Origin: a virus
Strand: one strand, 5' to 3'
DNA length: 30,441 nucleotides
IMG/VR virus record: IMGVR_UViG_3300042319_001342
Location: 1 to 30,441 of that record
The notes beneath the pieces are model-generated. The model had not been told where the DNA came from. It saw only the letters and a program-made list of their open reading frames with translations, and searched no databases. Made by a program: the position numbers and the translations under genes. This document shows, one piece after another, positions 1 through 30,441 of this stretch (the stretch's first letter is position 1; every line of letters begins with the position of its first letter).

Positions 1-299
1 TATCCCATACCAAAACTCATCTTCTGAATTTCATGAACAGGAGTTGGGGCAAGAGGGGCTGGGTCATACCAATCTTCATTGAAGTCAACCTCTGCGCCTT
101 GCGCAGCAGCAGCAATACGCATCTGCACACTCGTGTCATTATTGCAAGCTCTATACAAAAGAAATAACTCATTAAGAGTTAATTTTTCTTCAAGATAACC
201 CAAACTCTCCCAAGCACCTGTTTTAACAAATAACTCGGACTCATATTTGAGAAGGGGGATGTCCTCCCACTTTAGATCAGAACCCTGACCCGAAGTCAA
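1..299 (-). CDS. Tail assembly chaperone, second part (partial, runs off window start)
   Basis: This frame stays open from before the stop of the upstream chaperone gene to the window edge. It lies in the -1 frame relative to that gene. The translation includes the stretch WESLGYLEEKLTLNELFLLY followed by an Ala-rich MRIAAAAQGAEVDF segment, and is rich in acidic residues. I propose a TTG start at 297-299, because a perfect AGGAGG (308-313, minus strand) sits 8 nt upstream. The alternative is a -1 frameshift from the preceding gene, as in lambda gpG/gpGT, since the two frames overlap without a stop for about 13 codons. Position just after the major tail protein and chaperone, and before the expected tape measure gene, supports the assignment. 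The C-terminus lies outside the window. Confidence 0.6.
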   Translation of the reverse strand, partial: MTSGQGSDLKWEDIPLLKYESELFVKTGAWESLGYLEEKLTLNELFLLYRACNNDTSVQMRIAAAAQGAEVDFNEDWYDPAPLAPTPVHEIQKMSFGMG

Positions 300-316
300 G
301 TGTTCCCCCTCCTCGC

Positions 317-622
317 CTAGTAGGAAGGGTCTGAACCCATTGCGGCTGACATCAGTTCACCGAATGAACGAAGGTCAAGCACATCTTCAAGTTTTTCTTT
401 ATTATTACCGAGCTCTGGATCAACAGTAGCAAGTGCAATACCTGCTGCTTCTACCATGATGTCAATATCTGCATCGGACAGTGAATCTTCTGTTTTAAGA
501 TCCTTAACTACAGCCATAAACTTACGCAAATTGCGAATAGTCAAAGGCTTAATTGTTCTTGTCTTACCATCAGCAAAAATAATATCTCTTCCTGCCAAAA
601 TGTCTTTATTTTTATCGCTCAA
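317..622 (-). CDS. Tail assembly chaperone, first part (gpG-like)
   Basis: A 101-residue soluble, acidic and mostly helical protein lying two genes before the expected tape measure position and directly after the major tail protein. That is the standard place for the chaperone that coats the tape measure protein during tail assembly. It starts at TTG (620-622), with an AAGGA about 9 nt upstream; no ATG fits in frame nearby. It contains the PLTIRNLRKFM segment followed by a helical acidic region and ends in DPSY. It stops at TAG 317-319, and the next frame is already open there. Assignment comes mainly from size, composition and gene order, as families of this chaperone diverge strongly in sequence. 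Confidence 0.6.
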   Translation of the reverse strand: MSDKNKDILAGRDIIFADGKTRTIKPLTIRNLRKFMAVVKDLKTEDSLSDADIDIMVEAAGIALATVDPELGNNKEKLEDVLDLRSFGELMSAAMGSDPSY

Positions 623-646
623 AATATTCCATCCTTGTGTCTAGTT

Positions 647-709
647 TTAAAGGGTTTCGCCCCTCAAACATTAAGTTTATCACAAAATGTAGAGGGGCGT
701 TGCCTTTAA
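647..709. terminator. Long hairpin after the major tail protein gene
   Basis: An imperfect inverted repeat spans 647-709. The core arms are CGCCCCTC (658-665) and GAGGGGCG (692-699), extended inward by ACATT/AATGT (668-672, 686-690) with a 13-nt loop, and outward by TTAAAGG/CCTTTAA (647-653, 703-709). It is the only sizeable non-coding gap between the major tail protein and its chaperone. There is no long U tract after it, so it may be an attenuator or an mRNA-stabilising or processing hairpin rather than a full rho-independent terminator. Confidence 0.6.
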
Positions 710-731
710 CTAAATTATTTTTCTGTATTAA

Positions 732-1313
732 TTATGCGGTTTGATCAACGATCTTGCCGTACTCATAACCAGTGTCTGCTACTGTTGGCAAAATTCTAAA
801 GCCAACTGTAAACATTGTTGCTTCTGCACGCTTCATGCTGATTGAGGATGATTCCATTGAAATCGCACGCTTTGTGTAGAATGAACGGGTAAGAGTTGAA
901 CCTGCTGTTGAACCAGGTGCTGTACCTGTAACAACAAGTCCCTTCTCGTATGGGATTACTCCCTGTGCACCGAACAAGAATGTCTTTGTGTTTGCGCCAT
1001 CATTGTTAGCAATGATGTCATCTCCACCAGTGGTGTTATCGTAGTTCCAAGCAAGTGCGAGGTTATTAAGTGTACCCTCCGCAAGTGTTGTCTTAACCAT
1101 AACTTTAACCTTTGATTGAATTACTTTAGCTGCATCGCCAAATTGATCAATCTCAATGTCAACCATGTCTGGTTCCCACGAAATTTCCAAACCGTTTTGT
1201 GTTGCACCAATGTCAGCAAAGTTGTTCATTGCTGCGATGGTTGTTGCGTTAGCGTTGGTACCCAATTTAAGGGTTGCCTCGCCAACAATAATGTTAGAAA
1301 CATTAACTGCCAT
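732..1313 (-). CDS. Major tail tube protein
   Basis: A 193-residue protein forming the tail tube. It opens with VSNIIVGEATLKLG and a GLEISWEPDMVDIEIDQFGD segment, typical of siphovirus tail tube subunits of the lambda gpV/HK97-type fold, where early strands are followed by an Asp/Glu-rich loop facing the lumen. It ends with a beta-rich IVDQTA tail. Start ATG 1311-1313 has a strong AGGAGG about 6 nt upstream, fitting very high expression. It follows the terminator-type gene and precedes the chaperone pair, the canonical order. A strong hairpin follows the gene. No immunoglobulin-like decoration domain is seen at the C-terminus. Confidence 0.82.
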   Translation of the reverse strand: MAVNVSNIIVGEATLKLGTNANATTIAAMNNFADIGATQNGLEISWEPDMVDIEIDQFGDAAKVIQSKVKVMVKTTLAEGTLNNLALAWNYDNTTGGDDIIANNDGANTKTFLFGAQGVIPYEKGLVVTGTAPGSTAGSTLTRSFYTKRAISMESSSISMKRAEATMFTVGFRILPTVADTGYEYGKIVDQTA

Positions 1314-1324
1314 ATTACTTCCTC

Positions 1325-1522
1325 CTATTTATCCAGGCGGAATATCTTCCTGCCCTTCTTGTCTCGCCATTTGGCGATCCTATCTATATCTTTAGTACGG
1401 ATCTCGCCTTGACGATTTCCAATACCCAGACCTTTATTCCATTCAAACTCGTAAACAGTGTCACGAAGCTTGACTACATAACCAGAACTTTTACCAATGT
1501 ATGTTATTGTACTATACTCCAT
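1325..1522 (-). CDS. Small basic protein between tail terminator and tail tube genes
   Basis: A 65-residue protein with alternating hydrophobic and polar residues suggesting a small beta barrel (TYIGKSSGYVVKLRDTVYEFEW), followed by a charged helical end (KDIDRIAKWRDKKGRKIFRLDK). I do not recognise the family. There is no Shine-Dalgarno before the ATG, but a TAAAAT (1531-1536) lies 8 nt upstream, so it may be read from a leaderless transcript. It ends 11 bases before the major tail protein start, so it is probably co-transcribed with it. Position suggests a tail accessory role, which is inference. Confidence 0.6.
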   Translation of the reverse strand: MEYSTITYIGKSSGYVVKLRDTVYEFEWNKGLGIGNRQGEIRTKDIDRIAKWRDKKGRKIFRLDK

Positions 1523-1530
1523 ATCTTATT

Positions 1531-1536
1531 ATTTTA
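1531..1536 (-). promoter_or_regulatory. Possible leaderless -10 box (TAAAAT-N8-ATG)
   Basis: TAAAAT on the minus strand ends 8 nt before the ATG at 1520-1522, and no Shine-Dalgarno is present. The spacing matches the other proposed leaderless promoters here. No clear -35 box. The short gap (1523-1546) after the tail terminator gene is AT-rich, so chance occurrence is possible. Confidence 0.35.
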
Positions 1537-1546
1537 CCACACTTCA

Positions 1547-1957
1547 CTAAACATTGTAGATTTTAAAGTCTAAATTCATTCTATACCAGCCTTCTTTTTC
1601 CAAAGGAGCGGATAGATTAGCCCCTGTTTGGTATGAAGACAATATCCTGGAGTTTGACCCAGTAATCCCACCAGCTTTAGCGACTTGATCACCTTTGCTT
1701 AAAATATACAAAAACCTTTCAGCAAGCTGGAATAGCCTATCAGCATTTGTATCAAAAATACAATAACGAATGTTATCTTTCCGTACCCAATGCGCCTCAA
1801 CAGATGGGACCATTGGCTGGTAATAGTAAATAACAAAAGGGGCAGTTTCTCCATTGGTAGCAACCACTGGGAAGAAGTTCATAGTTTTACCAGCAATGTT
1901 TGCCAAAGTTGCATCGGCAATTAATGCTGTGTTGATGTCATAGACACTAAGCGCCAT
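1547..1957 (-). CDS. Tail terminator-like protein
   Basis: A 136-residue protein in the tail terminator position, after the neck gene and before the tail tube. It opens with a short helix (MALSVYDINTALIADATLA), then strands with a PFVIYYYQP segment, a helix (DRLFQLAERFLYILSK), and a final beta segment GWYRMNLDFKIYNV. This layout resembles the lambda gpU / SPP1 gp17 fold, which caps the tail tube and joins it to the head. Start ATG 1955-1957 overlaps the previous gene by 11 nt. Recognition is by size, secondary-structure pattern and order, not by a diagnostic motif. Confidence 0.62.
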   Translation of the reverse strand: MALSVYDINTALIADATLANIAGKTMNFFPVVATNGETAPFVIYYYQPMVPSVEAHWVRKDNIRYCIFDTNADRLFQLAERFLYILSKGDQVAKAGGITGSNSRILSSYQTGANLSAPLEKEGWYRMNLDFKIYNV

Positions 1958-2285
1958 ATGTAACCCCCATATTTCTAGATACTGCAGTTTTTATATTCTC
2001 TAGAACATTGGATGACATTGACTCAACCATGACAGAGAACTGCTCTCCCGTGGAGTTTTCAAAATGATACATCTCTCCAACATTAAATATGACATCAATG
2101 CTTTCTCCACTACGGATGGATGGCTCTACATTTTCAAAAATATCCCCATATTGATCAACAACATCACTCATAATGGTAGATTCACTTGCCATAATCCCCT
2201 CTGCAACTCCTGACTCAATGTCCATAGGAATTCTTTCCAACCTAGCAAGTAATAACGATACTTGATCACTTACATTTACTTTCAT
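1947..2285 (-). CDS. Neck / tail completion protein (HK97 gp10-like)
   Basis: A 112-residue protein between head closure and tail terminator genes. It has a long N-terminal helical half (QVSLLLARLERIPMDIESGV then EGIMASESTIMSDVVDQYG) followed by strands (PSIRSGESIDVIFNVGEMYH) and a final helix. The pattern fits the HK97 gp10/SPP1 gp16.1 group, whose members sit in the neck and help attach the tail. Its ATG overlaps the TAA of the upstream gene (TAATG), with GGGAG just upstream, so the two are translationally coupled. The C-terminus overlaps the next gene by 11 nt. Confidence 0.6.
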   Translation of the reverse strand: MKVNVSDQVSLLLARLERIPMDIESGVAEGIMASESTIMSDVVDQYGDIFENVEPSIRSGESIDVIFNVGEMYHFENSTGEQFSVMVESMSSNVLENIKTAVSRNMGVTYGA

Positions 2286-2674
2286 TATTCTCCCTCCACA
2301 ACTCTTCTTAGAGAAACTTTAACAGAATGTTTTCTGCCCGAAAAAGAAAAATTAGGCTGGATTCCAATAATTTCAAAAGTATCACTATCTATTAAGTTTG
2401 AATAACGATCAACAATATTTTTAACTCTATTGCTGTATGTAATGTATTCTGCATATTTAGCAGGGACAATTAATTCATACTTCGGTAAGTTGTCTTGATA
2501 TGGAGCAACCCTTCTTTCACTGGTGTTATTCGCTTCAAGTGGCGCTTGGAATTGTCCAGGAATTGTTGCAAGCATTGTGAATGCGGCAACTTTCTGCCCA
2601 GCGGCGCTAGTTGTTATTGTCTTTTGATAGACATCACATTTATGAGTGAATCTTAAATAAGAACCATTTGACAT
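2285..2674 (-). CDS. Head closure protein (head-tail joining)
   Basis: A 129-residue, beta-rich protein. The N-terminal FTHKCDVYQKTITTSAAGQK is characteristic of head-tail joining proteins (HK97 gp7 / SPP1 gp16 group), which plug the portal channel until tail attachment. It continues with YELIVPAKYAEYI and DTFEIIGIQPNFSFSGRKHSVKVSLRRV, the common closing strands. Start ATG overlaps the connector stop codon (TAATG), and no strong Shine-Dalgarno is seen, suggesting coupling. Next gene also joins by TAATG. Confidence 0.72.
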   Translation of the reverse strand: MSNGSYLRFTHKCDVYQKTITTSAAGQKVAAFTMLATIPGQFQAPLEANNTSERRVAPYQDNLPKYELIVPAKYAEYITYSNRVKNIVDRYSNLIDSDTFEIIGIQPNFSFSGRKHSVKVSLRRVVEGE

Positions 2675-3600
2675 TAGACCACATAATCCATAATAAACAA
2701 TGTGTAGTCCATCAACAAAACATCTGCATCAATATTTCCAGTTGATTCATAGAAGTTATCACTTGTTTGAATTTTTAAAATATCCATATCTGCGGAGTGG
2801 ATGCCATGCCTTCTGTATTCAGAATCATTATTCATCATGTCTTCAAGCAACAAATCCGCTGCCTGCTCAATATTATTAGGAACAAATTGCCAGCCGAAGC
2901 TGCCCTCAATCTTGTAAGAATCAGCAGCGTTAAATTTGTTTGTCGTAATGACTGTTTGAACGCTATCCAGCATTGATCGCTTAAACTGAATATAGTATGT
3001 ACTTCCAAAGCTGTGCGGTTCCTTTGCTTTCTCTATAGCGGTGTAGGATGCATCTGAAGAATCATACAGGATGGCTTCATCGCTCATCCCCAGATTTAAA
3101 GTAACCTTCGTTAAATCTACAATTGGGTAAGGCAAATGTAAGGTTTTCTTATTTGTTCCAGGAATTTCAATATACTTTGTCGGATAATAGTCAAATTGTT
3201 GACCGCAAAATGTGTTAATGATATTTCTTACTTTCTTTTCCATTTTATCAAACTTGTCATACCAGTCATCTTCCAGTTCGGGATGATCCTCAAAGAAGTC
3301 ATCAGCCGTGATATAAGGGGTGTAGACATTTATATATTGCGATTTTGTATAGGAAGTGCCAGAGACAGTATATGTAAAATCAGCACGATGCCTACCCGCT
3401 GAGTTCAGAACATAATGACCAGATGCCAACTGTCCATAAGTGATTGTGTAAACACCTGCCGAAGATCTAGTCGCTGCAGTTGGTCCGCTTACAAGCGAAC
3501 CGAACTCATGGTACAAACTTACAGAGACCGCATTTGAAGTTGGGTCAGAAGGAAGGGTTAAAGTAAGTGTCTTACTTGTATCTAATTTTACATCATCCAT
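2674..3600 (-). CDS. Head-tail connector (gp6-like) with N-terminal Ig-like extension
   Basis: A 308-residue protein. Roughly the first 95 residues are beta-rich, with a repeated Thr/Ser pattern and a SAGRHRADFTYTVSGTSYTKSQYINVYTP-type closing strand typical of an Ig-like fold (read here in pieces). The rest carries ITADDFFEDHPELE, a helical FDKMEKKVRNIINTFCG segment and a C-terminal helix bundle, resembling the HK97 gp6 / SPP1 gp15 connector that docks on the portal. Usual connectors are 100-200 residues, so the N-terminal domain is an addition. I chose ATG 3598-3600 over TTG 3607-3609. TATAAT lies 8 nt before the ATG and there is no Shine-Dalgarno, so translation may be leaderless. Confidence 0.65.
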   Translation of the reverse strand: MDDVKLDTSKTLTLTLPSDPTSNAVSVSLYHEFGSLVSGPTAATRSSAGVYTITYGQLASGHYVLNSAGRHRADFTYTVSGTSYTKSQYINVYTPYITADDFFEDHPELEDDWYDKFDKMEKKVRNIINTFCGQQFDYYPTKYIEIPGTNKKTLHLPYPIVDLTKVTLNLGMSDEAILYDSSDASYTAIEKAKEPHSFGSTYYIQFKRSMLDSVQTVITTNKFNAADSYKIEGSFGWQFVPNNIEQAADLLLEDMMNNDSEYRRHGIHSADMDILKIQTSDNFYESTGNIDADVLLMDYTLFIMDYVV

Positions 3601-3608
3601 AATACTCA

Positions 3609-3614
3609 ATTATA
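3609..3614 (-). promoter_or_regulatory. Leaderless promoter -10 box (TATAAT-N8-ATG) for connector/tail genes
   Basis: A perfect TATAAT on the minus strand ends 8 nt before ATG 3598-3600. With transcription starting about 7 nt downstream, the mRNA would begin at or next to the ATG. It sits where fibre genes end and neck/tail genes begin, so it could uncouple tail gene expression from the accessory block. No clear -35. Confidence 0.5.
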
Positions 3615-3635
3615 TCAGAGAAGGTATTCTAAGCC

Positions 3636-3857
3636 TTAGAATGTCTGCATTGCTACAGACACCTCAATATCACTGACTAATGTATTTAAATTAGACATAT
3701 CAATTGCCCCGCTGATGTCAAAGGACACAATGGTGTTGCTTAAGTCTTTATAAAACAAAACACCATCAGCATAATTAATAGCAATTTCACCATATTCCAA
3801 AGTAGCTGGAGCCTGCGATGTCGTGCCTGAATTCTTTATTTTTATGACATTAGCCAT
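3636..3857 (-). CDS. Short fibre-type N-terminal domain protein
   Basis: A 73-residue protein consisting almost only of the virion-attachment type N-terminal domain found in aquatic phage fibres: MANVIKIKNSGTTSQAPATL, then EYGEIAINYADGVLFYKD. The next gene upstream begins with a divergent version of the same domain (MANTLRIKRRATGNAGAPTS), so the two are paralogues. A good AGGAGT precedes the ATG. It could be a small separate virion subunit or a shortened fibre. Function is inferred from the shared domain only. Confidence 0.65.
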   Translation of the reverse strand: MANVIKIKNSGTTSQAPATLEYGEIAINYADGVLFYKDLSNTIVSFDISGAIDMSNLNTLVSDIEVSVAMQTF

Positions 3858-3872
3858 TTATGACTCCTATAC

Positions 3873-5063
3873 TTAGAAAGTACCACCATCAATAGTAGCA
3901 GTATTCGCAGCAAGCGCTGCCAATTGAGAGCTATAGGCTTGAACATCTGTACCAATTGCAAGACCTAATGCAGTTCTTGCATTACCAGCAGTTGTTGAAC
4001 CAGTACCACCGTAAGCGATAGCTACAGCAGTTCCTTGCCATACACCAGTACCAATTGTTCCTACAGATGTAAGACTTGAGGTAACGACACTTGAAGCCAA
4101 AGTTGTATTTGAAAGTATTGCTGAACCGCCAATATAAAATGACTTACCAGCGACAATATTAAAATGCTCAGAAGATGTCCAAGCGTCTGTAGCGTCAATC
4201 CAGTTAAGTGTCTTATCTGTTGCGCCAAGAATTGTAATACCAGCACCATCCGCTGTAACATCTGTTGGTGTCGCAACATTGGCAAGAACAATATTCTTAT
4301 CTTCAACAACCAGTGTTGCTGTATTAAGAGTTGTTGTATTACCATTAACAACTAAATCCCCAGAGACTGTAAGGTTATTTGAAATAGTGACATTGGCTGG
4401 AAGACTTAGTGTGACAGCTCCTACACCAGAGTTGGAAACTGCGATTTCATTCGCCGTCCCTGTCAAACCAGTTACAAGGTTTGTAGCTCTATCACTAACT
4501 TGTGAAGCAGTGATTGAAATAGTTGTATTTGCAGCGGCAGTTAAACGACCTTGTGCATCAACAGTGAATGTTGCAACAGATCCAGCTGCACCATAATTGG
4601 CTGCTGTAACCGCTGTGTTGTCAAGGTTAATGGTAATTGTATCGGTTGCCCCAGCAGTTGCTGTAAGACCTGTACCACCTGAAATTGTCAGGGTATCACC
4701 AGATGTAATTGTCTGACTTGTACCGCCATCGCCAGCAAGGGTGAATGTTGTTGTAGCATTAGATACAGCACCATCAACATAAAGCTTAGTAGCTGCATGA
4801 CCGTTTGCGGTTGGAGTTGCAACAATTACTGTACCAGTAAATGTTTTGTTACCAGTGATTGTTTGATCACCAGACAAGGTGATAAAAGCACCAAGACCAC
4901 CGATTGCTTCAACAGTAGTTGCAGTTCCACCTGCGCCACCAGTTCCTTTACCGTAGTAAAGAATATTATCTACTTCGTTAAATGCTAATTCTGCATTCTC
5001 CAAACTTGTAGGTGCACCAGCATTACCAGTTGCCCTTCTTTTAATTCTCAATGTATTAGCCAT
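3873..5063 (-). CDS. Tail fibre / adhesin protein
   Basis: A 396-residue fibre-like protein, poor in Cys and rich in Thr, Ala, Gly and Val. Domains in order: an N-terminal attachment domain (about 1-55), a DQTITGNKTFTGTVIV stretch and KLYVDGAVSNATTTF, long beta-solenoid-like repeats, then a segment VTLSLPANVTISNNLTVSGD followed by a NTTTLNTA motif (about residues 215-255), and a C-terminal WQGTAVAIAYGGTGSTTAGN motif common in phage fibres. It ends in DGGTF. The LPANVTISNN block is shared with the protein at 16255-17676. Start ATG overlaps the previous stop (TAATG), with GGAGG upstream. Host-receptor binding is the likely role. Confidence 0.75.
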   Translation of the reverse strand: MANTLRIKRRATGNAGAPTSLENAELAFNEVDNILYYGKGTGGAGGTATTVEAIGGLGAFITLSGDQTITGNKTFTGTVIVATPTANGHAATKLYVDGAVSNATTTFTLAGDGGTSQTITSGDTLTISGGTGLTATAGATDTITINLDNTAVTAANYGAAGSVATFTVDAQGRLTAAANTTISITASQVSDRATNLVTGLTGTANEIAVSNSGVGAVTLSLPANVTISNNLTVSGDLVVNGNTTTLNTATLVVEDKNIVLANVATPTDVTADGAGITILGATDKTLNWIDATDAWTSSEHFNIVAGKSFYIGGSAILSNTTLASSVVTSSLTSVGTIGTGVWQGTAVAIAYGGTGSTTAGNARTALGLAIGTDVQAYSSQLAALAANTATIDGGTF

Positions 5064-5335
5064 TAGTAGTTTCCTCCATCCATTAATAGATTTGCTGCGC
5101 TATGAACATGATCTGCCCTAGCTGCTAGCACACTTACACCTATAACCCCTGCCCGAGCAATGTCGGCAGGAGTAGTATCTGCAAAAGATAAACTTGCTAA
5201 GTTTAATGTTGCTGGTGCTGATGTGAGCACCGTAGTATCGTTTGTTTGTATTGTTACCGCTGTAATTTCAGATGCAACAGTAACAGAAGTTATGTCACCA
5301 CTACTAACCTGAACGGTTGTAGTTTCCGCTGGCAT
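5063..5335 (-). CDS. Small fibre-associated protein with DHVHS motif
   Basis: A 90-residue Thr/Ser/Val-rich beta protein ending in GVIGVSVLAARADHVHSAAN and then LLMDGGNY. The ARADHVHS motif is frequent in phage fibre C-termini. The DNA coding for the final Gly-Gly supplies the GGAGG ribosome site of the next gene, and TAATG joins the two, so the reading of this protein and the fibre is tightly coupled. It may be a fibre subunit or connector between two fibre parts. Start ATG 5333-5335 has GAGAGGT upstream. Confidence 0.6.
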   Translation of the reverse strand: MPAETTTVQVSSGDITSVTVASEITAVTIQTNDTTVLTSAPATLNLASLSFADTTPADIARAGVIGVSVLAARADHVHSAANLLMDGGNY

Positions 5336-5667
5336 TATCTACTTACCTCTCCAACAACTATACAAGACCCCGTAATTAGTGTTGTAATAGTAGCGCCATT
5401 AGTTTCTTGAAAATCATAAACATAAGTTCCAGATGCTATGTTTGCAGTAGATGCTGCTGTTAAAGACAGGACAACAATGCCATTTGCGGCATTGGTAAGG
5501 GTTGATGTAAAAGTAGCACTAATTGTGTCAGAATTCCTTTTCCTTCTAATTTGACCAGTATAAGTTCTACTTGTAATATTCACATTTGCATTGGCGCTAT
5601 CTTTTATACGCAATTCATGCGCATAAGTGTCGCCTTGATAAATACTAATATCTCTAGTTGCAGCCAT
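5335..5667 (-). CDS. Baseplate/fibre beta-sandwich protein (BppU N-terminal-like)
   Basis: A 110-residue protein with ISIYQGDTYAHELRIKDSAN then TYTGQIRRKRNSDTISATF and a closing YVYDFQETNG strand. This resembles the small N-terminal beta-sandwich domain of receptor-binding complex proteins (BppU-type) and similar stand-alone proteins in aquatic phages. It follows the endolysin and starts the last fibre group. ATG 5665-5667 has AGAGGT upstream. Family resemblance is from memory of the QGDT...Y..DF pattern. Confidence 0.55.
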   Translation of the reverse strand: MAATRDISIYQGDTYAHELRIKDSANANVNITSRTYTGQIRRKRNSDTISATFTSTLTNAANGIVVLSLTAASTANIASGTYVYDFQETNGATITTLITGSCIVVGEVSR

Positions 5668-5698
5668 AATACCTCTCTAAGATTTTATCTTAAATTGG

Positions 5699-6538
5699 TT
5701 ATGCTAGCAATGCAGCCCAAGTCGGTTGATCAATTTGACCCGTTACTGGAATGTTTCTTGCTTTCTGAAATTGCTCAATAAGGTCTTGAGTTTTTTGACC
5801 AAAATCACCATCAGGTTTGCAAGGGTAGCCATTCTTTTCTAAAAGCCTTTGAGCTTCTTTGATAAAAAGACCTTTTTGACCCAACCGTAAAACAGGCTTG
5901 CCTTTTGCTTCCTCAACATTTGCTTTTGGTGCTGCAACTTTTGCTTCAGCAGCGGCTTTTTGTTCCGCTACAGTTCCAAACATCCCCACTGGTTTTGGAT
6001 TGCGAGCAACATATTCTTGTACAGCAGCAGTTGGGTTATCCCCAGATACATAACGAATGTGCCAAGGCTCTGAAGGAACAACTTCCCAACTCCACCCAAA
6101 CTTTTCAACATTTGCAATCAACCAATTCATCCTTTTCTTTTCAGAGGCGTTAGCAATATCAACAGCCAAGCCGAGATTATGCTGAGACTTACCAGGTGTT
6201 GCAAGCATTGCCATACCTTTCTTCAAATACCAAGTCTTACCTTCAAATTCTTTTGTTGAACCAGTACCAGTATCTTGAAGGCTATAGCGAGTTAAAAATC
6301 CAGCCTTTTGGCTGTCATAACTGCGATATAAATCACCGCTGCTCGTGGGAGTAAGTTCTACGCCAGCAGCTTTTGCAGCCTCAACCATTGCATTCCAAGC
6401 ATCTGCTGCAAGATAAAATAATTTTCCACCCGTTGAGATGTCTCGCAACAAACTTGGGTGCAACTTACCTGGCTCTACACTTTTTAATGCAGCAGGCATT
6501 TTAACGGGAACAATATAATCCCATTCAACTTTAGCCAT
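5699..6538 (-). CDS. Endolysin: M15 D,D-/L,D-carboxypeptidase with PG-binding domain
   Basis: A 279-residue cell-wall hydrolase. Residues about 25-165 form an M15 (VanY-like) zinc peptidase: the SQHNLGLAVDI motif gives zinc ligands H120 and D127, and EPWHIRYV gives catalytic E157 and ligand H160. Residues about 185-212 are an Ala/Lys linker. Residues 215-279 are a PG_binding_1 domain (LRLGQKGLFIKEAQRLLEKN, ending in PTWAALLA). It cleaves stem-peptide bonds in peptidoglycan at lysis. There is no signal peptide, so it needs a holin; three small membrane proteins lie directly upstream. Its ATG overlaps the stop of the nearest one (TAATG). Confidence 0.9.
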   Translation of the reverse strand: MAKVEWDYIVPVKMPAALKSVEPGKLHPSLLRDISTGGKLFYLAADAWNAMVEAAKAAGVELTPTSSGDLYRSYDSQKAGFLTRYSLQDTGTGSTKEFEGKTWYLKKGMAMLATPGKSQHNLGLAVDIANASEKKRMNWLIANVEKFGWSWEVVPSEPWHIRYVSGDNPTAAVQEYVARNPKPVGMFGTVAEQKAAAEAKVAAPKANVEEAKGKPVLRLGQKGLFIKEAQRLLEKNGYPCKPDGDFGQKTQDLIEQFQKARNIPVTGQIDQPTWAALLA

Positions 6539-6777
6539 TATTTATCTCCTCCAACTTTCCTATTAAATACAGCATCAATTTCTGCTATAGATAGTTTACC
6601 ATCATCCAGGAAGGCTCGTGAGAGTCCTTCTACAACAACAGCTACTCCAGCAATGCCCGCCATAAAACAAGCTTTCCATAAAGGCACATCGGCTATAGCG
6701 CCAGCTCCGATAACACCGAGAGCTGACGCAGAGAAAGTAGCCAGTATTCTAAAAAGAATATTCTGTATTTGTTTCAC
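6538..6777 (-). CDS. Holin-like small membrane protein
   Basis: A 79-residue protein with two predicted membrane segments: ILATFSASALGVIGAGAIADV (about residues 11-31, given in part) and WKACFMAGIAGVAVVVEGLS (about 34-53). The C-terminal tail is charged (DGKLSIAEIDAVFNRKVGGDK). This layout and the 1-nt overlap with the endolysin gene make it the best holin candidate. It starts at GTG (6775-6777), with TAGGAG about 6 nt upstream. The C-terminal SIAEIDAVFNRK segment resembles the tail of small phage membrane proteins found next to lysins. Confidence 0.65.
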   Translation of the reverse strand: MKQIQNILFRILATFSASALGVIGAGAIADVPLWKACFMAGIAGVAVVVEGLSRAFLDDGKLSIAEIDAVFNRKVGGDK

Positions 6778-6804
6778 TTAAACTCCTAAATTATTTTAAA
6801 GGGA

Positions 6805-7002
6805 TTATTTTCCCCGACCAAAAGCAGGATCGTTTGGATTCAACCAACGCATGATTACAGGTGCAAGAGCAGCAACTCCAGCAGTACCGATAGCTTTCAA
6901 ATCATGATTACCTGTCATATAAACTGCGAGTCCAGCTCCAATAAAGGATCTTGCCCAAGACGCAACCATTTTCTTATTATTCTCATTTAACAAAGTAGAC
7001 AA
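6805..7002 (-). CDS. Small membrane protein, second holin candidate
   Basis: A 65-residue protein with two hydrophobic segments around FIGAGLAVYMTG and GTAGVAALAPVIMRWL, ending in NPNDPAFGRGK. The open frame extends to TTG 7021-7023, but an AAGGAGG lies inside that extension and is 7 nt before a TTG at 7000-7002. I therefore start the protein there (STLLNENNKKMVASW). It may be a holin or an antiholin working with its neighbour. The sequence after the second segment is typical of cytoplasmic tails. Confidence 0.6.
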   Translation of the reverse strand: MSTLLNENNKKMVASWARSFIGAGLAVYMTGNHDLKAIGTAGVAALAPVIMRWLNPNDPAFGRGK

Positions 7003-7054
7003 AAGACCACCTCCTTGCCCCAACGGGCGATACTACATTATATCGTAACTATTA

Positions 7055-7222
7055 TTATTCATCATCCTTCTTGATCATTTGACCAACAAGATGAATTACA
7101 GCAGCAATTACTGTGATTTTAATTGCAGAATTAAGCGTTGGACCAGACAGAGTAATAAATACCATAAAAGATCCAGATAAAGTCCATGTTAAATCATGCA
7201 TTTCTTTTAACAATTTTTTCAT
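7055..7222 (-). CDS. Tiny membrane protein (55 aa)
   Basis: The frame from ATG 7220-7222 to TAA 7055-7057 codes for MKKLLKEMHDLTWTLSGSFM followed by VFITLSGPTLNSAIKITVIA and AVIHLVGQMIKKDDE. It has a strong GGAGGAGA about 6 nt upstream, and its ATG overlaps the stop of the large surface protein gene (ATGA). Two hydrophobic segments flank a polar turn, and both ends are charged. It is the first of three small membrane proteins before the endolysin, so it could be a holin or antiholin, or a partner of the surface protein to which it is coupled. Confidence 0.7.
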   Translation of the reverse strand: MKKLLKEMHDLTWTLSGSFMVFITLSGPTLNSAIKITVIAAVIHLVGQMIKKDDE

Positions 7223-9192
7223 TTTATTCTCCTCCGAGGCTGACCCTTACGCCTATTAATTTTAGATGATTTTCCATTATCGGGCATACCGCCCCCACCA
7301 GCAGGTGAGCCTCCACTTCCACCCGATGACCCACCAGATAGTGGTGCAGCGCCAGCAGCAGTTGTAAGTGTTGTAGCGATTGCAGTTACAGCAACAAATG
7401 TTCTTCTTACCCCAACATTAATGCCTGAATCAGTCGGGACATATATATCAAACACCCCTTCAAATATATTAAGTTCTTCTTCAAATGCCTCTTTCACTTC
7501 CGTAGGAGCGTCTACAAGAGCTTGTGAAATTGCAAGACCATCTTCTGCTGTAACTTCAGAAACTACAATCACATCAAAGACTTCAGTTGCTTGAGATCCA
7601 TCAATGCTTTCAAGCACTTTGGGGCTTGTTGCTAATTCAGTTGCTTGATCAGCAGAAACACCGCCATCTTGACTGATAACTAAATCAACTACTTGCGAAA
7701 CTTGATCCGAACTAATTGTATCCGATTCCAAAACATCAACTACCGCAGTAAATGCTTCTTGTGTGAGAGGCTGTTCAAGCACAGCCGTAAAGGTTGTAAC
7801 CAATACCTCATCAGATACTTCCTCATCAAAGATAGCCGTAATAACCGCTGTAAGTTCTTCAATGGATACAGGTTGCGAAAGTACATCCTCGGCAAGAGAA
7901 ATAGTTTCTGCATCAGATAAGTCCCCGTCAAAAGCCGCAGTAAACACTGCTGTCAATTCTGCTGATGAAAGGTCGGAACTTAACAAGTTTTCAACAATTG
8001 CACCCATCTCTTCTACACTTGCTTCCTCACTAAAGACAGTATCCATTACAATTGTAAGTTCTTCACCCGAAAGACTAGAACTCAGCAAACTGACAAGGAC
8101 TTCAGACACCTGCTCTGTATCAGATGTATCGGTAAGTACGGCATCCATCACCGCAGTAAATTGTTCAGTAGAAAGGTCTGCGTCCAAGATATTATCAAGT
8201 GCAGCCGTTATTTCTTCTGTTGAAGCGTCAGCTGTAAAGGTGTCTTCAAGGATATTCGTTAATACCGCATCCGATATAACCTCACCGACAGAAGGTAGCG
8301 TTATATCTGTATCAACAGTAATGTCTGTATCAGGCACACTGGTGTTCGGAACAACTTCTTCAGGAATTGAGCTTGTGGTTTCAGCAGGTGTTTCTACAAC
8401 AACAGGCTCGGGATCTGGAATTGCAACTGTCGTAGGCTCTGGAGACACCTCCACAGGAGCCTCTGGGAGCGTTTCTGGTGTACTTATAACCTCAACCGTG
8501 GTTGCTGGAGCCTCTGGTGTAATTATAACAACTACCGCTGTTGTTTCTGGGATTACTACGGTTGTTGTTTCTGGGATTACTACGGTTGTTGTTGTTTCTG
8601 GGATGGTGCTTGTTGTTGTAGTCGTGGTTGTAGTCGTGGTTGTAGTAGTAGAGGTAGTCGTAGTGGTAGTAGAAGTTGTTGTAGTTGATTCAACAATACC
8701 ATTCCATAAAGATAAATTGCTAATTGTAAGATGACCAGGTTGACAGCAGGTATCTATTGAGTATTGGCGAAATGTAAAGATGTCGCCTTCTTCAACAGGC
8801 ACAGACAAGGTTCCCGATGAAGTGTTGACTTGTGTAATCAGCGTGTAAACCCCGTTGATACCGTACTGCGGTGGGTCATATACCCAACCGTCATTCGTTT
8901 GATATGACCAAGTAAAATCAAGGGTTGCTAGATCATCAGGGATTGTGGTTTCAATTTTGACCCAATGCGCTCCCCCACAAGGTGATCCTTGCGGTGCTAA
9001 TTGGTTATCAGGACCATGTAAAGTTATGGCGTTGTCTACGACTTCAATGTAACCACCACAGTTTTGTGATTGACTATATGCCCACTCGCCAAGCGCATCG
9101 GCTTTAACAGAGTACGGTGTTGGAAAAAACCAAGCGAAAATAAGTGCGGGCAAAATTACCCAGGAACCTTTTCTGAACCTAATGTTTTTCAC
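7219..9192 (-). CDS. Predicted secreted, membrane-anchored surface protein with 17-residue repeats
   Basis: A 657-residue protein of unknown function. Residues 1-31 look like a signal peptide (basic KNIRFRK, hydrophobic WVILPALIFAWFF, cleavage near SVKA-D). Residues 32-165 form a beta-rich domain with four or more Cys (C45, C72, C149, C150) and a WSYQTNDGWVYDPPQYGING motif, like extracellular domains I associate with aquatic Actinomycetota. Residues 169-196 are almost pure Thr, followed by a Pro/Glu/Thr/Val linker with IPETTTVV repeats to about 300. Residues about 306-563 hold roughly fourteen 17-residue helical repeats. Residues 598-616 are a probable membrane segment, followed by a Gly/Ser stretch and a basic tail (RRKGQPRRRIK). 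GTG start, with a leaderless -10 box. It may be displayed on infected cells, for superinfection exclusion or adhesion; this is inference. Confidence 0.75.
   Translation of the reverse strand: MKNIRFRKGSWVILPALIFAWFFPTPYSVKADALGEWAYSQSQNCGGYIEVVDNAITLHGPDNQLAPQGSPCGGAHWVKIETTIPDDLATLDFTWSYQTNDGWVYDPPQYGINGVYTLITQVNTSSGTLSVPVEEGDIFTFRQYSIDTCCQPGHLTISNLSLWNGIVESTTTTSTTTTTTSTTTTTTTTTTTTTSTIPETTTTVVIPETTTVVIPETTAVVVIITPEAPATTVEVISTPETLPEAPVEVSPEPTTVAIPDPEPVVVETPAETTSSIPEEVVPNTSVPDTDITVDTDITLPSVGEVISDAVLTNILEDTFTADASTEEITAALDNILDADLSTEQFTAVMDAVLTDTSDTEQVSEVLVSLLSSSLSGEELTIVMDTVFSEEASVEEMGAIVENLLSSDLSSAELTAVFTAAFDGDLSDAETISLAEDVLSQPVSIEELTAVITAIFDEEVSDEVLVTTFTAVLEQPLTQEAFTAVVDVLESDTISSDQVSQVVDLVISQDGGVSADQATELATSPKVLESIDGSQATEVFDVIVVSEVTAEDGLAISQALVDAPTEVKEAFEEELNIFEGVFDIYVPTDSGINVGVRRTFVAVTAIATTLTTAAGAAPLSGGSSGGSGGSPAGGGGMPDNGKSSKINRRKGQPRRRIK
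7504..8226 (-). repeat. About fourteen tandem 17-codon (51-bp) repeats
   Basis: Inside the surface protein gene, units of 17 residues follow each other almost without gaps, for example ASTEEITAALDNILDAD, LSTEQFTAVMDAVLTDT, LSGEELTIVMDTVFSEE and VSIEELTAVITAIFDEE. The pattern is hydrophobic/Ser-x-x-Glu-x-hydrophobic-Thr-Ala-hydrophobic, with an acidic end. Units near the end (ISSDQ..., VSADQ..., IDGSQ...) are more divergent, and two are one or two residues longer. Units differ enough at the DNA level to indicate old duplication. Confidence 0.8.
8605..8685 (-). repeat. Poly-threonine low-complexity codon run
   Basis: About 27 codons, nearly all Thr with occasional Ser, form a stalk-like linker after the N-terminal domain. 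They use mixed ACT/ACA/ACC/ACG codons, so selection acts on the protein rather than simple DNA slippage. The antisense strand shows a meaningless poly-Val frame. Confidence 0.85.
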
Positions 9193-9198
9193 ATATAG

Positions 9199-9204
9199 AT
9201 TATA
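9199..9204 (-). promoter_or_regulatory. Leaderless promoter -10 box (TATAAT-N6-GTG) of surface protein gene
   Basis: A perfect TATAAT ends 6 nt before the GTG start at 9190-9192. There is no Shine-Dalgarno; the spacer is CTATAT. The upstream gap is AT-rich with no clear -35. This gives the surface protein and the lysis genes their own promoter. Confidence 0.55.
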
Positions 9205-9250
9205 GTTTATATATGATTAATTAGAAAATATACTTTTAACCCTATGGACT

Positions 9251-9271
9251 AATAACATTATAAATGTTATT
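9251..9271. other. Perfect AT-rich stem-loop upstream of surface protein promoter
   Basis: AATAACATT and AATGTTATT form a perfect 9-bp inverted repeat with a 3-nt loop in the 92-bp gap between two genes. It lacks GC pairs and a U tract, so it is a weak terminator; an operator site for the promoter 50 bp downstream is equally possible. Confidence 0.4.
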
Positions 9272-9284
9272 CCGAAAGGACACA

Positions 9285-9575
9285 TTAGTTAAACCACCAC
9301 CAATGTTTAAGAATAGATAAAGAAGCAAGAATTACCCATAGAACATTAAAAAGAATAATTGTGGGAAGTGTCTTTTTCGTAGATGTCCAGATTAAAGCAA
9401 CGCTGGAGATGATGGCAAAGATGTAGAGCCACCAAAACTGTTTGCCGAATAAAAGACCAGGAAAGATAATTGCAATCTTTGTGGAAAATCCCCAAGCCTC
9501 TACGGTATTCACTCTTGTCCAGTAGTCCCTGGAGGACATTGTTTTAATAGCTGAAATAATTTTATTAGAAAACAT
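9285..9575 (-). CDS. Small integral membrane protein, unknown
   Basis: A 96-residue protein. The first 30 residues are polar and amphipathic (SAIKTMSSRDYWTRVNTVEA). They are followed by three hydrophobic stretches: KIAIIFPGLLF, WWLYIFAIISSVALIWTS and TIILFNVLWVILASLSIL. It ends in HWWWFN. I chose ATG 9573-9575 over TTG 9576-9578. It overlaps the preceding gene by 11 nt, so it probably works with the unknown proteins of the halogenase island. I do not recognise a family. Confidence 0.55.
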   Translation of the reverse strand: MFSNKIISAIKTMSSRDYWTRVNTVEAWGFSTKIAIIFPGLLFGKQFWWLYIFAIISSVALIWTSTKKTLPTIILFNVLWVILASLSILKHWWWFN

Positions 9576-10239
9576 CAAAAAGATCTTTTGGTCGTTGAGT
9601 ATCTATCTTTGATTTTAACCACAAATTAAACTGTTCTGACATATCAGGAATGTTGGACGGTCTTTCTTGAGCAAAAACATCTCCCTTCAAGTATCTATAC
9701 AAGTGCATGTCGGGAAGTTGATTGATCTCACTTACAATATCTTCAGGAATATCCAAAAGCTCCAGTGAATACTTTGAGTACTCAGCCATTATTTCCCTAT
9801 TGTTAAATGGCTCTTCGTACACAGACGACCACTCAAGCATGTTCTTAAAGAGCTCCTGCATTGTTCTAGCACACCATAATCTAGCCTTGTCTTTTGTTGC
9901 TTCATAACTACTATCAAAATAAGTAAATTTAGTAGCGGAAGAAATTGCCTTCGTCTCTGGAACCTCAATATAGATGATATAAAAATGAGGAGAATAGTCA
10001 AGCACTATTTGATAAGTCTGTAAGTGGGAAACGGTAGGTATCCAATCAACACCGAATGGAAACTCAGAATCCTCTTGCCAAAGCAATGCTTGTGGACCGT
10101 AACCTCCTGAGTCGCAACGAAACATTGAATCTTCTAGACCAGTTGAATTGACAAACATACCTTTAGTCAAGACAAATAAACCTTGTTGGTCATTTTGTCC
10201 AATTACTTTTAAAAAATTAGAATAATCTATCGGTTCCAT
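9565..10239 (-). CDS. Unknown soluble protein of the halogenase island
   Basis: A 224-residue protein, aromatic-rich, with no membrane segment. The N-terminal half reads as beta strands (GLFVLTKGMFVNSTGLED, SPHFYIIYIEVPETK), the C-terminal half as helices (LWCARTMQELFKNMLEW; SKYSLELLDIPEDIVSEINQ). The first in-frame ATG is at 10252-10254, but GTGGAGGAAAAT follows it and sits 5 nt before the ATG at 10237-10239, so I start there. It overlaps the upstream gene by 13 nt. No catalytic motif is recognised; partnership with halogenase and oxygenase is inferred from tight gene packing only. Confidence 0.55.
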   Translation of the reverse strand: MEPIDYSNFLKVIGQNDQQGLFVLTKGMFVNSTGLEDSMFRCDSGGYGPQALLWQEDSEFPFGVDWIPTVSHLQTYQIVLDYSPHFYIIYIEVPETKAISSATKFTYFDSSYEATKDKARLWCARTMQELFKNMLEWSSVYEEPFNNREIMAEYSKYSLELLDIPEDIVSEINQLPDMHLYRYLKGDVFAQERPSNIPDMSEQFNLWLKSKIDTQRPKDLFDVF

Positions 10240-11060
10240 ATTTTCCTCCACCATTTTTTATTTAATAGGTCTTTTTCTATTTTACCATCTACGACACGCC
10301 TATTTTGCCTATATGGTTTTGCCGTTGATGAACCCGATGGGAATACTGGACCCGCATTAAACCCTCTACTTGCTACAAATCGTGTCCAAGAAGAATCTTC
10401 AAACTTTACCGTTGGTGTGCCATATTTTCTTTCAAATGGAATCAAATGTAATACTGGTGTTCCATATTTTATTGTAAATTCTTTGTCAGTTTTAATATTT
10501 AAAACAAGATTCATGATGTGATAAAAATCCGTGTGAACAACTGCGGGTATAACATCGTAGTTTAAGTTTGGCTCAAACAAAACGGGAAGCACCAATGTAG
10601 ACCAACCTGGTGCTGTAATAAATGACCACGGGTTAACAATCTTAGGATAGCAAGAGTCCTCTATTTTTCTTACATCAGTCATTGGGCATACTCCAGTTTG
10701 ACCAAAACCAAAAGATTGCACAGCAAATACTTCTTCACCTTGGTTCCCTACTTTGATCTGGTCTAAGTTAACATTCCACCTTCTGTCAGTGCTTGGGTCT
10801 GGAGAAAAAACGGCGTTTGTCCACATTGGAACCGTTATCCCCACATTTAAAAAATCCTGTGTCCCCGCACATCCTCTTATAGAGCCTGCATACTTACCAA
10901 TATTACGAAACCACTTTGGAGTATTTGAAATAGTATTTGCGTAAGGTTTTCCTTGTTCTTCCATCATACTTGGATGTTGCGGCACTATAAGAATTTCCCC
11001 TGCTTTTGGTTTTTTCAAATGCTCGTAGTTCTTATTTTTTATTGAGCGAAACTTAATCAT
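10227..11060 (-). CDS. Unknown protein adjacent to halogenase (possibly DUF6065-like)
   Basis: A 277-residue protein. It shows PMWTNAVFSPDPSTDRRWNV, NPWSFITAPGWSTLVLPVLF, a VIPAVVHTDFYHIMNLVLNI segment and then YGTPVLHLIPFERKYG. The pattern of a membrane-free beta core with a conserved Pro-Trp segment, a VVHTD motif and a G-x-P-hydrophobic-x-x-x-IPFER ending recalls DUF6065-like proteins of unknown function, but I cannot confirm this. It overlaps the halogenase gene by 8 nt and has AAGGAG before its ATG. A role with the halogenase, such as substrate or cofactor supply, is inference. Confidence 0.55.
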   Translation of the reverse strand: MIKFRSIKNKNYEHLKKPKAGEILIVPQHPSMMEEQGKPYANTISNTPKWFRNIGKYAGSIRGCAGTQDFLNVGITVPMWTNAVFSPDPSTDRRWNVNLDQIKVGNQGEEVFAVQSFGFGQTGVCPMTDVRKIEDSCYPKIVNPWSFITAPGWSTLVLPVLFEPNLNYDVIPAVVHTDFYHIMNLVLNIKTDKEFTIKYGTPVLHLIPFERKYGTPTVKFEDSSWTRFVASRGFNAGPVFPSGSSTAKPYRQNRRVVDGKIEKDLLNKKWWRKIWNR

Positions 11061-12528
11061 TATAAAGCTCCTTCAATGATTGAGCATGGTCAACAGTTTC
11101 GTGGTCAAACCTTGCTAGCATAACATTAGACATATGTTGAGCAACTTTTCCTCTAATACTTAATCTCTCAAGCAAAGTAGAAGATGAATTGCGATTTAGG
11201 ACATTCTGCCCTTGAGCAACATGTATTAGGTGTGCTGGCAAAAAGAGTTCTCCATTAGTAAATGAAACATCTTCACGCATGGGGAGTCTTTCGCTCCAAA
11301 GCGCTAACAACTCCTCAAGAGTAGGGTTGATAGGCATTTCTGAAACTGCTCTCCAAAATGGAGTATCAGCACGATCTGAGACATAGTGTAAACGAATCAT
11401 TGTTAAGACATTATCCATCATTAAGTTTATTCTCTTATTATAAAACTTCTGCATGTGCTGATTATTTTCATTATATGAAGCCAGATTTCCTACCAAGTTT
11501 ATAACTTGTTGGATCGTAGTACCAATACTGGTTGCCTCAAGCGGTTCAACAAAAGCAGAGGCTAAACCTACGGCGCAACAATTTTTTACCCATGTTTGCT
11601 CAAGATGACCTGCATCAAATTTAAAAGTCTTATGAGCACCAACTGTGTAGTTAGTTACTACCTGTACTTCATTAATTGCTTCTTCTTCTGTAATAAAGTC
11701 AGATGCAAACACATAGCCGTTACCTCTTCTTTGCTGTGTGGGAATTTCCCATATCCACCCAGCAGATGCGGCTCTTGCCCTTGTGTATGGTCTTATCTCT
11801 CCACTTGGGTCTGATTCTGTTGGAAAAGCAATTGCTGAATCTACAAGCAGATACTTGCTAAAAGAGTTCCACTTTGCTGCACCTAGTTTTGTCATTAAAA
11901 GTCTTTTAAGCCCAGTTGCGTCAATCCAAAAGTCAGCTTCTAATGTTGCTGTATTTTCAAGGACAATAGACTCTATGTTTCCATTTTCTACATTTAATGT
12001 TATATCTTTTACTTCTGCATCAATAATTTTAATCCTTCTTTCAAAACAAAGTTTCTCAAAAAAAGCATTAAGTTTCATTGTGTCAAAATGATATTGGTTT
12101 GTATTGTTATGCAAATTGTGTTTACGAATTCTGTTTTTTAGAAAACCATCTGTAGTCATTGCGGTTGTTAAGAATTGGTTTTTTTCTATAAATCCTGCGT
12201 ACAAACCAAAGTTATTCCAATTGAAACCCGAATCATCACCACCCACACTGTGAAAGTAGTCTGAGTTCTTAGTGTGCCAATTTTCAAAACGAATACCATA
12301 TTTATGGGTAGCATCCGTTTGTGTTAACAAATCATGCAATGGAATTTCACATAACTCCATAAACTTCTTCCAGTGCTCTGTACTGCCCTCCCCCACCCCG
12401 ATTATTCCTATCTTTGATGAAGAAACAATAGTTATATCTGAAGACGGAAAAGCCTGTCTAATGATTATTGCAGCAATCATTCCTGCTGTACCAGACCCAA
12501 CTATGCCTATAGAGAAGTTGTTACTCAT
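11053..12528 (-). CDS. Flavin-dependent (tryptophan-type) halogenase
   Basis: A 491-residue FADH2-dependent halogenase, which makes HOCl/HOBr/HOI-type oxidant at the flavin and passes it to a substrate through an active-site Lys. Visible motifs (numbered from ATG 12526-12528): FAD-binding GSGTAG (residues 11-16), IGVGEGSTEHW (44-54), catalytic Lys K76 within THKYGIRFENW, the WIWEIP signature (258-263) and EPLEATSIG (328-336) with the conserved Glu. Length is close to PrnA-type enzymes. The ATG overlaps the stop of the oxygenase gene (ATGA); the longer TTG start at 12537 is less likely. A halogenase of cyanophage Syn10 (VirX1) is known to iodinate small molecules, so phage halogenases can be active. 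Confidence 0.9.
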   Translation of the reverse strand: MSNNFSIGIVGSGTAGMIAAIIIRQAFPSSDITIVSSSKIGIIGVGEGSTEHWKKFMELCEIPLHDLLTQTDATHKYGIRFENWHTKNSDYFHSVGGDDSGFNWNNFGLYAGFIEKNQFLTTAMTTDGFLKNRIRKHNLHNNTNQYHFDTMKLNAFFEKLCFERRIKIIDAEVKDITLNVENGNIESIVLENTATLEADFWIDATGLKRLLMTKLGAAKWNSFSKYLLVDSAIAFPTESDPSGEIRPYTRARAASAGWIWEIPTQQRRGNGYVFASDFITEEEAINEVQVVTNYTVGAHKTFKFDAGHLEQTWVKNCCAVGLASAFVEPLEATSIGTTIQQVINLVGNLASYNENNQHMQKFYNKRINLMMDNVLTMIRLHYVSDRADTPFWRAVSEMPINPTLEELLALWSERLPMREDVSFTNGELFLPAHLIHVAQGQNVLNRNSSSTLLERLSIRGKVAQHMSNVMLARFDHETVDHAQSLKELYND

Positions 12529-13097
12529 GCAAACCAAGTCACTAATGAGTATTTAACACCATCGTTTACGGGATGTGCTTGATGGTCGTAAGTAAGCCCT
12601 GACGGAAATAAAACAACTGAACCTGGAGTAGCCTCAATTTCTACTTTATGAAAAGGAAATTCCAGCATTCCGCCGCTAGAAGTGTTTTCTAAAATAGCAA
12701 CTAAACTAAAAAGTCTATTGAATCCTCTACCAGCATCAAGGTGCGTTCCGTATCTAGCTCCATTTTCGTATCTTAGCATTTGCATAGGTTCATGATACCC
12801 GCTTTTTGCCATAAAATACGCAGAGTAATCTAGAAAGCAATCTTGCAAAGGTAAATAAATATCATTCCTAAACATGTCATATAAGTGATGTGTCTTGTTT
12901 GGATTCATAATCCATTGCAAATCACAACCATCTGATGTTCTATATTCCGTTGCCTCTCCACCAGATCCAATCAAAGATTTCCTCCAAAAAGTTTCTGCTC
13001 CTCGCAAACATTCTTTTTCTAATTCTTGGATAAAATTCTTACCATCAAGGACATCTTGATAAACAGAAATTCCTATTGACTTTTCTTGCAGTTTCAT
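12525..13097 (-). CDS. 2-oxoglutarate/Fe(II)-dependent oxygenase (prolyl 4-hydroxylase-like)
   Basis: A 190-residue double-stranded beta-helix oxygenase. Iron ligands are visible as H119 and D121 (YGTHLDAGRG), and the distal His H172 lies in the LTYDHQAHPV segment. K182 in GVKYSLVTWF takes the place of the usual Arg that holds 2-oxoglutarate. The GGMLEFP and PGSVVLFPSG segments are typical of the P4H-like branch. I start at ATG 13095-13097, which overlaps the previous TAA (TAATG), rather than the longer upstream start. Its ATGA junction with the halogenase suggests joint action on one substrate, or hydroxylation of virion proteins. Confidence 0.85.
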   Translation of the reverse strand: MKLQEKSIGISVYQDVLDGKNFIQELEKECLRGAETFWRKSLIGSGGEATEYRTSDGCDLQWIMNPNKTHHLYDMFRNDIYLPLQDCFLDYSAYFMAKSGYHEPMQMLRYENGARYGTHLDAGRGFNRLFSLVAILENTSSGGMLEFPFHKVEIEATPGSVVLFPSGLTYDHQAHPVNDGVKYSLVTWFA

Positions 13098-13513
13098 TAG
13101 ATTACCTGAAAAGATCTCTCTATGACGCATTCATCTTTTGAATAGATTTTAAAAATATATTCGCCAATCAGCTGTGGTCTATACAAAAAACGAAGGTGGT
13201 GCTCTTCGTGAATAATCGGAAAAACTTTGTCTTGATCAATTGAGTCGCTGCTCATAATACAATAATCGTCCTTGTTGAAGTTAATCCAATCATTTGTGTA
13301 GTAAATGCATTGAATAAAATTTACTTTAACCGTTTTTTCAAAAGAGCAAATATTAATTGTTGGTACAAACAATAATTGCACAATTTCTTCATCAAAAGTT
13401 ATATCATTCATTGATTTACTTTTGCCAATCGTAATTGGCAATTGTGTCTGTAGTGATAAACTTTCTGCTTGTGCCATGTCTCCATTAGCAGGGCAGTAAA
13501 TAACTCTTTGCAT
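13097..13513 (-). CDS. Unknown beta-rich protein upstream of oxygenase
   Basis: A 138-residue protein with strand-like segments: QRVIYCPANGDMAQAESLSL, EEIVQLLFVPTINICSFEKT, KVNFIQCIYYTNDW, and a final LIGEYIFKIYSKDECVIERS strand group that looks like the end of an Ig-like or lectin-like domain. No family is recognised. It joins the oxygenase by TAATG and directly follows the small gene at 13514, so it is part of the same transcription and translation unit. It may be a small virion subunit or a partner of the oxygenase. Confidence 0.55.
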   Translation of the reverse strand: MQRVIYCPANGDMAQAESLSLQTQLPITIGKSKSMNDITFDEEIVQLLFVPTINICSFEKTVKVNFIQCIYYTNDWINFNKDDYCIMSSDSIDQDKVFPIIHEEHHLRFLYRPQLIGEYIFKIYSKDECVIERSFQVI

Positions 13514-13747
13514 TTACAGACTGCTTAGTTTATTATTGATGTTTACCACTCTTTTGCATAGCTCACTTAATTGATATGAATCACCCATCGGTAGAGTTTC
13601 GTCTGACTGATAAGTGCTCGGGTCAAAAGTTTCTGTGTCTATGCCAAGAAAGACGCATAAACGAAAAATGTCAGATAGCGCATTTTTCTTATACATATTT
13701 AAAGCATTAACTTTGTCTTGTGCTGAAATTTCATTAAAAATTGTCAT
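13514..13747 (-). CDS. Small helical protein, unknown
   Basis: A 77-residue, mostly helical protein (NEISAQDKVNALNMYKKNAL; YQLSELCKRVVNINNKLSSL). AGGAGT precedes its ATG by about 5 nt. It sits directly after a fibre gene and before the modification genes. Small helical proteins after fibre genes are often fibre chaperones, but no motif supports that here. Confidence 0.5.
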   Translation of the reverse strand: MTIFNEISAQDKVNALNMYKKNALSDIFRLCVFLGIDTETFDPSTYQSDETLPMGDSYQLSELCKRVVNINNKLSSL

Positions 13748-13755
13748 ATTGACTC

Positions 13756-15354
13756 CTATTGGTTTAAAACAACATATGAATAGCCACTAGCAGCCGCATA
13801 TGTGTCTGTGTCGGCTGTTAGCCCACTCATTGTATCATAAGACAAAGCAGTTGGGGTAGTTTCTGTAACGATAATTATACCCCCTCCACCGCCTGCCCCA
13901 CCTCTTTTGCCAGTCCCCCCTGCGGCTGCTGCTGGTGCAGCAAGCCCCCCAACACCGTTTGTTCCTGCTGTTCCTGCTGCACCATTTGTCCCTGGAGTTC
14001 CTGCTGCGCCTCCAGCAGAATGTTTTTGTGGGTAGTGAGCATGGACAGGGTTAAAGGATGCCTCTACATGGACATGGGGCTGATATTTGGCATAAGGACC
14101 GTGTCCGTGAACAGTGCCCACATAATAATCTAAAACATTAGTAGCGGCATTGCTGTGACCGTTTGGATGGGTAGTGTCCTGCATATGAGGTGCGTCTGAA
14201 TGGTAACTGCCATTGTGGTAATGATGAGCATTATGCCCATGTGCGTGAAGTGGGTGTGGATGACCTGCATGATATGTTTCTGGTCCAGCGGGATGAACAG
14301 TGTGAGAATGAAGTTTATAACTAACATGCCTATGCGGGTAATGGTGATGGGAATTTTGGGCTGGGTGATGACCGCCCGTACCTGCTGCGCCTGCTGTAGC
14401 ACCTGTGCCTGCTACGCCTGCTGTAGCACCTGTTCCGTTAGCACCTGCTTGACCTGCTGTGCCTGGTGTACCAGCAGAACCAGTGGAGCCTGACCTTCCA
14501 AGACTAATTACTCTTCCGCTTCCCTTAACGGTGTGAGCAACAATTAAAACCAATCCACCTCCAGAACCTGGAGTTCCACCTGCCCCTCCAAGTCCAGGAG
14601 TTGCTCCCGTGGCTGTCCCAGGACTTCCTGTTGTGCCTGCGGCACCGTTTGTACCTGGAGTTCCTGCTGCACCATTTGTTCCTGCTGTAGCATTCAGACT
14701 AACATGGGAATGATTATCGCCAATTCCCAAAGTGTAGTACTGAGTGGATTGATGTGATGCTCCACCAGCGCCCGTGCCTGCTGCGCCTGCTGTAGCACCT
14801 GAACCTGCTGTCCCTGCTGTCCCTGCTTTGCCTGTCCAAGTATCAGAGTCTGTTAATGCAGGAGTGGTTGTCCCTTGGCTTCCTGTTGTGCCTTTAGCAC
14901 CACCTTTAATAGCAACGACCCCACCTGTAGTTACAACCGCACCCGCAATTAAAGAATTTATATGTTTACGATAAGACTCAGGAAGTTGTGTTGCGCTTGG
15001 AGTCCCAACGCCACCTCCACCTGTTCCGCCTACCGAATAAACAATTGATGATGACGATGTTTCAACACCCGAAATAGTACCAGTAGCAATATCGGAACTT
15101 GGTTCTCCAACAACGCCTCCTGTAAATGTTCCCAGACCTATAGCACCATTTATGGTAAGGGTATTTTTGACAAACACCCGAAATCCATTTGTAAGCAAAA
15201 ATGCACCACTGTTTATTGTTAAATTGTTGTAATACATGTCTGAAGTAAGAGTGATTGGATTACCAGTAATAATTACATCGCCATCAGACCCATCACCGTA
15301 CACTGCATTATTGCCAAGCCTTGCAACACTTTTTTCTATTCTTGAAATTGGCAT
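13756..15354 (-). CDS. Glycine-rich fibre/adhesin with histidine-rich region
   Basis: A 532-residue virion adhesin-like protein. Residues about 18-75 share a domain with the neighbouring gene (YGDGSDGDVIITGN, then YYNNLTINSGAFLLTNGFRV). Residues about 105-330 and 446-492 are Gly-rich and collagen-like (GTPGTNGAAGT units). Residues 329-445 contain 30 His, with many HxH pairs. The C-terminal GGGGGIIIVTETTPTALSYD is hydrophobic and beta-like. In T4 gp37, HxH pairs bind iron and hold the fibre tip, so metal-stabilised tip folding is plausible. ATG overlaps closely with the previous gene's end (1-nt gap). Repetitive DNA favours recombination and length change. Confidence 0.75.
   Translation of the reverse strand: MPISRIEKSVARLGNNAVYGDGSDGDVIITGNPITLTSDMYYNNLTINSGAFLLTNGFRVFVKNTLTINGAIGLGTFTGGVVGEPSSDIATGTISGVETSSSSIVYSVGGTGGGGVGTPSATQLPESYRKHINSLIAGAVVTTGGVVAIKGGAKGTTGSQGTTTPALTDSDTWTGKAGTAGTAGSGATAGAAGTGAGGASHQSTQYYTLGIGDNHSHVSLNATAGTNGAAGTPGTNGAAGTTGSPGTATGATPGLGGAGGTPGSGGGLVLIVAHTVKGSGRVISLGRSGSTGSAGTPGTAGQAGANGTGATAGVAGTGATAGAAGTGGHHPAQNSHHHYPHRHVSYKLHSHTVHPAGPETYHAGHPHPLHAHGHNAHHYHNGSYHSDAPHMQDTTHPNGHSNAATNVLDYYVGTVHGHGPYAKYQPHVHVEASFNPVHAHYPQKHSAGGAAGTPGTNGAAGTAGTNGVGGLAAPAAAAGGTGKRGGAGGGGGIIIVTETTPTALSYDTMSGLTADTDTYAAASGYSYVVLNQ
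14020..14370 (-). other. Histidine-rich segment coding region
   Basis: Codons for residues 329-445 of the fibre protein encode 30 His among 117 residues, including HRH, HSH, HPH, HAHGH, HYH, HVH and HAH. The flanks are collagen-like Gly repeats, so the segment looks like an inserted module. Confidence 0.85.
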
Positions 15355-15355
15355 G

Positions 15356-16120
15356 TCACACCTGCGACATGTAGTGGACTGTACCTGCGTTTTGTCCAGT
15401 TACATCAGTAGTAATTCCAGCAGCCAATGTTTCAGCAGAAGATACAACAAGAATTACTCCTCCACCTGCGGGAGCAGTTCCTGGTGCTTTAATATAAGCC
15501 GTACCTGTTGCTGGTCCAGAAATATAACGAGCAGCAACGATAACGATCCCACCACCAGCTTGCCCAGAACCTCCAGCACCACCACGCAAAAATGTAGGAC
15601 CACCAGATGCAGTAACTGAATAACCAGTTATTGCCTGACTTGGAATTTTAAAGTAATTAGTTCCGCCAAGGGATGCTAATGGGGCAGTCGCTGCAAAGCC
15701 AGTAGCGGAACCACCAAGAGAGTGAGAGACCGCAGTATTCGCCGCTCCACCTTGTTTAATTGAACCGTCAGTTGCAAACCCTGTAGTGTATCCAATTGTA
15801 GAGTTATTCCCCATGAGTTTCAATGCTCCCTTAACAAATATCCTATAACCATTAGGCGCAAGGCGAACACTGGCATTAATAGTCAAATCATTAAAATACA
15901 AATCTGTTGTCATGGAATAAACATTTGCAGACGGAACCATGCTTAGAACAGTTGAAGAGCCGTTAAGTACGGCATCGCCATCACTGCCTGTTCCATAAAC
16001 AGAGTCAACAGATTCGTTGTAATAAGCAACCCATACTGAGCCGTCCCATTGCCAACTCTTAGAGCCAACAGTGAAAATCTGGTTTGTGTATGGAGAAGCA
16101 GGGAAAGTAATCGCTGTCAT
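15356..16120 (-). CDS. Fibre/adhesin protein, paralogue of the His-rich fibre
   Basis: A 254-residue structural protein. It begins with ITFPASPYTNQIFTVGSKSW and QWDGSVWVAYYN, a small domain frequent at the start of phage tail fibres. Residues about 42-110 (YGTGSDGDAVLNG; DLYFNDLTINASVRLAPNGY) match the N-terminal domain of the next gene product. The C-terminal half is Gly-rich, with FLRGGAGGSGQAGGGIVIVA and GGGVILVVSSAETL. The His-rich insert is absent, so this could be the ancestral short form. Its ATG overlaps the stop of the 43-residue gene (TAATG). Confidence 0.7.
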   Translation of the reverse strand: MTAITFPASPYTNQIFTVGSKSWQWDGSVWVAYYNESVDSVYGTGSDGDAVLNGSSTVLSMVPSANVYSMTTDLYFNDLTINASVRLAPNGYRIFVKGALKLMGNNSTIGYTTGFATDGSIKQGGAANTAVSHSLGGSATGFAATAPLASLGGTNYFKIPSQAITGYSVTASGGPTFLRGGAGGSGQAGGGIVIVAARYISGPATGTAYIKAPGTAPAGGGVILVVSSAETLAAGITTDVTGQNAGTVHYMSQV

Positions 16121-16251
16121 TACTCACCTGTCCATTCTTCTGCGATGTTATTTTCAGCAACCTCAGTCCAACCCGATGCAAGTAGGTCGGCGTATTCTTC
16201 TTCGGTCATTTCACGAACTTCATCATCTATTTGTATGTTTGGTCGTGTCAT
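16120..16251 (-). CDS. 43-residue acidic protein between fibre genes
   Basis: ATG 16249-16251 to TAA 16120-16122 codes for a short acidic peptide: MTRPNIQIDDEVREMTEEEY, then ADLLASGWTEVAENNIAEEW and TGE. The VREMTEEEYADLLASGW part is a motif often seen in tiny proteins, or in C-terminal ends of fibre-assembly chaperones, next to phage fibre genes. It lies 3 nt after the stop of the upstream fibre and overlaps the next ATG by 1 nt, so it is surely translated with them. A fibre-assembly role is likely but inferred. Confidence 0.7.
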   Translation of the reverse strand: MTRPNIQIDDEVREMTEEEYADLLASGWTEVAENNIAEEWTGE

Positions 16252-16254
16252 CGG

Positions 16255-17676
16255 TTATGCCTTTCGGTATCCGTACACGGTGATAGTTCCACCAGTCATT
16301 GTTCCGCTTGATGCCGTGATTGTAAAGGCTGTGTATGAAGTAGCGTCATTAAGATAGCCACCAAAGACACCCATTGGATAACTGGTAGATGTGCTAATAG
16401 GGTTTGTTCTAAAGACTGTTCGCTTAGTAAGAAACGGACTTTCTATTTCGCCTCTGCCCGACAAAGCATTTGTACTGCCATATCCGATGTCTATAAATGC
16501 ACCATTGTTTGTATTTGTACCCGTTACTGTTGAGGCTGTGTACCCAACATAAATGCCACCAGCATAGTAGCCCGTTGCCGTTGCACCAAGTGTCAACCGA
16601 AGGTTGGCATCGCCACTACCCACGCCGCCACTTAACTGGATTTGATAGTTGTCGTAAGTAGTAGAAAACGCATTAGAAACAGTCACGCTTGAAACACCTG
16701 TGCCGACCGTCTGAGATTTCACATACACCAAGCCTGAGTTGCCGACAGCAGTACCACCCGACACCTGCTGCCAAGCCGACCCACCATAAACATACTCAAG
16801 ACTTGTATCTGTTTCATAGACATGTTGACCAGTCCACGGGGATGATGGGCGGGTAGTAGAAGTTGCTTGGTACGGAGACAGTGTGCCTCCGCCTAATTCA
16901 ATCCATGCCGAGTTGTAGTAGATAAAAGAAGCACCAGTAGATGTATCAAACCAAAGGTCGCCAGCAGACGGAGAAACTGGAGCAGTTGCAGAACTAATTA
17001 ATCCAGCAGAACCTATATTAGTATATGTTGAACCATCATTAGTGAACTGCCATTTATCTGTTGTTTCATCCCAGCGAATAAAAACATTTGTAGAAGTTCC
17101 TCGTTCAACTTCAAGACCAGAGTTTAATGTAGGAGAACCAGTTACACCAGAATTAAGTAGAATAAAACTATCTTCAACATTAAGATTGGCGGTATTAAGA
17201 GTAGTTGTATTGCCACTAACAGTTAGATCACCAGTTACTACAAGATTGTTTGAAATGGTAACATTAGCTGGCAAGCTTATCGTAACAGCTGCGCTTTCAG
17301 AACCCGAACCAGATACGGTTATTTGATCTGCAGTTCCAGCAATCGTAGCAACATAGTTGCCAGTTGTGTCCGTTCCAAGAGCAATAGTTCCACTCAGTGC
17401 AACAGTTCCGCTCGCATCAGGAAGACTTACGGTTCTATCGGCTGTTGGGTCAACAACGGTTAGGATTGTTTCAAAACCATCAGCTGTACTACCTTCAAAA
17501 TAAATCACATGGGGTTCTGGGAGATAGATGCCATGAATAACTGGTGTTTGACCAGTAGCAGTAATAGTTGGTCCATTGATAATTGGAGTAGTAAGAGTTT
17601 TATTAGAAAGTGTCTGGGTACTGTCTAAATCAACAGAAAGTGTATCGTTAATTAAATCTTTATTGAGATTAGGCAT
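16255..17676 (-). CDS. Tail fibre / adhesin protein
   Basis: A 473-residue Thr/Ser/Gly-rich fibre protein. The N-terminal stretch has DSTQTLSNKTLTTPIINGPT, a motif common in phage fibres. Then come VSLPDASGTVALSGT, the VTISLPANVTISNNLVVTGD block followed by NTTTLNTANLNVED (about residues 130-172, shared with 3873-5063), and two short domains with SPSAGDLWFDTSTGASFIYY and WTGQHVYETDTSLEYVYGGS. The C-terminal 150 residues form a separate beta domain ending in TITVYGYRKA, probably the receptor-binding head. It overlaps the preceding gene by 8 nt. Host recognition is the expected role. Confidence 0.75.
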   Translation of the reverse strand: MPNLNKDLINDTLSVDLDSTQTLSNKTLTTPIINGPTITATGQTPVIHGIYLPEPHVIYFEGSTADGFETILTVVDPTADRTVSLPDASGTVALSGTIALGTDTTGNYVATIAGTADQITVSGSGSESAAVTISLPANVTISNNLVVTGDLTVSGNTTTLNTANLNVEDSFILLNSGVTGSPTLNSGLEVERGTSTNVFIRWDETTDKWQFTNDGSTYTNIGSAGLISSATAPVSPSAGDLWFDTSTGASFIYYNSAWIELGGGTLSPYQATSTTRPSSPWTGQHVYETDTSLEYVYGGSAWQQVSGGTAVGNSGLVYVKSQTVGTGVSSVTVSNAFSTTYDNYQIQLSGGVGSGDANLRLTLGATATGYYAGGIYVGYTASTVTGTNTNNGAFIDIGYGSTNALSGRGEIESPFLTKRTVFRTNPISTSTSYPMGVFGGYLNDATSYTAFTITASSGTMTGGTITVYGYRKA

Positions 17677-18001
17677 ATTCTACACCGCTAATTGTAAATG
17701 TCACAGCGTTAGCTGTTACTTGATCTACATAGATTTTACTATTAGCAGGTATAACTACTGATGTATTATAATACACAACATTATTTGCTAATACAGTAAC
17801 ATTGCTTACCACCTTGTTATTAGCCGCAGCTGTTGCTGCACCAACAAGAATGTGAATGCTGCATACAGCATTGGAAGAAGTTGTATTGCAAAGATTAATG
17901 TTTTTAATAATTGAATAATTACCAACTGTATTTGCTGTTGTATAAGCATCTGTAGCAGAACCACTACCAATATAGAAACTTTTTGGCGTTAAATTAGCCA
18001 T
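17669..18001 (-). CDS. Small beta-structured virion protein
   Basis: A 110-residue protein, MANLTPKSFYIGSGSATDAY onwards, with alternating strand patterns (SIIKNINLCNTTSSNAVCSI; VTVLANNVVYYNTSVVIPAN) and ending in VTFTISGVEYA. The longer open frame starts at 18037 inside the previous gene; ATG 17999-18001, just after that gene's stop, is preferred. It resembles stand-alone jelly-roll or fibre-attachment proteins of aquatic phages, and in general layout the protein at 21941-22216. Exact role unknown. Confidence 0.6.
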   Translation of the reverse strand: MANLTPKSFYIGSGSATDAYTTANTVGNYSIIKNINLCNTTSSNAVCSIHILVGAATAAANNKVVSNVTVLANNVVYYNTSVVIPANSKIYVDQVTANAVTFTISGVEYA

Positions 18002-18002
18002 A

Positions 18003-18344
18003 TTATACCCCCATCCAGACAAGAACTTCATTGTCATATGTCGTTGTATTCATATCTTGAATAACAGCTGCATCAAGGACATGATCTACAAATGAACCAG
18101 AAATGTGAGCATTGGCAACTGTTCCGTCATACCCTCTTTCAGAAACAGTAAGGGTATTGCTTGCTCTTGAAGAGATTAAAACTTTTTCTTCTGAAGTGTT
18201 ACCACGATCCAAAACAATTACAAATGGGTTAGCACCACTTGGATATGTTGAACCGTCAACAACTGAGATGGAAGAAGCACTATTGCTGATGTTGGCAGAA
18301 AGAGTTGTCCTCAAGACCGCACCGCTAAATTCTCTTCTCAGCAT
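18003..18344 (-). CDS. Small structural protein
   Basis: A 113-residue protein: a 15-residue start (MLRREFSGAVLRTTLSANIS), then ISVVDGSTYPSGANPFVIVL, EEKVLISSRASNTLTVSERG, YDGTVANAHISGSFVDHVLD and a short tail. The V-x-D-G-S-x-Y-P and ERGYDGT-A-H motifs recur in phage proteins found among fibre and head-decoration genes, where they form a beta-barrel that coats virion parts. AGGAG lies upstream of its ATG. Role in virion surface is likely; exact location unknown. Confidence 0.65.
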   Translation of the reverse strand: MLRREFSGAVLRTTLSANISNSASSISVVDGSTYPSGANPFVIVLDRGNTSEEKVLISSRASNTLTVSERGYDGTVANAHISGSFVDHVLDAAVIQDMNTTTYDNEVLVWMGV

Positions 18345-18353
18345 ACTAATCTC

Positions 18354-18737
18354 CTAGTCAATGCTGATATCAAGATCGCCTGTTGCGATTCTTAGAGTAT
18401 CCCCAGCATCTGTTGTTTTGTTCGTTGTAAGGGTTCCCCACAATAGTAAGTTCCCAGATGTAATTGCATCAAAAATACCAATAGCTACAGTTGTAGCCGC
18501 AGGCATTCCCGTAAAGTCAATATTCGCACTATTGGATGTTGCACCACTAGATGCAGCAGCAAAAGTTGCAGGCTGTCTAGCATACGAACCGCCAGTTACT
18601 TGTGTTCCACCGCCTGTATCATCTGGAGCAACTGTGTACAAAGCAACATAAACAGTGGTTGGCATAGTATATGCGGTTGTGCCTAGAAAGTGATCAAGTA
18701 ATTCGTTCTCTAGATAGTTTGAAAGATTCCCTGCCAT
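18354..18737 (-). CDS. Small structural protein (MAGNLSNYLE family)
   Basis: A 127-residue protein starting MAGNLSNYLENELLDHFLGT followed by AYTMPTTVYVALYTVAPDDT, GGSYARQPATFA and a C-terminal GDTLRIATGDLDISID. This pattern is widespread among phage structural proteins of siphoviruses, often annotated as tail or head protein without known position. Strong GGAGGG before the ATG. It lies 2 genes after the capsid gene and starts the string of small beta proteins. Confidence 0.7.
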   Translation of the reverse strand: MAGNLSNYLENELLDHFLGTTAYTMPTTVYVALYTVAPDDTGGGTQVTGGSYARQPATFAAASSGATSNSANIDFTGMPAATTVAIGIFDAITSGNLLLWGTLTTNKTTDAGDTLRIATGDLDISID

Positions 18738-18740
18738 AAA

Positions 18741-19106
18741 TTAGCCCTCCAAGTTATTATAATACATTTCCTTTTCTTCGTCATTAGCTAATCTGAAATT
18801 AGAAAGTCTTAAAAGTAAATTTGCTTCCGCAAAAGAGACTTCCCTCATTGGGGATTCTCTTGTAAACCTAATTCCTGTTCCCGTTGTATAACCCATTCCA
18901 CTTTCAAAATAAATTACAAGGGATTCAGTATCGCTAGAAATGTTCGCCAATTCAACAGGGCGCTCCGTTTCTTTTCCGTCATCAACCAAGCCATCATTAT
19001 CACCATCAGTAGGGATTACTTCTTTTTTAACTGCAGCCTTCTTGGCTGGAGCCTTCTTGCGAGGGGCTGCTGTTTCAGTTGTAACTACATTATCTCTGTT
19101 TACCAT
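18741..19106 (-). CDS. Small protein after capsid gene with Lys/Ala tract and Asp-rich loop
   Basis: A 121-residue protein. Residues about 13-30 are Lys/Ala/Pro-rich (APRKKAPAKKAAVKKE), like nucleic-acid-binding tails. Residues about 33-43 have DGDNDGLVDDG, resembling a calcium-binding Asp loop of dockerin or thrombospondin type. The remaining half is folded-looking and ends in EMYYNNLEG. It is the first gene after the capsid hairpin. A possible -10 (TATACT at 19138-19143) and AGGAT lie upstream. It may be a capsid or DNA-associated protein; this is inference. Confidence 0.6.
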   Translation of the reverse strand: MVNRDNVVTTETAAPRKKAPAKKAAVKKEVIPTDGDNDGLVDDGKETERPVELANISSDTESLVIYFESGMGYTTGTGIRFTRESPMREVSFAEANLLLRLSNFRLANDEEKEMYYNNLEG

Positions 19107-19137
19107 AAACCATCCTATTCTATAGATTCTTATATCC

Positions 19138-19143
19138 AGTATA
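19138..19143 (-). promoter_or_regulatory. Possible -10 box (TATACT) after capsid hairpin
   Basis: TATACT lies between the capsid hairpin and the next gene, about 30 nt before its ATG, and would give a short leader with an AGGAT ribosome site. No -35 is visible; it is suggested only by sequence match and location. Confidence 0.3.
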
Positions 19144-19152
19144 ACATGAGAG

Positions 19153-19184
19153 AGGGTGGAGGGTGATTACTCACACTCCACCCT
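19153..19184. terminator. Strong hairpin directly after major capsid protein gene
   Basis: Arms AGGGTGGAG (19153-19161) and CTCCACCCT (19176-19184), extended by GTGA/TCAC around a 4-nt loop, form a 13-bp stem with one mismatch. It lies about 20 bases after the capsid stop. On the minus strand the following bases (CTCTCTCATG) are only partly U-rich, so partial termination or 3-prime end protection of the capsid mRNA is more likely than full termination. Confidence 0.65.
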
Positions 19185-19204
19185 TTCTACATTAATTATT
19201 TATA

Positions 19205-20251
19205 TTAAAGAGTGCGCAGTTTGACATTCTTTGCAAGAACATAAGACTCAAGGTTCTCAATGTTGTTTGCAACACGCATAAACTGTGTGTACTCAATTGT
19301 GTCAGTCTTTGGTTGGAACTGACGGTAGAGGGTGATGTCACGGTGGATACCAATAACTCTATTGTTTGGGAATGTTAATTCAACATAACCATGTGAACCA
19401 GCAGCGGCTGAATAGTCACCCGAAACTGTTTCTGGCATGAGTGGAATTTCCACCAATGGAATACCATAAGGAGAAATTCCAGTAGCACCTGGACCACCGT
19501 TTGCACGGATTGAACCATTCAAGAATGCTTGCTCACCATATGTTGATGCTGGGGCTGCTGCTCCAGATGTTGCGGCTGTTGCCGAGTTAGGATTCTGCAA
19601 GCTGAAAGATGTGTCTTGCACAACTGCCGAGCCTGTGAAGAATCGCAATTCGTTACGGCGTTGCAAATACTTGCTTGGCATGTTACGAAGAACTCTGTCG
19701 TAGGTTGCACGGGAAACATTGTTTCCTGCTTCATCAATAACAGTTGCACCTGCAAGAGCTAACTTGCTGAAACCATCAAGAGCCTTCAAAAGACCATTGT
19801 TGGATGATGTGTTACCATTAATCAAAAGATCGTCAAGATCGTTTGCTGTTTGGCGAGCCATCATTTGTGCAAGGTGATCTTCTAACGAAGCACCCTCAAT
19901 GTTATCCTCAAGCGACTCTGTGCTCAATTCCCAATCCAAACGAAGCTTTACGCTGTTCAACGAAACTTTAGAAAAAGTTACCGCTGCGTTTGAACCAGTG
20001 TCACTGGCTTCTGTTGCTTTTGCCATAATTCTTGTACCGACTGACACCTTGTCAATGTCAACCTGAGGTGTACGCATGCGCACAACTCTTGAACTTTGCA
20101 TCAAAGTTGATTGATCTACTACGAAATCAATAAAACGATTTGACTGTTCTGCATTAAGGAGACCACCGATAGAGCTTACACCGCTACCCGAGTTCACCAC
20201 TGCCGTTGTTACTTCATTAGCTTTTGCTAAAATTTCATTTTGTGTTGCCAT
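19205..20251 (-). CDS. Major capsid protein (HK97 fold)
   Basis: A 348-residue capsid subunit. It has an N-terminal helical start (NEILAKANEVTTAVVNSGSG), a FIDFVVDQSTLMQSSRVVRM segment typical of the N-arm of HK97-fold proteins, LDWELSTESLEDNIEGASLE (spine region), then a P-domain and an A-domain ending in YVLAKNVKLRTL. It follows the protease/scaffold gene, as expected. ATG 20249-20251 has GGGAGG about 7 nt upstream. The N-terminus shows no long delta domain, in line with a scaffold supplied by the protease fusion. Confidence 0.88.
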   Translation of the reverse strand: MATQNEILAKANEVTTAVVNSGSGVSSIGGLLNAEQSNRFIDFVVDQSTLMQSSRVVRMRTPQVDIDKVSVGTRIMAKATEASDTGSNAAVTFSKVSLNSVKLRLDWELSTESLEDNIEGASLEDHLAQMMARQTANDLDDLLINGNTSSNNGLLKALDGFSKLALAGATVIDEAGNNVSRATYDRVLRNMPSKYLQRRNELRFFTGSAVVQDTSFSLQNPNSATAATSGAAAPASTYGEQAFLNGSIRANGGPGATGISPYGIPLVEIPLMPETVSGDYSAAAGSHGYVELTFPNNRVIGIHRDITLYRQFQPKTDTIEYTQFMRVANNIENLESYVLAKNVKLRTL

Positions 20252-20265
20252 ATGATGATCCTCCC

Positions 20266-21894
20266 TTATGACCTATAACCCAAAGAGCTAATTAACTCTT
20301 GTGGTAAATACATATTGCTCCAGAATGACTTTGGTGCGGACTTAACAAGCTCCTCACCATCTTCATCATCTTCTGGGTCAACGCTTTTCTTAACAGCTCC
20401 TGCTTGAGCGAATTCCTCAACCTTTGCTGTTTGAACCTCTAAGGCTTTCTCAGTTGTCTCCAACTTCTCAGCCAATTCAATTTTCTGATCCTCAACGCTC
20501 TTTGTTACAGCCTCAATTTTAGCATCAACATTCGCTTCTACTTCTTGTTTAAATGAAGTTGCGAAGTCGGTAAGCTTTTGATCAATGACTGAACCAAGGG
20601 CTTCTTTAAGAACTTCAATATCCATATCTTGTTCCTCCACTTGTTCAACAATCACATCCGCTTCTGTTGAAGCTTCTGTATCCTGCTCGGACTTTTCTAG
20701 TCCTAAATTATCAATTGGACCTACCCAATTAATAAACTTCTTAATAAATGACATCTTGTTATCTGTCAAAGAATTATCCATAGGGATTACACTATCATAT
20801 TTTTCTAAATTTTGCAATTCCTTATCAACATTAATTTCACAATTACATGATTTTTCTACTTCCATAACAATCTCCTCGTATAATTCATCCAAGAGCATAT
20901 CAATAATATCATTATCAACATTATCAGTTGCCATTGTAAAATCTTCTTCAATTGATTCTGCATAACCCGAACTCTCAATAATGTCTAGCAGAGAATCAAG
21001 TAAGGAGTTATCAAAATCATTTTCCGAAACACTCTTCTTCTTAGTGTTGGCATACCTTTCCAACAACCTACGACCTTTGGCTGCAAGAGCAGCGGCATCT
21101 GAAGAGTTCTGTGGAACTGGCTCACCCCATGCGGCGGCAGAAAGGGCTAAGCGACTAGGCTCGCCATTTGGCTTCTTCATTGGTCCAGAAGGGTTGGTGA
21201 AAAATCTTGTTAAGAAAGAACCTTTGCGGCGCATTTTCTCTGGGGTATTGGCGGCTCCACGAACACCTGGCTTTAAGTTTGCGCCCTCTGTTTGTTTAAA
21301 GTGCCTTCTACCAGCAGCAGTCAATCCACCCTTTGGATCCTTTAATGGCTGTTTTGCTTTTTCAATCTGGCAATCCAAGTCGCAATCAAGAGCGTAATTC
21401 AAATCCCCAACATTGTTCATTTTTACCAAATCAATTACTGCCATAGCATTTGCTGGGTTATCTACTAAACTTAACTCACCAAGATCGTATTCTTTAATAA
21501 TAGAAATTGGTCTGCCATTATGCATCTTGCCTTCCATGACTTCTTTCTTTGTAATCCGACCACCGATTGAAAAGGCACGAAGTGTTCCATCAAGAACTTT
21601 TTGCCAAGTAGCCTCGGCACCTTTGGAGATATAAGCTTCCACTTGAATAGCGTTATACTCTTGACCATCCTCGCCTTTTAACTTTAAAGGTTTGTAACTA
21701 ATGGCTTTTCCAACAGCAATAGGGGCATGCATTTCACGAATGTTGCCTTGCCAGTTTTTAAAAGCAATCTCTGATGCTGCAAAATCAACAATATCATTAG
21801 ACTTATCAACATTGTCAGCTGTAGCAACACCGCATACAATGCGCTGCTCTGTCTTAATCATTGTGATTGGAAATGAAAAATTAAGATTGTCCAT
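20266..21894 (-). CDS. Prohead protease fused to scaffold, with inserted DUF6321-like domain
   Basis: A 542-residue protein. Residues about 8-158 are an HK97-type prohead serine protease: likely catalytic H56 (REMHAPIAVGKA) and S109 (GTLRAFSIGGR), and the signature YDLGELSLVDNPAN. Residues about 184-283 form a compact basic domain, KDPKGGLTAAGRRHFKQTEG followed by KMRRKGSFLTRFFTNPSGPM and ALSAAAWGEPVP, which I recognise as DUF6321-like. An acidic linker follows, then a coiled coil at about 425-498 (scaffold) and a final LPQELISSLGYRS. The protease processes the prohead; the basic insert may interact with DNA or another head part. A TATACT and AGGG lie upstream. Confidence 0.82.
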   Translation of the reverse strand: MDNLNFSFPITMIKTEQRIVCGVATADNVDKSNDIVDFAASEIAFKNWQGNIREMHAPIAVGKAISYKPLKLKGEDGQEYNAIQVEAYISKGAEATWQKVLDGTLRAFSIGGRITKKEVMEGKMHNGRPISIIKEYDLGELSLVDNPANAMAVIDLVKMNNVGDLNYALDCDLDCQIEKAKQPLKDPKGGLTAAGRRHFKQTEGANLKPGVRGAANTPEKMRRKGSFLTRFFTNPSGPMKKPNGEPSRLALSAAAWGEPVPQNSSDAAALAAKGRRLLERYANTKKKSVSENDFDNSLLDSLLDIIESSGYAESIEEDFTMATDNVDNDIIDMLLDELYEEIVMEVEKSCNCEINVDKELQNLEKYDSVIPMDNSLTDNKMSFIKKFINWVGPIDNLGLEKSEQDTEASTEADVIVEQVEEQDMDIEVLKEALGSVIDQKLTDFATSFKQEVEANVDAKIEAVTKSVEDQKIELAEKLETTEKALEVQTAKVEEFAQAGAVKKSVDPEDDEDGEELVKSAPKSFWSNMYLPQELISSLGYRS

Positions 21895-21910
21895 AAAGAT
21901 AGTGAACCCT

Positions 21911-21916
21911 AGTATA
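21911..21916 (-). promoter_or_regulatory. Possible -10 box (TATACT) for protease and capsid genes
   Basis: TATACT lies 16 nt before the ATG at 21892-21894, in a 46-bp AT-rich gap. It could give extra transcripts for scaffold and capsid. No -35 is apparent, and the AT-richness makes a chance match possible. Confidence 0.35.
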
Positions 21917-21940
21917 ATACATTATTATAATGCAAGCAAA

Positions 21941-22216
21941 TTATGCAACTGCATATACAGCAAGTGTAACGGCTGCTGTCATAACTTGAAAACTTGTAAA
22001 ATCACCTTCAACTTCAACATAACCGCCACCGCTATTAATTGCTGGAATCACCACTTGATGTGGACCACCATTTAACTTAACCGTAGCATTTGTTGTAGCA
22101 TGGGTATTATAAAAATGTATGCATTTAGTGTGACCATTAGTAGATACAACGCCCGATGCGCCGCTCGTACTAGTCACCGCTGTATTGGAAAAAATAATTC
22201 CAGCTCCGTAACTCAT
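21941..22216 (-). CDS. Small beta-rich virion protein between portal and protease
   Basis: A 91-residue protein: MSYGAGIIFSNTAVTSTSGA, then KCIHFYNTHATTNATVKLNG, HQVVIPAINSGGGYVEVEGD and FTSFQVMTAAVTLAVYAVA. It reads as an all-beta sandwich, like small capsid-decoration or attachment proteins. Its ATG overlaps the portal stop (TAATG), with AGGAGG upstream, so it is made in large amounts with the head genes. The layout recalls 17669-18001. Role unknown; head decoration is a guess. Confidence 0.6.
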   Translation of the reverse strand: MSYGAGIIFSNTAVTSTSGASGVVSTNGHTKCIHFYNTHATTNATVKLNGGPHQVVIPAINSGGGYVEVEGDFTSFQVMTAAVTLAVYAVA

Positions 22217-23823
22217 TAAGAACCTCCTGTGGTATCTTGTACTTCACCTCTCTCCGCCTGATCCCCAGAAGCTCTTGGGTCACTAGACCCTTGACGAGTA
22301 TCTGATATTGCATTTCTTGGCTGAGAGGAAATATTATTAGAATTTCCTGCTGGCGCTCCTGGTCCAGCGGATTCTTTTTTAATCTTTGTTGGGAAAGGCA
22401 ATGGTTCATCACCATCTGTTCTTTCTGGCAATCCAAGCTGTTGACGAACTTCGTTTGGAGCAATAACTTCCGTTCTCAAATATCTATCATTGATTTTTGA
22501 TTGAATGTCTTCATCAATCAAGTCAATGCGCTTGAATTGTAATACAACCATATCGCTGAATTCAGCAATGACACGATTCAATCTTTTTTCAACAACCGAT
22601 TGATCTGGACCAATCACTTGTGTTTTAAATGTTTTATCAGCATCCCTAGAGACCGCAAGGTTGGCATTATCGTACACACCAACTTTAGGAGCAGGAACTC
22701 TGTTTGCGACAAGAATTTCATCTCGGTTTGATTTACGATATTTATCAAATGATGAATCCTGAATTCCAGCTTCCAATTTTTCAAATCTAATATCACTATC
22801 CGAGCCAAGCGAGGCTGGGATTGGAATAACCAAAGTTCCGTGATTGCGACCCTTAACTTCTTTTCTAAAATAATTAATTAATTCCTGTTTTGATTTATTG
22901 CTTAACTTTGCGCCTTTAAGAATAATTGCATAACGAGGAATTGCTTTGTTTTCAAAGTAATCAATATTATATTCCTTTGCAAACTTATCCCCAACAATTG
23001 CAGCGGCAGCAGAAACTGCAGAAGGAATACCGTAGTAAGTATTCTTAGGGGAATAAGTCTTGAAATGAATAATCTCATTTGGATTTGAATCAGTATTAAT
23101 TGGGTCTTCTGTTTCTAAATCTTGAAAGTTTCTAAAGAATACGGCAGAGATCTTATTACTCCTAGCAATCTGTACATAACCATCTCTTTTACGGCGAACA
23201 CGCATTAGTGTTCCAGGAATATGACCAATATAACCAATCTCGCCAGCATTGTTTCTACCGATCTCCATGTATCCGTTACCAATGGTTAAGACATCTTGCC
23301 AAATCTTAATCATTGTTTCGTTAAAAGTTTCTTCTTTGTTAGTGTTTTCAAAAATGTCTTCAAGCTTTTGTTTTTCATCTTGAATAGACTTCCTTACTCT
23401 TGCCAATCTTTCTGGCTCGCCAGCAGCTTTCTCTAATCTTCTTTTAGCTTTAATAGTTTCAACAAACTCAAAACCAAGACCAACAGTGTTCATTACTCTT
23501 GCAGCAATTGAAGCATTATGGATAGCACTAGAATCATAAAGACCAGCAAGCGTATCTAAATCGTATGGAGGGTTTACAATATCATAAAGACTATAACCAT
23601 CCAGCATTTCAGGGTCAATGTACTTACTAGCTACACCGTCTATGCCTTCAAATTTTTTTGCAAGTTTTGAAACTTTCCTTTTCATTTTTGGTGAAAGACT
23701 AGAATAAGAAACTTTTGCAAACGGGTCATCATTAGTTGGAGATGAATCAAATCCAAAATATGTTAAATCATCAATTTCTTCTTCAACAGCTTGATCAATC
23801 ATATGTGTTGTTTTATTTTCCAT
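22216..23823 (-). CDS. Portal protein (HK97 type)
   Basis: A 535-residue portal subunit. Seen: DTLAGLYDSSAIHNASIAAR near residue 90, the TIGNGYMEIGRN motif, IIHFKTYSPKNTYYGIPSAV (the I-H-x-K/R ... YG-P-S block shared by phage portals), a stem region and the C-terminal NEVRQQLGLPERTDGDEPLP clip-like motif. It forms the twelve-fold ring for DNA packaging and tail attachment. The last 50 residues are Ser/Gly/Asn-rich and disordered. It overlaps the gene before it by 11 nt. No terminase gene precedes it in this window. Confidence 0.9.
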   Translation of the reverse strand: MENKTTHMIDQAVEEEIDDLTYFGFDSSPTNDDPFAKVSYSSLSPKMKRKVSKLAKKFEGIDGVASKYIDPEMLDGYSLYDIVNPPYDLDTLAGLYDSSAIHNASIAARVMNTVGLGFEFVETIKAKRRLEKAAGEPERLARVRKSIQDEKQKLEDIFENTNKEETFNETMIKIWQDVLTIGNGYMEIGRNNAGEIGYIGHIPGTLMRVRRKRDGYVQIARSNKISAVFFRNFQDLETEDPINTDSNPNEIIHFKTYSPKNTYYGIPSAVSAAAAIVGDKFAKEYNIDYFENKAIPRYAIILKGAKLSNKSKQELINYFRKEVKGRNHGTLVIPIPASLGSDSDIRFEKLEAGIQDSSFDKYRKSNRDEILVANRVPAPKVGVYDNANLAVSRDADKTFKTQVIGPDQSVVEKRLNRVIAEFSDMVVLQFKRIDLIDEDIQSKINDRYLRTEVIAPNEVRQQLGLPERTDGDEPLPFPTKIKKESAGPGAPAGNSNNISSQPRNAISDTRQGSSDPRASGDQAERGEVQDTTGGS

Positions 23824-24142
23824 TTTTCCTCAATCCGTCAAAAGCGTCTTCCAATGGGTCTGGAATCAGACCATCATGAAATCTTGCAACTTGATCATCT
23901 CTCTCTGAACCAGAAATTTTTCTAGCCCCATGTACCCAAGCCAATTCACCTTCTTCACTGCCAGTCCAGTATTTTGCAGCAGCCTCAACTCTTGATTCAA
24001 CATTCTTGTCACCAATAAAACCTTCTGCAGATAAATAACCATCACCATCAGACAAAGGTTGTCCGTTTGGCATTATCCAAATGCAAACCCCAAATGTTCT
24101 GTCTGGAACCCAGATGCGTTTATTTTTAATAATATCGGACAT
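23813..24142 (-). CDS. Small protein before portal, unknown
   Basis: A 109-residue protein with WVPDRTFGVCIWIMPNGQPL, DGDGYLSAEGFIGDKNVESR and AAKYWTGSEEGELAWVHGAR, then a charged end. It starts the head operon from a leaderless promoter and overlaps the portal gene by 11 nt. I do not know a function; similar small proteins sit before portal genes in other aquatic phages, as I recall. The highly charged C-terminus suggests a soluble cytoplasmic protein. Confidence 0.6.
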   Translation of the reverse strand: MSDIIKNKRIWVPDRTFGVCIWIMPNGQPLSDGDGYLSAEGFIGDKNVESRVEAAAKYWTGSEEGELAWVHGARKISGSERDDQVARFHDGLIPDPLEDAFDGLRKNGK

Positions 24143-24149
24143 ATGTTTC

Positions 24150-24155
24150 AGTATA
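24150..24155 (-). promoter_or_regulatory. Leaderless promoter -10 box (TATACT-N7-ATG) of the head operon
   Basis: TATACT ends 7 nt before the ATG at 24140-24142, with no Shine-Dalgarno. The transcript would start at or next to the ATG. It directly follows the end of the reductase gene and heads the portal-capsid gene run. No clear -35. Confidence 0.55.
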
Positions 24156-24206
24156 CACCAATTTTAATGAAATAGGGATTATTGTTGTACACAAATTGTT
24201 GAATAG

Positions 24207-26135
24207 TTACTTAATAGGGCATGCGCCTGTCGCACAATCATCCAAATCAATATCCAAGTTGGCAGCGTTTTGATGAATTGGAGTTGAAAAGTCTAATTTA
24301 GAGAACACTTTATCGTATTGATCTTTAGTGATCTCTTCATACGGAGGTAGAGGAAAGTTGTGGTCAACATGCAACAAGAAAGATACTGACTTAACAGATG
24401 AGTCGTAATTGTTAGACAACCACTCTTTCACCGCTGGCAATTCTTCTTTACGATAATAAACCGTTACAGATACTGCGTTATCCGCCCAGATTGTTTGCAT
24501 CTTCTTAACCCACTCTAATTGCTCAAGAGCAGTCATGTTTGCAACCAGAATTGAATTGTCTGGAGATTTGCACGGAAACTCCACAACATACCTTGTGTGG
24601 TCTTCCCTGCCATCCAAGCCCATATCCCATGTAACTTTATAACCACGCTTACGGCATGCATCCACTAGTGGGTCAACAGAGCTAAACCTAACCCTGCGAA
24701 TATAATACGGAGCAAAGGCTGGATGGATTCCAGGAGTCACACCTGGAAGCAGTGAAAGCGTACCTGACGGCTGAACCGTTGTTAAACGAACAGATTGGTT
24801 CCAACCACGCTCTTTGCTATAGAACGCATCAAAATCTTTTAAGAACTCATAGGTTTGAGATAGCCAACCAATTTGCTGCTCAGTGCATTGCAGAATCCCA
24901 GTAATTGATTGCCCAAGTCGGGTATTCTTTCTAACAATGTTTGTTGTTTTCTCATAAGGGTATGATAACTGAGTTATCTGTTTTTGAATCAAGTACAGAA
25001 GTTTTGATATCTCTAACAACTGCCCGAGACTTTCAACATTTGGCAAAAAGATAGTTGCAAGGTTACATGACTCACCATCGGCAAGAGCAATCTCTGCACA
25101 TGGGTTAAATCCCTCAATAGATGAATCTAGGGACTTTTCACCCAATCTTCCGTATGTTCTTGCAAGTTTGCGATTAACAAGACCATAAGGTTCCCCTGTT
25201 CCGTCATACCCCTTCCAGAGTTCGGGCAGGATCTCTTCATAAGAATCTGCATAGATGCTATTGTTGCTATTTGCTCTCCATGCTGGAACATTGCCAGATC
25301 CCCAATTCTTTGCCTTAAGGAAAAGAATATCATCAGGATCACCAATAGCAATTTGCGCAGAACGGCGTGATGAGCCAGAAACAACAATACGCCCAATAAT
25401 ATTACAAATATCTAACACATCAATTGAACGAAGTTTTTTACCAACACGGTTGTCTAGAACTTTACAAATGTCTGCGATGCCATCAACTAAAGCTCCAGAA
25501 CCAGAAGCTGTCCCACCAAAAGTCTTAAGTGGTGTTCCAAACTCACGAATCAAAATAGTTGAGTATGTAAAAGATTTGCCATTTTTGAAATATGACTCAA
25601 GCACTTTATGGAGCAATTCTCGCCAGCCCTGCCTTGAGTCTGGAACAATGAAGTCTGCGTCATTTGTACGCTCGGCTGTAATTGAACCAACCAACTTAAC
25701 TTTAGGCAATTCGTGGATCTTGGATCTCTCTACAGAAAAACCAACTCCACCACCCAGCATGAGGTAATCAAACAACATTTCAAAATCTTCAATTTTCTCA
25801 ATATTTGTATAAAAACAATTATTCAATGAAGTACCTGAGAACTGCTTTACAAGAGGCGTACCGAGTTGCCAAAGGGCTCTGCCAGACACTGCGCATCGTA
25901 GATTGAACATATGATCAAATAAATTCTCTGCGTCTTCCTTGGAGAAAGGAACTCCAATATCAACAGCCCCTTCTATAATCCTCTGAATGGTTTGAACCCA
26001 CGATTCAGTTTGGTCTGTACCTTCAATTTTACGGCTATATGTCCTAAGGAATACAACCTCCCCAAGACCGCCAAAACCCCAAGGTGGAGTTTTAGATCCA
26101 TAGCTAGCAATAAATTCAGGTGACAATAAAGACAT
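24207..26135 (-). CDS. nrdJ: Adenosylcobalamin-dependent ribonucleoside-triphosphate reductase (class II)
   Basis: A 642-residue monomeric class II ribonucleotide reductase, which reduces ribonucleoside triphosphates to deoxy forms with B12. Residues matching Lactobacillus leichmannii RTPR: C107 (NNCFYTN), N344/C346/E348 (FNPCAEIAL) and C357 (GESCNLAT), keeping the 11-residue gap of C408/C419; C-terminal redox pair C634/C639 with the same spacing as C731/C736. It is about 100 residues shorter than that enzyme. GGAGGT lies before the ATG. It works in the cytoplasm without a second subunit and supplies dNTPs for phage DNA; it depends on host or environmental cobalamin. Confidence 0.92.
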   Translation of the reverse strand: MSLLSPEFIASYGSKTPPWGFGGLGEVVFLRTYSRKIEGTDQTESWVQTIQRIIEGAVDIGVPFSKEDAENLFDHMFNLRCAVSGRALWQLGTPLVKQFSGTSLNNCFYTNIEKIEDFEMLFDYLMLGGGVGFSVERSKIHELPKVKLVGSITAERTNDADFIVPDSRQGWRELLHKVLESYFKNGKSFTYSTILIREFGTPLKTFGGTASGSGALVDGIADICKVLDNRVGKKLRSIDVLDICNIIGRIVVSGSSRRSAQIAIGDPDDILFLKAKNWGSGNVPAWRANSNNSIYADSYEEILPELWKGYDGTGEPYGLVNRKLARTYGRLGEKSLDSSIEGFNPCAEIALADGESCNLATIFLPNVESLGQLLEISKLLYLIQKQITQLSYPYEKTTNIVRKNTRLGQSITGILQCTEQQIGWLSQTYEFLKDFDAFYSKERGWNQSVRLTTVQPSGTLSLLPGVTPGIHPAFAPYYIRRVRFSSVDPLVDACRKRGYKVTWDMGLDGREDHTRYVVEFPCKSPDNSILVANMTALEQLEWVKKMQTIWADNAVSVTVYYRKEELPAVKEWLSNNYDSSVKSVSFLLHVDHNFPLPPYEEITKDQYDKVFSKLDFSTPIHQNAANLDIDLDDCATGACPIK

Positions 26136-26206
26136 TCAATACCTCCAAAAGTAAGATTACAATGATATCTGCTAGATGAACTAGCCGCAATGAAAAATGC
26201 TTAGGT

Positions 26207-27220
26207 CTAAACTAAAGAATTTTCATAAAACTTGATTCTATCAAGTATCTTATCAGCAACACTGGACCAAGAGTGCTCAGCGTGTAAAATTTTTGCTGAT
26301 TGAATTGTATATTTTTTGAATTCATCATATTCAGAAACAACATGTGTCATAAGATCCATCAAGTCATTCAAGTCAGGATACGCCCACAATCCAGTATCTT
26401 CACCGTAATGATGATTATTCCAATCAGCGCTAGCCATTGTGCAATTGAGCGGTATTGAATATTTTGCAAAATCCCTGCAACCTGTTGCATTACTTACAAT
26501 AGTTGGCATACCCGTGCAAATTGCTTCAAATGGAATCATTCCAAAACCTTCACCGCTTGTTGGGTAAACCAAACAATGGCATTTGTGATATAGCCTAACC
26601 AGATCCTCTGTTGACAGATTTTCTGGAATACCTATGATCTGAGGATGCTGAGTAGCTGGAACTAAACTTCCATTAATATAAACTTCTGCATAGCAGTATT
26701 TATTATATTTTAAGACGAGCTTAAAATTCAAATCATCTTCGTAAAGCTCCAAGAATGCATCTACTGCCATCTGAGCATTTTTTCTTTTGCTATCTCCACC
26801 AACATGAAGAAAATTAAATGTGTCGGTTATTTCACGATCAATGATTTTAAAGTCATCTGAAATTCCATGAGGTATTACATGGATGTTGTGATGAACATTG
26901 TTTTGCACATAGACTTCTTTAACGAACGAAGATGTCGCCCAGATTTCATCACACTGTTGCATATTGTGCAACCAACCAGGTGGTACCTTAGTTGACTCCC
27001 AAGGGGTATAGCCAATCTTGTAATCATTATTTAATTGATAATAGTGAGGCTGACAGAAGTTGATATGAAACGGGAAATCTGTTCTGTTGTAGAATACGCC
27101 AACATCTTTTTCTTTTAAAGCGTTAATGATGCTGATTGCAGCATTACTGTAACCTTGACTGTACCAAGGCTCACCATTAATATCCATACTACCTGGACTA
27201 AACCAACTGATTTTTTTCAT
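26207..27220 (-). CDS. GT4-type glycosyltransferase
   Basis: A 337-residue retaining glycosyltransferase of the GT-B fold. N-terminal: SWFSPGSMDINGEPWYSQGY and GYTPWESTKVPPGW; acceptor half ends with HVIPHGISDDF. The C-terminal donor half has LHVGGDSKRKN (phosphate-contacting Lys/Arg) and the EX7E motif EGFGMIPFE (E224, E232), followed by TGMPTIVSNATG. It transfers a sugar from a nucleotide donor; the acceptor is unknown and could be DNA, a virion protein or a host glycan. It starts shortly after the small Cys protein; no Shine-Dalgarno is seen before the ATG. Phage GT4 enzymes often occur near nucleotide metabolism genes. Confidence 0.85.
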   Translation of the reverse strand: MKKISWFSPGSMDINGEPWYSQGYSNAAISIINALKEKDVGVFYNRTDFPFHINFCQPHYYQLNNDYKIGYTPWESTKVPPGWLHNMQQCDEIWATSSFVKEVYVQNNVHHNIHVIPHGISDDFKIIDREITDTFNFLHVGGDSKRKNAQMAVDAFLELYEDDLNFKLVLKYNKYCYAEVYINGSLVPATQHPQIIGIPENLSTEDLVRLYHKCHCLVYPTSGEGFGMIPFEAICTGMPTIVSNATGCRDFAKYSIPLNCTMASADWNNHHYGEDTGLWAYPDLNDLMDLMTHVVSEYDEFKKYTIQSAKILHAEHSWSSVADKILDRIKFYENSLV

Positions 27221-27225
27221 AAAAG

Positions 27226-27477
27226 TTATTTGCGCTTTCGTCTAGGTGTTTTCTTAACTTCTTCTATTGGATCATTGAAGTCTAAACATACTACACCATT
27301 ATCCATTAATTTTTCTGCATCTTCTTTAGAAATTTCACAGGTAACTGGGGTGTGCGTAAACATACATTTTGACGCAGCTATATAGTAATTATCCATCTTA
27401 ACTATGGATATGAAATCGCAATCAACAATAGCGGCTCCGCTGCATTCGTCAGATTCAACAATTCCAACTATTTTCAT
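27226..27477 (-). CDS. Small Cys-containing protein with basic tail
   Basis: An 83-residue protein with five Cys (near residues 12, 20, 38, 47 and 64) and a basic tail KKTPRRKRK. The rest reads as two small alpha/beta halves (KIVGIVESDECSGAAIVDCD; CEISKEDAEKLMDNGVVCLD). It might bind nucleic acid or a metal, but no zinc-finger spacing is evident. It is the first minus-strand gene after the divergent region and has a leaderless -10 box. Confidence 0.55.
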   Translation of the reverse strand: MKIVGIVESDECSGAAIVDCDFISIVKMDNYYIAASKCMFTHTPVTCEISKEDAEKLMDNGVVCLDFNDPIEEVKKTPRRKRK

Positions 27478-27483
27478 AAATTT

Positions 27484-27489
27484 AGTATA
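27484..27489 (-). promoter_or_regulatory. Leaderless promoter -10 box (TATACT-N6-ATG), minus strand
   Basis: TATACT ends 6 nt before the ATG at 27475-27477. A second perfect TATAAT lies at 27501-27506 on the same strand. The AAGGTGG further upstream is too far away to serve as a good ribosome site. This promoter leads into the reductase genes. Confidence 0.5.
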
Positions 27490-27644
27490 CCACCTTCAGG
27501 ATTATACCCCGTATGCTATGAATGCTTAGTATACATAAGTGTATATAGTTTATATAGTATATGTGTTTGCTAAGTACACCAGCACGCTTTGCATGCGTAG
27601 CATACCACATCGTTTAAAAAAAATTCCTACAAAAAACAATTTTC

Positions 27645-27675
27645 TTGAGATTTTCTAAAAAAAGTATGAGATAAT
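27645..27675 (+). promoter_or_regulatory. Promoter of the plus-strand operon, leaderless
   Basis: TTGAGA (27645-27650) and GATAAT (27670-27675) with a 19-bp spacer. The ATG of the first gene is 8 nt after the -10, and no Shine-Dalgarno exists, so the mRNA likely starts at the ATG. It is the only proposed promoter here with a fair -35 box. Confidence 0.5.
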
Positions 27676-27683
27676 GACTTATC

Positions 27684-27872
27684 ATGTTTACTAACTTCAT
27701 TGTTTATTTCCTATATCTATCTTTAAACGCAATACTGCTACGCTTTGCTATCCTCTGGGGGTTTGATACGGATATTGGTTTAAGATCAGGAATGTTGCTT
27801 ACATTAATTATTAGTATGTATATAGTGCTTCATCGTAAATCACAAGATAGCAGCAATGTATCAATTAAATGA
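27684..27872 (+). CDS. Small membrane protein, unknown
   Basis: A 62-residue protein with two hydrophobic helices (NFIVYFLYLSLNAILLRFAI and GMLLTLIISMYIVL) and a hydrophilic tail HRKSQDSSNVSIK. First gene of the plus-strand operon, probably read from a leaderless mRNA. It overlaps the next gene by 17 nt. Function unknown; early-expressed small membrane proteins of phages often act on the host envelope or exclude other phages. Confidence 0.55.
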   Translation: MFTNFIVYFLYLSLNAILLRFAILWGFDTDIGLRSGMLLTLIISMYIVLHRKSQDSSNVSIK

Positions 27873-28263
27873 AATTAACTTTGATTATCTAAAGAACAAG
27901 AAAGTATTAGTTCTTAGCGATACATCTTATCCTTATGACTATGTAGTAAACTTCTTAAATAATTTAAAAGACTCTCAGGTTTATATTTATATATGCCCAG
28001 CAACAACTTCAAGATTTGTTAAGCTTTGGATGAAACTTTTTTTAAACAAAAAAGTTAACATTATTAAAGACAAACATTATAAATTATTTTTTAAAGATAA
28101 AATTGATGACTATGAAATTGTACTTATTTTTGGCAAAGTGAAAAATACAGAACAAATTATGCTAAAATCGCTGCTAAGAAATATGCTAATATCATATAAA
28201 GACATTACAATTGTTAGCAATAAAGGAATTGACTGCGATGAGAATTATACCATACGAAGGTGA
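27856..28263 (+). CDS. Unknown protein with a possible Rossmann-like layout
   Basis: A 135-residue Lys/Asn-rich protein with alternating strands and helices: KKVLVLSDTSYPYDYVVNFL, QVYIYICPATTSRFVKLWMK, DYEIVLIFGKVKNTEQIMLK and SYKDITIVSNKGIDCDENYT. The layout is like small alpha/beta (Rossmann-like) domains, such as those of glycosyltransferase or nucleoside-binding proteins, but no diagnostic motif is visible. It overlaps genes on both sides. Its strong AT bias and Lys content differ from the structural genes. Confidence 0.55.
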   Translation: MYQLNEINFDYLKNKKVLVLSDTSYPYDYVVNFLNNLKDSQVYIYICPATTSRFVKLWMKLFLNKKVNIIKDKHYKLFFKDKIDDYEIVLIFGKVKNTEQIMLKSLLRNMLISYKDITIVSNKGIDCDENYTIRR

Positions 28264-28507
28264 GAGCAATTTAGAGGACATAGAGAGCCTGTCTATTGTG
28301 ATTAAAACTGTTCCTTTTGAAAACAGCTATGTCCCAGCTTTTTTTATACAAAGTCCTGGTGACGATTACCCAATGACGCTTGATGAAATGAATGCTCTTA
28401 TGGATGGCGTAGAAATAGCACGGTCATCTTTAGACCATATTATTAATTACTTATTAAGAGAGAGCTTTACTAAAGAAGATAGGAAGAAAGAAGAAGGAGA
28501 TTTTTAA
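28238..28507 (+). CDS. Small acidic protein, unknown
   Basis: An 89-residue protein: MRIIPYEGESNLEDIESLSI, VIKTVPFENSYVPAFFIQSP, MTLDEMNALMDGVEIARSSL and a helical, charged end. An AAAGGA lies 10 nt upstream of ATG 28238, which I prefer to the TTG at 28211. It overlaps the previous gene by 26 nt and the next by 1 nt (TAATG), so all are one translational unit. Function not recognised. Confidence 0.6.
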   Translation: MRIIPYEGESNLEDIESLSIVIKTVPFENSYVPAFFIQSPGDDYPMTLDEMNALMDGVEIARSSLDHIINYLLRESFTKEDRKKEEGDF

Positions 28508-28794
28508 TGCTACTTGGTGGTCTTAAGAAAGACTTTCCCTACCCCGAAAAACTATGTCCGTATTGCAACTGGAAACTGGTACCAGTTAATGCTATCCATT
28601 GGCAAGAAGATATATACCAGTATAAAGCTTTATACCTGGATAACAACCCAGATTGTAGCGCTTACGATGAAGGCGCAAGGCTTGCTTACGCTAGGATATA
28701 TTATACATCGGAAGATGCTTTTCACTATTTTAGAGATGTAAAAATGCCAGTTCAAAGATGGACTCAAGAGGATCTCTATTCGGTATATGAATAA
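28507..28794 (+). CDS. Small protein with CPYC motif
   Basis: A 95-residue protein with KLCPYCNWKLVPVNAIHWQE near residues 16-35, followed by aromatic-rich helices and RWTQEDLYSVYE. The CPYC pair resembles half a zinc ribbon, or a glutaredoxin-like motif; the other ligands would have to be H31 and C50, which is uncertain. GGAG lies close upstream of the ATG, which overlaps the previous TAA. Function unknown. Confidence 0.55.
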   Translation: MLLGGLKKDFPYPEKLCPYCNWKLVPVNAIHWQEDIYQYKALYLDNNPDCSAYDEGARLAYARIYYTSEDAFHYFRDVKMPVQRWTQEDLYSVYE

Positions 28795-28799
28795 TCTGC

Positions 28800-28805
28800 T
28801 ACAAT
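28800..28805 (+). promoter_or_regulatory. Leaderless promoter -10 box (TACAAT-N8-ATG)
   Basis: TACAAT ends 8 nt before ATG 28814, and there is no Shine-Dalgarno. It fits the spacing of the other proposed leaderless starts and separates the DUF5872-like gene from the small genes before it. Confidence 0.45.
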
Positions 28806-28813
28806 AGTAGATC

Positions 28814-29845
28814 ATGCCAATTCGTTCATGCTCCGATGGGGATAAACCAGGATACAAGTGGGGGGATAGCGGTAAGTGCTATCTATACACCGCTGGCGAT
28901 GAAAAATCTATGGAAGCCGCAAAGATGAAAGCCCAAATGCAGGGCGTTGCTGCACGGGCAAATGGCTATGAAGAAAAGGCTAACGAAGTAACTACTAGCT
29001 CAATGGGTTCTGGTATTAAGAATCCGCAACGGGGCTATGGTTCAAAAAAGAAAAAGAAATTTGTTGATGATATTCAAAAAAGCTTAACGCAATGGTTTGG
29101 GGAAAGATGGGTTGATATTTCAAGACCAAAATCTGGCGGTGGGTTTGAGCCATGTGGTAGAGCAGATGCCGAGTCAGGCAAGTATCCAAAGTGCGTACCA
29201 GCCGCTCGTGCTGCCAGAATGACACCTGCACAGATTGCATCCGCTGTTAGGCGTAAGCGCACAGCAGAGTCATCACAGACTAGGCAGGGCAAAAAGCCTA
29301 TTAATGTTTCAACAGATGTTAAAAAAGCATCTCGTAATGTTCCAACAAACCCAGAATTATATGCCAGAGTGAAAGCTGCGGCTAAAGCAAAATTTGATGT
29401 TTACCCTTCAGCCTATGCTAATGCATGGCTTGTCCGTGAATATAAAAAACGAGGCGGCGGCTACAGGGTTGTGAATAAGTCAGAAGAATATGTAAACAAG
29501 ATTGCGGATGACCTTGATGAACAGGAAGCAGTGTTGGCTGATATGTTGATTGCAATTACCCTTCGGTACGGTAAATTTAACGAAGATGAGACTGGGGTGT
29601 GGGCTGGCTATGATAGCCCCGAAGAAAATGATGTTAAAGACATTGGGGTTAAATGTTCAAATTGCGTTCTTTACGAGGGCAATGGTGTTTGTAAGATTAT
29701 TGCTCAGAAAGTAGAGGATGAAGGTAAATGCAGATTTGCGATCATTCCAGACGGTGTTGTTGAAGATGACCCTGAAGAGGAGATGGACGATGAAGAGTCC
29801 ATGATTGATTATTTAAAAAACAAGGTAATAGAATTATTTTTATGA
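28814..29845 (+). CDS. Multi-domain DUF5872-like protein with a four-Cys module
   Basis: A 343-residue protein with four modules. Residues 1-47: CSDGDKPGYKWGDSGKCYLY, a short Cys module. Residues about 85-160: DUF5872-like, with QWFGERWVDISRPKSGGGFE, CGRADAESGKYPKCVPAARA and RMTPAQIASAVRRKR. Residues 177-217: NPELYARVKAAAKAKFDVYP and SAYANAWLVREYKKRGG, a companion motif. Residues 279-311: C281, C284, C293 and C306 (KCSNCVLYEGNGVCKIIAQK), resembling a small metal or HiPIP-like cluster site. The C-terminus is acidic (EEEMDDEESM). Families of these modules occur in phages, often near capsid genes; biochemical role unknown. The basic part suggests DNA binding. Confidence 0.72.
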   Translation: MPIRSCSDGDKPGYKWGDSGKCYLYTAGDEKSMEAAKMKAQMQGVAARANGYEEKANEVTTSSMGSGIKNPQRGYGSKKKKKFVDDIQKSLTQWFGERWVDISRPKSGGGFEPCGRADAESGKYPKCVPAARAARMTPAQIASAVRRKRTAESSQTRQGKKPINVSTDVKKASRNVPTNPELYARVKAAAKAKFDVYPSAYANAWLVREYKKRGGGYRVVNKSEEYVNKIADDLDEQEAVLADMLIAITLRYGKFNEDETGVWAGYDSPEENDVKDIGVKCSNCVLYEGNGVCKIIAQKVEDEGKCRFAIIPDGVVEDDPEEEMDDEESMIDYLKNKVIELFL

Positions 29846-29882
29846 TATGCTATTAGGTATATCTAAAATACAAGGAGAATAC

Positions 29883-30296
29883 ATGAATTATATTAAAGTT
29901 CCAGTAGACAATGCAGAAGCAATGATCAATCAGCATTCTTTTCTAAAGAAGAAGAATGACGATATGGCTAAAGCCGCTTTTGCTCAAATGAAAGAATTTG
30001 TTGAAACAGCATCGTATCATCAGAGTCAAATTGACATGTTAAGTAAGGCAGTTAAAGATGTAACATTTATGTTAAACACCAAACCAGCCGCATCCCTTGC
30101 AGGTAGCGATACTGGATCAACAGGTGAGGGCAGTTCTTCATCCACCCCTGTAAGCAATTTTGTTGATGACGGGAAAGAGGAAAAAGTTACTGTTCGCAAA
30201 GCAGACTTGATTAATTCACTCAAGGCTCACGAAGCCGCCTATGGCACATTTGACATTGATGTTGATGTAATTGCCAGCTTTTTGATGGCAAAGTAA
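29883..30296 (+). CDS. Small helical protein, unknown
   Basis: A 137-residue protein. I start at ATG 29883, which has AAGGAG 5 nt upstream; the longer frame to 29847 lacks one. Residues about 14-65 are a long amphipathic helix with coiled-coil character (NQHSFLKKKNDDMAKAAFAQ and HQSQIDMLSKAVKDVTFMLN), then a Ser/Gly/Thr linker (SDTGSTGEGSSSSTPVSN) and a C-terminal helical unit (VRKADLINSLKAHEAAYGTF). It could be an oligomeric accessory protein. Not recognised. Confidence 0.55.
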   Translation: MNYIKVPVDNAEAMINQHSFLKKKNDDMAKAAFAQMKEFVETASYHQSQIDMLSKAVKDVTFMLNTKPAASLAGSDTGSTGEGSSSSTPVSNFVDDGKEEKVTVRKADLINSLKAHEAAYGTFDIDVDVIASFLMAK

Positions 30297-30300
30297 ACAC

Positions 30301-30441
30301 ATGGAAGCTATTGCTGTAGCGGTAGTTGCCGCAGTAGGCGTTGTTCTGGCTGCCCTCGTACAAGCGGGCAGAAAAGAAAATAAGTCGGATCATGGCGTTG
30401 TTGCTGACTTACTCAGGGGTTTGCATTCAGATGTTAAGAAT
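30301..30441 (+). CDS. Single-pass membrane protein, C-terminus outside window
   Basis: Forty-seven codons are present. The product begins MEAIAVAVVAAVGVVLAALV, one membrane segment, then QAGRKENKSDHGVVADLLRG and LHSDVKN. This resembles small phage membrane proteins with an N-terminal helix and a RRENxxDHG motif, sometimes annotated as holins. It lies 4 bases after the preceding stop; no clear Shine-Dalgarno. Partial, so length and function are open. Confidence 0.55.
   Translation, partial: MEAIAVAVVAAVGVVLAALVQAGRKENKSDHGVVADLLRGLHSDVKN

Follow-up and report, generated by a model that had tools for sequence, protein, structure and literature searches.

A probable -1 frameshift at a conserved, non-canonical slip site in a phage tail assembly chaperone cassette

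Introduction

A known system of the same kind as the locus studied here is the G/GT gene pair of phage lambda, whose slip heptamer is G GGA AAG. In that system, as PMC5009743 describes it, a -1 shift near the end of the first open reading frame (ORF) produces a longer fusion protein, and the system works with the tape measure and major tail proteins. The likeness that we draw to lambda concerns these points, and the heptamer differs, being C CCT TCC here. A guide to the size of such effects comes from PMC3711429, where reporters showed 6-7% shifting for two different genes of this kind. In Streptomyces phages, 5 of 14 records (Yaboi, Emma1919, Phredrick, Patelgo and Sham) annotate the homologous gene as a tail assembly chaperone joined from two pieces.

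Phage slippery sites outside the X XXY YYZ pattern rest largely on annotation and prediction, and the PRFect paper (PMC10885494) says as much of its own data on such sites. That paper proposed a "threetwotwo" slippery motif, of which CCCGGAA is given as the commonest example, and suggested that G:U pairing at CCCGGAA mimics a standard heptamer. A literature search combining CCCTTCC or CCCUUCC with frameshifting returned no title on such a site among the matches listed.

Here we analysed a 30,441-base virus contig (record IMGVR_UViG_3300042319_001342, hereafter the window), at one edge of which two overlapping ORFs lie on the minus strand. Comparison of related sequences, from which we infer both that a shift occurs and that it is placed at the heptamer, makes it very probable (about 93%) that they form a cassette for tail assembly chaperones of the lambda G/GT type under programmed -1 ribosomal frameshifting.

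Results

Gene A (317-622, minus strand) encodes a gpG-like protein of 101 amino acids and ends at TAG 319-317. Its start as called is TTG 622-620, behind AAGGA; relatives have ATG, TTG or GTG there. Gene B (3-326, minus strand), the T-like extension that would be read after a shift, lies in the -1 frame relative to gene A and is open from position 356, following TGA 359-357, to the window edge, which cuts it; the -1 frame of one relative (L002) terminates 359 nt beyond the gene A stop. Reading the sequence bore out the positions given in the first-pass annotation for the open overlap (356-317), for C CCT TCC (323-329) and for an AGGAGG lying 8 nt before TTG 297-299. In relatives, gene B has a conserved core around WEDIPLLKYE.

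That annotation had called the two ORFs a tail chaperone pair, an identification that both homology and gene order support. Gene A matched phrog_10504 (E 2.6e-10), a family without a named function that also takes in the Yaboi protein annotated as a tail assembly chaperone (E 2.4e-46). A tblastn search with gene A, run to an E-value of 1, hit 122 phage records, of which 116 belong to Streptomyces phages; the 20 matches listed, at 32-35% identity, were all annotated as tail assembly chaperones. Gene B on its own gave a weak family match (phrog_10474, E 0.044), and neither gene matched Pfam. The upstream neighbour (732-1313, minus strand) is a probable major tail protein with an Ig-domain family match (phrog_2175, E 1.6e-23; phrog_476, major tail protein, E 1.7e-5). 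The downstream side of the window is cut off, but in relatives gene A sits between the major tail protein and tape measure genes; in one of these (L005) the gene following B matched tape measure phrogs (best E 1.8e-7). A scan for promoters and terminators gave one promoter-like match and no terminator.

Elsewhere on the minus strand, the window carries a phage-borne FAD-dependent tryptophan halogenase family gene (11053-12537; PF04820, E 3.9e-103), which adjoins a 2OG-Fe(II) oxygenase gene (12525-13130; PF13640, E 5.2e-13); the neighbouring ORFs at 10227-11060 and 9565-10254 had no Pfam match at E 0.001. There are also a B12-dependent (class II) ribonucleotide reductase (24207-26135; PF17975, PF02867 and PF21995), a VanY-type peptidase with a peptidoglycan-binding domain that is a probable endolysin (5699-6538), and a 657-amino-acid protein with a long Thr/Ser repeat tract (7219-9192), whose Pfam matches all fell below the curated cut-off.

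Together with the window and with 14 named records from Streptomyces phages, chosen from 127 that matched, the relatives collected in our scans made up 312 rows, one of which (L058) ends before the gene A stop. Over 350 nt, 103 of the sequences were distinct, 89 from the window's family and 14 from Streptomyces phages; 71 of the 89, the window included, were below 97% nucleotide identity to one another in gene A and formed the non-redundant set. Since these sequences are related, counts among them are not independent, and since the alignment scans took the best 80 of 137, of 344 and of 166 relatives, variants that are rarer or more distant may have escaped the sample. Genome contigs scanned with alignment A2 yielded 283 pattern stretches, none of them from a relative. 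Scans of viral contigs with the single proteins of L056 and Yaboi gave one and three loci (L064-L067), which were left out of the counts: the first is the L056 contig again, and the other three are of the Yaboi type and carry CCCGGAA at the homologous position.

In all 103 distinct sequences, the second ORF is conserved in the -1 frame and is open from the heptamer across the gene A stop. A heptamer was present at the last Asp-Pro codons of gene A in all 71 non-redundant sequences, as CCCTTCC in 43, CCCTTCT in 3, CCCAAAC in 24 and CCCAAAT in 1. The Asp codon was GAC in 70 of the 71 and GAT in the other (L161), for which a second CCCAAAC 6 nt further on was counted as the site. The first-pass annotation had regarded C CCT TCC as non-canonical, which it is, X XXY YYZ being broken at the A site by the missing YYY; the 25 sequences with CCCAAAC/T follow the canonical pattern and the 46 with CCCTTC[CT] do not. 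The same annotation had also called it a weak slip candidate; it is the likely slip site, kept at the same codons across relatives.

The number of heptamers in the window is at chance (3 CCCTTCC against 2.47 expected); what lies above chance is their conservation in relatives. Across 39 scanned ORFs (9391 codons), CCCTTCC occurs in the slip frame once, at the A/B site. Slip-frame CCCTTCT is found once, at codon 234 of the head-protease gene (20266-21894, minus strand), and slip-frame CCCAAAC once, in a virion/major-head gene (19205-20251, minus strand).

Three relatives delimit the site closely. In 8 of the 71 sequences the heptamer is immediately preceded by a TGA in the -1 frame, so that this frame opens exactly there, and in L042 and L117 (both CCCTTCC) and L056 (CCCAAAC) a 0-frame stop also follows directly 3'. 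Any -1 shift in these three is therefore confined to the seven nucleotides of the heptamer.

Codon usage at the site is also constrained. The Pro codon was CCT in 46 sequences, followed by TCC (43) or TCT (3), and CCA in 25, followed by AAC (24) or AAT (1). Its third base thus matched the next base in all 71, compared with 32% of 869 background Pro codons, and C-preceded codons with such a match made up 6.6% of that background. TCC accounts for 5.5% of 2171 background Ser codons and 7.6% of Ser codons in the window, but for 43 of the 46 at the slip site, the other three being TCT and none TCA or TCG; the Ser codon three positions earlier varied (TCA 34, TCC 9, TCT 6, AGC 1). Codon entropy averaged 1.25 bits over the 41 degenerate columns in which the amino acid is at least 90% conserved, as against 0.11 bits for GAC, 0.94 for Pro, with its two linked states, and 0.35 for the Ser column, which at 65% Ser falls outside those 41.

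Which tRNAs would slip can be considered from these patterns. A tRNA-Ser with anticodon GGA on UCC or UCU can re-pair with UUC (U-A, U-G, C-G), whereas TCA or TCG would need another tRNA with a poorer fit; tRNA-Glu (UUC) on GAA re-pairs with GGA likewise through a middle G-U. A match between the third Pro base and the next base is required for tandem slippage and not for single slippage. The linkage of these two bases and the limitation of Ser to TCC/TCT thus fit tandem slippage in which tRNA-Ser(GGA) forms a central G-U. We regard a tandem slip of this kind, with tRNA-Ser(GGA) re-pairing to UUC in the A site, as the likeliest mechanism and a probable one; it would give the transframe peptide ...SFGELMSAAMGSDPSLLGEEGEHLTSGQGSDLK. 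Another way of shifting frame is for the P-site Pro-tRNA alone to move from CCU to CCC with the A site empty and the Ser codon uninvolved, giving ...GSDPFLLGEEG... instead. CCC is indeed the one element common to all variants seen, and tRNA-Pro(GGG) would exchange a G-U wobble for a G-C pair. A single slip, however, calls for neither the third-base match, found at 71 of 71 sites against 32% of background, nor the TCC/TCT restriction at all 46 Ser codons, and we consider it a doubtful though serious variant of frameshifting.

A hairpin is predicted 3' of the heptamer at 314-249, with a basal stem pairing 314-304 with 259-249 (11 bp) and an inner helix above it (minimum free energy -35.7 kcal/mol). 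It begins 8 nt 3' of the heptamer, the intervening spacer (322-315) containing the 0-frame TAG. Its stability had z-scores of -4.1 against dinucleotide shuffles and -4.5 against synonymous recoding. Over the 71 sequences the mean shuffle z-score was -2.98, with 52 below -2 and 10 above -1.5; 284 control windows taken from these loci averaged -0.07, with 20 below -2. Synonymous recoding, from which L226 was left out because the anchor motif is missing, gave a mean z-score of -3.66 over 70 sequences, 51 of which were more stable than all 100 of their recodings. When arms were swapped between sequences, pairing weakened from -17.35 kcal/mol with own arms to -14.05, and none of 20,000 permutations was as good as the native combination.

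A stimulator of -1 frameshifting is expected as an RNA structure that follows the slip site at a distance of 5-9 nt; the longest uninterrupted predicted stem began at that distance in 54 of 70 sequences, and at 7-8 nt in 45, the other 25 lying elsewhere. RNAalifold found no consensus pair in the 70-row alignment. A stem in fixed register received weak support: 74.0% of cells were paired, a value reached by 9 of 500 shuffles, the covariation score was reached by 25 of 500, and moving the partners by -1 to -3 columns gave similar scores. We read these results as a stem whose register slides rather than as the lack of a stem.

The first-pass annotation had left open whether frameshifting, separate initiation of gene B at TTG 299-297, or both were used. 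Initiation at this TTG has some features to recommend it: AGGAGG (313-308) at 8-nt spacing is a good Shine-Dalgarno sequence, gene A of the same phage also has TTG as its called start, and gene B is annotated as a gene of its own, without a join, in 9 of the 14 Streptomyces records. Gene A starts, located in 61 of the 71 relatives, were ATG, TTG or GTG, so TTG starts are plausible in these phages. The TTG in question, however, is limited to the window, L002 and L030 among the 103 distinct sequences, and these three are near-identical to one another; L003, for instance, has a non-start codon in its place. No ATG, GTG or TTG stands between the heptamer and the conserved Trp in 61 of the 71 non-redundant sequences. 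The first reading had named relatives with a canonical slippery site and no start codon here as evidence against initiation, and such relatives exist: 25 of 71 carry CCCAAAC/T, and 21 of these 25 lack a start codon in that interval. In the model, moreover, AGGAGG lies in the 5' arm of the hairpin with a paired probability of 1.0, and the TTG lies in the inner helix, with two of its three bases paired (probabilities 0.97, 0.95 and 0.02). Separate initiation also leaves the codon constraint at the heptamer unexplained. We therefore rejected initiation at this TTG as the main mode; whether as a replacement for frameshifting or alongside it, separate initiation of B is very unlikely, although additional use of TTG 297-299 within the window's own lineage may occur. 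What had seemed a second start signal is more likely a piece of the predicted stimulatory hairpin.

Transcriptional slippage, a +2 shift or another shift joining the frames is less probable still. Any of these would yield the identical frame, but the site has no long run of A or T, and a hairpin 7-8 nt downstream, as predicted in 45 of 70 sequences, is what -1 ribosomal shifting uses. That no fusion is made and the overlap is a chance outcome of gene packing agrees with the chance number of heptamers in the window but is barely credible given the conserved heptamer, hairpin and open -1 frame and the 61 of 71 sequences in which no start codon precedes the conserved part of B.

Discussion

The -1 frameshift joining A and B that had been proposed from the window is supported by the open -1 frame, by the downstream predicted hairpin, and by the comparison of relatives that had been suggested as a check, which located a slip site at the same Asp-Pro codons in all 71. 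Taken together, the conserved heptamer, the confinement of any -1 shift in three relatives, the hairpin and the rarity of the TTG indicate that programmed -1 frameshifting is most likely, rather than a restart. The case is ordinary in kind, a tail-chaperone -1 frameshift, with a slip site that is conserved and non-canonical.

We propose that translation would mostly end at TAG 319-317, yielding the short chaperone. In a minority of cases the ribosome would be held up by the hairpin (314-249) while Pro-tRNA occupies CCT and Ser-tRNA occupies TCC; both tRNAs would then move back by a single base, to CCC and TTC, and translation in the -1 frame would produce the long fusion. For the ratio of the two products and for what they do in tail assembly, we draw on lambda and on the homologues in Streptomyces phages.

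One homologous site occurs in three sequence classes under strong codon constraint, with any -1 shift confined to CCCTTCC in two relatives. In a quick tree of 85 proteins with the slip region omitted, the classes CCCAAA, CCCTTC and CCCGGA require at least four changes; the starred branches are compatible with a single origin of CCCTTC, and a long-branch warning from the tree program leaves the root and the place of L226 unsure. We lean toward the view that the slip site, at one fixed position in the gene, has been switched between CCCAAAY and non-canonical CCCUUCY or, in Streptomyces phages, CCCGGAA, with both tRNAs always able to re-pair if a central A-site G-U is allowed. If this is true, the middle-position G-U rule would be a real and evolutionarily used extension of the slippery code, and CCCUUCY would be a class in which A-site tRNA-Ser(GGA) reads UUC. 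The slip-site classes form a natural series in which the tolerance of the bacterial ribosome for different codon-anticodon re-pairings can be probed. The locus also shows how a gene finder could be led to a spurious start for gene B by sequence that belongs to the predicted stimulatory hairpin.

The Stanwilliamsviridae phages of Streptomyces (Yaboi, Emma1919 and others) are among the closest known systems, having a homologous gene A (32-35% identity among the matches listed), the major tail protein before it and the tape measure after it, a -1 frame, and a heptamer at the homologous Asp-Pro. They differ in that this heptamer is CCCGGAA in 7 of the 14 records examined and CCCAAAT in the other 7, and in having a longer 0-frame stretch 3' of the heptamer. 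The window's CCCTTCC fits the threetwotwo motif of PRFect, taking the name to mean XXXYYZZ; 43 of 71 sequences fit in all, and the three with CCCTTCT depart from the pattern in the last base. In the main text of PMC10885494, "ccc" occurs twice, once within CCCGGAA, which indicates that CCCTTCC is absent from that part of the paper. The idea of G:U re-pairing is already PRFect's (PMC10885494); what is new here is family-wide support for CCCUUCY.
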